The notes under the pieces were generated by a model, which worked only from the letters and a program-made list of their open reading frames with translations, had not been told where the DNA came from and searched no databases. Of a DNA stretch of 64,000 bases, positions 1-64,000 are shown piece after piece. The DNA lies in the NCBI RefSeq assembly GCF_039522665.1, contig NZ_BAAADV010000007.1, positions 372,001 to 436,000 of the forward strand, in the 5' to 3' direction. The translations under genes were made by a program, and so were the position numbers. The first letter of the stretch is position 1. Each line of letters opens with the position of its first letter. Source of the stretch: Natronoarchaeum mannanilyticum. GTDB lineage: Archaea > Halobacteriota > Halobacteria > Halobacteriales > Natronoarchaeaceae.

Positions 1-576
1 CTACGTACGTTCGCGCAGGGGCAGCATGGGATCCGCAACCCATTCGTCATCGCTGCCGTCGATCCGGCGATCGAACACCAGACGGCTGACCGCCTCGAGA
101 CCTGGGCGAGTGGTCGAATCGAACCACCAGAAATCCCTGACGAAGTCACCGTTCAGCCGATCTGGCTCGACGAGCTACTTCCGCAGACCGACGTGTACAA
201 ACTCCTCGTCGATCTAGGCGAGCCCCTGGCCGATCTCGACGACGATACGTCGCCAGGGAAGCGTATCGAGGAGACGATGCAGGACCAGCTCGCCGAAGAG
301 CTGGTTCAGCAGATGGTCGAACACGAACTCAGCAAAGAACAGCTGGAAACTCAGAGCCACGTGGTTCTGCTGCTCAACCTCGGCAGTCTGTATCCGTTCA
401 CGCGCGCCTCGGAACTGCTCGACGAACTCGACCGCCGGAACGTCAAGTCCACGATCGGCATACCGTTCCCCGGTGACGTCGTCGGCGGCAAGTTGAGCTT
501 CTTTGGCGGCGAATCGCGACACTACTACCCAGCACACCAGATTGACGAGCCTATTCAGGGGGTGCATCTCCAATGA
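1..576 (+). CDS. brxB: BrxB (DUF1788), BREX phage-defence protein, 5' truncated by window edge
   Basis: The reading frame is open from base 1, so the true start lies upstream; the visible part gives 191 residues. The C-terminal half carries the DUF1788 pattern: a block ending LGSLYPFTRASELLDEL, then IPFPGD and SFFGGESRHYYPAHQI. BrxB is a core BREX component of unknown biochemical role, normally encoded just before brxC. Its stop overlaps the brxC start (ATGA), so the two are translationally coupled. An internal ATG at 193 is not needed, because the frame upstream of it is equally protein-like (for example TVQPIWLDELLPQTDVYKLL). Identity rests on these motifs plus the neighbouring brxC. Confidence 0.85.
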   Translation, partial: LRTFAQGQHGIRNPFVIAAVDPAIEHQTADRLETWASGRIEPPEIPDEVTVQPIWLDELLPQTDVYKLLVDLGEPLADLDDDTSPGKRIEETMQDQLAEELVQQMVEHELSKEQLETQSHVVLLLNLGSLYPFTRASELLDELDRRNVKSTIGIPFPGDVVGGKLSFFGGESRHYYPAHQIDEPIQGVHLQ

Positions 577-3500
577 CTATCGGCGACCTCTTCCACAGCG
601 ATCCGACGCGACAACTCGAAGAAGTACAGAAGGTCAACGCCCGCGAACGGGCCGAGACTGACGTCAGAGAATTCTACGAAACAGACAGTGCCGAACGGGT
701 CCTCAGGAAACTTGGCGACGTTATCCAGACACACCCTGGCGAAGCCGCACGCTTCCTATACATCCACGCAACGTTCGGTTCAGGGAAGACACACCTCCTG
801 AAGCTCGTTGGCCTCATCACCGACGACGAATCCGAGTTCGCCTACTTGGGTGACCGGCTGGCCGAGCAATGGCCTGGCTTCGACGAGCTCCAGCGTTCCA
901 TCACTGGATCTCACGTCGATCGGCTCAAGCCGGTCTTCCTCAACCTGCTCGACCGCGACGCGTCGAAAGAGCCGCCGTTGCCGTTCCTCATCTTCGAGGC
1001 GATCGGTCGCGAGCTCGGGTACCCGACGGACCCGAACTGGTTGCTCGAGTGGGCCTGGACGCTCGATATGGAGTACGACGGCGTCTGGGAGGCGCTTCAG
1101 GAGTTCGAACACGACGGGAAAACGTTCGACGACGTGCTCGAGGAACGCGCCTCGCTCCGTAGTTGGCTCTATGAAGCACTTCCTGCGATGGCCGAGACCA
1201 CAGGGACGGACCTCGATACCCACTCGGGCGTGAAAGCGTCTATCGAGACTGCCGAAGACGACGTCGAGCCCGAAGCGTTCGACCCCGAGGACCTCGTCTC
1301 GCGTGTCGAGACAGCGACCGAGGCCCTGAACGATGGGAGCAAGCAAACCGAGCTACTGCTGGGATTAGACGAGGTTGCGCTTTTCGTCGGTGACAGCCGC
1401 CACCGATACCGCGAGTTCGAGGAGACGATGGAAGCACTTCAGCGCGGACCGAATCCGGTCGTCGTCACAACCGGGCAGTATTCGCTCCCAGATACTCGTG
1501 AGAACCTCATCGGTGAACCACCAGAAGAGCATTGGACGCATCAACAGATTCCGCTCGAAGGAGCTGACACCGAGATCATCGTCCGAAAGCGGTGGCTCCA
1601 GAAGTCGGAACCTGAGGGAACGGAGCGCGTCGAGTCACTGGTGGCGTCGATGCCAGACCTCTCGCTCGAGACGTACTCATCGGTGACGAGCGCGGACCCG
1701 GACTCGACCGAGTCATACCCGTTCCGCGAGTACGACCTGTCGCTCCTGCGGGCCGTGATGCAGGAACTCATCACGCAGGGACGGTCGACGGACCGAGACT
1801 ACATCCAAGGTCGAGCGCTGCTCGTCCTAGTCAGGTCGCTGTTCACCAAGTTCGACTGGGCGTCGAAAGAGGCGGGTTCGCTCGTCACGTGGGACGTCCT
1901 GTTCGACCTGCTGGTCGAAGAGACGACGTATCTCCCACTGTGGGTTCAGGAGATGATCGATAACACCCTGGTGCCCACCTTCGATGGCGACGAGGGCGCC
2001 TGGGAGGTGCGCCTAGCGAAGGGGCTCTATCTGCTGAACCAGACTCCAGCTGTTCCCTCGACGCCGGAGAACCTGGGCCGGTTGATGGTCGACGATGTCA
2101 CGGCGTCCGTCGACGACGTAGTCGAGAAAACTGAATCGGGGCTGGAGACCCTCGTCGACAAGCAGAAAGTCCTCACCGAAACGAACGACAAAGGTGACGA
2201 GGTCTACACGCTGGTCTCTGAGGAGCAGGAGAGCATCCTCAGTCGTGCGCAGGACAAGGCCGCGAAGATTTCCCCGCACCAGTTGTCGGCATGGTTGGAG
2301 ACGCGTCTGCGCGAGAACGACGACTTCTTCCGGAGCGACGGCAGCCGTCACGAGGTCGACGTCGGCGACGAACGGCTCGTCCCGCTTCGGTACGACTACT
2401 CCATCCTCGACACTGTCGACCGGGCGCCGTCCCCCGAATACGACGCGATTCGCATTCGCGTGTTGGCCGACGATCCCGACACCGTCTCTGAACAGGTCGA
2501 GACGTGGCAAGACGTGAACAACGGTCGTGATGGTGGCGAACACGTACTCATCACGATCGACGTTCCCGAGACGATGCTCGAGCGGATTCGGAACGTCATC
2601 GGCATGGGACAGGTGTTGGACGAAGAAACCGAATCTCACGAGGAACTTGAACGAGAACACCGCACCGACAAACGTCGCCTCGAATCGTCGGTGACCGAGA
2701 TCCTTGAGGACGCATCAGTGTACACGGTCCACGAGCACCGCGGCGCTCGCTCCAGCGTGCTTACCGATGTCGTTAAGGACCAGGTAGACATTGTGTTCGG
2801 CTCATCTCGAAAGACGCTCTCGCGGCCGCTCGTCGAGGTCGATGACGCGAAATCGATAGCGAAATTCTTCCGCGGCAGCGGTGAGTGGCCGCTTTCGGAC
2901 GCGGACGCTGCGATGCTCGGCGTCGACACCACCAGCGCAGAGGTCGCCGACACTGGCTGGTGTCGCGAGTTCATCAATACGTACGAGTCACAGAAGTCAG
3001 TCGACGTCGAGACACTCCTCCAGCAGACCCAGACTGCAAATGGGGACTATCGGGGGACGCCCCAGGAGGCGATTGCGGCGCTCCTGATCACGCTCGCGAC
3101 CTCCAACGAATCTGTCGCACTCAAGCAGGATACCGACTACGTGACCGACCCTGCTGCGATCGGACGGCAGGTGCGAACCAAGGGCGGATTGACGTCGCTC
3201 CAGGTCCGCTTCGGCGTCGAAATCATCGACCCGAAGACGGTGAAAGAACTCGTGGCTACCGTACTCGGTGAGGAACCGACAACTGATGGTCCGGACGAGT
3301 GGCTGGGTGAACTCGGACAGTGGGTCGACGAGAACAGTGTGACCGTCAAGCGCACGCTGAAGAGCGCTGACAGAGAGTTCGACGTGACGCTCAAGGCCTT
3401 CGAGGCAACGATTGAACCAGCTCTCAGCGGTGAAGAGCTCTCCTCGTCTGACTTAGGAAGTGAGGACGATCTCGAGGCGGTACTTGAGGAGGCCAAAACC

Positions 3501-4415
3501 TTCGCGGACGCTCGCGAACTCTTCGCTGTCGAGGAAGACGGTGAAACGCTCTGGGAACACTTCAGCGACGAACTGGACACGATGACGTCGATCTATCCCA
3601 ACGCGTCAATCACCACCAGTATGCGGGCAACGGCGGAGAGCAACACCGTCCCTAGTGTCGCGACGGTCGAGTCACGGCTTCGAGACGCTGAGGGGCATCG
3701 CGTCGATGAAATCTCAGAACAGTACCGGCGTATCACGGGGAGCACCACCACTGAATCTGATCCCGACGCCATCTGCGAAGACCTGAGCACTTGGCTCCGG
3801 TCGAACGAAGACGACGTTCGAGGAATCGTTGACGCAGCTACTGATGAGTTCGACGACGTCGTGTTTGACGACCTGGAAGACGTGTTCGATACAGTCTGGA
3901 ACAGTGAGAGCCTGTCTGAAAGTGATGTTGTCGACTCGACTGTCGTCCAGCAGACCGAGACGTACGAGCAGGTTCGCAACCTCTTCGACGACGCTGGTGG
4001 TGCGAGCCTCTGGTCGCAGCTACAGGAGGTGGGCCGAGAACTACGTGAGGAGCATCCAGACTCACCGACGACAGAAGCTGTCGAGACTGCACTCGCTTCT
4101 TCGCGGCCACCCACGAGGCAACGTGTGCGCCAGCTCATCGAGCGGGCCAAAGACCCGAAGCCGCCTGGTGCAGACGACGATGCATGGACCAAACTTCAGA
4201 CGGTTGCCGAAGAGTTACGCCAAGAGCTTCCGAACGCTGATGTGACTGATGAAGTTACAGCAGCCGTCGATGCCGACGAAAGGCCGAGTGAAGAACAGGT
4301 GGACGAGTTGCTCTCAGAGTCGAAGACGGTGTTGGAGCGGATTCAGGGTGCGAAGGCCTGCCTGGGCGATCTAGAGGATGGCACTATCGTATTGATCGAA
4401 AACCAATCCAGATAG
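573..4415 (+). CDS. brxC: BrxC/PglY-type BREX ATPase
   Basis: A 1280-aa P-loop ATPase of the BREX BrxC/PglY family, the large ATPase of BREX defence. Walker A is at about residues 68-75 (FGSGKTHL) and a likely Walker B at about 262-270 (LLLGLDEVAL). The N-terminal opening (IGDLFHSDPTRQLEEVQKV) fits the family, and the length of about 1200-1300 aa is typical. The C-terminal third is acidic, with predicted helical, coiled-coil-like stretches. The start overlaps the brxB stop by 4 nt. Type 5 BREX usually has two brxC genes; only one is in this window, and a different cassette follows 86 bp downstream. A second copy upstream of the window cannot be excluded. Confidence 0.92.
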   Translation: MTIGDLFHSDPTRQLEEVQKVNARERAETDVREFYETDSAERVLRKLGDVIQTHPGEAARFLYIHATFGSGKTHLLKLVGLITDDESEFAYLGDRLAEQWPGFDELQRSITGSHVDRLKPVFLNLLDRDASKEPPLPFLIFEAIGRELGYPTDPNWLLEWAWTLDMEYDGVWEALQEFEHDGKTFDDVLEERASLRSWLYEALPAMAETTGTDLDTHSGVKASIETAEDDVEPEAFDPEDLVSRVETATEALNDGSKQTELLLGLDEVALFVGDSRHRYREFEETMEALQRGPNPVVVTTGQYSLPDTRENLIGEPPEEHWTHQQIPLEGADTEIIVRKRWLQKSEPEGTERVESLVASMPDLSLETYSSVTSADPDSTESYPFREYDLSLLRAVMQELITQGRSTDRDYIQGRALLVLVRSLFTKFDWASKEAGSLVTWDVLFDLLVEETTYLPLWVQEMIDNTLVPTFDGDEGAWEVRLAKGLYLLNQTPAVPSTPENLGRLMVDDVTASVDDVVEKTESGLETLVDKQKVLTETNDKGDEVYTLVSEEQESILSRAQDKAAKISPHQLSAWLETRLRENDDFFRSDGSRHEVDVGDERLVPLRYDYSILDTVDRAPSPEYDAIRIRVLADDPDTVSEQVETWQDVNNGRDGGEHVLITIDVPETMLERIRNVIGMGQVLDEETESHEELEREHRTDKRRLESSVTEILEDASVYTVHEHRGARSSVLTDVVKDQVDIVFGSSRKTLSRPLVEVDDAKSIAKFFRGSGEWPLSDADAAMLGVDTTSAEVADTGWCREFINTYESQKSVDVETLLQQTQTANGDYRGTPQEAIAALLITLATSNESVALKQDTDYVTDPAAIGRQVRTKGGLTSLQVRFGVEIIDPKTVKELVATVLGEEPTTDGPDEWLGELGQWVDENSVTVKRTLKSADREFDVTLKAFEATIEPALSGEELSSSDLGSEDDLEAVLEEAKTFADARELFAVEEDGETLWEHFSDELDTMTSIYPNASITTSMRATAESNTVPSVATVESRLRDAEGHRVDEISEQYRRITGSTTTESDPDAICEDLSTWLRSNEDDVRGIVDAATDEFDDVVFDDLEDVFDTVWNSESLSESDVVDSTVVQQTETYEQVRNLFDDAGGASLWSQLQEVGRELREEHPDSPTTEAVETALASSRPPTRQRVRQLIERAKDPKPPGADDDAWTKLQTVAEELRQELPNADVTDEVTAAVDADERPSEEQVDELLSESKTVLERIQGAKACLGDLEDGTIVLIENQSR

Positions 4416-4466
4416 TTTTCAATCTCCCGCTCGGTTCTCCAGAAGATTGACCTTCTCAATAAGAAG

Positions 4467-4476
4467 CATTATATGG
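4467..4476 (+). promoter_or_regulatory. TATA-like promoter of the inserted cassette
   Basis: CATTATATGG lies about 30 bp upstream of the ATG at 4502. This spacing is typical of leaderless haloarchaeal transcripts. It suggests that the two genes downstream have their own promoter rather than depending on read-through from brxC. Confidence 0.5.
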
Positions 4477-4501
4477 CTGCTATACTCCGTTGTCTATCAA
4501 G

Positions 4502-5530
4502 ATGGACATATCTATTCAGGGAATGGCCTACTCACCGATTGAGTATGGTCTGGAGAGCGGTGACCAATGGCAGAACTCTGTTGGTCAAGATACGGCTTCT
4601 GAATTAGATGTCTTTGCGGAATACATTACTGAGGTGATCGTCAAGTCTGACCAATCAAATGTTACCCGTGGCAATTTCGATACATCAGGAACCGCCACGG
4701 AGGGTGCACTTCAGGTATTGTGTGATACAGATTATGAAGACGGACAATCTGATTTCTGCGATGCTGCTTTTGAGTTGACAAAACGCCTGAACGATGTTCT
4801 TCATCATACGGCTAACGAAGGCGTTCTCTTTGCGGTTCAGGCTGGTATTGAAGGCGAAGTCCTGACTGACGACATAGACACGGTCGCGGTCCTTCTTAAA
4901 CTCGATCTTGAAGAGGCTCAGCGAGTGAAATTGAAGTCAGACAATACGCTAAAGTCGGTGAGTTTTGAAGACCTATTTCCAGAACCAGAGGAGCTTCAAA
5001 AGGCGGTTATGTATCCGCTAGTTCGAACGACATCATTTCGGCTTCCGGGTGACGTCAAATTCTATCAAAAGGACACTCTATCTGAGTATTTCCACCGATT
5101 CATCGAGTGCGACATAGCCCCTGCAACGCTTGAACAAGCCAAGAGCGTCTTTGAGGCCATTAGCGAGATCAAACATGAACGGACAGGCCAGCGAGCAGAT
5201 GCAGAGGATCTGAACCGTTTCCGTGCCCTTCGCGAGGATAGTGATGGAGGTGTCGTCGAATTAGATGAAATAACCTCAGCAGCGAGTGACATCGTGGGAG
5301 AGACTGTGTCTGGTCAAGACCTTGCTGACGAACTGGGGCGAGATAACCCAGACGCAATCGTGATGGACTCTAACAATCTTCCCAGTGTCGTCAAGTACGA
5401 GGTGGACGAAGAGATCGAAGTGAAGTTCCCTTCAACGGCAAGTGAACGAGTCAACGTCAATGAGGACGAAAACGAGGTTGAGATTTCGATAACCGGCGGA
5501 GACTTAACAGTCGCACCTCGTGACCGATAA
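4502..5530 (+). CDS. Nucleoid-associated-protein-like (NdpA/YejK, NA37-like) protein inside the BREX locus
   Basis: A 342-aa protein. The ATG at 4502 is chosen over an in-frame TTG at 4490 because of the TATA box 30 bp upstream. Its layout resembles the 37-kDa nucleoid-associated (NA37/YejK) family: an alpha-helical N-terminal region (FCDAAFELTKRLNDVL), then strands with VAVLLKLDLEEA at about 127-138, then a helix-rich half that is less similar. Such proteins bind nucleoid DNA; here it could be a DNA-sensing partner. The last codons overlap the start of the downstream membrane protein by 11 nt, so the two form a unit. The gene is clearly AT-richer than brxC or pglX. The family call is tentative, based on pattern only. 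Confidence 0.5.
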   Translation: MDISIQGMAYSPIEYGLESGDQWQNSVGQDTASELDVFAEYITEVIVKSDQSNVTRGNFDTSGTATEGALQVLCDTDYEDGQSDFCDAAFELTKRLNDVLHHTANEGVLFAVQAGIEGEVLTDDIDTVAVLLKLDLEEAQRVKLKSDNTLKSVSFEDLFPEPEELQKAVMYPLVRTTSFRLPGDVKFYQKDTLSEYFHRFIECDIAPATLEQAKSVFEAISEIKHERTGQRADAEDLNRFRALREDSDGGVVELDEITSAASDIVGETVSGQDLADELGRDNPDAIVMDSNNLPSVVKYEVDEEIEVKFPSTASERVNVNEDENEVEISITGGDLTVAPRDR

Positions 5531-7238
5531 TCTATCCCTCACTGAGCTCGAGTCCGCACTCTCGCGGTTCTTTTTCTCGCCGTGGGAGCCGACAGAATCA
5601 TCTTCTGCTCTCATCGTTGAACAAAACGGGCTGTCGATCTCAGACTGGGAAGAAGCATTTGACGCAGTTGAAGCGGTTCGAAACTTCGATCTGGGAGAGA
5701 ACCTTGTACTGACGGTTGAGGAGGATAGTCAAAACTTTGAATACCGAATTAACTGGGAACCCACCGACTTTGTCACCTGTCACGATCGCGAAGAAACGGA
5801 TATTCCAGCTTCAAGATTATATCCGGACGATGAAACCGCAGCAGATTCGCTAGAGCAAGTCCGAAATGACCGAGTCAATGACCAAGAAGAACTTCAGAGC
5901 GTAGTTCGGTCATTCATCAAAGCCCCTCGGACATCTGTTCGGTTTAGATTTAGAATCCCTCACAGCCACGTTGAATCTGTCATTGGAGAAGGTTTAGACT
6001 TAGATATAGGTGTCAAATTTCGATTCCTCTGGTCGAGTCTACTCGAGGAAATCGAGGCTAAGTCAATTTCTGAAGTCAAGGATTTCGTTCAACTAAGGAA
6101 CGAGAAAACCTGTTTCGTCACAGTTGACCTGCCTGCAACTGCATTTGGAGAGTATATTGGGTTCTTTGCACTACGAAAGCTCGATAGTCGTGATTTTTCG
6201 GACTTTATCGAGAGGCGTACCCACTTAGATAGGACGTTAAACGCGATCCAGAGAGAATGCGCTATCGATGGCTTTCATGAGGTCTACCTACCGCCCGCAG
6301 TGTTCGTAACGGACAGGGGTGACGAATGGTTAACTGAGGTCCTACGTCAACGATTAGCCCCGTTTCAAGCGATGTTCTTCTTACTGGGTATTTCTAACAC
6401 AGCGCGACGCCAAGACGGCGCCTGGAGAATTCGAATCAATGGCCGGAAAACCATCGATTCAGAAGTTGAACTGGAGAAGGAACGAGACGAGTGGGAACTT
6501 TCGGTGTCTAATGGGCCGTCACCAGTTAACGCTGATCGAGAACAGGTACAAGAATTCGTCTCCCTATTTAATTGGATCTATCACTCACGATCGACGGACA
6601 GAGTCACGGTGCTGAGAAATATTGTAACACTCTACACCACCAATATCGCTGGTCTCCTCGACGAAATCGAGAATATTCACGCAAGCGCACGAACGAACTT
6701 TAATGTCTATATTGAGGATAGCGTTGACGAATTTATCGATTTCCAGCAAGAGGTTAGTAGATACGTTTTCGAGACTCAGAGAGAAGTCTCCAATCTACGC
6801 CGAGACCTATCAAATGCTGTTAGCAAAGATTTATTTCGAGTATTCGGATTTATACTCGTTACCGGTGTAGGTGTGGTCAGCCAGATCAGTAGAGTCACCA
6901 ACGCGAGGAATGCCTTGGGAATCGCCTTGATCCCGGTCGGGATCTATATGGTTTTGAGCTTAGTTGGTGTTCGAGGTTTAAACAAACAGTTCGACTCCAT
7001 CGAGGCCAGCCGTGAAGACTACTACAACTTGTATGAGCGGTTCTTAGACAAGCAGATACTCGACGACATCACAGATAGTGAAGCAGATAGTGATCTCAAA
7101 ACCCAATTCAAGAGAGGTATTTGGTTATACTATGGGCTATTCGGGATACTACTAGCAGTAACTGTGTACTCGATTATTGACCTCCTCTTCACAGGCGGTC
7201 CTGCAACCAAACTGTTGGCCGAAATTCTCTCCTCCTGA
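5520..7238 (+). CDS. Large protein with C-terminal membrane anchor, candidate effector of the cassette
   Basis: A 572-aa protein with a GTG start (5520) overlapping the upstream gene, implying coupled translation. The first 430 or so residues are soluble and recognised as no family. A helical, possibly coiled-coil segment near 385-435 precedes three predicted membrane helices at about 440-456, 466-484 and 534-557. Between helices two and three is a charged helical stretch (FDSIEASREDYYNLYERFL). Base composition is AT-rich like its partner and unlike the BREX core genes, a sign of separate acquisition. A soluble sensor paired with a membrane-anchored protein is a common abortive-infection design. 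That role is inference; nothing catalytic is visible. Confidence 0.6.
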   Translation: MTDNLSLTELESALSRFFFSPWEPTESSSALIVEQNGLSISDWEEAFDAVEAVRNFDLGENLVLTVEEDSQNFEYRINWEPTDFVTCHDREETDIPASRLYPDDETAADSLEQVRNDRVNDQEELQSVVRSFIKAPRTSVRFRFRIPHSHVESVIGEGLDLDIGVKFRFLWSSLLEEIEAKSISEVKDFVQLRNEKTCFVTVDLPATAFGEYIGFFALRKLDSRDFSDFIERRTHLDRTLNAIQRECAIDGFHEVYLPPAVFVTDRGDEWLTEVLRQRLAPFQAMFFLLGISNTARRQDGAWRIRINGRKTIDSEVELEKERDEWELSVSNGPSPVNADREQVQEFVSLFNWIYHSRSTDRVTVLRNIVTLYTTNIAGLLDEIENIHASARTNFNVYIEDSVDEFIDFQQEVSRYVFETQREVSNLRRDLSNAVSKDLFRVFGFILVTGVGVVSQISRVTNARNALGIALIPVGIYMVLSLVGVRGLNKQFDSIEASREDYYNLYERFLDKQILDDITDSEADSDLKTQFKRGIWLYYGLFGILLAVTVYSIIDLLFTGGPATKLLAEILSS

Positions 7239-7252
7239 GGGTCGCTGGGGAG

Positions 7253-7696
7253 TTACCGTCGACGAATTGGAGGGCGATGTTGGTAGCGCGATCTCGACTT
7301 GAATGCCCAGACGACAAACATTGCGGTCGCTCCCAGCATGAAGGTAATAACCGCTGTCGTACTTCCTGCGAGCATTCCAGTAGCTGCTGACGAGATGACG
7401 AGGTACAGTACGACTCCTGTCGCGCCTAAATTGCTATATGCGACAACTATCGATCCGATCGTCGAAACGATCGGAAGGGTCGCGAATGACAAGTGGCCAA
7501 CCCAGAGGATAGTAGATATTTCATGAGAATACACACCTCCCTCCGGCGAGAGCGTCTGTTGTACATTCGCCAGTTCATTGAATAGCCTCAGAAACACTGG
7601 AATGAGTACCAATGTGACGACAGCGCCTTTGAAGGCACTATCGATCAAGGATAACACTGCATCTGGCCCACTGCTATTTTTCCGAGGTGTGGACAT
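7253..7696 (-). CDS. Small four-helix membrane protein, opposite strand inside the BREX locus
   Basis: 147 aa with predicted membrane helices at about 24-44, 62-85, 89-110 and 113-132, and an Arg-rich C-terminal tail (SRSRYQHRPPIRRR) expected to be cytoplasmic. No family is recognised. It is transcribed against the BREX genes, convergent with the 572-aa protein (14 bp apart) and divergent from pglX. An AT-rich TATA-like stretch on its own strand lies near 7727-7735. Its position, bracketed by the cassette and pglX, suggests a cargo or immunity-like role, which is a guess. Confidence 0.6.
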   Translation of the reverse strand: MSTPRKNSSGPDAVLSLIDSAFKGAVVTLVLIPVFLRLFNELANVQQTLSPEGGVYSHEISTILWVGHLSFATLPIVSTIGSIVVAYSNLGATGVVLYLVISSAATGMLAGSTTAVITFMLGATAMFVVWAFKSRSRYQHRPPIRRR

Positions 7697-7850
7697 AAGC
7701 TAACAACCAGACTGACGTAGTTGATCCTGATAATAATTCTGCTCAACAAGGGGGGTCAAATTTCCACCAACGGCTCAGGGATGGACTTCCACCATCGGCA
7801 ACATTAAAGATGGTCGTGTGATTCGGACATGGTATACACAATTACCTCCC

Positions 7851-10800
7851 ATGGCAAGCAATTCTCTCTCCCAACGGAAGGCCCAACTTGACAAGGAAGA
7901 ACGCGAGCGTCTCGAAGACATCGTTGAGGATCTTCGCGAGCGCGTCGAGGATAACGTCGAATTTCAGCTCACGCAGAAAGGACTCGATGACGAGCCAGAG
8001 GACCTTGACGATCTCGATGAGAACACTCGGAAACTCGCCGAAGCTATCGATCTCGAAGGAGTCGATGGCCACACCTGGGATGAGGCATTCGAACAGTACG
8101 TAACTGGCGTCGGCTATACGATCGTCAATCGTCTCGCTGCGCTTCGATGCATGGAGGTGCGGGACTTCATCGACGAGGAGGTCACCGTCTTCAAGGACAA
8201 CGGCCTGACACCCGCTGCTGAGACTCTCGTCCACGAAGAGTTCCTGCTGGAAGACGAAGCTATCATCCAGGCGTATCACAACGCTTGCGACAGATTGGCT
8301 GAAGAGATCGAGATTCTCTTCGACCGGGACTCGGCCTACAGCCAGGTTGACCCCGACGACGACACTTTCGAGGAACTCTGTGGGATGCTTGACGAGATCC
8401 CTAACGAAGTCTGGCGTGCCGACGACGTCCTTGGCTGGGTCTACGAATACTACAATCGTCCCGTTGTTGAGGCTCTCGACGCCAAGAACACGCTTGAACC
8501 TGAAGACGTTGGGCCTGCGAACCAATTCTATACGCCACACTGGGTCGTCCGGATGCTCACCGACAATTCACTCGGGAAGCTTTACCTCGAAGCGACCGGA
8601 CAGGAGGACGCCATCCCGGAGCCTGAATCTCTCTCCCCCGAGGAGCGAAAGGAGCGCCTCGTCACACCTGAGGACTCGCCTAGCGTTCCTGAACTCTGTA
8701 CGTACCTCATTCCAGACGAGGAGCCCGGCGATGCCCCGGAGTTTGACCACCCGCGGGAACTGCGGGTCATCGACCCAGCTTGTGGAAGCGGGCACTTCCT
8801 CCTTTACGCGTTCGACATCTTGGAGCGCATCTGGTGGGCGGAGACTGAGCTGGATCGTGCAGAGATACCTGCGAAGGTGCTGGAGCACAACCTCTACGGC
8901 GTTGACATCGATCTACGCTCCTGCCAGCTCTCGGCATTTAATCTGTACCTCAAAGCTCGAACGCGGGCTGAGGAGGAAGATGGCGAGTTCGAGATGCCGA
9001 ACGTCGGAATTGTGTGTGCAGACGCCCGGGTCGCCGAGGTCGAGGAAGGTGCTGCGGTGCTGGACGAAATTACTGGCGAGGGGAGCGACCTGCGTGAGGC
9101 TATCGACGACGTTATCGAGACGTTCCAGCAGACCGAGGCACTCGGAAGCCTGCTGGACGTGAGTGGGACACTGGAGGAGGCGTTCGATTCCAGCAAGACG
9201 CAGTCTGAACTTACTGACTACAACGAGGGAGATCACCAGTCGCTCAATTCATTCCTGAAGGCACTTCGACGCGCCGTTGAAGAGCGGACGAGCGATTCCT
9301 TCGGTGAGCAGAACCTCCGGAGTTTTCTAAACCTGCTGGTGGTATTAACGCAAGAGTACGACGTCTCACTGATGAATCCTCCCTACGGGTCAGGCGGACG
9401 TATGCCTGATTCCGTACAGGACTACGTTTCGAATACCTACGACTACAAGGAGGAATACTACATCAACTTCTTCGAAGCGTGTAATCGCCGAACGAAGAAC
9501 AATGGGCGGACGGGAATGCTCGTTCCGCGTTCGTTCATGTTCCTCAAAACCTTCGAGGAATTCAGGAAGGATTTCATCGGTGGGCAGGGTGCGTTTGACT
9601 TCCTCGCTGAATACGGTATTGACATCTTGGACAACGCAACTGTTCGAACTGCTGGGACAGTTGTTCGGTCAGATGTCGATAGCGAACAAGAAGGTACCTT
9701 CCTGAGGTTGGATGATGTTGAAAAAGGAGAGAAGGAAGATTCTTTTCTCTATTCTGCATTTGTATCTGCCGAAGAGGAGGGGATCCAGAGAGTATTCAGG
9801 AGAGAAATCTCGCAGTTCAATCTTGTTCCGGGGACGCCTCTCACCTATTGGATTCCCCGGTCACTGCGGGAATTGTATGACTCAGAAATAGTGCTTGATG
9901 CCGAGAATGCAGGACTCGAAAAAGACGGTATCTCCTCGATAAAGGTTGGTCTGCAAACAGGCGATGATAGCAGATTTACCCAGATGTTCTGGGAAAATCA
10001 ATTGTCTGACTGGAGACCTCTGGCTAAGGGCGGGGAAGATTCATGGCTATTGCCCCGTGTGAGAAAAACTGTGTTGTGGGGGGAGGATGGAATTGAGGTT
10101 CGACGATATTCTGGCTCGTACCCGCGCAATTCGCAATATTATTTCCAAGAAGGAGTGACTTTCAACCGCGTAAAGGAGAACGGGAAGCGATTCGGTCATT
10201 TCCATTCTGGGTCCGTCTTTGGGGATAAGGGTCCAGTCATCTTCCCAGAAGATAATAAATGGGATATCCTGTCGTATTCAAACAGCCGATTGTTCACCTA
10301 TCTGATGTTAGCACAGACGACAGAACGGATGTGGGAAGTCGGTCAGGTTTCAAAAATACCATGGCGAGACGAACTGGAGGTCCCAGAAAGACTATCCACG
10401 CTTTCTCGAGAATCCGTCTCGCACATCGTTTCTAAGCGCCAATATGACTTTGTGTCACCGTACTACGACGGTCCAGTCCTTCTTGACGTACTCGGCGAGA
10501 ACAACACGCTCGATCTGTACGAGCACCCCCATCGTGAGCTACAGGAAGAACTAACCCTCGACTCCCCGTCCTCGACACCTGACGTGGAAGCGACCTTATC
10601 CGAGCTCGGGACTGCCGCCGCAACTCATCTCGAACGAATCGAAGCTGACCTCCAGTCCTGTGCCGATGAGATAGACGAAGCGGTGTTCGACTGCTTCGAC
10701 ATTTCCGAAGACCAGCGTGAAACCATTCTCCAAGAGATCGCCCTCCGTACCAACGAGGATCCACGCGAACAGGAGGAGTACAACCCCGAGTCCATAACGG

Positions 10801-12053
10801 AGCCCGGAGAGGACTTCCCGGAGCAGGTCAAAGACCTTCTCCTACACTTCGCCCTCCACGCTGTCCACGAGGCCGACGACGGCATCATTCCCCTCTCTGA
10901 GGTTGAGGGAGAGGACGACCTGCTGACCCACGTCGAGGACGAGTTCGAGCGTGTCTGGGGCGAGTACGCCGATGCCCGCCTAGCAGAAGTTGATGAAGTC
11001 CTGGGAAGCAGGTCTGCCGCCGAAGAGGCCTACCCTAACCTTCGGACGTGGCTAGAGGAGGACTTGTTCGACTACCACGTCTCGAAGTTCGACCGAGTAC
11101 CTATCCTCTGGCGGTTCACCACCGAGCGGCTCGTCTCGGACCCCGAGGGCGAAGGATTCGGCTGTCTGGTCGACTACCATCAGCTGGACGACGGCGTCTT
11201 CGATCGCCTGCAGAACCACTATCTCGAACCGCGGAAGAATCTCCTTCGAGAGCGCCGCAGCGCCGCAAACCGACGACAGAGCGACGACTCTCTGTCGGCG
11301 AGCGACCAGGCTGAAGCCGCCGAGGAGTATGCCCGCTGTGAGAGTGGACTCGAACAGATCGAGGAGTTTGAGGAACGCTTGGCCGAACTCGCACAGCACG
11401 AACCCCGGGAGTGGCCCACAGAGCAGCAGGAAGTCGCCGACTCGGCGGCCGGCCGAGTCGCCGAATTCCGCGAGCAGACCGAGGAGCGACTCGAAATTGT
11501 CGATGAACTCGCCGAAATGGAGGACGTCGATATGGGAGAACTGTTCACCGGAAACTTCTACGAGAAGGTAGAGGACCAGCGTGAAGAATGGATCGGTGCG
11601 TTGGAGGATCTCGAAACGGCGTTCGACGCCTACGCAGCGGCTCCAGATCATCCCGTGGAAGCACACCTATACGATCTGTTTGACTACTATGCCAATGACC
11701 TCCTCGGCAGTTCGCACTTCGCGAGTAACGGCATCCTCTACATGACGTACTATTTTGACGACTTCGAAAAGGCAGATCAAGCCCGTCTTGATAGTGCCGG
11801 TGTCTCACGGCGACAGCGTCTGATCTCCCAACTTGCGAGCGACTTGGACGAGTATATCGAACTTGGTGAGTCCATCGCTGAGGACTGTGAGGAGGTCTCG
11901 TCGAAAATTCCATCTGATTGGGCCGACCGCGCACTCTCGGAAATCACGACCGCGGGATACCAGCCCAACCACAAACACGGCGTCGAGATCAATATCACGC
12001 CGCTTTCTGACGCCGAGATCGTGTCGAAAACCGTCGACGACGAGGTGCTCTAA
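7851..12053 (+). CDS. pglX: PglX, BREX adenine-N6 DNA methyltransferase
   Basis: 1400 aa from the ATG at 7851; an in-frame GTG at 7818 would add 11 residues. In BREX, PglX methylates adenine at a non-palindromic site to mark self DNA. Motif I (VIDPACGSGHFL) is near residue 306 and the catalytic NPPY near 508-512, the gamma-class order. A long helical N-terminal domain precedes them. Nucleotides about 9690-10400 (residues about 615-850), where the target-recognition part is expected, are visibly AT-richer than both flanks, suggesting recombination of specificity. The C-terminal 500 residues are acidic and helical. It overlaps the next gene (TAATG). No inverted partial copy that would allow phase variation was seen. 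Confidence 0.93.
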   Translation: MASNSLSQRKAQLDKEERERLEDIVEDLRERVEDNVEFQLTQKGLDDEPEDLDDLDENTRKLAEAIDLEGVDGHTWDEAFEQYVTGVGYTIVNRLAALRCMEVRDFIDEEVTVFKDNGLTPAAETLVHEEFLLEDEAIIQAYHNACDRLAEEIEILFDRDSAYSQVDPDDDTFEELCGMLDEIPNEVWRADDVLGWVYEYYNRPVVEALDAKNTLEPEDVGPANQFYTPHWVVRMLTDNSLGKLYLEATGQEDAIPEPESLSPEERKERLVTPEDSPSVPELCTYLIPDEEPGDAPEFDHPRELRVIDPACGSGHFLLYAFDILERIWWAETELDRAEIPAKVLEHNLYGVDIDLRSCQLSAFNLYLKARTRAEEEDGEFEMPNVGIVCADARVAEVEEGAAVLDEITGEGSDLREAIDDVIETFQQTEALGSLLDVSGTLEEAFDSSKTQSELTDYNEGDHQSLNSFLKALRRAVEERTSDSFGEQNLRSFLNLLVVLTQEYDVSLMNPPYGSGGRMPDSVQDYVSNTYDYKEEYYINFFEACNRRTKNNGRTGMLVPRSFMFLKTFEEFRKDFIGGQGAFDFLAEYGIDILDNATVRTAGTVVRSDVDSEQEGTFLRLDDVEKGEKEDSFLYSAFVSAEEEGIQRVFRREISQFNLVPGTPLTYWIPRSLRELYDSEIVLDAENAGLEKDGISSIKVGLQTGDDSRFTQMFWENQLSDWRPLAKGGEDSWLLPRVRKTVLWGEDGIEVRRYSGSYPRNSQYYFQEGVTFNRVKENGKRFGHFHSGSVFGDKGPVIFPEDNKWDILSYSNSRLFTYLMLAQTTERMWEVGQVSKIPWRDELEVPERLSTLSRESVSHIVSKRQYDFVSPYYDGPVLLDVLGENNTLDLYEHPHRELQEELTLDSPSSTPDVEATLSELGTAAATHLERIEADLQSCADEIDEAVFDCFDISEDQRETILQEIALRTNEDPREQEEYNPESITEPGEDFPEQVKDLLLHFALHAVHEADDGIIPLSEVEGEDDLLTHVEDEFERVWGEYADARLAEVDEVLGSRSAAEEAYPNLRTWLEEDLFDYHVSKFDRVPILWRFTTERLVSDPEGEGFGCLVDYHQLDDGVFDRLQNHYLEPRKNLLRERRSAANRRQSDDSLSASDQAEAAEEYARCESGLEQIEEFEERLAELAQHEPREWPTEQQEVADSAAGRVAEFREQTEERLEIVDELAEMEDVDMGELFTGNFYEKVEDQREEWIGALEDLETAFDAYAAAPDHPVEAHLYDLFDYYANDLLGSSHFASNGILYMTYYFDDFEKADQARLDSAGVSRRQRLISQLASDLDEYIELGESIAEDCEEVSSKIPSDWADRALSEITTAGYQPNHKHGVEINITPLSDAEIVSKTVDDEVL

Positions 12054-12589
12054 TGAAGGCACATGTCTTTGCGGAAGGGTCCAATACGACTACCGAGGAT
12101 CCAACAAAGCCTGCGAAGGAATACTTCCAGGGTCTGTTCGGAGTTGTGGCCGGACTAACCGACGAACTCTCGGAATCGGCCAATACCAGTCTCCACGTAC
12201 TCTCAGAGGAGTTCGGTGTACTCCGAGGTGATCAGCCGATTGCTGATACCACCGAGTCTAAACAAGGAGGGTCTGCTGACCTCTGGGAAAAGGCTCAAGA
12301 GGAACTCCTCACTGCTGCAAGAGAGGCAGATGTAATAGTGATACTATTGTCCACGGACGCCTTCGAGAGGACAGTAGGCGAGATTTGGCCAGAACTCGTT
12401 GAAGCGGCTAAACCGGACTCCATTTGGTGCATCGGAGCTGCTCGAAGCACGCTCGATTCGATTACCTTCGAGAAGCTGGAGGAAAAAGGCTGTTCGGTCA
12501 TCTCCTATCAGCGAGTCGGCGTCGCTCGAATTGGTACAGATGCCCGAGAAGACCTCCTCCAAGCAGTAAATCAAAAGGTTTCAGAATAA
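12053..12589 (+). CDS. Uncharacterised 178-aa BREX-associated protein, faintly DUF6884/YaaA-like
   Basis: Sits between pglX and pglZ with TAATG-type overlaps at both ends (its start in the pglX stop, its stop in the pglZ start), so it is clearly part of the BREX operon. An alpha/beta protein: the stretch LSEEFGVLRGDQPIADT followed by a helix and then ADVIVILLSTDAF resembles the arrangement in DUF6884/YaaA-like proteins. No catalytic residues can be named. A second hydrophobic strand (SIWCIGAA) and VISYQRVGVA suggest a Rossmann-like sheet. The family link is weak; membership of the operon is strong. Confidence 0.75.
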   Translation: MKAHVFAEGSNTTTEDPTKPAKEYFQGLFGVVAGLTDELSESANTSLHVLSEEFGVLRGDQPIADTTESKQGGSADLWEKAQEELLTAAREADVIVILLSTDAFERTVGEIWPELVEAAKPDSIWCIGAARSTLDSITFEKLEEKGCSVISYQRVGVARIGTDAREDLLQAVNQKVSE

Positions 12590-14754
12590 TGCCTGCGACC
12601 AAGACCCTCCCTGAGTGTGGCCGCGACGCCATCGAGACTGCTATCGACGAAGCGGCCGATGATGATCCAGTCGTACTCTGGTGGGACGACGGTGGCTACC
12701 TTCGCGACATCGTTGAGAGCGTAAGCCGCTCGCTAGGCTGTGAGTTCCACGCAGCAGAACAGACGCCGCTGGAGTTGCGCGCCGACGCACCGCGTGATCG
12801 AACCGTCTGGTACGTTCCACGGGCACGCAGCGACGACGTAGACTGGTTCAAGGACGTCGAGAACACTGGTGGAGTCGTCGAACAGCACATCGGCAAACTC
12901 GCAGCACGCTGCTTCGAGAACGACCGCTTGCAGGCCGCCTCGATTCGCACGGCCTACGAAGATGCTGACGAGAGCGAACGCGAGCAGGTTGCAAAGACGC
13001 TCTTTCAGGAACTCAATGGCCAGGGCGGTCTACCGACGCTTCAGGGACTCCAGACGAAGATCGTCCTTGATGGCCACGACGATCCCGTGCAGTTCGTTCT
13101 CGAACACGGTACCGAGAACCTTCCGGACGATACCGAGGACCTGCTGAAGATCCGCGACCTGCTGGTCGGCAAGGGCGTCGCGGCTGTCGAGGGTGTTACC
13201 GACGAGGATGCGCTCGTGACGCGTACCCGCCGCTGGGCGGTCGCAGAGTGGCTCGTTGAGGAAGGCTTCGACAAGTCCCTGCTCGACGCCGAGTACCAGC
13301 CTGAGCCCAGTTCGGGACTCGGTATCTCTCGTCCCGAACTACAGTCACTGCTGAGCAAGGTCGAGCCCGAGCGTGCAGAAGAACTGGCACACGTCTATCT
13401 CGATCCCAGCGCCCGCTTCTGGCACGATGTCCTGCGCACCTATGACAACCCATGGGAACTCGCCGATTGTCCCGTCGACGCCTCTCTCGAACATGAGCTC
13501 TGGGACGAGTGGACGCAGTCGTTCCATGCCGGCGAGTACGAGACGTGCGCGAACCGCGCGTCCAAGCGCCACCAGCGCCTCGAGACGACCTACGGCGACG
13601 TTCCGTGGACGCACGTCTGGGAGCAGGCCGTTGAAGTTGCCAATCTCGCCCACGAACTCGAGACGTGGGAAGAGCGCGGCGACACGACTGACATCGTCGA
13701 TCTCTACGGCGACGTCGAGGACGGTACCTGGCAGATCGACAACGCCGTCTTCAACCTCATTATCTCTGGTGAGCCGGAGTGTGATCTCCCCGAAGAGCAT
13801 CCCGCGACGGCGACACTCGACGACCTGCGCACGTCACTAACGGAGTCACGCTATCTTGACTACCTCGGCGATCTCGGCGACCTCGTTGTCGACCAGATCG
13901 AAGCGGGCTCGCCGTTCGCCGGCGAAAACTACGCTCACCAGTTCTTCGACCAGGAACAAGAGTACCTCCAGAGTGGGCAGAGCGTCGCGTTGTTCATCGT
14001 CGACGCGCTGCGCTTCGACCTCGCGCACGAGCTGGCAGAATCTATTCGGCGTGAACTTCCGAGTCTCGAAGTTGACGAGAACGCCTGGGTCGGAACGCTC
14101 CCTTCGGACACCGAGTTCGGGAAGGCGGCACTCACGCCGGGCAGCAAGTTCAGCTTCAATATCGAACTCGATGATGGAGAACTCGTTCCGGAACGGAACG
14201 GCCGCGAGATCAATAACTACCAGCGCAAGAAGCTGCTGAAGGACGACGGCTGGAGTTACATCATGCAGAGCGAGGATCACGAGTCGGGGTGGGGAGATAC
14301 CCGCGTCGCCTACTACTGGAACGATCTCGACAAGGCCGGAGAGGAGGAGCTGACCGACTTTGAGGCCCTGTTCAGCGATCGTATCGAGAAAATCTCGGAC
14401 ATCATCTGCGAGAAGATCGAACAAGGCGAGTGGGACCGAGCGTACATCCTCGCCGATCACGGCTTCGTCTCTCTCCCACAGAGCGTCGACATCAACGACA
14501 TCCATCCACCAGATGAAGCCGAGAAAGTGACGCGTCGATGGGTTGCTGGTGAGAAGATCGACGAGGACGCACCTGGTGTTCTACTCGACGAGAATGCTCA
14601 CCTAGGGTACCTCGATGAGGATACGAAGATTAGTGCTCTTGCTGACCCGATTCAGCGTTTCCGCAATCAGGGACTGCCCGACGCCCGATTCTACCACGGT
14701 GGCGTTCTCCCTCAAGAGTTTGTATTGAACTTCGTCACGATCACCCAGGAGTAA
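12589..14754 (+). CDS. pglZ: PglZ, BREX alkaline-phosphatase-superfamily protein
   Basis: 721 aa from the ATG at 12589, which overlaps the previous stop; a longer in-frame opening from 12424 lies inside the previous gene and is rejected. The PglZ domain is in the C-terminal half: VALFIVDALRFDLAHEL near 465-481 and the metal-site-like YILADHGF near 619-626, as in the alkaline phosphatase superfamily. The N-terminal 400 residues are acidic and helical. PglZ is present in every BREX type and is essential for defence where tested; its enzymatic target is unsettled. It ends 78 bp before the nuclease gene. Confidence 0.93.
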   Translation: MPATKTLPECGRDAIETAIDEAADDDPVVLWWDDGGYLRDIVESVSRSLGCEFHAAEQTPLELRADAPRDRTVWYVPRARSDDVDWFKDVENTGGVVEQHIGKLAARCFENDRLQAASIRTAYEDADESEREQVAKTLFQELNGQGGLPTLQGLQTKIVLDGHDDPVQFVLEHGTENLPDDTEDLLKIRDLLVGKGVAAVEGVTDEDALVTRTRRWAVAEWLVEEGFDKSLLDAEYQPEPSSGLGISRPELQSLLSKVEPERAEELAHVYLDPSARFWHDVLRTYDNPWELADCPVDASLEHELWDEWTQSFHAGEYETCANRASKRHQRLETTYGDVPWTHVWEQAVEVANLAHELETWEERGDTTDIVDLYGDVEDGTWQIDNAVFNLIISGEPECDLPEEHPATATLDDLRTSLTESRYLDYLGDLGDLVVDQIEAGSPFAGENYAHQFFDQEQEYLQSGQSVALFIVDALRFDLAHELAESIRRELPSLEVDENAWVGTLPSDTEFGKAALTPGSKFSFNIELDDGELVPERNGREINNYQRKKLLKDDGWSYIMQSEDHESGWGDTRVAYYWNDLDKAGEEELTDFEALFSDRIEKISDIICEKIEQGEWDRAYILADHGFVSLPQSVDINDIHPPDEAEKVTRRWVAGEKIDEDAPGVLLDENAHLGYLDEDTKISALADPIQRFRNQGLPDARFYHGGVLPQEFVLNFVTITQE

Positions 14755-14832
14755 TATCGGTATGCCCGAATGAACTGTGAACTATGATGCTACTCCCACA
14801 ATACAATCCGTTGGTCGGAGGCGAGCATAGAT

Positions 14833-15306
14833 ATGAGCCGTAATACGGGTCATATCGACGGTGAAGAGGCCGAACTCGCAGTCGCAGCCCATCTCGTCCG
14901 TCAAGGGTGTCGAGTGTCCTACACCCACGGGTTGTACAAATACGACCTTGTTGCTGACAAAGACGACGAACTCCTCCGAGTACAGGTCAAGAAAGCGAAC
15001 CAGAACAACGAGAAACCCTGGAAATACCGCTTGTTCACGGAACAGTATCAGAACGGGCAGGTCGATATTTTTGCCGGGTATATCGTGGAGGAAGACGAAG
15101 TATTCTACGTGGCTTTCGATGAAGTCGGGGAAAACAATTTCCGGTTGAACACAAAAGACAGAGCAGAGTTAAGCGACCACAACGCGAGCCAGGCAAATCT
15201 CCTCGAGGACTACACGTTTGAACGAGCATTTCGCGAATGTATGACTGATACAGAGACGGAAGAACAGAACGAGACACCGTCATCTGAGCCAGTAGAGGGG
15301 CAATGA
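14833..15306 (+). CDS. Small PD-(D/E)XK-like nuclease coupled to brxHII
   Basis: 157 aa with the core of a PD-(D/E)XK nuclease of the Hjc / group-I-intron-endonuclease-like type: a helix with Glu (GEEAELAVAAHL), then D38 in YKYDLVAD, then Q51-V-K53 in LLRVQVKKA. The rest (RLFTEQYQNGQVDIFAGYIV) continues the fold, and the tail is acidic and disordered. Its stop overlaps the ATG of brxHII (ATGA). It is not one of the standard type 5 BREX components, so it may add a DNA-cleaving step or repair function. Activity is inferred from the motif only. Confidence 0.72.
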   Translation: MSRNTGHIDGEEAELAVAAHLVRQGCRVSYTHGLYKYDLVADKDDELLRVQVKKANQNNEKPWKYRLFTEQYQNGQVDIFAGYIVEEDEVFYVAFDEVGENNFRLNTKDRAELSDHNASQANLLEDYTFERAFRECMTDTETEEQNETPSSEPVEGQ

Positions 15307-18209
15307 ATTCGTTCGACCCTGGCGACGCGATACACCTGAACGGTACCCCGGCTGAGATCATCAAGACATACTCCGTCGGCGATCTCGAGTATCTCCGAGC
15401 GTACGTCGAAGACGAAGGCGTGAAAACCGTCTGTATCGACGACGTCGAGATCGAACCGAAGCAAGATCAACTTGGCGAGCTAGATTCAACTTCTGCCGAT
15501 CAACTGCATCCGGACCACGAGACCGTTTCTGCCGAGTGGTTCGACCTCCGCTCGCAAGCGCTCCAGCTACAGATCGCCCATGAGCAGGGACAGCTGCTGA
15601 GCATCTCGAATTCGCTGGTTCGTCTCGAACCCTACCAACTCGATGCCGTCAACTGGGTGATGCAGAAGCTCCGCCAGCGTGCGCTCATCGCTGACGACGT
15701 CGGCCTCGGGAAAACCATCGAAGCCGGACTCATCCTCAAAGAACTCACTGCTCGAAACCGTGCCGATCGCGTCCTGTTCGTCGTTCCCGCACATCTCCAA
15801 AAGAAATGGATTCGGGACATGGACCGATTCTTCGACATCGATCTCACGCCAGCAGACCGGCAGTGGGTCGAAGGAGAACGTCGCCGGCTGGGCGAGGAAG
15901 CTAACATCTGGGATCAGGATCACCAACGGATGGTCACCAGTCAGGCGTTCCTCCGTCAAGACGAGTTCCAGCCCGCCCTCGAGGAAGCATTTTGGGACGT
16001 AGTGGTGGTCGACGAGGCACACAAAGCCGCTAAGCGGGGTGAGTCGCCAAGCAAGACGTCGAAGATGGTAGAACGGGTTGCTGGCAACTCCGACTCGCTT
16101 CTCCTGCTTAGCGCGACGCCTCACGACGGCAAGGGCGAAGCCTTCCGCTCGCTCGTCGAATACATCGATCCGTTCCTCGTCGCCGAGGATCAGGACCTCT
16201 CGAAGGAAGCCGTCGACCGCGTAATGATCCGCCGCGGGAAGCAGACACTGTACGACGATGACGGCGAGCGCATTTTCCCTGATCGTGAGGTCAACACTGT
16301 TCCCGTGGAAATGACTCATGAGGAACAGCAGTTCTATCGCGCTGTCACGGACTACGTGCAGAACGTCTACAATCGGTCTGAGAAACTGAACGAGCCCGCG
16401 GTCGGGTTCGCGATGGCACTCATGCAAAAGCGTCTCGTCAGTAGTATCGGCGCCATCCAAGCGACCCTGAGTCGTCGCTTGGGCGATCTAGTTGATGAGC
16501 AGTCGACCTCCACCAGTCTGTCGGAGGAAGCGTCCGCATACCTCGACGGCGAAGACCTTGACGAAGAGAATAAACAACGAGCCGAAGAGGAACTCTCTGC
16601 GCTGACCGTCACTGAGAGCGACGCGCAACTCGAGGAAGAGATCGAAACGCTTCGCGATCTCGTCTCGCTCGCCGAAGGTATCTCCGTCGACTCCAAGGCC
16701 CAGAAAGTACGTCGATACATCCAGCAACTCTTGGAGGAGCAACCTGACGAGAAGCTTCTCCTGTTCACCGAATACCGCGACACGCTCGATTATCTGCTCG
16801 ACTTAGTCAAAGACGAACCCTGGGCTGACGAGATTCTCGTCATCCATGGTGACGTCGATAAGGAGGAACGGGCTCGCATCGAGGACGAGTTCAACCACGG
16901 ACAGTCACGGTTACTCTTCGCGACGGACGCTGCAAGTGAGGGGATCGACCTCCAGCACAGCTGCCACATCATGGTGAACTACGAACTGCCGTGGAACCCG
17001 AACCGCCTCGAACAACGTATTGGCCGTCTTCACCGGTACGGACAGGACAAGGAGGTCAAGGTCTGGAACTTCTCGTTCGAGGATACCCGTGAGGGCGAGA
17101 TTTTCGAGATGCTCCAGAACAAAGTCGAGAACATCCGGGGGAAACTCGGGAACACGGCCGATGTACTGGGGATGCTCGACGACATTAACGTCGACTCGCT
17201 CATCATGGAGTCCATCCAGAACGAGGAACCTGCAAGTGCCACAAAGGAGGAACTCGAAGAGTTGATCGATGAGCGGCAGCGCACACTCGAGGAGTGGTAC
17301 GAGCGCAGCCTGATCGACACGAGTACGTTCGATCAGGAAAGCCGTGAGAAGATCCAGGAGGTAATGGACGAGTCTGAGGACGTCTATGGAACTGAAGCGG
17401 ACATTCACGAGTTCGTTGAGCGTGGTGTTGAAGCACTTGGTGGCGATGTCGAGAAGGCTGGGAGCAATCTCTACAGAGCCGAACTACCCGCCTCTCTCCG
17501 ACAAGGAACCGATGAGGAGTATGGCCCGTTCACGTTCAGTCGTGACTTCGCAATGGATTACGACGGTATCGACTACGTGTCTCCGGACGACGAGTTGGTC
17601 CAGCGACTTATGCAGTACGTACTGGATAGTGAGCAGGGCGATGCCGGTCTGAAACTTCTTCCGTTCGTCGACGAGCCAGGAATCACCTACAACTACCGTG
17701 TGAAGTTCGAGGACGGGACGGGAGAAGTCATTCGCGAAGAGATGATTCCGGTGTATGTCGATGCCCACCATCAGGATCCTCGACAACGACTGGGTCAACG
17801 TGTTGTTCAGGGAGATAGCGTCAAAGGATCGCCCGATGCAGACCGCGTGCGCTCTCTGATTCAGAGCCAGGACCAACTGCGAGCAGCAGCTGATCGCTAC
17901 ATCAGTCAGCGGGTCGCATCGCTGCGAGAGGAGCTACATCAACGCCGGCGAGAGGAGACTCAGCAAGAACTGGATGATCTGGAGGAGTACGCAGAAACTG
18001 AGCGCCAACGTATCGAGGAGTTCATCGAGGACTATGAACGCAAGGCTGAGGCCGGATCAAACATGGACATTGCCATTCGCGGTCAACGGGAGCGGCTCAA
18101 CAAGCTCGAGCAGCGTATCGAAGATCGGCGCAAGGAATTGGAACGAAAAGCGCAGGTGATCTCGCTTGCTCCGGATGTTGAGAATCTCTGCCTTGCTCTT
18201 CCAGTTTAG
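15303..18209 (+). CDS. brxHII: BrxHII, SNF2-type helicase of BREX
   Basis: 968 aa. Superfamily 2 helicase motifs are clear: Walker A (DDVGLGKTIEAGL) near 131-143, DEAH (VVVVDEAHKA) near 236, SATPHDGKG (motif III), and in the second RecA lobe TDAASEGIDLQ and the motif VI region RIGRLHRYGQ near 575. About 100 residues of predicted coiled coil (860-955) close the protein. BrxHII helicases mark type 5 and related BREX systems. The start overlaps the nuclease stop. The gene is the last of the locus; a convergent gene follows after 51 bp. A DISARM DrmD-like helicase is the main alternative, but brxB, brxC, pglX and pglZ favour BREX. Confidence 0.9.
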   Translation: MNSFDPGDAIHLNGTPAEIIKTYSVGDLEYLRAYVEDEGVKTVCIDDVEIEPKQDQLGELDSTSADQLHPDHETVSAEWFDLRSQALQLQIAHEQGQLLSISNSLVRLEPYQLDAVNWVMQKLRQRALIADDVGLGKTIEAGLILKELTARNRADRVLFVVPAHLQKKWIRDMDRFFDIDLTPADRQWVEGERRRLGEEANIWDQDHQRMVTSQAFLRQDEFQPALEEAFWDVVVVDEAHKAAKRGESPSKTSKMVERVAGNSDSLLLLSATPHDGKGEAFRSLVEYIDPFLVAEDQDLSKEAVDRVMIRRGKQTLYDDDGERIFPDREVNTVPVEMTHEEQQFYRAVTDYVQNVYNRSEKLNEPAVGFAMALMQKRLVSSIGAIQATLSRRLGDLVDEQSTSTSLSEEASAYLDGEDLDEENKQRAEEELSALTVTESDAQLEEEIETLRDLVSLAEGISVDSKAQKVRRYIQQLLEEQPDEKLLLFTEYRDTLDYLLDLVKDEPWADEILVIHGDVDKEERARIEDEFNHGQSRLLFATDAASEGIDLQHSCHIMVNYELPWNPNRLEQRIGRLHRYGQDKEVKVWNFSFEDTREGEIFEMLQNKVENIRGKLGNTADVLGMLDDINVDSLIMESIQNEEPASATKEELEELIDERQRTLEEWYERSLIDTSTFDQESREKIQEVMDESEDVYGTEADIHEFVERGVEALGGDVEKAGSNLYRAELPASLRQGTDEEYGPFTFSRDFAMDYDGIDYVSPDDELVQRLMQYVLDSEQGDAGLKLLPFVDEPGITYNYRVKFEDGTGEVIREEMIPVYVDAHHQDPRQRLGQRVVQGDSVKGSPDADRVRSLIQSQDQLRAAADRYISQRVASLREELHQRRREETQQELDDLEEYAETERQRIEEFIEDYERKAEAGSNMDIAIRGQRERLNKLEQRIEDRRKELERKAQVISLAPDVENLCLALPV

Positions 18210-18260
18210 CAATTCTGTCCTTCCGAACTAGGCTAACTGCCGTCCTCCACTACCTCTGGA

Positions 18261-18923
18261 CTAGATCGTCCATTCGGGTCGATCTTTGACGAGAGCTAGG
18301 AACTTGTCAAGTGTGTCCTCGTTGGTTGATTCCGCCGTATCATCTCGAAGGTCTTCTAAGCGCTCGTGGACGTCACCGACTGCCGAGTTGACTGCGAGAC
18401 CTTGGTGATAGCTGAGCTGAGTTTGTCCTGTCGCGACTGCGACAGAGCTGTAGTTGAGGCCTGCTGCGATCGCAGCTGCATAGAGGACCGGTATAGAGAG
18501 CCCCTCGTTCGTCCCGAGATAGTATGGCCACGATGCGAGACCGATGTAGTATTTTGCTTCGACAAAGAGGGTCCCTGAAGGTTTGTATGTGACTCTGATC
18601 GTTGTGGCCGGCTCCGATGGATCGGGATACGCTGCTCTTAGATACAGCGGTTCATTCGCCTGAGGATCATATTCGTGGTTCGCAGCTGAGAGCCCCGAGA
18701 AATTCTCTCTAACTATCTCTGAAACTGTGAACCAAGTCTCTCCTACAGGTGTTTCCGTTTCGCGAACGTCAGTTGGTGATTCAGTCGTAGTGATTTCCGT
18801 CGGTTCTGGAACGTCTTGAGGTAACTCGACCAGGGTCGAGTCGAGCGCCTCCAGCCCTGAATAGAACTCGCCGACCGGTGGAAGATCCGGTACAGAGTTC
18901 TCGACATCTGTTTCCTGTGTCAT
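18261..18923 (-). CDS. Hypothetical protein downstream of BREX
   Basis: 220 aa from the ATG at 18923. The first 65 residues are low-complexity and acidic (many Pro, Glu and Thr). A beta-rich middle (TTIRVTYKPSGTLFVEAKYYIG) follows, then a helix of small residues (VLYAAAIAAGLNY) and an acidic helical tail. No family is recognised. It converges on brxHII. The gene is intact and has haloarchaeal amino-acid use, so it is probably real. Confidence 0.55.
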   Translation of the reverse strand: MTQETDVENSVPDLPPVGEFYSGLEALDSTLVELPQDVPEPTEITTTESPTDVRETETPVGETWFTVSEIVRENFSGLSAANHEYDPQANEPLYLRAAYPDPSEPATTIRVTYKPSGTLFVEAKYYIGLASWPYYLGTNEGLSIPVLYAAAIAAGLNYSSVAVATGQTQLSYHQGLAVNSAVGDVHERLEDLRDDTAESTNEDTLDKFLALVKDRPEWTI

Positions 18924-19332
18924 CAAACAACGATATGGCCTATCAGTAGTTGGCTATTAGTTGGCTTAGATTAGGAGGTCTAGAAATGGGATAGAAGACC
19001 GTCTGCTCCTGTATTGAGTTTTGGACTAAGGAATTGACTTAGATTGTCTAGAACCTCTGATCGATATACATTCGGTTGTTAGTCGATCATCGGTTTGTCC
19101 ATCCGAGCTTGCGCCTAATGTTCTTCAATCCAAGGTGAGAATGACAGAATATGACCGGAAAAGAGCAGGGACCAACCGATAGCGAGATTTGGGCGGCATT
19201 TGACCGCGTTGATGATGTGTTCCAGAGACCGCGGAAGCGAAGACAGAAGCAGTAGTACGTCAAATACTGGCCTTGTGTATCGAGCGAACGAGTCCCGTTG
19301 ATCCTCGGAAAATCACGACGGCTCAGGAGATC
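18924..19332. other. Mostly non-coding gap with one possible tiny ORF
   Basis: AT-rich. The only coding possibility is a 34-codon ORF at 19151-19255 on the plus strand starting MTGKEQGPTDSEIW and ending in a basic tail (RPRKRRQKQ). It has no recognisable relative. Near 18945-18972 there are short direct repeats of the kind TAGTTGGCT. I see no terminator or RNA gene here. Confidence 0.3.
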
Positions 19333-19569
19333 ATGTGCAACTGTTCAGGAGTCTCCAATCCCGACACCGGACGGAAGTACATGCATCGGCTCACCGGACG
19401 AGTCGACGGCTGGGAGTGCATCCCAGGGTTCAATCTACGCAGGAATCAGAAAGCGTACGACTGGCCCTACGGGCGACTCGAACTCCTGTTCAACCGTGAA
19501 GCGTACTGTGAGGGACGAACGTTACCTGGTGGCTATACGATTCGATACAAACACCTCAAGGACGTGTAG
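19333..19569 (+). CDS. Possible small hypothetical protein
   Basis: 78 aa from an ATG at 19333; the frame is open upstream to a TTG at 19273. It starts MCNCSGVSNPDTGRKYM and is rich in Arg and Tyr with four Cys. Unlike its neighbours it is not acidic, which argues against a typical haloarchaeal cytoplasmic protein. It could be a real mobile-element gene or a remnant. Kept as a weak call. Confidence 0.3.
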   Translation: MCNCSGVSNPDTGRKYMHRLTGRVDGWECIPGFNLRRNQKAYDWPYGRLELLFNREAYCEGRTLPGGYTIRYKHLKDV

Positions 19570-19647
19570 ACCTATCATCAACTAATTAAATTCACCCACT
19601 ATAAAAGAGAGAATTCCCGCTCTTGAAGCTCTGAGACTGGATTTTAG

Positions 19648-19998
19648 CTACTGAATGTTAGAACCAGGTAACAAGATCGCGAAAGCGTAGAACGTCCGTA
19701 GATTTGCTCCTGGATAGACGACATTGCGGTCGTGGTCGAATCGGACAACATCTTGTCGGTGGAGAGGGTCAAGATGACTTTGGATGAGCGAGACGTAGAC
19801 TCGATGCTTCTCTTTCCCAGTGACCTGACGTGGTTCTTTGCTGACTTCGATTGCTGCAACTCCTTCGGCCAAATCACCGACATCTACTGGTGGTTCGGGA
19901 GATTCCTCGAGTAGATAGCGGGCAACATTGACCCGTCGTTGACTACTGAGGATCATACCGAACGGCAGCTCGTAGTCGGTGCTCCCAGTATCAGTCAT
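19648..19998 (-). CDS. DUF7344 winged-helix regulator
   Basis: 116 aa, starting MTDTGSTDYELPFGMILSS. It has the DUF7344 pattern: a short helix with QRRVNVARYLLEE, a second helix region (VDVGDLAEGVAAIE), then RVYVSLIQSHLDPLHRQDVVRFD and a wing (RNVVYPGANL). These small haloarchaeal proteins are presumed transcription regulators. It is the last gene before a run of hairpins and the GmrSD-like gene, on the opposite strand. Confidence 0.7.
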   Translation of the reverse strand: MTDTGSTDYELPFGMILSSQRRVNVARYLLEESPEPPVDVGDLAEGVAAIEVSKEPRQVTGKEKHRVYVSLIQSHLDPLHRQDVVRFDHDRNVVYPGANLRTFYAFAILLPGSNIQ

Positions 19999-20085
19999 CG
20001 CTTCCTCCTTCAGGTAGTCTACTTGGAAGACTGTACGTCTGGAACCGAGCGAGACGTTTTTGTCTGATAGCTCGTAATTGCATAT

Positions 20086-20156
20086 GCGGTTGGTCTACAC
20101 CGCACCTGGCCCGCGCCCTAACGCGGGCCGTTACTCATATCGGTACGGTGTATGAG
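20086..20156. repeat. Three consecutive stem-loops, possible structured RNA or mobile-element end
   Basis: Three perfect inverted repeats follow each other within 71 bp: GCGGT...ACCGC (20086-20103), GGCCCGCG...CGCGGGCC with a 6-nt loop (20108-20129), and CTCATA...TATGAG (20134-20156). The GC-rich middle stem stands out in AT-rich surroundings. The gap from 19999 to 20282 holds no gene. Options are a small structured RNA, a bidirectional terminator, or a relic IS200/IS605-like subterminal hairpin; the sequence alone does not decide. Confidence 0.45.
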
Positions 20157-20282
20157 TTATTGTGGACCGAACTAGAATAAGCGGTTGCATCTTGCTCTAC
20201 TGGGATTTGCTCATCACTGATTAGAGATAGAACCCGTTTCATGACCGAACCTTCTTGATGACTGCTTGTAACGACTGATAGT

Positions 20283-22094
20283 ATGACGCAGTCTTGGAGC
20301 ATTTCGCAGGCGGTCGATCGACTAAATCACTCCATTCTGTTGCCAGCGATTCAGCGTGAGTTCGTCTGGGGCTCTGACCAAATCATCAGACTCTTCGACT
20401 CACTGATGCAGGGGTATCCGATCGGCTCGTTCCTTGTCTGGCATCTTAATGGAGAGGACGCCAACGACGAGATGAAATACCAATTCATCCAGCACTACAT
20501 CGAAGATAGCGTCCATCCTGATGAACCCGAGTTCGAGCAGATGAGACATCACAATAAGAAAATACGTGAAGAGGATGAGCTCGAACTCCCATCGGAACAG
20601 GATCTCATCCTAGACGGACAACAGCGTCTAACGGCGTTCTATATCGGACTCAAGGGCACATTCACGGAAAAGAGAAAATACGCTCAACGAAAGAACCCTG
20701 ACGCGTGGAACCAGAAACGACTTTATTTGAATTTGCTCTCTGGCGATGACGGACCTGTGGATGACGAACTCGGTCTTGAATATGAGTTCGCATTCAAGAA
20801 ACCGGAACCTGCGAACTCAGATGGAGCTTACTGGTACCGAGTTGGAAAGGTGCTTGAGATCGACCCTGCTGACGATATAATGGATATTGCTGAAGAGTTG
20901 GACATCGAAGACGAATACCGGTGGACAGCTGGGAAGACCCTGAAAAAGTTGTTTGACGTCGTTCACAACGATGACGTTATCCAGTACCACGAAGAGAATA
21001 CCTCTGATCGGGAGCGTGTCCTAGACATCTTCATCCGGATGAATGATGGAGGTACGCCGCTGAGTAAGTCGGAAATTCTCCTCTCGATGGCAACTGCACG
21101 ATGGGGAGAAGGCGATAATGCACTTGACGCACGTGAGCAGATCACAACGTTTGTAGACAACCTGAACAACCGGCATTCGGACAAGAGCTTCAAATTCGGC
21201 ATCGATTTCGTTCTGAAGGCGCTTCTAATGTATGGGACGGAAACGATTCCACAGTATCGCATCGGGAACTTCTCGAACGAGAATCTCGATCGAATGCAGG
21301 AGGTATGGGATGGCGGTAACTTCCAAGACTCGATAAAACGAGCGCTGGACTTGATTGTCGAGTTCGGGCTTGACGATCGGAGTCTAACGAGTCATAATGC
21401 GCTCATCCCGATTGCCTATTATATCTATAGACATGACCCCTCTCTGGATTGGACCTCTCAGACTGGTTTGGAGATGCGTCGTCGGATTCACTATTGGCTG
21501 ACGTCGGCGTTACTGAATGGAACGTTCAACTCACGTCCAGACGAGGTTTTAGACGATGCCAGAGAAGCTATCAATCAGACAGACGGTGAGTTCCCACTTG
21601 AAGAGATCCACTACAAAATGCGGGGAAGAGGGAAAGTTGTTGGATTCAGCGAAGACGTTCTAGATACGCTTCTCGAAGAGACAACGTACCGGTCACAGAA
21701 GTCGTTCCTGCTACTGTCGCTTCTCCACTTTGGCGAGACTGTTCGTCGCGGGATCGAATACGAGCAAGATCATATCTTCCCGCGAAACCAGCTAGATGCG
21801 GACAAGTTAGTTGAGGAACATGGAATCAGCCGAGTACGTGCCGAACAATATGAGGAGGCAAAAGATCGAATTGCAAACCTCCAGTTACTTACCGACGAAG
21901 AGAACGCGCAAAAGCAAGAAATGCCATTCCACGAGTGGATCACTACTCGAACCGAAGACTATCGAGAGCGGCATTGTATTCCGAACGACGACGAACTCTA
22001 TCAGATAGATAATTTCATCGAGTTCCTCGATCAGCGTGAAACCTTGATCCGCGATCGAATCACAAGTACATTCGAGGACTTCTCTGGTACCTAA
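20283..22094 (+). CDS. GmrSD-type DUF262/DUF1524 restriction endonuclease
   Basis: 603 aa. The N-terminal DUF262 domain has QREFVW at 22-27, LDGQQRLTAF at about 110-119 and FIRMNDGGTPLSKSEIL near 250, the ParB-like NTPase pattern of GmrS. The C-terminal DUF1524 HNH-like nuclease domain has EYEQDHIFPRNQL near 493-505 and RIANLQLLTDEEN. Together they match single-chain GmrSD/BrxU-type type IV enzymes, which cleave modified (for example glucosylated) phage DNA. Such enzymes often sit beside BREX and cover phages that escape it. The gene is intact and alone in its transcription unit; its 3' end touches the repeat-rich region downstream. Confidence 0.88.
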   Translation: MTQSWSISQAVDRLNHSILLPAIQREFVWGSDQIIRLFDSLMQGYPIGSFLVWHLNGEDANDEMKYQFIQHYIEDSVHPDEPEFEQMRHHNKKIREEDELELPSEQDLILDGQQRLTAFYIGLKGTFTEKRKYAQRKNPDAWNQKRLYLNLLSGDDGPVDDELGLEYEFAFKKPEPANSDGAYWYRVGKVLEIDPADDIMDIAEELDIEDEYRWTAGKTLKKLFDVVHNDDVIQYHEENTSDRERVLDIFIRMNDGGTPLSKSEILLSMATARWGEGDNALDAREQITTFVDNLNNRHSDKSFKFGIDFVLKALLMYGTETIPQYRIGNFSNENLDRMQEVWDGGNFQDSIKRALDLIVEFGLDDRSLTSHNALIPIAYYIYRHDPSLDWTSQTGLEMRRRIHYWLTSALLNGTFNSRPDEVLDDAREAINQTDGEFPLEEIHYKMRGRGKVVGFSEDVLDTLLEETTYRSQKSFLLLSLLHFGETVRRGIEYEQDHIFPRNQLDADKLVEEHGISRVRAEQYEEAKDRIANLQLLTDEENAQKQEMPFHEWITTRTEDYRERHCIPNDDELYQIDNFIEFLDQRETLIRDRITSTFEDFSGT

Positions 22095-22110
22095 GTCTAA
22101 CTCGAGTTTC

Positions 22111-22139
22111 GACACACACACCCCGTGTTTCATCTGCAA
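22111..22139 (-). repeat. ORB-like box 1 (29 nt, long form)
   Basis: Minus-strand copy identical to box 3 over 29 nt, with GGGG followed by TGTGTGTGTC. It is also the first part of an approximately 80-bp imperfect direct repeat shared with box 2 (22111-22192 and 22252-22332), which includes CATCTGCAAGTCC and later AATCATC. Confidence 0.65.
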
Positions 22140-22251
22140 GTCCTCTTGAGAGGGGGGACCCCCTCCGAATCAGCGGTCTTGAAATCATCAACTTAGTGAA
22201 TCGATGTTGCTTTCGATTCACTGAACTCGCTGAGAAGGTGATGCGCTTGGA

Positions 22252-22278
22252 GACACACACACCGTACTTCATCTGCAA
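22252..22278 (-). repeat. ORB-like box 2 (27 nt, short form)
   Basis: Minus-strand copy, reading TTGCAGATGAAGTACGG then TGTGTGTGTC. Two G are missing from the G-string relative to boxes 1 and 3, the same shortening as in box 4. Confidence 0.6.
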
Positions 22279-22435
22279 GTCCACGTGAGAAGGGAGGCCC
22301 CCTTCGAAATCAGTGACTTTGGAATCATCCAATTAGCGTAGGACAGAGAATCATCTACCCTGATTCTATCGCAAGTTCCCAAGAGCAGGATTACCTCGAG
22401 ATATGATCTTTTACTCACCTCTTGCTGAGAGATCC

Positions 22436-22484
22436 CCTTATTAACTATAATAAAACTCTTTTGGTATAGGTTATTATTACTGCT
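22436..22484. other. AT-rich segment, possible DNA unwinding element
   Basis: A run with very few G or C (for example TTATTAACTATAATAAAACT) centred between the inverted box pairs. Its position and composition fit a duplex-unwinding element, but it could also be a promoter region. Confidence 0.4.
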
Positions 22485-22615
22485 ATCAGAGAATCTACTC
22501 AGCAGATCGTATATCCACCTCTACCCATGAGAAACGAGCAATATAAGCGCTCTACAGGCAGTTCTCTTTTTCAGGGACCGGCGAAAAGCTACCCGACGGG
22601 CCTTCTCAGATACAT

Positions 22616-22644
22616 TTGCAGATGAAACACGGGGTGTGTGTGTC
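22616..22644 (+). repeat. ORB-like box 3 (29 nt, long form)
   Basis: Plus-strand copy, identical in its 29-nt core to box 1 and preceded by CAT as in box 4. It lies about 475 bp from box 1 in opposite orientation. Confidence 0.65.
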
Positions 22645-22831
22645 TGGAATCTCAGTCTAAGTCTTCGAGAGTTGTGTCTAAACTCTCCACTCGGCCATCT
22701 TATTAGTTCCCTCACATCTACTCACAGAAGCACCCATCCTATCGATTATTCCGAAGGCAAAGTCTCACTGTAGAGTACGCCCAATACTGTGACCGGGCTC
22801 TATTTCTGGGCCCTCCCTCTCTCAGAGGCAT

Positions 22832-22858
22832 TTGCAGATGAAGCACGGTGTGTGTGTC
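22832..22858 (+). repeat. ORB-like box 4 (27 nt, short form)
   Basis: Plus-strand copy, reading TTGCAGATGAAGCACGG then TGTGTGTGTC. It pairs with box 2 by its shortened G-string and is preceded by a CCCTCCCTCTCTCAGAGG stretch. Confidence 0.6.
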
Positions 22859-22862
22859 CAAC

Positions 22863-23228
22863 TCTGTATATTGACATTTTCCGCTTCTTAGTAGAGCTCA
22901 CGTCAAAACAGTACCCTCAGGCCACTGCGATTACCCCATTTTTGGTTTGAAAGTTGGCTGGAAGTTTGTCAGGGAGTTCAACCGACGACGATCGTCTTGA
23001 CTGCTTTCCGAATCCCGTTGTACATTCAAGGGGGAAATCTGCTCGTTAGCTGCTGGGTCTGTTAATTATAGACCGATTTTGAGTTCCTCAGTTCTTTGCT
23101 GCAACAACGGCTTTCCGAGCTACATTGCCCCTCTATTGGGTGATCTTCCCATATTCCTCCTTCAAAGTCGAGTATCTGGAGGGTGCTCAGGCTTATAATG
23201 AACCATCCTTGACTGCGTCACGGAACGA
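22863..23228. other. Non-coding gap with a promoter at its end
   Basis: No convincing ORF. A TATA-like GCTTATAATG at 23190-23199 lies about 30 bp upstream of the next ATG and probably drives the operon starting at 23229. Nothing else is recognised. Confidence 0.45.
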
Positions 23229-23897
23229 ATGAGCAACCAAGAGCAGTTAGACAAGCAGGCACTGACCGAGCTTCGAGACATCGCTAAAAAGGTAGCACTG
23301 GGCAACGCCCCACCAAGCGGCCTTCTTTCGCCAGCTTTCCACTACCTTGCACGGGCACCCATTCCGTCGGGTCACCTAGCCGTGAGATCGTTAGGCCGAA
23401 TTTCGTTTGGTCGAGACAACGCCCACAGACCGGGGATCATCCTGTTCGTTCCAGAACAGGACTTGAACAACAGCGACCGACTGCGTGAAGTCAACCGACA
23501 GGCTGCGTTAGGGGTCCCGACTCAGAAGGATTATCGCAGTATGACCGACGGGTCGTGGGATTCGCCCGACGCTGCTGCTACGTTCATCTCGAATAATGTC
23601 TCTCTCGAGCTCGATGCCGCAGAGCAGGCTGATGTCGAGTACGAGGGGACGATCTATAACCAGCTACTCCCAGCGGTGATCTGTGCCCTCGAGTCTATAG
23701 ACGATGCATATGTTCGATGGCGTGGCCCTGGATCGGAAGGTCGAGTGCAGATCGACGAAGCCCTCGAAGGCCAAAGTGGATTCGCAGTCTGGGTCCACCC
23801 GGACTGTCTGGGCCCAGACCTTCAACCAGAGGACATTGCGAGATTCTGCGACGCAGATGAGGGTCAAACATCCATAATGGAGGGAATCGATCTGTGA
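23229..23897 (+). CDS. Hypothetical protein beside the origin-like region
   Basis: 222 aa, acidic and soluble. It has a strand-helix core (HRPGIILFVPEQDL), an alpha-helical middle (LDAAEQADVEYEGTIYNQLL) and VQIDEALEGQSGFAVWVHPDCLG near the end. No family is recognised. Its stop overlaps the GTG start of the next gene (GTGA), so the two make one operon with a TATA box 30 bp upstream. Its place next to a candidate origin raises the possibility of a plasmid-derived function, but nothing in the protein shows that. Confidence 0.6.
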   Translation: MSNQEQLDKQALTELRDIAKKVALGNAPPSGLLSPAFHYLARAPIPSGHLAVRSLGRISFGRDNAHRPGIILFVPEQDLNNSDRLREVNRQAALGVPTQKDYRSMTDGSWDSPDAAATFISNNVSLELDAAEQADVEYEGTIYNQLLPAVICALESIDDAYVRWRGPGSEGRVQIDEALEGQSGFAVWVHPDCLGPDLQPEDIARFCDADEGQTSIMEGIDL

Positions 23898-24277
23898 GTG
23901 CTGATCAACACGACTTACTCGAGTGGTTCCCGACGGCTGACAAGGACCGAACGAGCGTCAGCAATGTCGTAGGTGCGACTCCACTAGGGATGAGCGTCAG
24001 GAGGGAAGTTCGCTTCCGTGACTGGGCTGATCCTGTTCTGGTCCGCTGTGAACTCGAAATTCGTCCTACCCATGCTGGAGGACGTATCGGGGTCGTTGAG
24101 TGGACAGTGATAGTCCTCGGAAAGGTCTCGACCGTTGCTCTCGAGAGAACTGAGCGTCTCTACGAAGAGATCGACTACGATCTCACTGTCGATGATTTAC
24201 GTGACCTCACGGCTGAGTTGATGTCGAAGCAAGCCCATCCGTTTGCGAAGGAAGGTTGGAGCGAAGTTCAGGACTAA
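23894..24277 (+). CDS. Hypothetical protein, second gene of the pair
   Basis: 127 aa with a GTG start overlapping the upstream stop. Beta-rich: DPVLVRCELEIRPT and RIGVVEWTVIVLGKVS, then an acidic helical tail (DLTVDDLRDLTAELMSK). No family is recognised. Coupled translation suggests that it works with the 222-aa protein. Confidence 0.55.
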   Translation: MSADQHDLLEWFPTADKDRTSVSNVVGATPLGMSVRREVRFRDWADPVLVRCELEIRPTHAGGRIGVVEWTVIVLGKVSTVALERTERLYEEIDYDLTVDDLRDLTAELMSKQAHPFAKEGWSEVQD

Positions 24278-24347
24278 CTCATCACAGCTTTTGCTTTGCT
24301 CAGAATCAAGTCTGCGAGTTGTGTCTGAGATGTAGTCAGGAAGGGAA

Positions 24348-24379
24348 GGCGTCCCACTACCCTGGGGTACCGGGACGCC
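24348..24379. repeat. 32-bp imperfect dyad upstream of the recombinase operon
   Basis: Arms GGCGTCCC and GGGACGCC enclose an inner TACCC/GGGTA pair; 13 of 16 positions per arm are symmetrical about a TG centre. It lies about 70 bp after the previous gene and 45 bp before the AbrB gene. It may be a transcription terminator hairpin, or a recombination site, since serine recombinases act at dyads with a 2-bp central overlap. Confidence 0.55.
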
Positions 24380-24386
24380 AGTGATT

Positions 24387-24417
24387 AGCACTAAATGTAG
24401 TGCTACCTTTAGCACTA
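24387..24417. promoter_or_regulatory. Operator-like triple repeat before the AbrB gene
   Basis: AGCACTA (24387-24393) and TAGTGCT (24398-24404) form a perfect 7-bp inverted repeat with a 4-nt spacer. A third AGCACTA half-site is at 24411-24417, only 7 bp before the ATG. AbrB-family proteins often autoregulate, so this is a good candidate operator for the protein encoded next to it. Confidence 0.5.
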
Positions 24418-24424
24418 ACTACGA

Positions 24425-24613
24425 ATGCCCAAGACAACCGTTACAAAGACTACGAGTACCACCACCAACTCCGACGGAGAAGACCGAACTGTCGAGCAGT
24501 ATCGAACGACTGTCCCCAAAGGCATTGCCGAGGCGATGGACCTCGCGGGAGCACGTGTCGAGTGGAACATCAAGAGCGGGAACACGCTCGAAATCACAGT
24601 CACCGATGAGTGA
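24425..24613 (+). CDS. AbrB/SpoVT-type small DNA-binding protein
   Basis: 62 aa. A Thr-rich N-terminal stretch leads into a swapped-hairpin AbrB core: YRTTVPKGIAEAMDLAGARVEW and SGNTLEITVTDE. Such proteins are transition-state regulators or antitoxins. It overlaps the serine recombinase start by 8 nt, so it probably represses the operon through the repeats just upstream. The start is fixed by the ATG 7 bp after the third half-site. Confidence 0.8.
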   Translation: MPKTTVTKTTSTTTNSDGEDRTVEQYRTTVPKGIAEAMDLAGARVEWNIKSGNTLEITVTDE

Positions 24614-25394
24614 CGCCACCACCAGCAAGGCGCTCGCGGTCATTCGACGATCGCAAGGCGACGAGGATGGTGCCAGCCTTCGTCTCCAGCGCGAACAGGT
24701 ACCTAGGCTCGCGAGCGATCTTGCTGACGAATGCGATGTCGTCGACCTAGGTGTCCACACCGGATTCAGCATACTCTCGCGAGACAAGGACGACCCGCGA
24801 ATTGACGATAACGACGAGATCCTCAACGCGATCGATCGGGTGCGAACTGGAGAGTACGACCACGTTGTCGCTTGGGACGACTCCCGACTGGCCCGTGACG
24901 ACTTTTTCGCGGAATGGCGGCGTGCAGCTGCTTCAGGCAGTGCCGAGTTCGCGTTCGTCGCTGGAGACGTTGATGTCGACAGTATGGAACACGGTGTTCG
25001 CCGTACGGTCGAGACTGCGATCAAGCGGGAGGAGATCAGGAAGGCTCGTGAGGCCGTGAACGACCGCGAACAGCGATCAATGTGGAACTCCCGGCCACCG
25101 GTTGGTCTCGAGTTCGACGACGCGCGCGAGTATCTGGTGGCAAGTGAGCGGTTCGACACTGTTGTGGATGCACTCGCGATGCGCGCCGACGGCGTGTCAT
25201 ATCGTTCGATCGCAGACGAGACCGGGCTCTCCCGCGGAGCGATTGAGCGGTGGGTCAACCACGTTGAGGACCGAGCACGGTCATGCCGGGATGACGGAAT
25301 CGCACGTAAGCTCCTCAATGCCGCCCCGGACGATGCAATTGACGGCTATGAGGGAGATGACCTGTCCGCGACCAGTGGAGGAGAAGCAGTATGA
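24606..25394 (+). CDS. Small serine recombinase (resolvase/invertase family)
   Basis: 262 aa from the ATG at 24606; a longer frame from 24381 would run through the AbrB gene and is rejected. The catalytic domain has IRRSQGDEDGASLRLQREQ with Ser16 as likely nucleophile, and DHVVAWDDSRLARD, the conserved D-R-x-x-R region. A C-terminal helix-turn-helix (VSYRSIADETGLSRGAIERWV) is near 197-217. Its role is DNA inversion, resolution or integration. It lies between an AbrB regulator and a 91-aa protein, all overlapping. The 32-bp dyad upstream could be its site. Confidence 0.85.
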   Translation: MSDATTSKALAVIRRSQGDEDGASLRLQREQVPRLASDLADECDVVDLGVHTGFSILSRDKDDPRIDDNDEILNAIDRVRTGEYDHVVAWDDSRLARDDFFAEWRRAAASGSAEFAFVAGDVDVDSMEHGVRRTVETAIKREEIRKAREAVNDREQRSMWNSRPPVGLEFDDAREYLVASERFDTVVDALAMRADGVSYRSIADETGLSRGAIERWVNHVEDRARSCRDDGIARKLLNAAPDDAIDGYEGDDLSATSGGEAV

Positions 25395-25666
25395 GTCACG
25401 ACGAAACCATTCAGAAGCTCATGTCGGTGATCGACCGGAACGAGATCGTTAGTGAGAACTCACAGCCAACGCTGTCGCAGGCGCGGGTGCTCGCACCTGC
25501 TGGGAGTTCATCGACAGATGTCGCGCTAGTCCTTAACGCAGCGCGCGATGGTGAGAATCGGCAGGTGACTGTGCGTACTGACGCTGACGGGATGCGCGCG
25601 CTTGGAGAGTCCCTCATTGAGGCAGCCGACTCAGTATCTCCCGACGACGGTCGTAGTGACGAGTAG
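25391..25666 (+). CDS. Small protein of the recombinase operon
   Basis: 91 aa; its start overlaps the recombinase stop (ATGA). Helical N-terminus (ETIQKLMSVIDRNEIV), then beta-like RQVTVRTDADGMRALGESLIEAAD. No family is recognised. Coupling suggests an accessory role for the recombinase, such as directionality factor or antitoxin-like partner, but this is inference. Confidence 0.6.
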   Translation: MSHDETIQKLMSVIDRNEIVSENSQPTLSQARVLAPAGSSSTDVALVLNAARDGENRQVTVRTDADGMRALGESLIEAADSVSPDDGRSDE

Positions 25667-26283
25667 CGTCGCTTCTCCCTTGACAGATAATACTAACCAG
25701 TCTTGTTTAAATACCTAATTAGTGACATGTTTTAACGGTCGTGCTGAATACAGAGAGTTTCAGCATGGCGTCTCCATAGATGAAAGCCAAAGTATCAGTC
25801 GTTCGATATACGTATTCTTAGCATGTCATAGAATTCTTCTCGTACGCTTCGAAGTGACCGAAGTGATCGATATAGGTGTGCCATTTATCACATATTACTG
25901 CGACATATAGAATGTCGGCACACTACCGACAAAAATCCAGCCCCAAGGTTCGACGTCGCATAACTTCGAAACTCGGGGCTGGTAGTAGGTGACCACCAAG
26001 GAGATCCGAGGACTCCAGTTCCTCGACTCCTTGTTTCTGCGGTCAACCTGATGATCTTCGAGAAACCGAGAGCTTGTCACTACAGTTTCCAGGTGGAAAT
26101 GCGGGCGATGGATTATGGTTGGGACAGTAAACCCTGGCCCGCGTCTACAGGCAGGTTCCCGCTCCGTATAAGAGGTAGGTCCAGTCCGAAGTTCGTTCAA
26201 TTTGTATACCAACCTAACAGCTGTTTCATAGATTTCCGAATATATTTGATGCTATCGAATAGTCGTGCGCAGATGACCGTCAG
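25667..26283. other. Gene-free region with strong hairpins
   Basis: No ORF here looks like a haloarchaeal protein; a minus-strand frame at 25895-26212 is rejected (basic composition, no motif). It contains a long hairpin at 25937-25982 and another, GAGGA...TCCTC, at about 26007-26023. It lies between convergent genes. An unrecognised structured RNA or a mobile-element remnant is possible. Confidence 0.35.
25937..25982. repeat. Long two-part hairpin
   Basis: Outer stem CCAGCCCC/GGGGCTGG (8 bp, perfect) and inner stem near GGTTCGA/TCGAAAC (one mismatch) with a 10-12-nt loop. Too long for a simple terminator and not a tRNA. It may be RNA structure or an element end. Confidence 0.4.
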
Positions 26284-26574
26284 CTATGCCAGGATCTCCA
26301 TGTCTTTGAGGTACTGGTGTTCCCATTCACGGCGGGCTTCGAGTTCCCTCTGGCCGCGCTGCGTCAGTGCGTAGTAGTTGGTCCGCCGATCGAGCTCCCC
26401 TTTCTCGACGAGTCCCTTGTCCACCAGGGCATCGAGATTCGGGTACAGTCGGCCATGGTGAATCTCCTGGTCGTAGTAGTCCTCGAGTTCGGCTTTGATT
26501 GCGAGCCCGTGTGGCTGGTCGTGGCCGGCGATCACGTACAGCAGGTCGCGCTGGAATCCGGTCAAGTCGTGCAT
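26284..26574 (-). CDS. PadR-family transcription regulator
   Basis: 96 aa from the ATG at 26574 (MHDLTGFQRDLL), preferred over a GTG 12 nt upstream because this opening is standard in the family. Winged helix: GLAIKAELEDYYDQEIHHGRLYPNL, then the wing DKGLVEKGELDRRTNYYALT. PadR proteins repress by binding DNA as dimers. A paralogue lies at 29929-30225 with mirrored neighbours. No effector-binding C-terminal domain is present, so this is the short subfamily. Confidence 0.88.
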   Translation of the reverse strand: MHDLTGFQRDLLYVIAGHDQPHGLAIKAELEDYYDQEIHHGRLYPNLDALVDKGLVEKGELDRRTNYYALTQRGQRELEARREWEHQYLKDMEILA

Positions 26575-26734
26575 GCCCTGGCCCACCTATCTTGAGGTGG
26601 CAATACGTTCACACTTAATAGCCAAGGGCGATTTGGTTGGTCAGCGGAGAGATCGCTGGTCGTACTGGGTTGTACGGCAGACTGGCGGGAAACGGCCACC
26701 AGACATTTACTGGTAGTGGGCTTGCCGCCGGGTA

Positions 26735-26878
26735 ATGCACCCCGAAGCGATCGAGCAATGCGCGTATTGTCATGCTCCAGAACCGGTAACATACTATGAG
26801 ATCAATGATGGACCGAATGCAGCGCTCACCGCACGGATTCCGATCTGCGAAGAGTGCTTCCACCAAACCGGTTACTGA
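26735..26878 (+). CDS. Short CxxC-CxxC zinc-ribbon protein
   Basis: 47 aa. It starts MHPEAIEQCAYCHAPEPV and has a second CEEC 27 residues after the first CxxC, ending FHQTGY. Four Cys in two knuckles fit a small zinc ribbon of the kind common in haloarchaea. Opposite in strand to the adjacent PadR and DUF7344 genes. A second zinc-ribbon gene sits at the mirrored position (29011-29214). Confidence 0.6.
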   Translation: MHPEAIEQCAYCHAPEPVTYYEINDGPNAALTARIPICEECFHQTGY

Positions 26879-26968
26879 GTCTTCACAAGATCGATTTCGT
26901 TGACCCCCTCTACGGACAAGAGGTTTGACACCTCGCAGCGTTCGATATGGGGAAAGCACCTCACTTTC

Positions 26969-27346
26969 TCACCGGCTGTCACTCTCGTCAACGTAGTCGA
27001 GGTGCGTCTCGACTGTGGGGAGAGGAGTATACTGGACACTGCCAGCCTGGGCCTCGTACTCAACGATCCCAGCGTCCATGAGTTTCGGGAGGTGGATGTG
27101 GTGGAGTTGGATTGCGACAGCCTCGGCGTTCTGCGGGCCTGAGCTTCGCTCACTGATGTGCTCGGCGAGCTGGTGGCGGGATGCCGCGTTCCCCATGGCG
27201 TCCTGTAGATACCGAAGGATCAACCGACGATTCTGGTCGGCCAACGTTGCGTAGATTTCGTCGGTCGCGATGTCGCTGGCTTCGCCCGGCCCAAGTTCTT
27301 GCTCGCCCGTTGCCCCGGGCCCGCCGAGAGGAGGTCTGTAGCTCAT
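26969..27346 (-). CDS. DUF7344 winged-helix regulator
   Basis: 125 aa from the ATG at 27346 (MSYRPPLGG), preferred over a GTG 24 nt upstream. Core: ATDEIYATLADQNRRLILRYL, then RHQLAEHISERS, AVAIQLHHIHLPKLMDAGIVEYE and a wing. The HHIHLPKL block is a DUF7344 hallmark and is repeated in the paralogue at 28524-28922. A presumed DNA-binding regulator. Confidence 0.75.
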   Translation of the reverse strand: MSYRPPLGGPGATGEQELGPGEASDIATDEIYATLADQNRRLILRYLQDAMGNAASRHQLAEHISERSSGPQNAEAVAIQLHHIHLPKLMDAGIVEYEAQAGSVQYTPLPTVETHLDYVDESDSR

Positions 27347-28128
27347 GGTTGTGTGAAACCTTACCCGCACTCACGCCACCGAGATAGTTAACGATTTTCC
27401 CGTTCAAAACCGTTTCTCAGATAAACGGTGTATTGCCGCTGCTTGGTGCTGTTTTTCCATCGCTACTGTTCGACGAGCCTGATCTATAGTTCTGGGAAGA
27501 ACGTAACTGATTGAGGCAGAGCGCTTCTTTCACTATTCATCTCGTTTCTCCGACGTCTTAGCGTCTGGCTTTTCGGCCTTCCGCAGTTGCTGGACGAGGG
27601 TCAGATCCAGGAGGAGACTCACACGGAAGTAATCAGCTCTCGCAGATCATCCAATCGTTCGATACAGTAGAGGTACAGCACAGTAGCGCGTATTCCAGCC
27701 AGTAGGGAGTTCGCCTTTGTGATCGTCCAGTAACTCCAGAAGTGGTCTGACACGAGCGCTACTAACCGACACTGAGCGGGAGCAGATCAACGGTGAGCAT
27801 GGGGACAACAGGAAGTACCAAGCAGCATCTCGAATCCGGAGTCGCATCAACGAGGAGCCGACGACCGACGTGGAACTCCTCCAGGAACATCACCCCCATC
27901 TCTACGATGAGCTACGGGACACAGTGAGAGACGGGGAGTGACCGACAGAATAGACGGGGCAGGTCTATGAGATGGGACACCCGGTTGGAACAACTGATCG
28001 ATGATTGGGGCAGACATATTGTCAAGTCAGTATGAGAAATCCCGGGGTTTCGAGCGCAATTTGACAAACATTCCAGCGTTAGTCTGGGACCCTGACCCAA
28101 TCTCCAGCACCCAAGCGCGACAATCACT
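27347..28128. other. Gene-poor gap with a coding remnant
   Basis: Apart from the remnant at 27723-27941, no gene is convincing. Near 27398-27428 the pair CCGTT and AACGG repeats around an AT-rich stretch in what is probably the promoter zone of the DUF7344 gene. ORFs on the minus strand at 27647-27850 and 27912-28127 have no protein-like features. Confidence 0.4.
27723..27941 (+). pseudogene. Start-less fragment of a haloarchaeal small protein
   Basis: The frame is open after a stop at 27720-27722 and contains no usable ATG or GTG near its beginning, yet the translation is clearly protein-like and acidic: LTRALLTDTEREQIN, then GDNRKYQAASRIRSRINEEP, DVELLQEHHPHLYDEL. This pattern recurs in small haloarchaeal virus or plasmid-type proteins. 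It may begin at CTG 27747 or be a 5'-deleted relic. Confidence 0.4.
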
Positions 28129-28428
28129 TCATGTGACCTTTACGAACTCCGCGGCCCCGTCCTGTGACAGCGTAATCCGATACCCCTCGTAGGTGACTGT
28201 GATCTGGACCTGCGCTTCCGGTGCTGGCGGATCAGCGAACACATTGGCAAGAATATCGTCGACCGTCGAGTAAAGGGGAGACAGTGTCTGAGGGTCCGTA
28301 TCCTTCAGGTCAGCCACGGTTTCTACGACAGCCGTTTCCGGCGTGGTTTCGGCGGGATCAAATTGCTGGCGAATGATACTCCGTTCGCGTTCGTCCGTGG
28401 TATCGTTCACGATGATAATCGACAACAC
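28129..28428 (-). CDS. HalOD1 domain protein
   Basis: 99 aa with a GTG start at 28428. The C-terminal half matches the halobacterial output domain 1: TAVVETVADLKDTDPQTLSP, LYSTVDDILANVF, then VQITVTYEGYRITLSQDG. HalOD1 proteins are small haloarchaeal signalling or regulatory proteins of unknown ligand. It diverges from the DUF7344 gene at 28524. A second HalOD1 gene is at 29406. Confidence 0.75.
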   Translation of the reverse strand: MLSIIIVNDTTDERERSIIRQQFDPAETTPETAVVETVADLKDTDPQTLSPLYSTVDDILANVFADPPAPEAQVQITVTYEGYRITLSQDGAAEFVKVT

Positions 28429-28523
28429 ATGTAGTTATAGAAGTCCAGTATCCGCCCGTTGATACGTCCTCCAGATCCGGTTTTGCCCGAATGCTTTAGG
28501 GGCGACCCGTGGTACTATTTCGC

Positions 28524-28922
28524 ATGGCTGGTGGGCCACCCAACGATGACGGGAAGGAGAGTGCCAAGGAAATGGACCAAGAGCAAGCGGTGGCCACTAC
28601 TAACCCACTCTCACTTGACGCGACATTTGACGCCCTGGCAGACGCCGAGCGACGGACGATACTCCACTACCTTACTGACGCTGCGGATCACGAGGCCACG
28701 GTTGATGAACTTGTGAGCCACATCACACAGCAGGAGGCCAGTCATACGGGTGAACTGCCAAGCCGGGACAGCATCGAGATGCGACTCCACCACATTCACC
28801 TGCCGAAACTGGTCGAGGTTGGCCTCGTCGAGTACGATACCCGGACTGAGCAACTTCGATACTGGTCCGACGACCGACTCGAAACGTGGCTTGAACGAGC
28901 GCGTGACGAAGTTCAGGACTAA
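28524..28922 (+). CDS. DUF7344 winged-helix regulator (second copy)
   Basis: 132 aa from the ATG at 28524 (MAGGPPNDDG), chosen over a GTG 15 nt upstream. Core LDATFDALADAERRTILHYL, then VDELVSHITQQE, SIEMRLHHIHLPKLVEVGLVEYD and the wing TEQLRYWSDDRL. It is plainly related to the protein at 26969-27346 and lies in inverted orientation to it. A presumed regulator. Confidence 0.78.
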   Translation: MAGGPPNDDGKESAKEMDQEQAVATTNPLSLDATFDALADAERRTILHYLTDAADHEATVDELVSHITQQEASHTGELPSRDSIEMRLHHIHLPKLVEVGLVEYDTRTEQLRYWSDDRLETWLERARDEVQD

Positions 28923-29010
28923 CATTTGGAGCTACATCGGTTGGAGCAGACCTGAACGGGATCGAGAACACTTCGTCAGTGCAGTGAGATGGTCTGGTGG
29001 CTTACTACAG

Positions 29011-29214
29011 TCATAGCTCATCGTCGGTTGATCCCTCAGTGATCACCTCCTCAGAATCAGGGACGTTCTCAATCGAAGTCACATCCACTACAAGGCCACC
29101 TGCTTCAAACTCACTGAGGCAGTCCTTGCATAGACGAAGTTCCTCAGCTTTTTCTTCAGTGAAGATCACCCGAACCCGTTGCGCTCCTGACGCCGAACAC
29201 TCAGTACACTGCAT
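29011..29214 (-). CDS. Small zinc-ribbon protein
   Basis: 67 aa from the ATG at 29214 (MQCTECSASGAQRVRVIF); an upstream in-frame start would add 12 residues with no cysteine. CTEC and CKDC (26 residues apart) form a zinc knuckle pair, followed by an acidic tail. It occupies the place equivalent to the 47-aa protein at 26735 in the mirrored cluster, though its sequence is only similar in the cysteine layout. Confidence 0.55.
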   Translation of the reverse strand: MQCTECSASGAQRVRVIFTEEKAEELRLCKDCLSEFEAGGLVVDVTSIENVPDSEEVITEGSTDDEL

Positions 29215-29405
29215 ATCCAATACTACATTGGCCCTCTCCTTAATTACCACTTCCCAGTATAATGTTTTTTAGCCGATTATAGAACGGGGTAGCTGACCTC
29301 GGACGAAACAAGCCGTTGAAGCCCCGGTACTACCAATTTTAGGAGATTCACTACCTCAGTAATTGGGTGTGAATGCTTTGCACGGGCAGGCCGATGGGTG
29401 ATATA

Positions 29406-29720
29406 ATGACGCCCCCGGACAGCGACGCATACCATGTGTACCACGACTGGAGAGAAGCCGACCTCAGCGCAAGCATTGGGGTTTGTCTCCTCGAAGCAAC
29501 CGACCAAGAACTCGACAATCTTGGGACGCCACTGTATGACGTCGTCAACATCGAGGCGTTGGAGACGTTGCTCAGTCCCCAAGATGGAAACACGGGGACT
29601 GTCGCTCAGGTTCGCTTCACCATCGATGGTCACACAGTGACCGTCAGCAGCCACGAAGAGATCGCCCATATTATCGTCCACCCCGGCAAGACGACGCTCA
29701 CCGAACAACTATTGTCTTAG
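29406..29720 (+). CDS. HalOD1 domain protein (second copy)
   Basis: 104 aa from the ATG at 29406 (MTPPDSDAYHVYHDW); an ATG at 29394 is also in frame. HalOD1 pattern: DLSASIGVCLLEATDQELDN, LGTPLYDVVNIEALETLLS, VRFTIDGHTVTVSSHEE. Function unknown. It is followed, after about 200 bp, by the second PadR gene. Confidence 0.72.
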   Translation: MTPPDSDAYHVYHDWREADLSASIGVCLLEATDQELDNLGTPLYDVVNIEALETLLSPQDGNTGTVAQVRFTIDGHTVTVSSHEEIAHIIVHPGKTTLTEQLLS

Positions 29721-29928
29721 TAGCTGCCGGTATTGATCGTCACGAGCGAGCGTTCTCTCATGAATCGTGGAGAGAACACATTCACCAGTTGGACTTGACG
29801 TACAGGAGCTTCAGAGATAGAGAAGATACTGACCGACTGAGCCATACGTGGGTTACATGCCCCGTAGTTGACCAATAACCGATTAAGTAAGGTGATAACA
29901 ATAGTGAGGACCTTCGAGAGTCTCCCCT

Positions 29929-30225
29929 ATGAGCTTATTCAAGATAACGGCGTTTCAGCGTGATCTCCTGTTCATCATCGCCAGTTTAGACCATCCCACG
30001 GGACAAGACATTAAAGCGCGATTCGAGGATGAAACAGCAACCGAAGTAAACCGCGGGAATGTATACCCCAATCTCGATACTCTTGTTGAAAATGGATTTA
30101 TCAAAAAAGAGAGCCTTGATCGCCGGGCAAACTGCTACCTCCTTACCGAGAAGGGAGTCTATTGTCTCCACCAGAGATATGAGTGGGAACAAGAACAGTT
30201 GAGCAATGTCCAGCAGAATGTATGA
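29929..30225 (+). CDS. PadR-family regulator (second copy)
   Basis: 98 aa. ITAFQRDLLFIIASLDHPTGQDIKARFED, then VNRGNVYPNLDTLVENGFIKKE and SLDRRANCYLLTEKG are the PadR winged-helix core. Closely similar to the protein at 26284-26574 and in the opposite orientation, as part of the mirrored cluster. It has a leaderless-looking start after an AT-rich stretch. Confidence 0.85.
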   Translation: MSLFKITAFQRDLLFIIASLDHPTGQDIKARFEDETATEVNRGNVYPNLDTLVENGFIKKESLDRRANCYLLTEKGVYCLHQRYEWEQEQLSNVQQNV

Positions 30226-30443
30226 TCAATTCGCAAGAGCTATCTAACAGCCGATTCGCTGAAGTCCGGGTGAAAACAATTTCTTGAGAACGGTTCTATG
30301 TCAGGGTCGTGTTCTTGTAACTAGCGAAATTCGAACTCAGCAATCGCTAACAGACGATCAGTTTAGAGACGCCAGCCGGCTATTGTGTCGGGGTTAGTGG
30401 AGGAAGGAAGAGGTATCCCAATCCCAGGTGGGCCAATTCATCC

Positions 30444-31547
30444 CTAGTAGTTAACCTCTTCTTCGTCCTGCATGATGCGCTCTATGAGCTCTTTACGAGC
30501 TTGCATCTTTTCTTCGTCGTCGTTCTTGTTGTAATACTTTTTTACTGTTCCCGGTTCGGCGTCGACGCGATCGCTCAGGACTCGCGGTGGGACTCCCTCA
30601 CTACTGACGTGAGTAATGTACCCACGTCGGATGTCGTGTGGCGAGCGAGTCGATGGACAACCCGATGGCTTGTCCCGGTTCTCCGCTGTTTCACAGGAGC
30701 TGGGCTGCTTACCGTGAGGGCACGTTTCCCCGAGCTCACAGGGCCGTGTCCATTTGTAGACCATCCCGCGGATGGTCGAAGGATTTGCTCGACCATGGGA
30801 CGTCCCTATGAGCGGCATGCGACCGTAGTCGTCGGTGACCTTGGGATGATTGTACTGGAGATACTGTTCGATGGCTTCAGCGGTTTCCTCCGTAATGAAG
30901 ACGCGCCGTTCAGAGTCGTCGCGATTTTTCAAGTTCGTTCCTTCTTCAGGTCGGTTTCGAAGCTCGATGTGGGGCACCTCTGCATCGAGATGAACGTCAG
31001 GTACGTCGATCGAGTGAACGCTGCCGAGTCTCAGACCGCTATCCACGAACAGTCGCCAGACGACCTCCTCTGCTTTTCCACCTTCAGCTTTCGCGATGTG
31101 GCTCAGGATCTCCTCTGCACGGTCATACTCGAGGATCTCATCACTCGTCTCATCTTCGTCTTCGATTTCCGGCACGTACACGCGATCGGCCATCCCTGGC
31201 GTTACGTACTCCATCGACTCCATCGCGCGCATGAAGACACGAATCGTCTTCATGTGCTCTTGGAGCGTCTTCGGAGCCAACACATCGACCTTTTCGGTAG
31301 CCTCGGTCCGTCGCCATTCGCGGTACTGTTCGATGTCGTGCCCGCGGAGATCGCTGACGTACTCGATTTCCTCGAGTTCGCAGTATTCCACGAGGTGGTT
31401 CAGGCGCTTTCGATGAGTATCGACGGTTCCTTGCGTCGTATTACTCTCGGTTTTGCGCCGGGTGAGATACGCTTCGACGGCCTCGTCGACGGCGATCTGG
31501 ATTGGCTCCTGAGGACTTGATGGCTGTCGCTTGTCCGACTTACTCAT
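30444..31547 (-). CDS. Tyrosine recombinase (integrase)
   Basis: 367 aa from the ATG at 31547. An N-terminal core-binding domain (VDEAVEAYLTRR...) is at about 15-110; the C-terminal catalytic domain holds the first Arg in DSGLRLGSV, HDIRR (H-x-x-R) and the tyrosine in VKKYYNK. A Cys-rich insertion (CELGETCPHGKQPSSC) resembles a zinc-binding loop. The start overlaps the upstream gene by 8 nt. It is the best candidate for mobilising this island, being about 1 kb from tRNA-Arg. It may act with the free N-domain protein just upstream. Confidence 0.9.
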   Translation of the reverse strand: MSKSDKRQPSSPQEPIQIAVDEAVEAYLTRRKTESNTTQGTVDTHRKRLNHLVEYCELEEIEYVSDLRGHDIEQYREWRRTEATEKVDVLAPKTLQEHMKTIRVFMRAMESMEYVTPGMADRVYVPEIEDEDETSDEILEYDRAEEILSHIAKAEGGKAEEVVWRLFVDSGLRLGSVHSIDVPDVHLDAEVPHIELRNRPEEGTNLKNRDDSERRVFITEETAEAIEQYLQYNHPKVTDDYGRMPLIGTSHGRANPSTIRGMVYKWTRPCELGETCPHGKQPSSCETAENRDKPSGCPSTRSPHDIRRGYITHVSSEGVPPRVLSDRVDAEPGTVKKYYNKNDDEEKMQARKELIERIMQDEEEVNY

Positions 31548-31884
31548 CTTCCGCCTCCACGTAGTCGACAAACCTGTCGACCGTTTTCATGTGCTCGACG
31601 ATAGTCGATTCAGCAAGCTCCTCGACTTTCAGAGGCGCTTCAGATCGACGCCAAGTACGATACTTGTCGAGGTCGTGGGATAGCAGCTCGCGCGGCGTCT
31701 CGATACCCTGCTGTTCGCAATAATCGACAAGGTACCTGAGCCGTCGTTTCTCGACTTCCACCGTGCTTTCCATGAGCTCCGACTCGTTCATCCGGTGATC
31801 GAGGTAGCTATCTACAGCTTCTTCAATCGTCGAATGGGTGGGGCCACCTCGTTCAAAGGCGTCGAGTCGCTCTTGTTCACTCAT
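31540..31884 (-). CDS. Stand-alone integrase N-terminal (core-binding) domain paralogue
   Basis: 114 aa, homologous to the first 110 or so residues of the integrase encoded next to it: EEAVDSYLDHR / DEAVEAYLTRR, RLRYLVDYCEQQGIE / RLNHLVEYCELEEIE, HDLDKYRTWRRSEA / HDIEQYREWRRTEA, VEHMKTV / QEHMKTI. It has no catalytic domain. It starts within the previous gene's stop region and overlaps the integrase start by 8 nt. It could bind arm sites as a decoy, excisionase-like factor or helper. No frameshift is visible that would join the two. Confidence 0.8.
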   Translation of the reverse strand: MSEQERLDAFERGGPTHSTIEEAVDSYLDHRMNESELMESTVEVEKRRLRYLVDYCEQQGIETPRELLSHDLDKYRTWRRSEAPLKVEELAESTIVEHMKTVDRFVDYVEAEDE

Positions 31885-32077
31885 CTAAACTCACCTCTTC
31901 GTCCTGCCAAGTTGTCAAGGCTTGACGATCAGCAGCGGTGTTCAACCTGCTGTACGATCCCGAGCTGTGGTTGGGCTCGGTTCGACTCCGGCGCTGGCCG
32001 ATCAGCGCTATCTTTGGTTCACGGGGATACCGGGCATAGATAGCGCGTATTGAGGCCGTTCCTTTCTGATCTCGCAT
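31877..32077 (-). CDS. Small first gene of the integrase operon
   Basis: 66 aa, basic N-terminal half (MRDQKGTASIRAIYARYPRE, IGQRRSRTEP), acidic end. Its last codons overlap the next ATG (GATGAGTGA). No family is recognised. The operon position and size suit an excisionase or regulator, but no helix-turn-helix is clear. Confidence 0.5.
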   Translation of the reverse strand: MRDQKGTASIRAIYARYPREPKIALIGQRRSRTEPNHSSGSYSRLNTAADRQALTTWQDEEVSLDE

Positions 32078-32549
32078 GGCACCTGAACCTCGTTAGTCAC
32101 ATTGACTTAAGGGTCAGCCTCAGAGATATGATAGGAAATACCCGGGATAGCTACATAAGATGGCTCTCACCTGTCTCTACTCCCCGAATTTTGCTCGAAT
32201 GATAAACGCGCCAATATTTGTTTGAGAAGTGGTAGTTCTCACGCACAGTGAGCGTGACTCACTGAGCGTTAGACGAACACGAGGTTTGTCGCACGCACAG
32301 TGAGAACGGCGCACGCTGCGTGCGACAGCGAACCAGTTAGAGTTGGCGCGCGCTCCACCACTAACTCGCGCGCAGACCTGAGCCGATTCACGAACATTTA
32401 ACACGGTTCTACACGTTTGAGATCCTGCGAACCGTATGACGGCGTCGACCCGCATCACGCAGCATGATGGAATCTACCTCGGCCGACGGGGGGTTCTTTA
32501 TAAGCAACCCTCCGCCGTCTGTGGAATCCTAACCATCATGAAAACGGAT
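32078..32549. other. Repeat-rich gap between the integrase operon and tRNA-Arg
   Basis: No gene. It holds several inverted repeats at 32230-32380, including GTCGCACGCA...TGCGTGCGAC, GCGCGCG...CGCGCGC, and CGCACAGTGAG repeated at 32241-32251 and 32295-32305. It also has a stretch at 32484-32518 with dyad symmetry around CTTTATAAG. Such sites between integrase and tRNA often serve recombinase binding or integrase regulation. Confidence 0.45.
32288..32326. repeat. Inverted repeat near the putative att region
   Basis: Perfect 10-bp arms GTCGCACGCA (32288-32297) and TGCGTGCGAC (32317-32326). The spacer contains a copy of CAGTGAGAACG. It could be an arm-type integrase site or operator. Confidence 0.5.
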
Positions 32550-32623
32550 GGGCGCTGCAGGATTTGAACCCGCGACAGCTTGGTCCGAAGCCAAGTACTC
32601 TGTCCAAACTGAGCTAAGCGCCC
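32550..32623 (-). tRNA. tRNA-Arg (anticodon TCG)
   Basis: Read on the minus strand, acceptor arms GGGCGCT and AGCGCCC pair fully, the D arm is GCTC...GAGT, the anticodon arm CTTGG-CTTCGGA-CCAAG gives anticodon TCG (Arg), and the T arm is GCGGG-TTCAAAT-CCTGC. 74 nt without intron; CCA is not encoded. Its 3' end points towards the integrase operon, the usual arrangement for an integrated element. It marks the change from AT-richer island to GC-rich core DNA. Confidence 0.95.
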
Positions 32624-32648
32624 TCGATACACCGTCCGGCCGAGACGA

Positions 32649-32656
32649 ATTTAAAC
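32649..32656 (-). promoter_or_regulatory. TATA-like box of tRNA-Arg
   Basis: On the minus strand GTTTAAAT is centred about 27 bp upstream of the first tRNA base, the normal distance for an archaeal promoter. Confidence 0.5.
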
Positions 32657-32718
32657 CCACTGATTTCCCTGTACGGGGACCGGGTCATTTATTCGGGGGC
32701 GGTCGGACAGTAGCGGGT

Positions 32719-33573
32719 ATGAATGTCGGAGCCCGGATTCGGGGCTACGTCGAGGTGACGCGGCCGGGGAACGCCGTCGCGGCCGGCGTGCTGACGTTCG
32801 TGGGCGCGTTCGTCGCGGGCGGCGTCGTCGCTCGGCCGGTCGACGCCGGAGCGGCGATCGCGGCCACGATGCTGGCGACCGGCGCCGGGAACGCGATCAA
32901 CGACTACTTCGACCGAGAGATAGATCGCATCAACCAGCCCGATCGGCCCATCCCGCGGGGCGCCGTGAGCCCGCGGGGCGCGCTGGCGTTCAGCCTGGCG
33001 CTGTTCGTCGGCGCGATCGCGCTGGCGCTGACGCTGCCGCGGCTCGCGCTGGCGATCGCGGCGGTCAACCTGCTCGCGCTGATCGCGTACACGAAACTGT
33101 TCAAGGGGCTGCCGGGTGTTGGCAACGCGGTCGTGGCGTACCTCGGCGGAAGCGCGTTCCTGTTCGGCGGCGCCGCCGTCGGGAACGTCGGCCCGTCGGC
33201 CGTGCTGTTCGCGCTCGCCGCGCTGTCGACGCTGACCCGTGAGATCGTCAAGGACGTCGAGGACGTCGCCGGCGACCGCGAGGAGGGGCTCAACACCCTA
33301 CCGATCGCGATCGGGGAGCGCCGTTCGCTCCACGTCGCCGCCGCGCTGCTGGTCGTGGCCGTCGCGGCGAGCCCGCTGCCCTACCTCCTCGAGATCTTCG
33401 GCGCGGCGTATCTCCTGGTCGTGGTGCCGGCCGACGCCGTGATGCTGCTGGCAGTGGCCAAAAGTTACACCGATCCGACCGCCGGTCAGGAGTACCTCAA
33501 GTACGGAATGTTCGTCGCGGCGCTGGCATTCGTGGTCGGTCGCGCCGCCGTCGTCGCGGGGGCGCAAGCGTAG
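32719..33573 (+). CDS. UbiA-type prenyltransferase, digeranylgeranylglyceryl phosphate synthase
   Basis: 284 aa with about eight membrane helices. The first Asp-rich motif is N61-D62-x-x-D65-x-x-x-D69 (NDYFDREIDR); the second is in KDVEDVAGDREEGLNTLP. This is the archaeal DGGGP synthase type, which adds the second geranylgeranyl chain to glycerol phosphate ether lipids in the membrane. The start is the ATG at 32719. First core gene after tRNA-Arg. Another UbiA substrate (a quinone or haem precursor) cannot be excluded. Confidence 0.85.
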   Translation: MNVGARIRGYVEVTRPGNAVAAGVLTFVGAFVAGGVVARPVDAGAAIAATMLATGAGNAINDYFDREIDRINQPDRPIPRGAVSPRGALAFSLALFVGAIALALTLPRLALAIAAVNLLALIAYTKLFKGLPGVGNAVVAYLGGSAFLFGGAAVGNVGPSAVLFALAALSTLTREIVKDVEDVAGDREEGLNTLPIAIGERRSLHVAAALLVVAVAASPLPYLLEIFGAAYLLVVVPADAVMLLAVAKSYTDPTAGQEYLKYGMFVAALAFVVGRAAVVAGAQA

Positions 33574-33715
33574 GGTCTCGGCGCGCAGGCGGCAAGAATC
33601 CGGTCTGACACTCGAGTAATCAAAAGTAATATATGGCGGTCACTGTAGGTTAACATCAAGACTCTCCGCGACACGACAGCCGACGTCAGGCTGTCGCCGG
33701 CACACGAGTGATACT

Positions 33716-34333
33716 ATGTATGACTTGGCTGACGTCCTCCCGGACGCCGAACTCGATCCCGGCACGAATCTCCTGATCACCGGCCCTCCGATGGCGGGGA
33801 AACGCCGTCTCGCGCTCGACATTCTCGCGAACGGGACCGCCCAGGGGGAAGGTGCGATCGCAGTCACGACCAAAGACGGCGGGGACAAGATCCTCGACGA
33901 GTACGAGAAGCGCGTCGACGGCATCGAAGGCAAGCCGGTGGGGATCGTCGATTGCGTCACCAAGCAGCGCGGCGTGAGCAACGTCGAGGACAGCCCCCAG
34001 CTGAAGTACGCCTCCTCGCCCGTCGACATGACCGGGATCGGGATCAAGCTCTCGGAGTTCCTCCAGGAGTTCTACGAGCGCCGCGGACTCACCAAAAACC
34101 GCGTCCTCCTGCACTCGGTGTCGACGCTGCTGATGTACTCCGATCTCCAGACCGTCTTTCGCTTCCTGCACGTGTTCACCGGCCGGGTCCAGAGCGCCGA
34201 CGCGCTCGGACTGTACGTGATCGACTCGACCGCTCACGACGATCAGACGATGAACACGCTCAAACAGCTGTTCGACGGCGTCATCGAAGTCAGCGAGGAG
34301 GACGCCCAGACGCCGACGCTCCGGATCGCCTGA
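33716..34333 (+). CDS. RecA/KaiC-superfamily ATPase-like protein with altered P-loop
   Basis: 205 aa. GPPMAGKRRLAL near residues 23-34 matches the P-loop except that the usual Ser/Thr after GK is Arg, so ATP hydrolysis may be weak or absent. A Walker B-like strand is ALGLYVIDST. The family includes haloarchaeal RAD55/HTR-like proteins thought to act in signalling. Single gene, with TATA-like sequence upstream. Confidence 0.7.
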   Translation: MYDLADVLPDAELDPGTNLLITGPPMAGKRRLALDILANGTAQGEGAIAVTTKDGGDKILDEYEKRVDGIEGKPVGIVDCVTKQRGVSNVEDSPQLKYASSPVDMTGIGIKLSEFLQEFYERRGLTKNRVLLHSVSTLLMYSDLQTVFRFLHVFTGRVQSADALGLYVIDSTAHDDQTMNTLKQLFDGVIEVSEEDAQTPTLRIA

Positions 34334-34396
34334 TCGCGTCCCTGACGGGTGCTACCCTCACAAGCGCTTTTCTCCCCGCGGTACTTTCGTTCACGC

Positions 34397-34807
34397 ATGG
34401 CATCCGACGAGGACGATGCGATCGAGACCGCGCTGGACGCCGACGTGATCGCAGTCGTGGGCTGTTCGTCGACGCCGGGCAAGGACGCCCACGAGATTCC
34501 CAGCTACCTGCTCGAACACGGCTACGAGGTCGTTCCGATCAACCCGTACGCCGACGAGATCTTCGGCCGAAAGGTCTACGACTCGCTGGCGGACATCGAG
34601 GAAACGGTCGACGTCGTCGACGTGTTCCGGCCCAGCGAGGAGGTCGCCGGCATCGTCGACGAGGCGATCGATCGGGACGACGTGGAGGTAGTCTGGACGC
34701 AGCTGGGTATCTCCGACGACGAGGCCGCAGCGCGGGCCCGCGAAGCCGGCAAGCGAGTGGTACAGGATCGCTGCATCAAGGTCGAGCACGGCAAGCGCGC
34801 CCGGTAG
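34397..34807 (+). CDS. CoA-binding domain protein
   Basis: 136 aa from the ATG at 34397; a longer frame upstream is not used. Rossmann CoA-binding fold: VIAVVGCSSTPGKDAHEIP, YEVVPINPYADEIFGRKVYDSL, VDVVDVFRPSEEV, VWTQLGI. Single-domain proteins of this kind are widespread and of unclear role. The DRCIKVEHG end is typical of the family. Confidence 0.85.
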   Translation: MASDEDDAIETALDADVIAVVGCSSTPGKDAHEIPSYLLEHGYEVVPINPYADEIFGRKVYDSLADIEETVDVVDVFRPSEEVAGIVDEAIDRDDVEVVWTQLGISDDEAAARAREAGKRVVQDRCIKVEHGKRAR

Positions 34808-34883
34808 AACGGGAGGCCGGGAGCACGCAGAAACAGCCGTATTCGGAGAAGCGACGCCGCGCCGCGATACGTTCGGACGCCGG

Positions 34884-35243
34884 TCAGGCGTCGGCGCTCG
34901 GCGTCCCGGACTCCGCGGACTCGTCTGATTCGTCGGCGTCGTTCGTGGCGTCGCCGTCCGTCGACGACTCCGACTCGGCGTCTTCGGTGTCGTCCTCGGC
35001 CTCGTCGATGGCCGCGTCGGCGAGCACCTGATCGGCGTCGATTCCTTGCTCCTCGGCGATCGCTTTCAGCAGGACGAGCTGTTTCTCCGAGTCGGTTTCG
35101 AGCGCCGAGACGCGCTCGTTTGACTCCTCGACCTGCCGTTCGAGCGAGATGACCCGCTCGCGGACGTCCTTGAGCTGCGCGTACAGCTGTTCGGCGCGGT
35201 CGGCGAGCTTCTGGACCTTCTTCGCGGTAGAGCCGAGTCCCAT
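34884..35243 (-). CDS. DUF5798-type coiled-coil protein
   Basis: 119 aa. MGLGSTAKKVQKLADRAEQLYAQ starts a 70-residue coiled coil (VISLERQVEESNERVSALE), followed by a very acidic, Ser- and Ala-rich tail that is probably disordered. A conserved haloarchaeal hypothetical; role unknown. Confidence 0.7.
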   Translation of the reverse strand: MGLGSTAKKVQKLADRAEQLYAQLKDVRERVISLERQVEESNERVSALETDSEKQLVLLKAIAEEQGIDADQVLADAAIDEAEDDTEDAESESSTDGDATNDADESDESAESGTPSADA

Positions 35244-35341
35244 GGGCGCGAGTTCGTGCCGGCCCCTTGTGGGCTTTCCGATCGGTCGAGAGAGCGTCGG
35301 CGAACGCCGTCCTTATGCGGTGTGCGATCCCAGTGGCCCGT

Positions 35342-35761
35342 ATGGCTACCGTCCGGACGCCGCCGTCGGCGGGCATCGTCGCGAGCGCCGTCACGGTGCT
35401 CGTCGCGTTCGCTCCCTTCCTTGTCCTGTCGAGCGCCGCAAGTTCGGGGCTCCAGACGTACTACGCCCACGGTATCGTCGGCCCGTGGCCGGTCGCGATG
35501 CTGGGGCTGCTCTCGATCGTGGCGTTCGCGGCCGGCCGGCAGGAGCGGACCGATCCCGTCACGATCGCGGGCGCGACGCTCGTGTTCGGCGTGGCGGCCG
35601 CGGCGATCGCGCTGTACTGGGCCGTTGCGGTGCCCGGAGATCTCGTCCAGCAGCTCGGCACCGCGGCGTGGCTCGAGTACCACCGCTGGCTGCTCGCCGT
35701 CGGCGCGCTCGGCGTGCTGGCCAGCGCGCTCTGGTACGTGCGGGCGCTCGATCTCGTCTGA
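35342..35761 (+). CDS. Four-helix membrane protein, haloarchaeal
   Basis: 139 aa from the ATG at 35342. Helices at about 11-32, 45-63, 76-98 and 115-136. TYYAHGIVGPWPVAMLG and a short Arg/Glu-rich cytoplasmic loop (AGRQERTDP) separate them. Function unknown; conserved in related genomes as far as I recall. Confidence 0.65.
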   Translation: MATVRTPPSAGIVASAVTVLVAFAPFLVLSSAASSGLQTYYAHGIVGPWPVAMLGLLSIVAFAAGRQERTDPVTIAGATLVFGVAAAAIALYWAVAVPGDLVQQLGTAAWLEYHRWLLAVGALGVLASALWYVRALDLV

Positions 35762-35901
35762 ACGCGGCGGCAGCGCAGCGATGTCGACGGCGCAGCGACG
35801 CCGGCGGCGTGACGAGGCCGACGTTCGGCGATCGGTATCCTGTCCCTTTTCGGCGACGATCACGCGACGGCGTCGGGGCGATCGACGGATCGAGTCGAAA
35901 G

Positions 35902-35910
35902 GTCCTTAAG
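35902..35910 (+). promoter_or_regulatory. TATA-like box of the SRP RNA gene
   Basis: GTCCTTAAG is centred about 26-27 bp before the predicted first base of the 7S RNA and is AT-rich in a GC-rich setting. Confidence 0.5.
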
Positions 35911-35932
35911 ATGCCGGCGGGTATGTTGAGGT

Positions 35933-36241
35933 GGACTAGGCCGGGCAGTTAGGCCCTGCTCGCAACCCGCACTATGGTCTTCAGCGGGGGCCGAACCCTG
36001 GGTGCGTCCGGACAGACCCGTCCGGGCCCCGGGAGCCGACGTGGAAGCCTCGTCCATCGGGGGCCACGGTTCGCGACGATCGTCCGCAGGGACGTCCCGT
36101 CGCGATTCGCCGGCGACACACCGTCAGGCGCGGAAGCGAGCAGCGGACCGCCGGACGATGGTCGCTCGATGGGTCGCGGGGTGGAGGAGGCAACCGGGCT
36201 TCCCCGGCCGGGAACGCCGGGCAACCCCGGGCGTCCGTCCA
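35933..36241 (+). ncRNA. Archaeal 7S (SRP) RNA
   Basis: A GC-rich, gene-free segment of about 309 nt. The SRP54-binding helix 8 is visible at 36123-36146: GTCAGG, then GCGGAAGCGAGCAGCG, matching the conserved GTCAGG-GGAAG-GAGCAGC pattern. The ends pair (GGAC near the 5' end with GTCC near the 3' end), and a TATA-like box lies about 26 bp upstream. The RNA is the scaffold of the signal recognition particle, with SRP19 and SRP54. The boundaries are estimated to within a few nucleotides. Confidence 0.92.
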
Positions 36242-36389
36242 TTCATACTTCGTATTCAGTCGTCGAGCGCGAGCGCCGTCGCTCGATGCTGCCGTTCGAC
36301 GCCGGAGCGTCGCGAGCGAGGTGTCGCCCCGGTCCCAGTTGTTCCGGCTCCGCTACCAGCCTCGAAACTGCGAGAGGAGAAGAGGGGTG

Positions 36390-37265
36390 CTACTCGGCGG
36401 GCTGGGGCGTCTCGGCCAGTTCGGACATCTCGAGATCGCCGCTGAGTTCGCGCTGCGGGTACGGGATGTCGATGCCGACCTCGTCGAAGCGAGCTTTGAC
36501 GTTCGTGACGTACTCGCCGCGCGTCTTGACGTAGTCGGCGCGGCTGGGCTGGTCGATCCAGATCCGGGACTGGAGGCCGACGTACGAGTCGGCAAGCTCG
36601 GTGAGCCGGACCGACGGCGCGGGGTCGTCCATGATGTCGGGGTGGCTCTCGGCTTCCTCGACGATGATGTCGGTCGCCTGCTCGACGTCGTCGTCGTAGC
36701 CGATGCCGAAGACGAACTTCAGGCGCAGCTTCTCCTTGGCGACGGGGTTCTTGACGACGTTGCTCGTCAGGTCCGAGTTCGGCACCGTGAGCAGTTCGTT
36801 GTCGAACGTCCGCACGCGGGTCACGCGCAGGCTGATGTCCTCGACGACGCCCGAGTTGTCGTTCCACTCGATCCAGTCGCCGATGCGGAACGGTTTGTCG
36901 GCGTAGATGAACACGCCGGAGACGAAGTTGCTGATGACGTTCTGCGTCGCCAGCCCGATCGCCAGCGCGGCGGCGGCGGCGATCGTCGCCAGCGCCGTGA
37001 GGATGTTGCCGAACCCGCCGGCGGCGAAGGCGACTCCCACCGCCGCGAACAGCACCAGCCCCCAGGCGAGCCGCTGGAGCGGCTTCTTGGCGTGGTCGTC
37101 GAGGTCGCGCCGGTCGAGCGTCCGCCCCACCAGCGGCATCACGACCGTCTTGCCGAGGACGTACACGACGCCGAACGCGATGACGAACAGCGCGGCCGAC
37201 TCGATCGTCTGCGCGACGACGCCGGGGATCCCGACGTTTTCGAGCGCGACTTCGATGACGCCCAT
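36390..37265 (-). CDS. MscS-family mechanosensitive channel
   Basis: 291 aa. Three membrane helices (about 19-39, 66-88, 92-115); the third is the pore helix rich in Ala and Gly (GNILTALATIAAAAALAIGLATQN). The beta domain follows (ADKPFRIGDWIEWNDNSGVV, then DNELLTVPNSDLTSNVV). It releases ions under osmotic downshock, important for halophiles. Its start overlaps the stop of the yhbY gene on the same strand, so the two are co-transcribed. Confidence 0.92.
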   Translation of the reverse strand: MGVIEVALENVGIPGVVAQTIESAALFVIAFGVVYVLGKTVVMPLVGRTLDRRDLDDHAKKPLQRLAWGLVLFAAVGVAFAAGGFGNILTALATIAAAAALAIGLATQNVISNFVSGVFIYADKPFRIGDWIEWNDNSGVVEDISLRVTRVRTFDNELLTVPNSDLTSNVVKNPVAKEKLRLKFVFGIGYDDDVEQATDIIVEEAESHPDIMDDPAPSVRLTELADSYVGLQSRIWIDQPSRADYVKTRGEYVTNVKARFDEVGIDIPYPQRELSGDLEMSELAETPQPAE

Positions 37266-37510
37266 CAGTGCATCACCGCCGTGTGTCCGCGCGTCCGGAG
37301 CAGTTCGGCGTCGACGCGATCGGCGAGGTCTTCAGCCAGCTCCTCGGTCGAGGTGCCGCCGCGGGCCGCCCGGAGGAACTTCACCTTCACGAGGTCCCGG
37401 TCGTCGAGCTGGTCGGCGAGTTCGTCGACGACCGACTCGACGCCCCCTTTTCCGACCCAGACGGTGACGTCGAGATCGTGGGCTTTTCGTTGTAAATCTT
37501 CGTCCGACAT
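37265..37510 (-). CDS. YhbY (CRM-domain) RNA-binding protein
   Basis: 81 aa from the ATG at 37510. CRM fold: LQRKAHDLDVTVWVGKGG (with the conserved VGKGG loop), VVDELADQLDDRDLVKVKFL. YhbY-type proteins bind pre-ribosomal RNA. It forms an operon with the MscS gene; the stop and start overlap. Confidence 0.85.
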   Translation of the reverse strand: MSDEDLQRKAHDLDVTVWVGKGGVESVVDELADQLDDRDLVKVKFLRAARGGTSTEELAEDLADRVDAELLRTRGHTAVMH

Positions 37511-37623
37511 GATGAGCGTCCCTTCGGATTGAAACGCTTTCACTCTTGGGTCTTCGACAGGGAAAACGGCCGCTTCGACCGCTCGTTCGGCCGGACGGGG
37601 CAGGAGCGGCGGTCAGATGCCCG

Positions 37624-37896
37624 TCAGTACGGGTAGCGCGATTGGCTGCCGCAGTCGCACGTAACGACGACGTGACCGTCCTGCAGCCGGGTCCGGGCGT
37701 TCTTGCCCGGCCGGAGGTACGCGTCGCAGGCGTCGCAGGTCGAGCGCTCGAACGATCGAGGAAACTGTCGGCGTTGGCGCTCGGCGATCCGGCGCGCCAG
37801 GCGGACGTAGTATCGGGCGCGGTCCTGATCGCACTCGACGGTCGCGTCCCGTGCCAGCTCGTGAAGTCGGTCGATGCGCTCGTCTGCGAGGGTCAT
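37624..37896 (-). CDS. rnp4: RNase P protein component 4 (Rnp4/Rpp21)
   Basis: 90 aa from the ATG at 37896. A helical N-terminal half (RIDRLHELARDATVECD, ARYYVRLARRIAERQRRQF) precedes a zinc ribbon with CDAC and CDCG. Rnp4 pairs with Rnp1 in the archaeal RNase P that processes the 5' end of tRNAs. Encoded just upstream of yhbY on the same strand, a common haloarchaeal pairing. Confidence 0.9.
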   Translation of the reverse strand: MTLADERIDRLHELARDATVECDQDRARYYVRLARRIAERQRRQFPRSFERSTCDACDAYLRPGKNARTRLQDGHVVVTCDCGSQSRYPY

Positions 37897-38170
37897 CGGA
37901 AAGTGGGGGGAGTGGGGGATTCCGGGGCAGCCAGGACAAGGAGAGAGGACGTCCCGTATTGCCCCACTGACCAAACTGCGCGAGGGAAACAAGTATTTTT
38001 TGCTTTCCCACCCGCGAGCCGCTGTTCCGGCCCGCTGGGGCGGCGAACTCGTGGGGGCTGCCGAATTCGTGATATAGCCCGATTTTCTGCACGACAGACC
38101 GCGATACGCCGATATAACCGTTGGCTACGAATCACAATACGTATGCCCGTGAACCCGGTATCGACGCGTA

Positions 38171-38545
38171 ATGAACGACGATCGCTCCGGGCGCGAGGCC
38201 GAGGAGACGACCGACGCGAGTCGGTCCGAGCTCTCCAAGAGTCGCGCCTTCGAACTCCTCTCGAACCGCCGGCGCAGACACGCGCTGTGGCTCGTCCACA
38301 GGCACGGCCGCGTCAGTCTGCCCGACATCGCCGAGGAGGTGACCGTCGACGAAGCCGACGCGGACATCACGGAGATCGACCCGGAGAGCGTCAGGGACAC
38401 GTACATGATGCTGTACCACTCCGACGTTCCGAAGCTCGCGGACGCCGACGTCGTGGCCTACGACCAGGAGCTGGACATGGTCGCGCCCGACGAGAACTTC
38501 CGGCTCGTCGCGGACATCCTGACCCAGCACTTCGCGGAACCCTGA
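38171..38545 (+). CDS. DUF7344-like winged-helix regulator
   Basis: 124 aa. SKSRAFELLSNRRRRHALWLVHRHG, then VSLPDIAEEVTVDEAD, MMLYHSDVPKLADADVVAYDQE and a final helix. It is the core-genome relative of the three DUF7344 proteins in the island. A presumed DNA-binding regulator of unknown targets. Confidence 0.7.
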   Translation: MNDDRSGREAEETTDASRSELSKSRAFELLSNRRRRHALWLVHRHGRVSLPDIAEEVTVDEADADITEIDPESVRDTYMMLYHSDVPKLADADVVAYDQELDMVAPDENFRLVADILTQHFAEP

Positions 38546-38702
38546 TCGGCAGTCGCGCTCGTCGAATCGGGTCGGAACGAACGGATCGGCGTGGCGCTTT
38601 TTTCGTCGCTAACGTTACCAGAATACCTCGGAGCCACGGCTGCTCGGCGGGGACGACGTCCTAAAAGAGCCTGACCGGGTGTCGTAGAGCGACCCGCGGC
38701 GA

Positions 38703-39098
38703 TCAGTCGTCTTCGAGCGCGTCGGCGATGCGCTGGAGCTGTCGCGTCGCGTCGCGCACTTCGTCGCGGAGCTGTCGGACCTCACGGGTGAGCTCCTCGT
38801 TGCCCGGGCTCTCCTCTTGCCCGTCGCGGCCGCCGGGACCGCCCGGACCGGCGCCGCCGGGGCCGCCGCCCATCATGCCGCTCATCATCTGCGCGAACGG
38901 GTTGCCGCCACCGCCGCCCATGCCGCCGGGCGGGCCGCCGCCCATCATCTCTTCCATGCCGCCCTCGGGCGGGCCCTCGCCCTCCTCGGCCTCCTCGGCG
39001 CGCTTCTCTCGGATCTCCTCGACGCGCTCTCGGAACGACTTCTCCTCGCCGTCCTGTTCGGCCTCGGTCTCGTCGTTCGCGGATTCGTCTTCGGCCAT
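38703..39098 (-). CDS. Gly/Met-rich low-complexity haloarchaeal protein
   Basis: 131 aa from the ATG at 39098 (MAEDESANDE). An acidic helix (ERVEEIREKRAEEAEEGEG) leads to a Gly/Pro/Met-rich middle (MGGGPPGGMGGGGG...) and a C-terminal coiled coil (REVRQLRDEVRDATRQLQ). It may assemble through the coiled coil; function unknown. The middle resembles disordered, condensate-prone segments. Confidence 0.6.
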   Translation of the reverse strand: MAEDESANDETEAEQDGEEKSFRERVEEIREKRAEEAEEGEGPPEGGMEEMMGGGPPGGMGGGGGNPFAQMMSGMMGGGPGGAGPGGPGGRDGQEESPGNEELTREVRQLRDEVRDATRQLQRIADALEDD

Positions 39099-39181
39099 GT
39101 CCCCGGATTCACTCGCCGCACCGAAAAGGGTTTTTGTCCGCCTCCGGGGCACTTACCGCCCCCGAGACCGTACCGGCGAGT

Positions 39182-39784
39182 ATGCCCTTCGCGGTGCTCG
39201 GCTGGCCGGCCGACGGACCGACGCTCTCGCTCGATCACGAGCGCTTTAGCTACGCCGGCAAGTTCGTCATGTCCAGTACGGGCAAGGCGGTGCTGCTGTC
39301 GGACGCCGACGCGACGATCACCGACGACAAGCGGGACGACGACTCCGAGGCCGTTCTCGCGGCCGTCGCGTTCAACGAGGATCGGACGGACGCCGACACG
39401 CTCTGGCTTCGGTACGTCACCGTCCGAGCGGATCGGCGCGGCGAGGGGCTCGGCCCGCGACTGCTCGCTCGAATCGTCGAGCGAGCGACGAGCCGAGGAT
39501 ACGAGCGAATCAGGATCGCCGTGAACAACCCGTTCGCGTACGAGGCCGCCTGGAAGGCCGGGTTCGGCTACACCGGAGAGCAAACCGGGATCGCGGAACT
39601 CGTCATGGAACACCCGCCGGCGTCCGCGCTGGCGCGGCACGATGCCAACGATCGGGTCGGACAGTACCGCGACGGACTCCGCGAGTACCGCGGCCGCGAC
39701 GTTCTGATCGACGCCGAACGGGAGTTCGTCGCCGCGCGGCTCGACGGCGAACCGCCGGAGTCGATCGACCTCGACGAGGCGTGA
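39182..39784 (+). CDS. GNAT N-acetyltransferase
   Basis: 200 aa from the ATG at 39182. The acetyl-CoA site is in [15 protein letters not shown] (R-x-x-G-x-G/A type), preceded by LRYVTV. The C-terminal 60 residues are an extra acidic extension. The substrate cannot be predicted. Confidence 0.8.
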
Positions 39785-39869
39785 ACGCGCCGCGCCGCCT
39801 CGGCAACTGCACACGCCGCGTGGTCTCGAAGGATCATCTTCAAAGCCTCCCGCTCCCTACTTCGAGCCG

Positions 39870-40850
39870 ATGGGTAACTCCGCGCTCCGCGATCTCGCCG
39901 CGATCGAGTCGGTGGCGTTCGACGAGCTCGAGGGCTCGGTCGTCGCCGTCGACGCGCACAACTGGCTGTACCGCTACCTGACGACGACGGTGCGGTTCAC
40001 CGCCGACGAGGCGTACACGACCGCCGACGGCACGGAGGTCGCCAACCTGATCGGCATCGTCCAGGGGCTGCCGAAGTTCTTCGAGAACGATCTCTCGCCG
40101 GTGTTCGTGTTCGACGGGACGCCCACGGATCTCAAGAGCGACGAGATCGAATCGCGCCGCGAGGACCGCGAGCAGCGCGAGGAGAAGCTGGAAGACGCCC
40201 GGGAGCGCGGCGACGACGTCGCGGTCGCGCGGCTCGACTCCCAGACCCAGCGCCTGACCGAGACGATCCACGAGACGTCGCGCGAACTGCTCGAACTGCT
40301 CGACGTGCCGATCGTCGAGGCGCCCGCCGAGGGGGAAGCGCAGGCCGCCTACATGGCCCGATCGGGCGACGTGGACTACGCCGGTACCGAGGACTACGAC
40401 GCCCTGCTGTTCGGGTCGCCCGTCACGCTCCGCCAGCTCACCAGCAAGGGCGATCCAGAGCGGATGGACTTCGAGGCGACGCTGGCGAAACACGACCTGA
40501 CCTGGGAGCAACTCGTCGACGTCGGCATCCTCTGCGGAACGGATTTCAACCCCGGCGTCGACGGCGTCGGGCCGAAGACCGCAGTACAACTGGTCAAAGA
40601 GCACGGCGATCTGTGGGGCGCGCTGGAGGAGAAGAACGCCCACGTCGAGCACGCCGACCGGCTGCGCTCGCTATTTTTGGACCCGCCCGTTGAGGATGAC
40701 TACGCGTTCGACGCCGATCCCTCGCCGGACGTCGACGCCGCGCGCCGGTTCGTCTGCGAGGAGTGGGGCGTCGACGCCGACGAAGTTAGTCGGGGGTTCG
40801 AGCGGATCGAAGAGTCGGTGACCCAGACCGGCCTCGACAGGTGGACCTGA
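39870..40850 (+). CDS. fen: Flap endonuclease FEN-1
   Basis: 326 aa. The N domain ([22 protein letters not shown]) and I domain ([29 protein letters not shown]) carry the metal-binding acids; a helix-hairpin-helix is in [15 protein letters not shown]. The C-terminal QTGLDRW is the PCNA-binding PIP box. It removes Okazaki 5' flaps. The PIP-box-coding end is tandemly repeated after the stop. Confidence 0.95.
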
Positions 40851-40892
40851 CCGGCCTGGGCAGGTGGACCTGACCGGCCTCGGCAGGTGGAT
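40824..40892 (+). repeat. Three 23-bp tandem copies over the end of fen
   Basis: The unit, roughly CTGACCGGCCTNGGCAGGTG plus GAC, occurs three times end to end. The first copy encodes the PIP box QTGLDRW; the next begins with the stop codon. Differences are 1-3 bases per copy. Probably replication slippage. Confidence 0.75.
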
Positions 40893-40939
40893 CTGTGCGG
40901 GTGGCGTCGCGAAGAAAGTGAACCGAGCGGTTGACCGGG

Positions 40940-42085
40940 TTAGAGCTGAACGGACAGCTCCTCGACCTCGTCGAGCTTGCGGTTCCGGAGCGCCTTGCCC
41001 GACGACTGGTCGAACACGTGGATCGCCGCCTCGGGGATGTGCGCGACGATCGGCTGGCCGGGCTCGACGTGTTGCATCCCGCTGATGTTGGCGACGAACG
41101 TCTCGACGTCGCCGCCCTCGCCGAACTGCAGGTAGACGTTGTTCTCGTCGCCCATCGGCTCGACGACGTCGACGACCGTGTCGAAGTCGTGCGGACCGTC
41201 GCCCTCGGTCTTGAGCTCGATGTCCTCGGGGCGGATCCCGAGCACGAGGTCGTTCGTGTCCGACACCGCCGCCGCTGTTTCCTCCGAGAGCGGGTACTCG
41301 AAGTCGTCGTGGACGAGTTTCTCGCCGACGCGCTCGACGTCGAAGAAGTTCATCGACGGCTCGCCGATGAACCCCGCCACGAACAGGTTCGCGGGCTCGT
41401 GGTAACACTCCAGGGGCGTGCCGACCTGCTGGAGTTTCCCGTCGTCGAGGATGGCGATCTTGTCCGCCATCGTCATCGCCTCGGTCTGATCGTGGGTGAC
41501 GTAGATCGTCGTCGTCCCCAGATCCTCCTGGAGGCGCTGGAGCTCCGTGCGCATCTGCGAGCGCAGCTTGGCGTCCAGATTCGACAGCGGCTCGTCCATC
41601 AGGAACACCGCGGGCTCGCGGACGATCGCGCGGCCGAGCGCGACGCGCTGTTGCTGCCCGCCGGAGAGCTCGCCGGGTTTCCGATCGAGCAGATCGCCGA
41701 TGCCCATCATCTCGGCGGTCTCGGTGACCTGCCGTTCGATCTCGTCGTCGGGCATGTCCGTCGACTCCTCCAGTCCGAAGCTCATGTTCTCCTGGACGGT
41801 CATGTGGGGGTACAGCGCGTAGGACTGGAACACCATCGCGATGTCCCGATCCTGGGGATCGCGCCCGACGAGGTTCTGCCCGTCCAGCGAGATCCGGCCG
41901 CTCGTGACCGTCTCGAGCCCCGCGACCATCCGCAGCGTCGTCGACTTGCCACAGCCCGACGGGCCGACGAGCACGAGGAACTCGCCGTCGTCGATGTCGA
42001 ACGTCACGTCGTCGACGGCGACGATGTCCGACCCGTCGTCGTCCGTGAACACTTTCGTTACGTTCTCCAGCGTCAGCTCAGCCAT
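40940..42085 (-). CDS. Sugar ABC transporter ATPase (MalK/UgpC type)
   Basis: 381 aa. Walker A GPSGCGKST at 41-49, Q-loop in FQSYALYPHM, signature LSGGQQQR, Walker B VFLMDEPLSNLD, then an OB/TOBE-like regulatory domain (LVLGIRPEDIEL). Multi-sugar CUT1 importers use this ATPase. It is the last gene of a minus-strand operon: binding protein, two permeases, ATPase. Confidence 0.95.
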   Translation of the reverse strand: MAELTLENVTKVFTDDDGSDIVAVDDVTFDIDDGEFLVLVGPSGCGKSTTLRMVAGLETVTSGRISLDGQNLVGRDPQDRDIAMVFQSYALYPHMTVQENMSFGLEESTDMPDDEIERQVTETAEMMGIGDLLDRKPGELSGGQQQRVALGRAIVREPAVFLMDEPLSNLDAKLRSQMRTELQRLQEDLGTTTIYVTHDQTEAMTMADKIAILDDGKLQQVGTPLECYHEPANLFVAGFIGEPSMNFFDVERVGEKLVHDDFEYPLSEETAAAVSDTNDLVLGIRPEDIELKTEGDGPHDFDTVVDVVEPMGDENNVYLQFGEGGDVETFVANISGMQHVEPGQPIVAHIPEAAIHVFDQSSGKALRNRKLDEVEELSVQL

Positions 42086-42121
42086 CGGTGTACCTCCGTG
42101 TGATAGGTGTCGTGGTCATGC

Positions 42122-43045
42122 TTAGCTCGCCACCCCCTCGGCGAACTCCTCGCCGAACAGGATGTAGATGATCAGCGTCGGCAGCGCCGTCAGCAGCGCC
42201 CCGGACATCCGGAGCGCGAAGTCGAGCCCCTGCTGGGCGACGCCCAGCCCGGACAGGATCAGCGTGACGGGCGCCGCCGGGCTACTCGAACTCGACAGCA
42301 AGATCAGCGCGAACAGCAGGTCGTTCCAGATCTGGGTGAACTGGTAGATCAGGACGACCGCGAACATCGGCGTCGACAGCGGCAACACGACGCGCTGGTA
42401 GATCTTGCGCACGCTCGCGCCGTCGAGGCGCGCCGCCTCGATCATGTCGATGTCCATCGACTTGTAGTACGATCTGAACAGCAGCGTACAGATCGGAATC
42501 CCGTAGGCGATGTGCGAGATGCTCAGCGCCATCAGTCGCCCGTAGTCGTCCGAGATGCCGAGGATCGCCCAGACGAACCACAGCAGGTCGCCCAGCGGGA
42601 TGTACACCGACCAGATGCGCGACAGCGGCACCAGCACGGCCTGATAGGGAATGAAGATCCCGGCGATCAGCAGCGCCAGCAGCGGGATCTGTCCCCGCCA
42701 GTCGATCTGGGTCAGGCCGTAGGCGGTCATGCTTCCCAGCAGCGCCGAGATCACCGTCGCCGGCGCGGCGAAGACGAAGCTGTTGATCAGCCCGCGAAGG
42801 AGCTGATCGAACGCCGTCTCCCACTTCTGGAGGGTGAACCCCTCGGGGCCGGGCGGCATGTACGAGACGGTCTCGGTGACGGCGGTGGTCGTCTTGAACG
42901 AGGTGACCAGGCCCGCCTCGATCGGCGCGAGGAAGAACCCGACCAGCGTGAGCAACACCGCGTACAGCCCCACCCGGTAGAGGCTGAGCTGGTCGGTGAG
43001 CGTCTGTTCTGTCTGTTCGGTCTGCGTCGTCGTTGCGTCTGTCAT
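42122..43045 (-). CDS. ABC transporter permease (MalG-like)
   Basis: 307 aa from the ATG at 43045. Six membrane helices; the ATPase-docking EAA loop is EAARLDGASVRKIYQRVVLP. MalG-type permeases have this length and an N-terminal tail of Thr/Gln repeats here (TTTQTEQTEQTL). Its start overlaps the other permease's stop (ATGA). Confidence 0.9.
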   Translation of the reverse strand: MTDATTTQTEQTEQTLTDQLSLYRVGLYAVLLTLVGFFLAPIEAGLVTSFKTTTAVTETVSYMPPGPEGFTLQKWETAFDQLLRGLINSFVFAAPATVISALLGSMTAYGLTQIDWRGQIPLLALLIAGIFIPYQAVLVPLSRIWSVYIPLGDLLWFVWAILGISDDYGRLMALSISHIAYGIPICTLLFRSYYKSMDIDMIEAARLDGASVRKIYQRVVLPLSTPMFAVVLIYQFTQIWNDLLFALILLSSSSSPAAPVTLILSGLGVAQQGLDFALRMSGALLTALPTLIIYILFGEEFAEGVAS

Positions 43046-44031
43046 ATGGTCCCCTGCTTGTATTCGTAGTAGAGGTAGGGCGCGATCACGCCTAACGCCA
43101 GCAGGAACAGCAGGATGGCGATGGCGGATCCGTACGCCCACTGGTTTTTCTGGAACGCGACGCGCACCATCAGCGTCGGCAGGATGTCCGCGCCGTTAGG
43201 CGGCTGGAACCCGCCGACCAGCGCGTACAGGAAGTCGAACGCCTTGAGGCCGAACACCATCAGGACGACCAGCGCGCTGATGACGGCGTTGGTCAGTTGC
43301 GGGATGATCACCCGCCAGTACATCTTGACCGTGCTCGCGCCGTCGACGCGGGCGGCCTCGTAGTGTTCTTGCGGGATCGCGCGCAACGACGCCAGGAACA
43401 CGACCATGGCGTAGCCGCTGAACTGCCAGATGAGCGCGAAGATCACCGCCGGCAGCACCAGTTCGGGGTTCCCGATGAAGTTGAACGGCCCCAGCCCGAA
43501 CAGGCCGAGGAAGGCGTTGACCATCCCGTTGTTGACGTTGTACATCCAGAGCCAGAACTGGGCCGTCACGACGAACGACAGGCTCATCGGCAGCAGGTAG
43601 ATCGTCCGGAACGTGTTCTCGAAGCGGATGTGCCGGTCGATCAGGATCGCCAGCAGCAGGCCGAACACGAGGCAGATCCCGATGAACCCGATCAGCAACA
43701 CGAGGGTGTTGCGCGTCGCCTCGATGAACGCCGGGTCGTTGAACGCCCGGGCGTACATCTCGAAGTCCAGCGACGAGTAATCGACGGGGCCGAACCCCGA
43801 CGAGTCCGTCAGCGAGATCAGCAGGTTCCAGCCGATCGCCCCGTACACGAAAAAGCCCGCCAGCAGGAACGGGGGAAGCCAGAACGGCATCGACTGGACG
43901 AAGTCGCTGCCCAGGAACTCGCGGAACCCGCTCCGCGACGAATCGGTGGCGGTCCCGCCGTCCGTTCGTACCGGCGGCTCGTCGCCTTCATCAGCCCGTA
44001 ACCGTCGTAATTTATCGAATAAATTGTCCAT
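43042..44031 (-). CDS. ABC transporter permease (MalF-like)
   Basis: 329 aa, six predicted helices. The EAA loop is EAARVDGASTVKMYWRVIIP. It forms the heterodimeric channel with the MalG-like partner. About 18 bp separate it from the binding-protein gene. Confidence 0.9.
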   Translation of the reverse strand: MDNLFDKLRRLRADEGDEPPVRTDGGTATDSSRSGFREFLGSDFVQSMPFWLPPFLLAGFFVYGAIGWNLLISLTDSSGFGPVDYSSLDFEMYARAFNDPAFIEATRNTLVLLIGFIGICLVFGLLLAILIDRHIRFENTFRTIYLLPMSLSFVVTAQFWLWMYNVNNGMVNAFLGLFGLGPFNFIGNPELVLPAVIFALIWQFSGYAMVVFLASLRAIPQEHYEAARVDGASTVKMYWRVIIPQLTNAVISALVVLMVFGLKAFDFLYALVGGFQPPNGADILPTLMVRVAFQKNQWAYGSAIAILLFLLALGVIAPYLYYEYKQGTI

Positions 44032-44049
44032 GGGAGGAAACCCCGGTGT

Positions 44050-45345
44050 TTACTGCTGAGCGATGTCCAGCAGGGACGTCGCGGTCGCTTCGACGTCGTA
44101 GGGACCGGTGAAGTTCTCCGTGATGGCGCTTTTCATGTTCGTGAGCTGGTTCGGACTGACGGCCAGGCCGTGGGCCAGCGTCGGCGGCAGCTGGTCGGCG
44201 TTCTGGAAGTCGTCGATGGTCTCGGTGAGGTACGGCCCGAACTCGTCGGTGGGGACGTCCGTCCGCGTCGGGATCGACCCCTTCCGCGTGTTGAACAGCA
44301 CCTGGGCCTCCGTCCCGCCGACGTAGCGCATCCAGGTCTTGGTCGCCTCGGGCGACGGGTTGTTGCCCGGGTAGATGAACGAGTCGAGGTGGAACGTGTA
44401 CATCCCCTCGGTGCCGGGGAACGGAACGAAGCCCCAGTCCTCGTCGTAGGCGAGGTCGTTTCCGCGGTAGGCGCCGGCCGCCCAGTTGCCGTTGTGGATG
44501 AACGCGGCCTCGCCGTTCATGATCATCTCGTTGGCGCCCGTCAGCCCGATCTGCGAGGCGTCGTCCGAGATGTAGTTCGAGAGGATCGTGCTGGTCGTCT
44601 CCAGGGCGCTCCGCACGGCGTCGCCGCCGCCCTCGCCGTCGACGAACGTCATGTAGGAGTCGTACCCCTCCTGACCGAGCAGGACGACCCCGAACAGCTG
44701 GAGCGTCGTCCACGGCGCCTTCATCGCCTGGGCCATCGGCGTCGCGTCGGTCTCCGAGGCGACCGTGTCCATCGCGGTGATGAGGTCGTCGATGCTCGAC
44801 ATCGAGTCGGGATCGACGCCGGCGTCCTCGACGACGGAGGTGTTGTAGAACAGGCAGTTCAGTCGGTGGGAGCCGATCGGGACGGCCGCGTACTGATCGT
44901 TGTACTGGCAGGCCTCGACGGCCTCCTGGAGGTGCGAATCCGTGAAGCCCTCCTCCTCCCAGACGTCGGAGAGGTCGCCGAGCACGCCGTCGTACTTCTG
45001 GAGGTTGGCGCCGGGCCAGCCGGCGAAGCTGCTCGGCGGGTCGTTCTGACTCAGCCGATTGCTGACGACCGTGTTGAGGTTCGTGTTTCCACCGCCGCCG
45101 ATCGGGCGGAAGTCGGTGTCGACGTCCGAGTGAGCCTCCTTGAACCCCTCGGTCAGGGCGTTGATGGCTCGCTGGCCGTCGCCGCCGGTCCAGCCGTGGA
45201 GCACTTCCAGCGTGTTGCCGCCGCCACCGTTTCCGCCGTCGGTGACGTTACTCAGACAGCCGGCGAAGCCGACTGCGCCCGCGGCACCTGTCGCCTGCAG
45301 CATCCGACGACGCGTGAGCGTCGAGTCCGAGTCTTGTTCTCTCAT
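44050..45345 (-). CDS. Sugar ABC transporter binding lipoprotein (copy 1)
   Basis: 431 aa from the ATG at 45345 (MREQDSDSTL). A Tat signal (TRRRMLQATGAAGAVGFAGC) with a lipobox Cys anchors it outside the cell. Mature part: LEVLHGWTGGDGQRAINALTE, FAGWPGANLQKYDG, a standard CUT1 binding protein. A Gly-rich linker follows the Cys. It heads the transporter operon. Confidence 0.92.
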   Translation of the reverse strand: MREQDSDSTLTRRRMLQATGAAGAVGFAGCLSNVTDGGNGGGGNTLEVLHGWTGGDGQRAINALTEGFKEAHSDVDTDFRPIGGGGNTNLNTVVSNRLSQNDPPSSFAGWPGANLQKYDGVLGDLSDVWEEEGFTDSHLQEAVEACQYNDQYAAVPIGSHRLNCLFYNTSVVEDAGVDPDSMSSIDDLITAMDTVASETDATPMAQAMKAPWTTLQLFGVVLLGQEGYDSYMTFVDGEGGGDAVRSALETTSTILSNYISDDASQIGLTGANEMIMNGEAAFIHNGNWAAGAYRGNDLAYDEDWGFVPFPGTEGMYTFHLDSFIYPGNNPSPEATKTWMRYVGGTEAQVLFNTRKGSIPTRTDVPTDEFGPYLTETIDDFQNADQLPPTLAHGLAVSPNQLTNMKSAITENFTGPYDVEATATSLLDIAQQ

Positions 45346-45393
45346 GATTATTGTCTCTGATAGAGACTCACATGTACGATGAGCGTGACCGTA

Positions 45394-45403
45394 CTTAATA
45401 ATT
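45394..45403 (-). promoter_or_regulatory. TATA-like box of the sugar transporter operon
   Basis: On the minus strand TAATTATTAAG lies about 50 bp before the ATG at 45345, giving a short leader of about 25 nt. The rest of the gap 45346-45658 is AT-rich for this region and holds no gene. Confidence 0.45.
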
Positions 45404-45658
45404 ACTGAAGTTTTTCTACGGGAGTGAGTAAACGGCGACAAAAAGCAGAAAAGGTTGAAGTATAATCTCAGCATATATCTACACAACGGGGGCTGTGGGG
45501 GATTTTTACCCCGATAAAAGAACGAACCGTTCCAACCCGATCTAAACCAGCGATCGGCCAAATCCCGAGAGTGCCGGTAGTTTTTTATACTATGGCACGG
45601 AGGTCTGCGCGTCGGCCCCGGGCGCCCGTATAGTTGCGTCGACAGGAGGAAGTCGCCA

Positions 45659-46939
45659 CTACGTTCGTACCGCGTCGATCAGGCCCTGGACCGTCGCCTC
45701 CGCGTTGAACGGACCGCTGAAGTATTCTCGGAGGACGGTTTCCGCGTCCGAAACTCGCTCCGGATCGACGGCCAGTCCGCGGGCGAGCGACGGGACGTGA
45801 TGCTCGGCGTCGCGGAACGCGTCGACCGACCGAGCCGCGAACGGCTCGAACGTCTCGGTCGAGACGTCAACCCGCGTGGGCGTCGTCCCTCTGCGTGCGT
45901 TAAATCGCCGCTGACCCTCCCGCCCGGCGACGTATCCCAACCACGTCTCCGTCAGCGACGGTGAGGGGTTCCCGCCGTTCTCGTCGACTGGGTAGGCGAA
46001 CGCGTCGAGAACCATCGCGTACGTCCTCTCCGTACCGGGGAAGGGGACGACGTCCCAGTCCGTTCCGTACTCGAACCCCTCCGATCGGAGTTCGTCGGCC
46101 GCCCAGTCGCCCTGCTGGAGAAACGTCGCCCTACCGCGGACGAGTTCCTCCCTCGCGTCGAACTCGCCGAACGAGTCCGACTCCGACTGGATGTGGTTCG
46201 AGAGGATCCGCTCGGTCGTTTCGACGGCGCGCCGGACGGCCTCCTCGCCGCCGTCGCCCTCGAGGAACGCCGCGTACGCGTCGGCACCGGACTGCCCGAG
46301 TAACACGCTGGCGATCAACCGAAGCGTCGTCCGTGGTTCGTACATACCGTGTGCCATCGGCGTCGCGTCGGTCTCGGACGCGACCAGATCCAGCGCGTCC
46401 AGCAGGTCTGTGGGCGTCGACAGCGCGTCCGGATCAACCCCCGCCTCCTCGACGACGTCGACGCCGTAGAACAGACAGTTCGTCCGCTGGACGCTCAGCG
46501 GGACCGCGACGAGCCGGCCGTCGTACCGGCAGTGTTCCCGGACCGCGTCGACGTGTGCTTCGGACAGCGCGCCGTCCCGCAGCGCCTCGTCGCCGAGGTA
46601 GCCCTCGTAGCGGCCGAGCGCGCCACCGGCGCGCGTGGCGAAACTGCTCGGCGGATCGCCCTGTTCCAGCCGATTCCGAACGACCCACTCGAAGGTTTTG
46701 TTGCCCGCGATCGCGATCGGCCTGAAGTCCGTATCGACGTCCGGGTGAGCCGTCTCGAACCCGTCGGTGAGGGCGGTGACCGCCTCCTGTTCGGGGCCGC
46801 TGTTCCAGTTGTGGAGCACTTCCAGCTGGGGGTCCTCGGGCTCCGCCCCGAGACAGCCGGCGAATCCAGCGGCGGTCGCTCCTGCCGTTTCTAACAGACG
46901 GCGCCGCGTGAGCGCCGAGGCGGGGTAGCGGTCGGACAT
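45659..46939 (-). CDS. Binding lipoprotein (copy 2)
   Basis: 426 aa with a Tat/lipobox signal (TRRRLLETAGATAAGFAGC). It shares blocks with copy 1: LEVLHNWNSGPEQEAVTALTDGF, VPLSVQRTNCLFYGVDVVEEAGVDPD, ASETDATPMAHGM. No permease or ATPase gene accompanies it. Sugar specificity unknown; it probably uses the same transporter as copy 1. Confidence 0.88.
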   Translation of the reverse strand: MSDRYPASALTRRRLLETAGATAAGFAGCLGAEPEDPQLEVLHNWNSGPEQEAVTALTDGFETAHPDVDTDFRPIAIAGNKTFEWVVRNRLEQGDPPSSFATRAGGALGRYEGYLGDEALRDGALSEAHVDAVREHCRYDGRLVAVPLSVQRTNCLFYGVDVVEEAGVDPDALSTPTDLLDALDLVASETDATPMAHGMYEPRTTLRLIASVLLGQSGADAYAAFLEGDGGEEAVRRAVETTERILSNHIQSESDSFGEFDAREELVRGRATFLQQGDWAADELRSEGFEYGTDWDVVPFPGTERTYAMVLDAFAYPVDENGGNPSPSLTETWLGYVAGREGQRRFNARRGTTPTRVDVSTETFEPFAARSVDAFRDAEHHVPSLARGLAVDPERVSDAETVLREYFSGPFNAEATVQGLIDAVRT

Positions 46940-47059
46940 ACAGGGTCGCGATCTTTCGTATTTCTCCTCTACGCGCGGAAGTAAATAGATGGGCCCGCCG
47001 GCCGAGAGGCGATCGGGCTGCGGCGACGAAGTCTGGCGGTACGAGCTACCGCTTCGGCG

Positions 47060-48382
47060 TCATCCATTCCTCGTCACCTCGAGCAATCCCTCCGCGGTAG
47101 CGTCGACGTCGAACGGGCCGCTGAACTGTTCTTCGACGACCGACTCCATCGCCGACAACTGCTCGGGGGCGACGGCCAGACCGTGCGCGAGCGACGGCGG
47201 GCGACTGTCCGCGGTGCGAAACTCCTCGGTCAGTTCGGTCAGGAACTGATCGAACGGCGCCGTCGAGATGTCGGTTCGGGGCGGGACCGATCCCCTGCGC
47301 GCGTTGAACGACCGCTGGGACTCGGCGTCAGCGACGTGGCGAAGCCAGGCGTCGGTCGCCCGCGGCGAGGGATTTTCGCCGGCGCCGTCAACGGGAGCGA
47401 CGAACGAGTCGAGCGCGAGGCCGTACGTACCGTCGGTGCCGGGAAACGGGACGCTGCCCCAGTCAGCGCCGTAATCGAAGTCGTTGGCGCGGAGGTCGGT
47501 CGCGGTCCACGTCCCCTGCGGGAGAAACGCCGCCTCGTCGCTCGCGAGCGAGTCGTTGGCGATCGCCGGGTTCATCGACGCCGCGTCGTCGGTGACGTAG
47601 TTCGAGAGGATCTCGCCGGTCGTCTCCAGAGCGCTCCGCACGGCGCTACCGGCACCGCCGTCCTCGACGAACGTCACGTAGGCGTCGTTCCCGTCCTGAC
47701 CGAGCAGGACGTTCGCGAACAGCTGGAGCGTCGCCCAGGACCCCTTCATCGGGTGTGCCATCGGCGTCGCGTCGGTGGTCTCGGCGACCCGGTCGAGCGC
47801 GCCCATCAGCTCCGCAGGCGTCGACAACGCGTCCGGGTCGACGCCGGCCTCCTCGACCACGCGGACGCTGTAGAACAGGTGGTTCGTCCGGTACGCGCCG
47901 ACCGGAACCGCGAGCTGCTCGCCGTCGACCCGACAGAGGTTTCGAATCTCGGGCGGGGAGACGCTCGAAAGGTCGGCCTCTTTCCAAATCTCGTCCGCGG
48001 CGGCGCCGAGGTGTGCACGATACCGTTCGAGGTTGCCACCGGCCCGACACGCGAAACTGCTCGGCGGGGCGTCGGCGTCCAGCCGATCCCCGATGCGCTC
48101 GCGGTACGGCGTATCACCCGAGTTTGCAAAGAAATCCGTCACGATGTCCGGATTCGCGTCCTCGAACGCCGCGGTGAGCGTCTCCATCGCGGAGTGTTCG
48201 GCCGGAGCGATCCAGGGATGGAGGACCTCCAGTTCGGGGCCGTCCGGTTCGGCGTCGCCGTCGTCGCCATCGGAGTCTCCGTCGTTGCCGAGACAGCCGG
48301 CGAATCCGAGCGCGGCGGCTGCGCCGCCTGCACGGACCAGTCGGCGGCGCGAAAGTTTCGGATCGTATCCGAAGGAACTCAC
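47060..48382 (-). CDS. Binding lipoprotein (copy 3)
   Basis: 440 aa from the GTG at 48382 (SSFGYDPKLSRRRLVRAG); a TTG 42 nt upstream is possible. Tat/lipobox signal with Cys in GFAGC, then an Asp-rich linker. Mature part LEVLHPWIAPAEHSAMETLTAAFE. Third paralogue in a row, diverging from fumC. Confidence 0.87.
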   Translation of the reverse strand: MSSFGYDPKLSRRRLVRAGGAAAALGFAGCLGNDGDSDGDDGDAEPDGPELEVLHPWIAPAEHSAMETLTAAFEDANPDIVTDFFANSGDTPYRERIGDRLDADAPPSSFACRAGGNLERYRAHLGAAADEIWKEADLSSVSPPEIRNLCRVDGEQLAVPVGAYRTNHLFYSVRVVEEAGVDPDALSTPAELMGALDRVAETTDATPMAHPMKGSWATLQLFANVLLGQDGNDAYVTFVEDGGAGSAVRSALETTGEILSNYVTDDAASMNPAIANDSLASDEAAFLPQGTWTATDLRANDFDYGADWGSVPFPGTDGTYGLALDSFVAPVDGAGENPSPRATDAWLRHVADAESQRSFNARRGSVPPRTDISTAPFDQFLTELTEEFRTADSRPPSLAHGLAVAPEQLSAMESVVEEQFSGPFDVDATAEGLLEVTRNG

Positions 48383-48510
48383 GGGAACGACCTCGTTCGT
48401 TTCGTTTTGAGGGCCCGGAATCAAATAATCGGGGGGAATCGGTACGGCGAGTCGCAGCCGTCGCCGTCGTTTCGGTGGCTTTTACTCCCACTGCGACCGT
48501 CTCACACGGT

Positions 48511-49917
48511 ATGACGGAGGACTACCGAACGGAGCGGGACAGCCTCGGCGAGATGCAGGTGCCGTCCGACGCGTACTGGGGCGCACAGACCCAGCGCGCC
48601 GTCGAGAACTTCCCGATCAGCGGGTTGACGTTCGGGCGCCGCTACGTGCGCGCGCTCGGGATCGTCAAGAAGGCCGCGGCGCGGGCGAACCGCGATCTCG
48701 ACCTGATCCCCGAGGACAAGGCCGACGCCATCGTCGAGGCCGCCGACGAAGTGATCGCCGGCGAGCACGACGACCAGTTCCCGGTCGACGTGTTCCAGAC
48801 CGGCAGCGGCACCTCGACGAACATGAACGCCAACGAGGTGATCGGCAACCGCGCGACCGAGATCTACGGCGGCGAGGTCGGCACGCGCGAGGTCCACCCG
48901 AACGACCACGTCAACTTCGGCCAGTCGAGCAACGACGTGATCCCGACCGCGATGCACGTCGCCGCGCTCGAAGCCGTCGAGAAGGATCTGCTGCCCGCAC
49001 TGGAGACGCTCGGCGACGCGCTCGGCGAGAAGGAAGCCGAGTTCGACGGCGTCGTCAAGACCGGTCGCACGCACCTGCAGGACGCCACGCCGGTCCGGCT
49101 CGGCCAGGAGTTCGGCGGCTACCGCACGCAGGTCGAGAAGGGCGTCGAGCGCGTCGAGTCGGTCACCGACCACCTCGCCGAGCTCGCGCTCGGCGGCACC
49201 GCGGTCGGCACCGGGCTCAACACCCACGAGGAGTTCCCGGAGCGCGCCGCCGAGTACATCAGCGAGGAGACCGGCCTCGAGTTCCGAGAGGCCGACAACC
49301 ACTTCGAGGCACAGGCCGCCCACGACGCGATGAACGAAGCCCACGGCGCCCTGGAGACGGTCGCCGGCTCGCTCAACAAGATCGCCAACGACCTGCGCCT
49401 GCTGGCCTCCGGCCCGCGCAACGGCCTCGGCGAGCTCGAACAGCCCGAGAATCAGCCCGGCTCGTCGATCATGCCCGGCAAGATCAACCCCGTCGTCGCC
49501 GAGGCGGTCAACCAGGTCCACAAGCAGGTCGTCGGCAACGACGCCGCGGTCTCGGCGGGCGCCGCCGAGGGCCAGATCGACCTCAACCTGTACAAGCCCG
49601 TGCTCGCGTACAACTTCCTGCAGTCCGCCGAGCTGCTCGCCAACGGCGGCGAGGCGTTCGCCGAGAAGTTCGTCGCGCCGCTGGAGGCCAACGAGGCCCA
49701 CTGCGAGGAGCAGGTCGAACAGAGCATGGCGCTGGCGACGGCGCTCAACCCCGCGATCGGCTACGACAAGGCCAGCAAGGTCGCCAAGAAGGCGCTCGCG
49801 GAGGGCAAGACCGTGCGCGAGGTCGTCGTCGACGAGGGATACCTCGACGAGGAGGAGGCCGACGAGGTGCTCGATCCCGAGACGATGACCCACCGGGGGA
49901 TCCTCGGGCAGGACTGA
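48511..49917 (+). CDS. fumC: Fumarate hydratase, class II
   Basis: 468 aa from the ATG at 48511. Signature GSSIMPGKINP near residue 320; also QTGSGTSTNMNANEV and TGRTHLQDATP. Catalyses fumarate to malate in the citric acid cycle. Length and motifs are those of FumC rather than aspartase, the main alternative. Confidence 0.95.
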   Translation: MTEDYRTERDSLGEMQVPSDAYWGAQTQRAVENFPISGLTFGRRYVRALGIVKKAAARANRDLDLIPEDKADAIVEAADEVIAGEHDDQFPVDVFQTGSGTSTNMNANEVIGNRATEIYGGEVGTREVHPNDHVNFGQSSNDVIPTAMHVAALEAVEKDLLPALETLGDALGEKEAEFDGVVKTGRTHLQDATPVRLGQEFGGYRTQVEKGVERVESVTDHLAELALGGTAVGTGLNTHEEFPERAAEYISEETGLEFREADNHFEAQAAHDAMNEAHGALETVAGSLNKIANDLRLLASGPRNGLGELEQPENQPGSSIMPGKINPVVAEAVNQVHKQVVGNDAAVSAGAAEGQIDLNLYKPVLAYNFLQSAELLANGGEAFAEKFVAPLEANEAHCEEQVEQSMALATALNPAIGYDKASKVAKKALAEGKTVREVVVDEGYLDEEEADEVLDPETMTHRGILGQD

Positions 49918-50144
49918 CCTGCCCCTACCCGCGGCGGGCGGACAGGCCGCTCGGATCGTCGTCCGTTCGCGTGACACTTCGCGTACGATCGCGTAGGTTT
50001 TGCAATTGTTGCCGGTAGATTCGGCTTCCCGGATCGCGGCCTCGCAGTCTTGCGATTTCGTTCGTCGAATTTCGATGCGTCAACGCCTTTCACGGGCGAA
50101 AACGATCCGGGGCAGTTTTGAGTGATGAGTGAGAGCGACTAGAC

Positions 50145-50381
50145 ATGCACACCTGTCGCCTCTGTAACCGCAGCTTCTCGACGGAGCTCCAGCTCGAACT
50201 GCACCGGGACACCTGCGGTGAAGACGAGCTGCTGTGCGGGGAGTGCGGCGAGCAGTTCAGCGAGGCCGCCGCGACGCGGGACGGCTGGCACTACAGCTGC
50301 CCCAACGACGACTGCGACGGCGGAGGGCTCAAAGAGGACCTGTATCGGGTATCCGACGCGCGACTGGCCGAGCAGCGGTAG
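50145..50381 (+). CDS. Small zinc-finger protein (HVO_2901-like)
   Basis: 78 aa. CRLC...LHRDTC (C2HC-type finger), then CGEC and CPNDDC. MHTCRLCNRSFSTELQLELH is as in a known haloarchaeal zinc-finger family. Function not known. It precedes gatE by 105 bp. Confidence 0.75.
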   Translation: MHTCRLCNRSFSTELQLELHRDTCGEDELLCGECGEQFSEAAATRDGWHYSCPNDDCDGGGLKEDLYRVSDARLAEQR

Positions 50382-50486
50382 TCGGGACGCCGCGGCCGCG
50401 AAGGTGGGGCGGGACGCGGGGCGGGGCCGCCCGGAGCGGTCGCGCTTTGGACGGTTTTTTATCGCTCGCCGCCAGAGAGTCCGACA

Positions 50487-52355
50487 ATGACCGACTACGA
50501 CTACGAGGAGCTGGGGCTCGTGGCCGGCCTGGAGATCCACCAGCAGCTCGACACCGAGGCGAAGCTGTTCTGCGGCTGTCCGACCGACCTCCGCGAACCG
50601 GAGGACGCCGAGCGGAGCTTCACGCGCTATCTCCACCCCACGAAGTCGGAGCTCGGCGAGATCGACGACGCAGCCTTAGAGGAGAGTCAGGTCGACCGCG
50701 AGTTCGAGTACCTCGCGTACGATACGACCTGCCTCGTCGAGGAGGACGACGAGCCGCCCCACCGGCTCGACGACGAGGCTCTGGAGGTCTCGCTGGAGAT
50801 CGCGCAGCTGCTGGACATGACGCCGGTCGATCAGGCCCACGTCATGCGCAAGATCGTCGTCGACGGCTCGAACACGACGGGGTTCCAGCGCACGACGAAG
50901 CTCGCCGCCGACGGCGAGATCAGTACGGAGGAGGGGCCGGTCGGCATCGAGGACCTGATGCTCGAGGAGGAGAGCGCCCAGCGCGTCGAAGAAACCGACG
51001 AGGGCGTGCGCTTTAGCCTCGACCGGCTCGGCATCCCGCTGGTCGAGATCGGCACGAAGCCCGACATACGGACGCCCCAGCAGGCCCGCGACGCCGCCGA
51101 GCGCATCGGGATGCTGCTGCGCTCGACCGGACAGGTAAAACGCGGGCTTGGCACGATCCGCCAGGACGTCAACATCTCGATCGCCGACGGCGCCCGCGTC
51201 GAGCTGAAGGGCGTCCAGAGCCTCGACGACATCGACGACATCGTCCGCAACGAAGCCCAGCGGCAGGTCGAACTACTGGAGATCAAAGAGGAACTGGAGG
51301 CCCGCGACGCCGAAGTCGGCGACGTGCAGGACGTCTCCGACGTGTTCGCCGACACCGACAGCGGCGTCATCCGGGGCGCGCTCGACTCGGGCGGCAAGGT
51401 CACCGCGGTCCCGCTGTACGGCTTCGACGGCCTCGTGGGCGCGGAAATCCAGCCCGACCGCCGACTGGGCACCGAGCTCTCCGATCACGCCAAGCGCCAC
51501 GGCGCCGGCGGCATCTTCCACACCGACGAGCTGCCGGCCTACGGCGTCACCGACGAGGAGGTCGCCGCGCTGCGCGACGCCGTCGGCGCGGGCACCGAGG
51601 ACGCGGTCGCCATCGTCGCGGCGAGCGAGGAGGTCGCGGAGAACGCGATCGAGGCCGCCGCCGAGCGCGCCGAGACGGCCCTCGACGGCGTCCCGGAGGA
51701 GACCCGCGGCGCGAACGAGGACGGCACCTCCGAGTACCTGCGCCCGCTGCCCGGCGCCGCGCGGATGTACCCCGAGACTGACGTCCCTCCGGTCGAGCCC
51801 GACGTCGAAGCCGTCGAGGAGCCGGAACTGCTCACCGAGAAGGTCGAGCGCTACCAGGACGAGTACGGCCTCGGTTCGGGCCTGGCCGAGCAAGTAGCGT
51901 ACGGGCGTCGGATGCCGCTGTTCGAGAGCCTGGTCGGGGAGGGCGTCGACGCCACGCTCGCCGCCCAGACGCTGGAATCGACGCTGACCGCGCTGCGTCG
52001 CGACGACGTGCCCGTCGAGAATCTCACCGACGAGCACCTGCGCGGCGCGATCGTCCTCGTCGACGAGGGCGAGGTGCCCAACGAGGGGATGGAGGACCTA
52101 CTGACTGCGCTGGCGGAGAGCCCCGATCTCAGCGCCGAGGAGGCCGTCGAGCGCGAGAACCTCGGCGGCGCGGACGAGAGCGAAGTGCGCGAAGCCGTCG
52201 TCGAGGTCGTCGAACGCAACGAGTCGCAGGTCGCCGAGGAGGGGATGGGCGCGTTCTCGGGCCTGATGGGCGAGTGCATGGGCGCGCTGCGCGGCAAGGC
52301 CGACGGCGACCTCGTGAGCGAACTGCTCCGCGAGGAGATCCAGAAGCGCGCCTGA
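50487..52355 (+). CDS. gatE: Glu-tRNA(Gln) amidotransferase subunit E
   Basis: 622 aa. GatB/E core: GLEIHQQLDTEAKLFCGCP, then IPLVEIGTKPDI, RQDVNISIADGARVELKGVQ. A GAD insertion domain (GGKVTAVPLYGFDGLVG, GAGGIFHTDELPAYG) distinguishes GatE from GatB. The C-terminal YqeY-like domain follows. With GatD it converts Glu-tRNA(Gln) to Gln-tRNA(Gln). GatD is not in the window. Confidence 0.95.
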   Translation: MTDYDYEELGLVAGLEIHQQLDTEAKLFCGCPTDLREPEDAERSFTRYLHPTKSELGEIDDAALEESQVDREFEYLAYDTTCLVEEDDEPPHRLDDEALEVSLEIAQLLDMTPVDQAHVMRKIVVDGSNTTGFQRTTKLAADGEISTEEGPVGIEDLMLEEESAQRVEETDEGVRFSLDRLGIPLVEIGTKPDIRTPQQARDAAERIGMLLRSTGQVKRGLGTIRQDVNISIADGARVELKGVQSLDDIDDIVRNEAQRQVELLEIKEELEARDAEVGDVQDVSDVFADTDSGVIRGALDSGGKVTAVPLYGFDGLVGAEIQPDRRLGTELSDHAKRHGAGGIFHTDELPAYGVTDEEVAALRDAVGAGTEDAVAIVAASEEVAENAIEAAAERAETALDGVPEETRGANEDGTSEYLRPLPGAARMYPETDVPPVEPDVEAVEEPELLTEKVERYQDEYGLGSGLAEQVAYGRRMPLFESLVGEGVDATLAAQTLESTLTALRRDDVPVENLTDEHLRGAIVLVDEGEVPNEGMEDLLTALAESPDLSAEEAVERENLGGADESEVREAVVEVVERNESQVAEEGMGAFSGLMGECMGALRGKADGDLVSELLREEIQKRA

Positions 52356-52515
52356 GATCTGCGTCCCGAAGTCGTCGTTTCGCCGTCATCTGATTTTAGA
52401 TGAGTTTAGCTACCGCATACCGAACAGAAGCGTTCGGCAACCACTCGGCAACGGATTGGTTTCCAATCGTAGCGAGCGTATACTAAGGGGCATCTATCCC
52501 GACGGTTCGATCGTC

Positions 52516-52794
52516 ATGGGGAGCAAACGATACCTCTCGCCGCGGGAGATCCTGGGGGATCGCCGCCGCGACCGCCATCTGACGGCCGCCGAGATACTGA
52601 GCGACGAACTGGACGACGAACCGGACACCGCGACCGCGCGGCCCGGCACTTCCGAGCGAGAATCGGCACGCTCGAAAACTGGACGCGAGCCGGCCGAACG
52701 GGCCGGTCGCGACGCACCCACCGATCGACGCGCGACGCCGGGCGCCGACTGGCAGTGGCTCGACGATGAGCGCGTCGAGTCGCGCGACGACTAG
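52516..52794 (+). CDS. Small hypothetical protein
   Basis: 92 aa from the ATG at 52516, 30 bp after a TATA-like TATACTA, so probably leaderless. KRYLSPREILGDRRRDRHLTAAEILSDEL contains two similar xxEIL repeats. The rest is charged and disordered. The end overlaps the convergent methyltransferase by 4 nt. Confidence 0.5.
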   Translation: MGSKRYLSPREILGDRRRDRHLTAAEILSDELDDEPDTATARPGTSERESARSKTGREPAERAGRDAPTDRRATPGADWQWLDDERVESRDD

Positions 52795-53672
52795 TTTTCC
52801 GCGTCCGACGCCGCCGCGTCCGCGGCGCCGTCCTTCGCGTCGGCATTTTTCGCAGCGGCGTCGTCGGCGTCGCCGTAAAAGTTCAGGTGCGCGCTCGCGC
52901 GTCGGAAGATGCCCAGCAGCGTCCGGGCCTCGCGGTCGGTCGGGTGGGCGCGCCCGACGAGCCGCCGGAACAGCCGCCCGGTCTTCGCGCGCTTCTCGAC
53001 GGGATGGTCGATCGCTTCGAGGAACTCGCCGAACTGGTCGTTGAGGCGCTCGACGATCGGCTCGTCGGCACGTTCGAGTTCGACGTCCGGGAGCTGATTC
53101 TCATCGAGCGCCAGGTTTCGCAGCTCGTACAGCGTGATCGTCGCCGCCTGCCCGAGGTTGAGCGAGGGGTACTCCTCGCTGGCCGGGATCGCGCAGATTT
53201 CGTCGAGCTGGGCGAGCTCCTCGTTGGTCAGCCCGACGTCCTCGCGGCCGAACACCAGGCAGGTCGGCGCGTCGACGGTCGCGAGCCGCTCGGAGAGCTC
53301 GGCGGGCGTCGAGAACGGGAACCGGACGTGCTTGCGCGAGTCCTCGTTGGTCGTCGCCGTCAGCGCGACGGTGTGGTAGTTTGCCGCGAGGTGATCGAGC
53401 GTCACCTCGTCGGCGTTCGGCAGGATGTCCTCGCGGGCCTGGCCGGCGAAGCCGTAGGCCTCGCTGTCGCGGCTCAGGTCCGGCGGGTCGACCAGCTTCA
53501 GGTCCTCGAAGCCGAAGTTCTTCATCGCCCGCGCGATGGTGCCGACGTTGCCCGACGTCTGGGCGTCGACGACGGCGACGGCCGGCGGGCTCCGTCCTCC
53601 CGACTCCGGGGCCTCGGAATCGTCGGCGTCGGTCGATCCGTCCTGCGATCCCGGTTCGGACCCCTCAGTCAT
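52791..53672 (-). CDS. SPOUT RNA methyltransferase (TrmJ-like)
   Basis: 293 aa. SPOUT knot motifs: AVVDAQTSGNVGTIARAMKN, CLVFGREDVGLTNEEL, SLNLGQAATITLYEL. Probably 2'-O-methylates a tRNA (position 32) or rRNA ribose. The N-terminus and C-terminus are acidic and disordered. The start overlaps the upstream gene by 8 nt. Confidence 0.85.
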   Translation of the reverse strand: MTEGSEPGSQDGSTDADDSEAPESGGRSPPAVAVVDAQTSGNVGTIARAMKNFGFEDLKLVDPPDLSRDSEAYGFAGQAREDILPNADEVTLDHLAANYHTVALTATTNEDSRKHVRFPFSTPAELSERLATVDAPTCLVFGREDVGLTNEELAQLDEICAIPASEEYPSLNLGQAATITLYELRNLALDENQLPDVELERADEPIVERLNDQFGEFLEAIDHPVEKRAKTGRLFRRLVGRAHPTDREARTLLGIFRRASAHLNFYGDADDAAAKNADAKDGAADAAASDAEN

Positions 53673-54198
53673 CGCTGCCCGGGTACTCCTGGGAGAGGTC
53701 GAGCTCCTCGTCGCGCATCGACTTCCGCTCGGTCGCCTCCCACTGCTCGCGACGGGCTTCGTCGTCGACCTCCGGCGGCTCCGGCAGGTCCTCGGGCTCG
53801 GTTTCGACGTGCTGGATCCCCTCGTAGCCCTCCGGCGCGCGCCCGCCCTCGAGGAACCACTCGTGGAAGGCGTCGCGGAACTCGTCGTCGCCCGCGTACC
53901 GGTCGCCGCCCTCCTCGCGGAACCAGTAGATGAGGTCGTCCTCGTGGTCGCCACAGACCACGACCTCCGCGACGGGCTCGCCGTACACCGCCTCGGCGGG
54001 GGCACACTCCGCGATGTTCTCGTCGCCGTGGATCAGCCAGCAGGCGTCGCAGACCGAGTCCGCGATGTCGGACAGCCGGACCAGTCGCTTCCTGGTGTCC
54101 TCCGAGAGCTCTTCGAGGGGCCGCAGCTCGTCGTCCTCGGTGAAGACCTCCTCCTCGTCGAAGCGCCACCCGCGGAGGCCGATGCTGATCTTGCTCAT
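53665..54198 (-). CDS. Conserved haloarchaeal hypothetical protein
   Basis: 177 aa from the ATG at 54198. MSKISIGLRGWRFDEEEVF, then CDACWLIHGDE and CGDHEDDLI, a possible metal site. Coupled to the methyltransferase downstream (8-nt overlap), so perhaps works with it. No known family named with confidence. Confidence 0.65.
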   Translation of the reverse strand: MSKISIGLRGWRFDEEEVFTEDDELRPLEELSEDTRKRLVRLSDIADSVCDACWLIHGDENIAECAPAEAVYGEPVAEVVVCGDHEDDLIYWFREEGGDRYAGDDEFRDAFHEWFLEGGRAPEGYEGIQHVETEPEDLPEPPEVDDEARREQWEATERKSMRDEELDLSQEYPGSDD

Positions 54199-54327
54199 GT
54201 CGCGACGTATCCGCCCCACGAGTAAAAAGAGCGCGTCTGGCGCCGACGGCGCGGGTCAGCGCGCGTCGGCGCGCGCCGCCGGTGGGGTCCGCACTCCGAC
54301 GCTGCGGTCCGCACCGCGGCGCCGCGA

Positions 54328-55437
54328 TCAGCAGTCGCGGCGCTCGCAGAACCCGATCAGCCAGTCGGTCCGGTCGGTCGGATCGTAGCCTTCGATCGGC
54401 GCCGCGCCGTCCGCTCGGAGCGATCGGACGCCGAACGCGGTCGGACTACCGACGCGTGCCACCGGGACCGCGTCGTCGCGCTGGAAGCCGAAGCGAGAGA
54501 GCGTGCGGTGGGAAAAAGCGTCCTGGTGGACGGCTATCGCGGCGGCGTCCGAGTGCGCCGACACGATGGCGTCCAGCAGCGACGCTTCGGCGTCGCGGTC
54601 GTCGAGCACGAGCGGGACACGGTCGACGACTCTCGCGACCCGCCCTTCGCCTTCGGGAGGTCGTCGGGACGCCACCACCGCGCCGGCGACCGGTTCGCCG
54701 TCCCGGCGCGCGACGTAGGCCTCGTAATCCCGCGCCGGGTTCCGGAAGCGCCAGCGGTAGAACGCCTCGTCGCGGTGGGCGTGGATCGCCGCGGGCACCT
54801 GCCGTCGGTAGAGCGCGGCGAACGTCTCGGGCGGCACCGACTCGTAGCGATCGACCGACAGCGGCTCGGTCGACGGCGCGATGCGGTCGCACGCCGCGGC
54901 GTAGCCCCGCGCCGCAGCCCGGCCGATCCGGGCGAGCGGTTCGCCCAGTTCGAGGATCGAGCCGGGATCGTTGACGCGGTAGTACGTCGAGAGCCGCCCG
55001 AGCTCCGTCCGCTCGGGGACGTCGCCGCCCGGCGTCGCCGAAAAGTCGATGCAGACGGACGGTTCGCCGTCGCGACAGGCGTCGATCGCCTCGCCGAACA
55101 ACAGGCCGGGCAGTCCGCGGTCGCGGTAGTCGGGATCGACGACGGCCTCGCCCGGCTGGACGGCGACGCGCGTCGCGTCGCCGAGACGGACGCGCAGCGG
55201 CCACAGCCCCGCCGCGCCGACGATCTCGTCCCCCCGTTCGGCGACGAAGACCGGGGCGTGATCGAGATAGGGGTTGTCCTCGTACTGCCACGCGAACCGC
55301 TCCGCCGAGACACCATCGTCTCCGGCGCGGGCGGCCAAGCTCAGGTACGACTCCCGGTCGGAATGGCGGTACCGTCGGACCGCGAGCGTCGTTTTCGCCG
55401 TCGCGTCCCCCGCCGTCGACTCGCGGAGGGCGCTCAT
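54328..55437 (-). CDS. GNAT acetyltransferase, two-domain
   Basis: 369 aa. N-terminal GNAT domain: RRYRHSDRESYLSLA, FVAERGDEIVGAAGL, VDPDYRDRGLPGLLF. A second GNAT-like half (EAYVARRDGEPVAGAVV) follows. Substrate unknown. Confidence 0.8.
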   Translation of the reverse strand: MSALRESTAGDATAKTTLAVRRYRHSDRESYLSLAARAGDDGVSAERFAWQYEDNPYLDHAPVFVAERGDEIVGAAGLWPLRVRLGDATRVAVQPGEAVVDPDYRDRGLPGLLFGEAIDACRDGEPSVCIDFSATPGGDVPERTELGRLSTYYRVNDPGSILELGEPLARIGRAAARGYAAACDRIAPSTEPLSVDRYESVPPETFAALYRRQVPAAIHAHRDEAFYRWRFRNPARDYEAYVARRDGEPVAGAVVASRRPPEGEGRVARVVDRVPLVLDDRDAEASLLDAIVSAHSDAAAIAVHQDAFSHRTLSRFGFQRDDAVPVARVGSPTAFGVRSLRADGAAPIEGYDPTDRTDWLIGFCERRDC

Positions 55438-55713
55438 CGGGGACGCGGCGCAACGGGGGCGCCATGGCGGCGTGGTCGTCCTGGGTCTGTGCGTTCGTTC
55501 ATGAATTACGGTGCACCGACCTCCCAGATAAGTAAACGCGGCGTAACGGGAGCGGACGGCGGCTTAGGTCACAAGCCGGACTAATACCACGTGACCGGTC
55601 GAAAGCGGATCAGATTCGTCGGTTGATAGGTCACGCCGCGGCTCCTTCGATCGAAACGCGGCGTCGCGCGACGCGACCGGTTCGCCTTTGAGCGTCGGGG
55701 CCAAGCATCGGGT

Positions 55714-56934
55714 ATGCGAACCGTCGACGCCGCGGGGCTGGGTATCGGTGACGACCATCCGCCGCGGATCATGGGCGTGCTGAACGTCAGCGAGGAGTCG
55801 CCGTACGACCCCAGCGTCTACGACGATCCCGGCGAGGCCGCGGCGTACGTCGACGAGGAGCTGATCGACGAGGGCGCCGACATCGTCGACGTCGGACTCG
55901 AATCGGCGAACAAGCGCCTCGACGTGCTCACGGCCGAGGAGGAACTCGCCCGGCTCCACGTCGCCTTAGAGACGATCGAGAGCGTGAGCGGCGACGCCGT
56001 GTTCTCGATCGAAACGCGGTACGCGGAGGTCGCTCGCGCGGCGTTAGAGGGCGGCTTCGACATGGTAAACGACGTCTGCGGGTTCGCCGACCCGGAGATG
56101 CCGGAGCTCTGTCGCGAGTACGACGTCGCCGTCGCGAAGATGGCGAGCCCGCCGGATCTCTCGCGCCCGGGTGCGATCTCGGACGTCGACTGGGCCGAGC
56201 GCAAGTCGCCCGAGTGGGCCGAGCGGGCGGACTACGTCGACCGGCTCTACGAGTCGCTCAAGCAGAACGGGCTGACCGACAAGACGATCGTCGACCCCGC
56301 GTTCGGCGGCTGGAGCGAGTCGAAGACGCTCGCGGAGGACCGCGAGACGTTCGAGCGGCTCCGCGAGTTCCGCGGCTTGGGCCAGCCGATGCTGGTCTCG
56401 ATCAACCGGAAGAACTTCCTGGGGGAGATCGTCGGCCGCGACACCGACGAGCGCCTGCCGGTCAGCCTCGCGGCGACGTCGATGGCCGTCGAGCGCGGCG
56501 CCCGCGTGATCCGCACCCACGACGTCGCCGAGACCCGCGACGCCGCGATGATCGGCGATCGGTTCTCCGAGGAATTGGCGAGCGCGTCGGTCGGCGGCGT
56601 TTCGGTCGCCGAACTCGACGTGCACACGACCGACGAGGCGCGGCGTCATCTCGACCGGATCGGTGTGGACGGACGCCAGGCGGACGCCGTCGGCGCACGC
56701 GCGTTCGAGGTCGAAGGACTCGACGCGGCGGGCCGCGAACGACTCCTCGCGGCCGCCGAGGACGCCGGCGCGCTGGCGGTTCCGGGCGACCGGGCGATCC
56801 TGCTTGCCGGGTCGATCGAGGCGCTCCGCCGCGTCGCATCGTTGATCGACGCTGGGACCGGACAAGAAACGCGCAAATCCGGCGAATCGATCGGAGAATC
56901 GCTCTCGGTCGCTCTCGACGAACTGTTGCAGTAA
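55714..56934 (+). CDS. folP: Dihydropteroate synthase-type protein
   Basis: 406 aa. MGVLNVSEESPYDPS, GADIVDVGLES, MVNDVCGFADPEM, DPAFGGWSES and RVIRTHDVAE fit the pterin-binding TIM barrel. Extra 110 residues at the C-terminus. It joins pterin to p-aminobenzoate for folate; archaea may use a variant. The pterin kinase MptE follows 169 bp later. Confidence 0.85.
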   Translation: MRTVDAAGLGIGDDHPPRIMGVLNVSEESPYDPSVYDDPGEAAAYVDEELIDEGADIVDVGLESANKRLDVLTAEEELARLHVALETIESVSGDAVFSIETRYAEVARAALEGGFDMVNDVCGFADPEMPELCREYDVAVAKMASPPDLSRPGAISDVDWAERKSPEWAERADYVDRLYESLKQNGLTDKTIVDPAFGGWSESKTLAEDRETFERLREFRGLGQPMLVSINRKNFLGEIVGRDTDERLPVSLAATSMAVERGARVIRTHDVAETRDAAMIGDRFSEELASASVGGVSVAELDVHTTDEARRHLDRIGVDGRQADAVGARAFEVEGLDAAGRERLLAAAEDAGALAVPGDRAILLAGSIEALRRVASLIDAGTGQETRKSGESIGESLSVALDELLQ

Positions 56935-57102
56935 GAGAAAGCTTATGCCAGAGGCACGAAAACGATTGGATGGAAGCCGGAAGGGCCCTGGGGTAGGGGT
57001 ACTTGCAGGTGCCATTCCGGCCCACATCAGCGGCTTGTGCAGACGGTACGGCGTCGAGCGATACGCTCGCTCGACCATCGCCGTCTTTATCGGAGGACAC
57101 AG

Positions 57103-57780
57103 GTGATCTGGAGCGACTGGTGTCCGATCTACGAGCGAATTCTCGCGGACTTCGGTTTCGACAGCGACGCCGACGAGCGAGCGAGGGACGTGCTCGCGGA
57201 GCTTGTCGAGGAATTCGACTGCGACCGGCTGCCGGATCTCGACGGCGAAACGGTGGCGATCGCCGGCGCCGGGCCGTCGTTAGCGGACGACGTCGAACTC
57301 GCAGCGGACGCCGACGCCGTCGTCGCGGCGTCGACGGCCGCCGAGCGACTCCGCGACCGCGGCGTCGACGTCGACCTCGTCGTGACCGATCTCGACGGGA
57401 CGCCCGAGACGGCGATCGAACTCGCCGGATCGGGGACGCCCGTCGCGGTCCACGCCCACGGCGACAACGTGGCGACGCTGCGGGAGTACGTCCCGCGGTT
57501 CGATAACCAGTATCTGCTGCCGACGACCCAGGCCGAGCCGGCCGGACCGGTTCGAAACTTCGGCGGCTTCACCGACGGCGACCGGGCGGCGTTTCTCGCG
57601 GACGCGCTCGACGCCGGGCGGCTGACGTTCCCCGGCTGGGACTTCGACGACCCCGACGTCGACCCGATGAAACGCCGAAAGCTGCGGTGGGCCGAGCGAC
57701 TCCTCTACCACCTCGAACGCCAGCGCGGCGAACGTTTCGACGTGCTCGACGGGCGGCGCGAGGCGATCGAGCCGATCTGA
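57103..57780 (+). CDS. mptE: 6-hydroxymethyl-7,8-dihydropterin pyrophosphokinase, archaeal type
   Basis: 225 aa from the GTG at 57103 (IWSDWCPIYERILADFGF), 15 bp after a TATA-like CTTTAT. DUF115 core: VAIAGAGPSLADDVELA, DLVVTDLDGTPE, VAVHAHGDN, TTQAEPAGPVRNFGGFTDGDRA. It makes the activated pterin used by the folP product just upstream. Confidence 0.88.
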   Translation: MIWSDWCPIYERILADFGFDSDADERARDVLAELVEEFDCDRLPDLDGETVAIAGAGPSLADDVELAADADAVVAASTAAERLRDRGVDVDLVVTDLDGTPETAIELAGSGTPVAVHAHGDNVATLREYVPRFDNQYLLPTTQAEPAGPVRNFGGFTDGDRAAFLADALDAGRLTFPGWDFDDPDVDPMKRRKLRWAERLLYHLERQRGERFDVLDGRREAIEPI

Positions 57781-57861
57781 CGCCGCGACAGGGGGATATC
57801 GCCGCATCGACGCCGCGGCGGCGTCACGCCGGGCAAGCGGAGGGAGAAAAACAGTCGCCGA

Positions 57862-58833
57862 TCAGGGGTGCAGGACGACTTTCCCGCTGCTCTTGCGGTC
57901 CTCGATGTACTGGTGGGCCTCGGCGGCGTCTTCGAGCGGGAACGACTCGCCGACGATCACTTCGAGGTCGCCGCCGGTGAGCTTCTGGGTGAGCTCGGGG
58001 ACGGCTTCGAGCACGCGCCCGGGGTCGTGGCGCATCGCGCGCCCGAGGTGGTAGCCGATCACGGTCTTGTTCTCGAACAGCAGCCGACCGGTGTCGACCG
58101 ACGCCGTGTCGCCGCTCGCGGCGCCGTAGGTGACGATCCGGCCGAACGGTTTCAGCGCGTCGAGACTGTCGTGGAACACGTCGCCGCCGACGCCGTCCAG
58201 CACCAGATCCACACCTTCGCCGTCGGTCAGTTCGTCGATCTCCTCGACGAAGTCGTCCTCGACGTAGTTGATCGGGTGATCGCAGCCCAGCTCGGCGGCC
58301 CGGTCGAGCTTCTCTTGACTACTTGCGGTTCCGAACACTTCGGCCCCGGCCGCTGACGCCAGCTGGACCGCCGCGGTGCCGACGCCGCCGCTGGCGGCCT
58401 GGATCAGCACGCGCTCGCCCTCTTCGAGCCCGCCCCAGCCGAACAGGCAGCCGTGGGCGGTCAGGAACTGGACGGGGAAGCCCGCGGCCTCGTCGAAGCT
58501 CATCCCCTCGGGGATCGGGAACAGCGACTGGGGGTTCGCGAGGACGTACTCGCCGTAGGCGCCGGTGTCGACCATCGCGACGACGCGGTCGCCCTCGTCT
58601 AAGTTGACGCGCTCGCCGGTGGCGTCGATCCGTCCCGCGGCCTCCATGCCGGGGACGTACGGGGGCTCCGGGCCGCCGAGGTACTTGCCGCGGCGCTGCA
58701 TGATGTCCGCGAAGTTGATCCCCGCGGACTCGATCTCGATCCGGACTTGCTCGGGGCCGGGCTCGGGCAGCTCCCGCTCGACGACCTCCAGCGCGTCGGC
58801 GTCGCCGTACTCCGTCACCTCGATCACGTTCAT
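57862..58833 (-). CDS. NADPH:quinone reductase-like oxidoreductase
   Basis: 323 aa from the ATG at 58833. Zinc-free MDR/Qor type: YVPGMEAAGRIDATGERV, GWGGLEEGERVLIQAASGGVGTAAVQLA (nucleotide loop), no zinc Cys. Electron acceptor not identified. Adjacent to two other oxidoreductases. Confidence 0.88.
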   Translation of the reverse strand: MNVIEVTEYGDADALEVVERELPEPGPEQVRIEIESAGINFADIMQRRGKYLGGPEPPYVPGMEAAGRIDATGERVNLDEGDRVVAMVDTGAYGEYVLANPQSLFPIPEGMSFDEAAGFPVQFLTAHGCLFGWGGLEEGERVLIQAASGGVGTAAVQLASAAGAEVFGTASSQEKLDRAAELGCDHPINYVEDDFVEEIDELTDGEGVDLVLDGVGGDVFHDSLDALKPFGRIVTYGAASGDTASVDTGRLLFENKTVIGYHLGRAMRHDPGRVLEAVPELTQKLTGGDLEVIVGESFPLEDAAEAHQYIEDRKSSGKVVLHP

Positions 58834-58931
58834 GGGAACCGTTTGCACCTCCCGAATGATAAATTAAGTCCAACGTGGGACAACAGTCGGGTCGTTTGTG
58901 GCGAGTCAGTCCGCGAACGGACGCTAAAACG

Positions 58932-59954
58932 TCACGCGTCGGGGGCGAGCGCGTCGATCGTCTCGTCGATCGCCTCGCGGTCGGCGCCGCGGGGGAACGC
59001 CAGCGCGACGGCGTCGAGGCCCTCGATCGACTCGAACTCGGAGAGCCGCTCGCGGGCCTGCTCGGGCGTCCCGGCGGCCGCCATGTCGTCGAGCACGTTC
59101 TCGGCGACGAGTTCGACCGCCCGGTCGCGCTCGCCGCTGGCCCACGCCGACGCGATGTCGGTCGCGAGTTCCTCGTGGCCCTGTCGGGCCAGCGAATCGC
59201 GGTAGTAGGTGCCCATCCCGCCGACGTAGAACGCGAGGTGCTGGGCCGCGAGCTGCCGGGCCTCGTCACCGTCCTCCAGCGCGCAGGCCGGCAGCGACAG
59301 CGTCACGCGCACGTCCTCGGGGTCGCGGTCGCCCAGTTCGGCGCCGCGGCGCAGATCCTCCAGACGCTCGCGCAGCCCGTCGGCCGTAAACGTCGTGGCG
59401 TGCCAGCCGTCGGCGAACCGGCCGGCGAGTTCGACCGACTTGGGACCGAGTCCCGCGACGTCGATCGGCGGCGCGGGATCCGGCGGCTCGAAGCGAAGCC
59501 GAAAGCCCGACAGCGTGAACACGTCGCCGTCGTACTCGACGGGCTCGCCCTCGACGACCTTCCGCACGATGTCGACGGTTTCGCGCGTCCGGCGGAGCGG
59601 CCGGTCGAAGTCGGCGCCGTGCCAGCCCTCGATCACGGCGGGCCCGCTCGGCCCGATGCCGAGGCGGAATCGCCCGTCGGAGACCTCCTGGAGCGTCGCG
59701 GCGGTCTGACCAAGCAGCGCGGGCGAGCGCGAGTACACGTTGGCGATGCTGGTGCCGAGTTCGATCCGCTCGGTGCGCTCGGCGACGACGCCCAGCGTCG
59801 AGGCGGCGTCCCGGCCCCACGTCTCGGGGAGCCAGGCGCGCTCGTAGCCCCGATCCTCGGCTCTGTTCGTCATCTCGGCGATGGCGTCGACCCCGTCCTG
59901 CGCCGCGACGGGGAGATGGATCTCCCGATCGGCGCGCGAGCTCGCGTCGCTCAT
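58932..59954 (-). CDS. LLM-class (F420-type) oxidoreductase
   Basis: 340 aa from the ATG at 59954. Luciferase-like barrel: RAWLPETWGRDAASTLGVVAERTERIELGTSI, GRFRLGIGPSGPAVIEGW. Probably uses coenzyme F420; substrate unknown. It overlaps the SDR stop by 4 nt (ATGA), so they are coupled. Confidence 0.88.
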   Translation of the reverse strand: MSDASSRADREIHLPVAAQDGVDAIAEMTNRAEDRGYERAWLPETWGRDAASTLGVVAERTERIELGTSIANVYSRSPALLGQTAATLQEVSDGRFRLGIGPSGPAVIEGWHGADFDRPLRRTRETVDIVRKVVEGEPVEYDGDVFTLSGFRLRFEPPDPAPPIDVAGLGPKSVELAGRFADGWHATTFTADGLRERLEDLRRGAELGDRDPEDVRVTLSLPACALEDGDEARQLAAQHLAFYVGGMGTYYRDSLARQGHEELATDIASAWASGERDRAVELVAENVLDDMAAAGTPEQARERLSEFESIEGLDAVALAFPRGADREAIDETIDALAPDA

Positions 59955-60727
59955 TGGTCGGGCGATTTCATGAGGTCGGGCGCGCCGGCCGCGCGGATCG
60001 TCTCGCCGACGACGTACGACGACGCCGGGCTCGCGAGGAACTGCGCCACGTCGGCGATCTCCTCGCTCAGGCCGATCGCGCGGTCGACCTCGTCGCGGTC
60101 GATATTCTCGGCTGTGACGCCCATCTGCGATTCGACGCCCGGCGTCGCGACGTAGCCCGGCGCGATGCAGTTGACGCGGACGCCGTCGTCGGCCCACTCG
60201 TGACCCAGCGTCTTGGTAAGGTTGATCACGCCCGCCTTCGCCGCGGCGTAGTGGCTCATGAACGGCGCGCCGTCCTGGCCGGCCTCGCTGGAGAGGTTGA
60301 TCACGACGCCGCCGCCGTCTTTGAGTTCCTCCTCGGCGGCCTGCGTGCAGTGGTAGGTGCCGGTGAGATTGATGTCGACGATCCGATTCCAGCCGTTCGG
60401 GCTGATGTCCTCGAAGTTCGCCATGAAGGAGGCGCCGGCGTTGTTGACCAGCACGTCGAGCCCGCCGAACACCTCGACGGTGGTCTCGACGAGCGCCTCG
60501 ACGGCGTCCCGGTCGGTCACGTCGCACTCGACGGCGACGGCCTCGCCGCCCGCTTCGCGCTCGCTGATCCGCTCGGCGACCGGATCGACGTTGTCCTCGT
60601 CGCGCGAGCAGATCACGACGTCGACGCCGTCGGCGGCGAACCGCTCGGCGATCGCCTTCCCGATGCCGCTGGACGCCCCGGTGACGATCGCCGTCGACCC
60701 CTCGATCCCGAATCGGCCGCCCGTCAC
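59951..60727 (-). CDS. SDR-family oxidoreductase
   Basis: 258 aa, GTG start at 60727. Cofactor loop TGASSGIGKAI, NNAG motif (DVLVNNAGASF), catalytic Y-x-x-x-K in SHYAAAKAG. Preceded by a 12-codon leader ORF (60724-60762, minus) ending in an overlap with the GTG. Co-transcribed with the LLM gene. Confidence 0.9.
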   Translation of the reverse strand: MTGGRFGIEGSTAIVTGASSGIGKAIAERFAADGVDVVICSRDEDNVDPVAERISEREAGGEAVAVECDVTDRDAVEALVETTVEVFGGLDVLVNNAGASFMANFEDISPNGWNRIVDINLTGTYHCTQAAEEELKDGGGVVINLSSEAGQDGAPFMSHYAAAKAGVINLTKTLGHEWADDGVRVNCIAPGYVATPGVESQMGVTAENIDRDEVDRAIGLSEEIADVAQFLASPASSYVVGETIRAAGAPDLMKSPDQ

Positions 60728-60761
60728 CGTCGCTCGACCTCCCTGCGTGGCGTGCTAAACA

Positions 60762-60797
60762 TGTACACTCCCGAGTACACAGTGAACTATCTTAAAG
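60762..60797 (-). promoter_or_regulatory. Promoter and operator-like palindrome of the SDR operon
   Basis: TATA-like CTTTAAGATAG at 60787-60797 (minus strand). Downstream, 60762-60781 is a palindrome with 9-bp arms around CC (7 of 9 matched; TGTAC/GTACA perfect). It covers the expected transcription start, an ideal repressor site. Confidence 0.5.
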
Positions 60798-60890
60798 TTG
60801 GCCCGGCGATCGGTCCGGCGTCGACATCGCGACCAGCCCGATCGGAGCGGCGTCGCGCTTCCGCGTCGACGTCGCTCTTCGACGTCGATG

Positions 60891-62462
60891 TCACTCCTCT
60901 GCGTCGGAATCGCTCTCCGCGGCGGCGTCCTCGATCGGAGACAGTTGCGTGACGAACGCCACCGGCGTCTCGCCGTCGTCCCGGCGTCCCGCCAGCGCGA
61001 TCGCGCCGTCGTCGCGCACCGCCGCCGTGGAGACGACGCCGTCCGCCTCGGAGAGCGTCAGTTCCTCCGCGAGAGATCCGTCCTCGCCGAGCAGGCCGAC
61101 CCACGGCTGGTTCTCGCGCGCGCCGGCCACGATCCTGCCCGCGTCGCCCGCGTCGGCCGTGGTGCGGAGCGCGGCGTCCGCGACGCTCTGTTCCCACCGG
61201 ACCTCGCCCTCGGCGCCGAGGCCGGCGATCCAGCCGTCGCCGAACAGCTGGTTCTCGCGGAGCGGGCGGACGTACTCGTAACTCCCGGCGGTCCCGACCG
61301 CCAGAAACCCGTCGCCCGCCGGTCGGACGTCCGATACAGCCAGATCCACGGCGTCCGAGTCCTCGCCCCCGGCGTACTCGTACGTGGAGGACCAGCGCCG
61401 TTCGCCGTTCGGATCGACCGCCACGACCCACCCGTCCGCGGGGTTCGAGTCGGAGGGGCCGTCTGTCGTCGCCGCCCCGGCCAGCAGGTACCCCCCATCG
61501 ACCGCCCGGACCGTCGTGAACGCGTCGTACCGCTCGTCGTCGGACCACGTCGTTCGATTCGCGCCGTCCGGTGCGTACGTCCGTTCCCAGTTCAGTCGCC
61601 CCTCGGCGCCGATCTTCGCCAGCCAGCCGTCGCCCCGGCGAATGTCGTCGAACGACTCGCCGAGCGTGACGCCCGCGAGCAGGTAGCCGCCGTCCGGCGT
61701 CGGGACGCCGTCGCGGAACACGTCGCGGAAGGACTCGACGCCGGGGCGCTCGTACGTTCGAAACCACTGACTGCTCCCGGCCTCGTCGACGCCGGAAGCC
61801 CAGGGAAACTTGCGGTCCGGGGTGTCCCCGTCGTCCGGCGAGGGAACGTGCGTCCAGCCGACGATCACCCACCCGTCGGCGGCGGGGAGCACGCACTCGA
61901 TCGCGTCGAACGCCTGTTCGCCCTGATCGGCCGAGTACGTGACGTCGAACGTCGTGGTCTCGGGACCTTCGACGCCGACGAGCCACCCCTCGCCGTCGTC
62001 TTGATCGGTCGATCGAACGCCGCCGAAGACGGCTTCGTCGGGACCGTCCTCGGAATCCGAGACGTTCCCGTCAGTCGCGTTTCCGGTCCCGGACTCGTTT
62101 CCGATCGACGCGTTCCCGGCGGTCTCGTTCGCGGTTCCGGTCCCGTTTAGCGTCGTATTCCCGGCGGTCTCGTTCGTCGCGTTTCCGTCGGAGAAGATAG
62201 AGCCGACGTCGCGCCCGCCGACCGCCGCGGAGAACGCGCTCGGACCGTCGCCGTACGTCGCGTCCCAGGCGGCCGACAGAGCCGACGGCTCGTCGGGCTC
62301 CCGGTCGCCGTCGGCCGACTCGTTACCGTCTCCGTCGTCATCGGTCGGCGAGACGCGGGCGCCGGTGATGATCAGCCCGGCGCCGATCGCCGTGATCCCG
62401 CCGGCGCCGATCAAGCCCAGTAGCTGGCGGCGGGTCGGCCCGTCGTCGCCCTCCTCACTCAT
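60891..62462 (-). CDS. Tat-exported beta-propeller-like repeat protein
   Basis: 523 aa from the ATG at 62462. N-terminal Tat-type segment (TRRQLLGLIGAGGITAIGAGL). An Asn/Gly/Thr-rich linker at about 90-130, then repeats of the pattern GDGWLAKIGAEGRLNWERTY and GGYLLAG, probable blades of a propeller. Cell-surface role unknown. Confidence 0.7.
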   Translation of the reverse strand: MSEEGDDGPTRRQLLGLIGAGGITAIGAGLIITGARVSPTDDDGDGNESADGDREPDEPSALSAAWDATYGDGPSAFSAAVGGRDVGSIFSDGNATNETAGNTTLNGTGTANETAGNASIGNESGTGNATDGNVSDSEDGPDEAVFGGVRSTDQDDGEGWLVGVEGPETTTFDVTYSADQGEQAFDAIECVLPAADGWVIVGWTHVPSPDDGDTPDRKFPWASGVDEAGSSQWFRTYERPGVESFRDVFRDGVPTPDGGYLLAGVTLGESFDDIRRGDGWLAKIGAEGRLNWERTYAPDGANRTTWSDDERYDAFTTVRAVDGGYLLAGAATTDGPSDSNPADGWVVAVDPNGERRWSSTYEYAGGEDSDAVDLAVSDVRPAGDGFLAVGTAGSYEYVRPLRENQLFGDGWIAGLGAEGEVRWEQSVADAALRTTADAGDAGRIVAGARENQPWVGLLGEDGSLAEELTLSEADGVVSTAAVRDDGAIALAGRRDDGETPVAFVTQLSPIEDAAAESDSDAEE

Positions 62463-62853
62463 GCCCGGGGGCACGCACCGTTCGGCGTTAGTTATAGGGT
62501 GCCAAACTCGACGCCGTGGCGCGGCTTCGGACCGGCGTCGCGGCGCCGATACGTGATCGGTTGGCCTGTCGGTCGTAAGACAGCCTTACCGGTGAGACGC
62601 GGGCGCCGGCGTCGACCGACCACGAGGCGGGGTCGAACGGCGAGGCGGCGAGACGCGTCCGGATTCCGCCTTCGAGAACAGCGGTTAGGAACCGCCGTAC
62701 GGGCGTCCGCGTCGATCGGGCTGTCGCAGCCGCCGCGTCGGCGTCGTGCGGGTCTCGATACGGTCGCCTTACTGCCATCTGAACGCTGACAGAACACTCC
62801 TGCGAGCTAGTAAGGGTAGCTTTAGGAGCCCCCCGGCCATACGAGGTGAACCG
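62463..62853. other. Gap before priS
   Basis: No gene recognised. AGCTTTAGGAG at 62818-62828 is a likely TATA box for priS, about 30 bp before its ATG. The GC-rich remainder has short inverted repeats without clear meaning. Confidence 0.35.
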
Positions 62854-64000
62854 ATGGAGGAGCGCACCCGCGCGTACCTTCGAGGTCGGTTCCGCGACTA
62901 CTACCGACGGACCTCGATTGCGCCGCCGCCCGACGCCAGCCAGCGCGAGTGGGGCTTTATCCCCTGGACCGAGGGGCCCGGGACCACGATGGTCCGCCAC
63001 CGGTCGCTGCTAGAGCTGGGTGCGCTCGACGAGTTTCTGGCGCGCAAGCGACCGCGCCACGTGTACTTCTCGGCGGGTCGCTACGACGACCCGAGCGCGG
63101 GCAACATGAACCGGAAGGGCTGGCGGAGCTCGGATCTCGTATTCGACCTCGACGCCGACCACCTGCCCGGCGTCTCGCCGACCGAGGACAGCTACGAGGA
63201 GATGCTCGCGGTCTGCAAGGACGCCCTGTTCCGTCTGCTCGACATCCTCGAAGACGACTTCGGCTTCGAGGACCTGACCGTCGTGTTTTCGGGCGGCCGC
63301 GGCTATCACGTCCACGTCCGCGACGACGGCGTCCGCGAGCTGGACCGCGAGCAGCGCCGCGAGATCGTCGACTACGTGCGCGGCATCGACGTCGAGTTCG
63401 ACCACCTGATCGAACACGAGACCGTCGGCGGCACCGCGGGCCGCTCCAGCCCGGCGCACAAGCGCTCGCTGATCACCGACGGCGGCTGGAGCCGGCGAGT
63501 CCACGAGCGACTCGACGCGTTCGTCGACGAGCTGCTGGAACTCCCCGAGGAGGATGCCATGGAGCGACTCCGTGAGTTCGACGGCATCGGCGAAGGGAAG
63601 GCCCGCGGCGCGCTCACGGCCGCGCGGAACAACCGCGAACAGATCGCGGCGGGTAACGTCGACGTCCATCCCGCATTCTACCAGCTCGCGGGCATCCTCG
63701 CCGAGGACGTGCTCGACGCCGAGAGCGCACCGATCGACGAGCCGGTGACGACCGACACGAACCGGCTGATCCGCCTGCCGGGCAGCCTCCACGGCGGCAC
63801 CGGCCTGCGCGTGCTGCGGATCGACCGGAACGAACTGGCCGACTTCGAGCCGCTGACCGACGCCGTCACCGAGCAGTTCGTCGGCCAGGAGATCCGGATC
63901 GACGTGACCGGGATCGATGATATGCCGGGCGAATCACAGGACAGCGCGATGATCAGTCTTGGCGGCGACAGTTTTACAATAACCGAGGGTGCACAGACAG
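62854..64000 (+). CDS. priS: DNA primase catalytic small subunit, 3' truncated by window edge
   Basis: 382 residues visible with no stop before the window end. MEERTRAYLRGRFRDYYRR start; catalytic acids in DLVFDLDADHL; SGGRGYHVHV and the later LPGSLHGGTGLRV are family motifs. It makes RNA/DNA primers with PriL. The missing end lies just beyond the window. Confidence 0.93.
   Translation, partial: MEERTRAYLRGRFRDYYRRTSIAPPPDASQREWGFIPWTEGPGTTMVRHRSLLELGALDEFLARKRPRHVYFSAGRYDDPSAGNMNRKGWRSSDLVFDLDADHLPGVSPTEDSYEEMLAVCKDALFRLLDILEDDFGFEDLTVVFSGGRGYHVHVRDDGVRELDREQRREIVDYVRGIDVEFDHLIEHETVGGTAGRSSPAHKRSLITDGGWSRRVHERLDAFVDELLELPEEDAMERLREFDGIGEGKARGALTAARNNREQIAAGNVDVHPAFYQLAGILAEDVLDAESAPIDEPVTTDTNRLIRLPGSLHGGTGLRVLRIDRNELADFEPLTDAVTEQFVGQEIRIDVTGIDDMPGESQDSAMISLGGDSFTITEGAQT

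Follow-up and report, generated by a model that had tools for sequence, protein, structure and literature searches.

A haloarchaeal serine recombinase cassette with an AbrB-like partner gene, and a dyad at which flanking DNA appears to have been exchanged

A 32-bp dyad precedes three overlapping genes in Natronoarchaeum mannanilyticum, and the locus raises the question whether this dyad is a site of recombination and, if so, what kind of rearrangement takes place there. The window, that is, the whole stretch of 64,000 nucleotides analysed here, covers 372-436 kb of a 700-kb contig. The initial annotation had described a dyad with a TG centre, a triple AGCACTA repeat ending 7 bp upstream of the first ATG (at 24425) and three overlapping genes, and this anatomy is borne out. 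The features of the cassette are as follows.

24348-24379, plus strand: dyad, 32 bp, the probable crossover site and proposed attL; the TG centre is 24363-24364
24386-24417, plus strand: proposed AbrB operator of putative function, three AGCACTA/TAGTGCT units, 12 bp apart
24425-24613, plus strand: AbrB/SpoVT-like small DNA-binding protein, 62 aa, with weak matches below the cut-offs, recurring beside the recombinase
24606-25394, plus strand: serine recombinase of resolvase size, 262 aa, with the catalytic domain at the N terminus and an HTH at the C terminus
25391-25666, plus strand: 91-aa protein with no assigned function, overlapping the recombinase gene

The dyad arms, GGCGTCCCACTACCC and GGGTACCGGGACGCC, form 13 of 15 pairs around the TG centre. 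When the intergenic 147 bp (24278-24424) were subjected to 1000 dinucleotide shuffles, pairing of at least 13/15 never arose, and this is the only dyad in the 64-kb window with 15-base arms, a 2-base centre and at least 13 pairs. A second, weaker dyad is situated at 24299-24329, with 14-nt arms that are 79% complementary and a centre 49 bp to the left of that of the main dyad; it is possibly an accessory site or a product of chance. Three AGCACTA/TAGTGCT units in one stretch were seen in none of 2000 shuffles, the whole window containing six copies. The AbrB-like and recombinase genes overlap by 8 bases, the recombinase gene and that of the 91-aa protein by 4 bases. The region of the latter has DNA homology in four close relatives, the open reading frame itself having been read in G008 alone.

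The assignment of the two proteins relies on weak matches and on the family alignment. The AbrB-like protein matches MazE_antitoxin (E 0.0017) and lp_hng_hel_AbrB (E 0.00062), both below the curated cut-offs of Pfam and NCBIfam. As a single sequence, the recombinase matches Pfam Resolvase below the cut-off (E 0.0044), the catalytic match spanning residues 12-153, and HTH_23 at residues 188-220 (E 5.2e-5, 23.4 bits with the cut-off of 24.6). In the family, Resolvase is found at E<=0.01 in 17 of 29 members, with the best E of 4.6e-23, and HTH_23 in 19 of 29. Residues R14, S16, Q28, R94 and R97 are invariant across the alignment of 29 sequences; we take them to be equivalent to R8, S10, Q19, R68 and R71 of the gamma-delta resolvase. 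Two features of small serine recombinases, the N-terminal catalytic Arg/Ser, Gln and Arg residues and a C-terminal helix-turn-helix, are found in the family. Recombinases of this size are more commonly resolvases or invertases. The PHROGs scan yielded weak integrase and invertase matches, and a single-sequence phmmer search against solved structures gave no match at E<=1. The recombinase profile matched solved structures weakly, the first being an unrelated repeat protein (E 0.0012), followed by the Tn552 resolvase (E 0.0034) and then by other serine recombinases. The predicted structure, with a mean pLDDT of 46.5, is too poor to use.

Matches to the recombinase at E<=0.001 were obtained in 104 of 391 haloarchaeal genomes, many of them partial and distant. 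Three stretches of viral contigs fit a pattern, none of them being a relative, and the search of phages gave no match. Among the 31 loci L002-L032 (L002 being the window's own), an AbrB-like motif lies upstream of the recombinase in 27; by motif search, it is absent in L008, L012, L024 and L029. The arrangement of dyad, operator-like array, AbrB-like gene and recombinase gene is seen again at divergent loci of haloarchaea, and plasmids carry it too.

We picked 22 dyads, including that of the window, by eye, and hence the conservation figures are somewhat inflated: G4, G17, G18 and C29 are present in all 22, T5 and A28 in 21. The centre is GG in 16 loci and TG in 6. The beginning of the operator-like array, also counted by eye, is placed at a nearly fixed distance: TTAG starts 4-5 bp past the dyad in 13/22 loci, 16/22 if TTAA and TTAT are counted and 17/22 with one TAG. 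In one more locus the start is 10 bp past the dyad, and in four none is recognisable. The left edge of homology is at most 4 bp from the dyad start in 41 of 49 pairs, which are non-independent; by itself, this clustering marks just the beginning of the functional unit. The right edges from this comparison were set aside, the recombinase start and with it the stop being misplaced in several loci.

The window was further compared with four close relatives, G008, G256, G309 (Natrinema salsiterrestre S1CR25-10) and G322 (Halobiforma haloterrestris DSM 13078). By the left flank, the window goes with G309, and G008 with G322, while G256 has just the last ~85 bp of the G008/G322 type. By the cassette, the window groups with G008 and G256, and G309 with G322. 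Thus all four combinations of the two left flanks and the two cassette types occur, with the break at the dyad. In terms of DNA identity, the window and G309 are 95.5-98.6% identical in the left flank and only 72.8% in the recombinase gene, whereas for G309 and G322 the flank is at the background level (45-47%) and the recombinase gene is 98.3% identical. Similarly, the window and G008 have the flank at background and the recombinase gene at 91.5%, and G008 and G322 80.6-91.3% and 73.4%, respectively. The left half-site (dyad positions 1-16) travels with the left flank: it is identical (16/16) within the type, that is, in the window-G309 and G008-G322 pairs, and matches at 13/16 between the types, as in G309-G322 and window-G008. 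Some 85-100 bp to the left of the dyad are conserved in G008, G256 and G322, with other DNA beyond in G256. The left flank of G008 features an 884-aa gene (L034, 5749-8403) that by eye resembles prokaryotic Argonaute, and the end of this flank is also present in G322.

A second set of four loci, L018 (G077), L023 (G286), L030 (G137) and L053 (G229), is less clean. The cassettes of L023 and L053 are 98-99% identical and their left flanks are unrelated, while L053 and L030 have a common left flank (83-97%) and cassettes that differ, with 87% identity in the AbrB part and at most 70% beyond. The L030 recombinase is interrupted by stops. L023 and L018 have in common ~100 bp left of the dyad, at 75%. 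The segregation of half-sites is not clean in this set, L053 matching both L023 and L030 at 14/16. L018 and L023 likewise have a conserved stretch to the left of the dyad that gives way to unrelated DNA, which resembles the situation at the right end of the window's segment.

The other side of the rearrangement is seen in genome G226. It is collinear with window positions 22089-24313 (94.9%) and then with 30322-32625 (94.8%), with 40 nt between these blocks. The junction reads GTGTCCTACTACCC-TG-TAAC, that is, the left half-site of the dyad is joined at TG to the right flank of the window. G226 has no match to the recombinase at E<=1. The comparison defines the following features.

24364-30316, unstranded: segment missing from G226, proposed integrated element, 5953 bp, from TG to TG
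30226-30315, unstranded: right end common to the window, G309 and G199, with different DNA beyond in each
30316-30317, unstranded: proposed attR, core dinucleotide TG at the right junction, from the comparison with G226 and G309
23229-24277, plus strand: two host-side genes left of the junction, also present in G226
30444-31571, minus strand: tyrosine integrase gene of the flanking DNA, adjoining the joined site in G226

In G309 this right junction lies at contig positions 34543-34544, which gives a proposed insertion of ~24.9 kb. The ~90 bp left of the right junction are common to the window, G309 and G199, the latter carrying this right end without a close recombinase; in G110 and G364 the right end is not clear. 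A search with the window's left flank in 391 genomes matched five; the match covers most of the flank in three (its own genome, G309 and G226) and consists of pieces of ~44-61 bases in the other two, and G226 is the one empty site for this flank type in the sample. For the second left-flank type, 13 of the 391 genomes matched, ten in pieces of 23-51 bases alone, and no empty site was found. Flank-based searches of plasmids, together with three annotated regions taken from them, showed no further empty site; for three of these searches this refers to the best 10-15 of 213, 10 and 181 matching records. The end of homology to G008, G256 and G322 near 25755 had suggested a smaller mobile cassette, of just 1.4 kb (24351-25755); for the window this idea was dropped, since 5.95 kb are missing in G226 and other pairs have scattered right edges.

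These comparisons show an exchange of DNA between lineages at the dyad centre, and the centre is very probably the crossover point, whether the process is integration, deletion or replicon resolution. The suggestion of the initial annotation that the dyad might be a crossover site is thereby strengthened, given the flank breaks at the dyad in both sets of loci and the G226 junction. The same breaks, together with the recurrence of a like site in the 22 eye-picked loci, with G17 and G18 in all of them, and the lack of a T-run after the dyad, make it very improbable that the dyad has no role beyond that of a terminator or operator and that the flank breaks are due to ordinary homologous or illegitimate recombination, even though pairing is perfect over the outer 8 bp of the arms, which might fold in RNA.

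The initial annotation had further proposed a self-regulated DNA switch. A recombinase inverting its own cassette or a neighbouring segment would be in line with two observations elsewhere: the Natrinema genomes G146 and G147 have a dyad-like site ~1.04 kb to the right of where the recombinase begins, in inverted orientation with respect to the dyad on the left in G146 and its relatives, and plasmid pHLAC01 has two inverted recombinase copies. However, a search of the window's own genome with a 26-base pattern, allowing at most 3 mismatches, found no second copy of the dyad, the cassette orientation is the same in the flank-sharing pairs (the window and G309; G008 and G322), and the G226 comparison demonstrates a loss or gain of 5.95 kb and no inversion. 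The uniqueness of the dyad is not a decisive refutation, since the partner junction shares little with it beyond the TG core; still, a self-contained invertible switch is not supported, and we regard it as very improbable. The two related recombinase genes of pHLAC01 (L061, L063) are ~63 kb apart, each near an ISHla1 transposase gene. Outer flanks common to G147, G146 and the SYSU A 869 plasmid occur in differing combinations at the Natrinema loci L040, L042 and L060. An integron-like array of modules in Natrinema was also considered and rejected, as there is too little to build on: right-hand sites in G146 and G147, half-sites or weaker ones in SYSU A 869, and a pair of outer flanks in common.

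Resolution of plasmid or replicon multimers is another candidate role. In this case the dyad would be a res-like site present once per replicon, and replicon resolution with occasional inter-replicon exchange would yield the flank swaps as by-products. The size and domain order of the recombinase are resolvase-like, with the weak profile match to the Tn552 resolvase; 12 plasmid records in PLSDB contain a relative, four of them covering at least 80% of the query; and no second dyad with at least 21/32 matches was found within the sequence available for the 22 loci, two of which (L056, L058) are complete plasmids. On the other hand, the window belongs to a 700-kb contig, the G226 comparison involves 5.95 kb gained or lost with a non-dyad partner site, and the left flanks are unrelated between the types, and therefore contain no accessory site common to the family. 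Hence we consider this role rather unlikely.

The reading that we favour, and hold to be fairly probable given the sequence comparisons, is that the three genes together serve an integrative element as its recombination module, with the dyad as attL and an insertion of ~5.95 kb. The serine recombinase would bind the dyad, cut at its TG centre and join it to a second site matching in the core dinucleotide, a cut with a 2-bp stagger being usual for this family. The outcome in the window would be an element at 24364-30316 between attL and attR, and G226 would represent an unoccupied or emptied site. Integration into a TG target, the dyad being the left junction, accounts for the right end as well as for one empty and two occupied sites. 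We infer the recombinase as the enzyme responsible, integration as the direction, and control of the recombinase through AbrB repression, as well as all binding events.

That the same enzyme deleted the segment in G226 is an alternative to be taken seriously, though on balance an unlikely one. Here the dyad would be older, and the ancestor of G226 would have recombined it with a secondary TG site and lost 5.95 kb. This agrees with the partner site not being a dyad and with the right end being situated beside the host DNA also in G199, which lacks a close recombinase. However, between the window and G309 the right end is more divergent (73/84 identical) than the host DNA next to it (534/542; Fisher p 4e-6), which is what a right end belonging to the element should show; between the window and G199 the corresponding values, 78/84 and 526/542, do not differ significantly (p 0.10). 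Our probabilities for the integrative reading and its rivals overlap, the deletion having the same enzyme and the same site.

Several facts fit integration poorly. The donor site reconstructed from the right end, TG and the cassette half is a poor dyad while the proposed attL is a good one; for phage-type serine integrases the opposite is expected, the donor site being more dyad-like than attL. The two left-flank types have different cores, TG in one and GG in the other, whereas matching cores are normally required by serine recombinases. Finally, a simple attL does not account for the stretch conserved on the left side of the dyad in G008, G256 and G322 with other DNA beyond it in G256, nor does integration account for the similar stretch in L018 and L023.

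The position of the AGCACTA repeats, in a layout that recurs, is the one expected for binding by an AbrB autorepressor, in line with a model in which the AbrB-like protein would bind the array upstream of its own start and hold the operon low. As the array starts at a near-fixed distance from the crossover dyad, one may also propose, tentatively and as a quite unlikely extension, that this protein is both a repressor and an accessory subunit of the recombination complex, an architectural factor that could determine in which direction or topology a resolvase-sized archaeal integrase reacts.

The 5.95-kb segment also holds the following cargo.

26284-26586, minus strand: PadR
26969-27370, minus strand: DUF7344
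28129-28428, minus strand: HalOD1
28509-28922, plus strand: DUF7344
29011-29250, minus strand: DUF7685, weak match
29373-29720, plus strand: HalOD1
29929-30225, plus strand: PadR

One query matched 385 of the 391 genomes, among the matches listed nearly all in the PadR part. The G+C content, in 1-kb steps, is 0.51-0.56 in the segment, no different from the values spanned by the left flank (0.47-0.58), and 0.59-0.69 from 32 kb on. The left flank contains a GmrSD-type restriction gene (20283-22094; GmrSD_N E 7.9e-31), and the region from this gene to 23229, in particular 22089-22860, features short, partly inverted repeats with multiple matches to G309.

In the open-access library searched we found no paper on this cassette. 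A 2021 review (PMC8371274) notes archaeal serine recombinases in transposons as never fully investigated. Here such a recombinase comes with a site, a likely operator and junctions mapped by comparison; its relatives are spread over many haloarchaea and over plasmids, and its small size would allow the unit to be tested on a single reporter plasmid. Should the integration reading be true, a resolvase-sized enzyme works as an integrase and might serve haloarchaeal genetics as a compact tool. Small serine recombinases and AbrB regulators, each taken alone, are already known kinds; it is their pairing, the mapped junctions and the near-fixed spacing of dyad and operator that look new.

The cassette resembles the small serine resolvases and invertases (Sin of Tn552, gamma-delta resolvase, Hin) in the size, domain order and conserved Arg-Ser and Arg residues of the enzyme, and in the dyad crossover site with a 2-bp centre. 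It differs from them by the AbrB-like partner gene and the operator-like array beside the site, and by the exchanged flanks and the 5.95-kb segment gained or lost. With the large serine integrases (phiC31, Bxb1, TP901-1) it has in common the proposed attL adjoining the recombinase gene and sites sharing little beyond the core dinucleotide. However, those enzymes have ~450-700 aa and a large C-terminal DNA-binding region, whereas the cassette enzyme, of 262 aa, lacks such a region, and its donor site is not dyad-like. The IS607 family, with its low apparent target specificity, is similar in that a serine recombinase moves DNA with little apparent choice of target. No TnpB match was found among the scanned cargo ORFs. 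The DNA-binding domain of IS607 TnpA is N-terminal, as described in PMC6188088, whereas in the cassette enzyme the HTH (188-220) is C-terminal, following the catalytic match (12-153).
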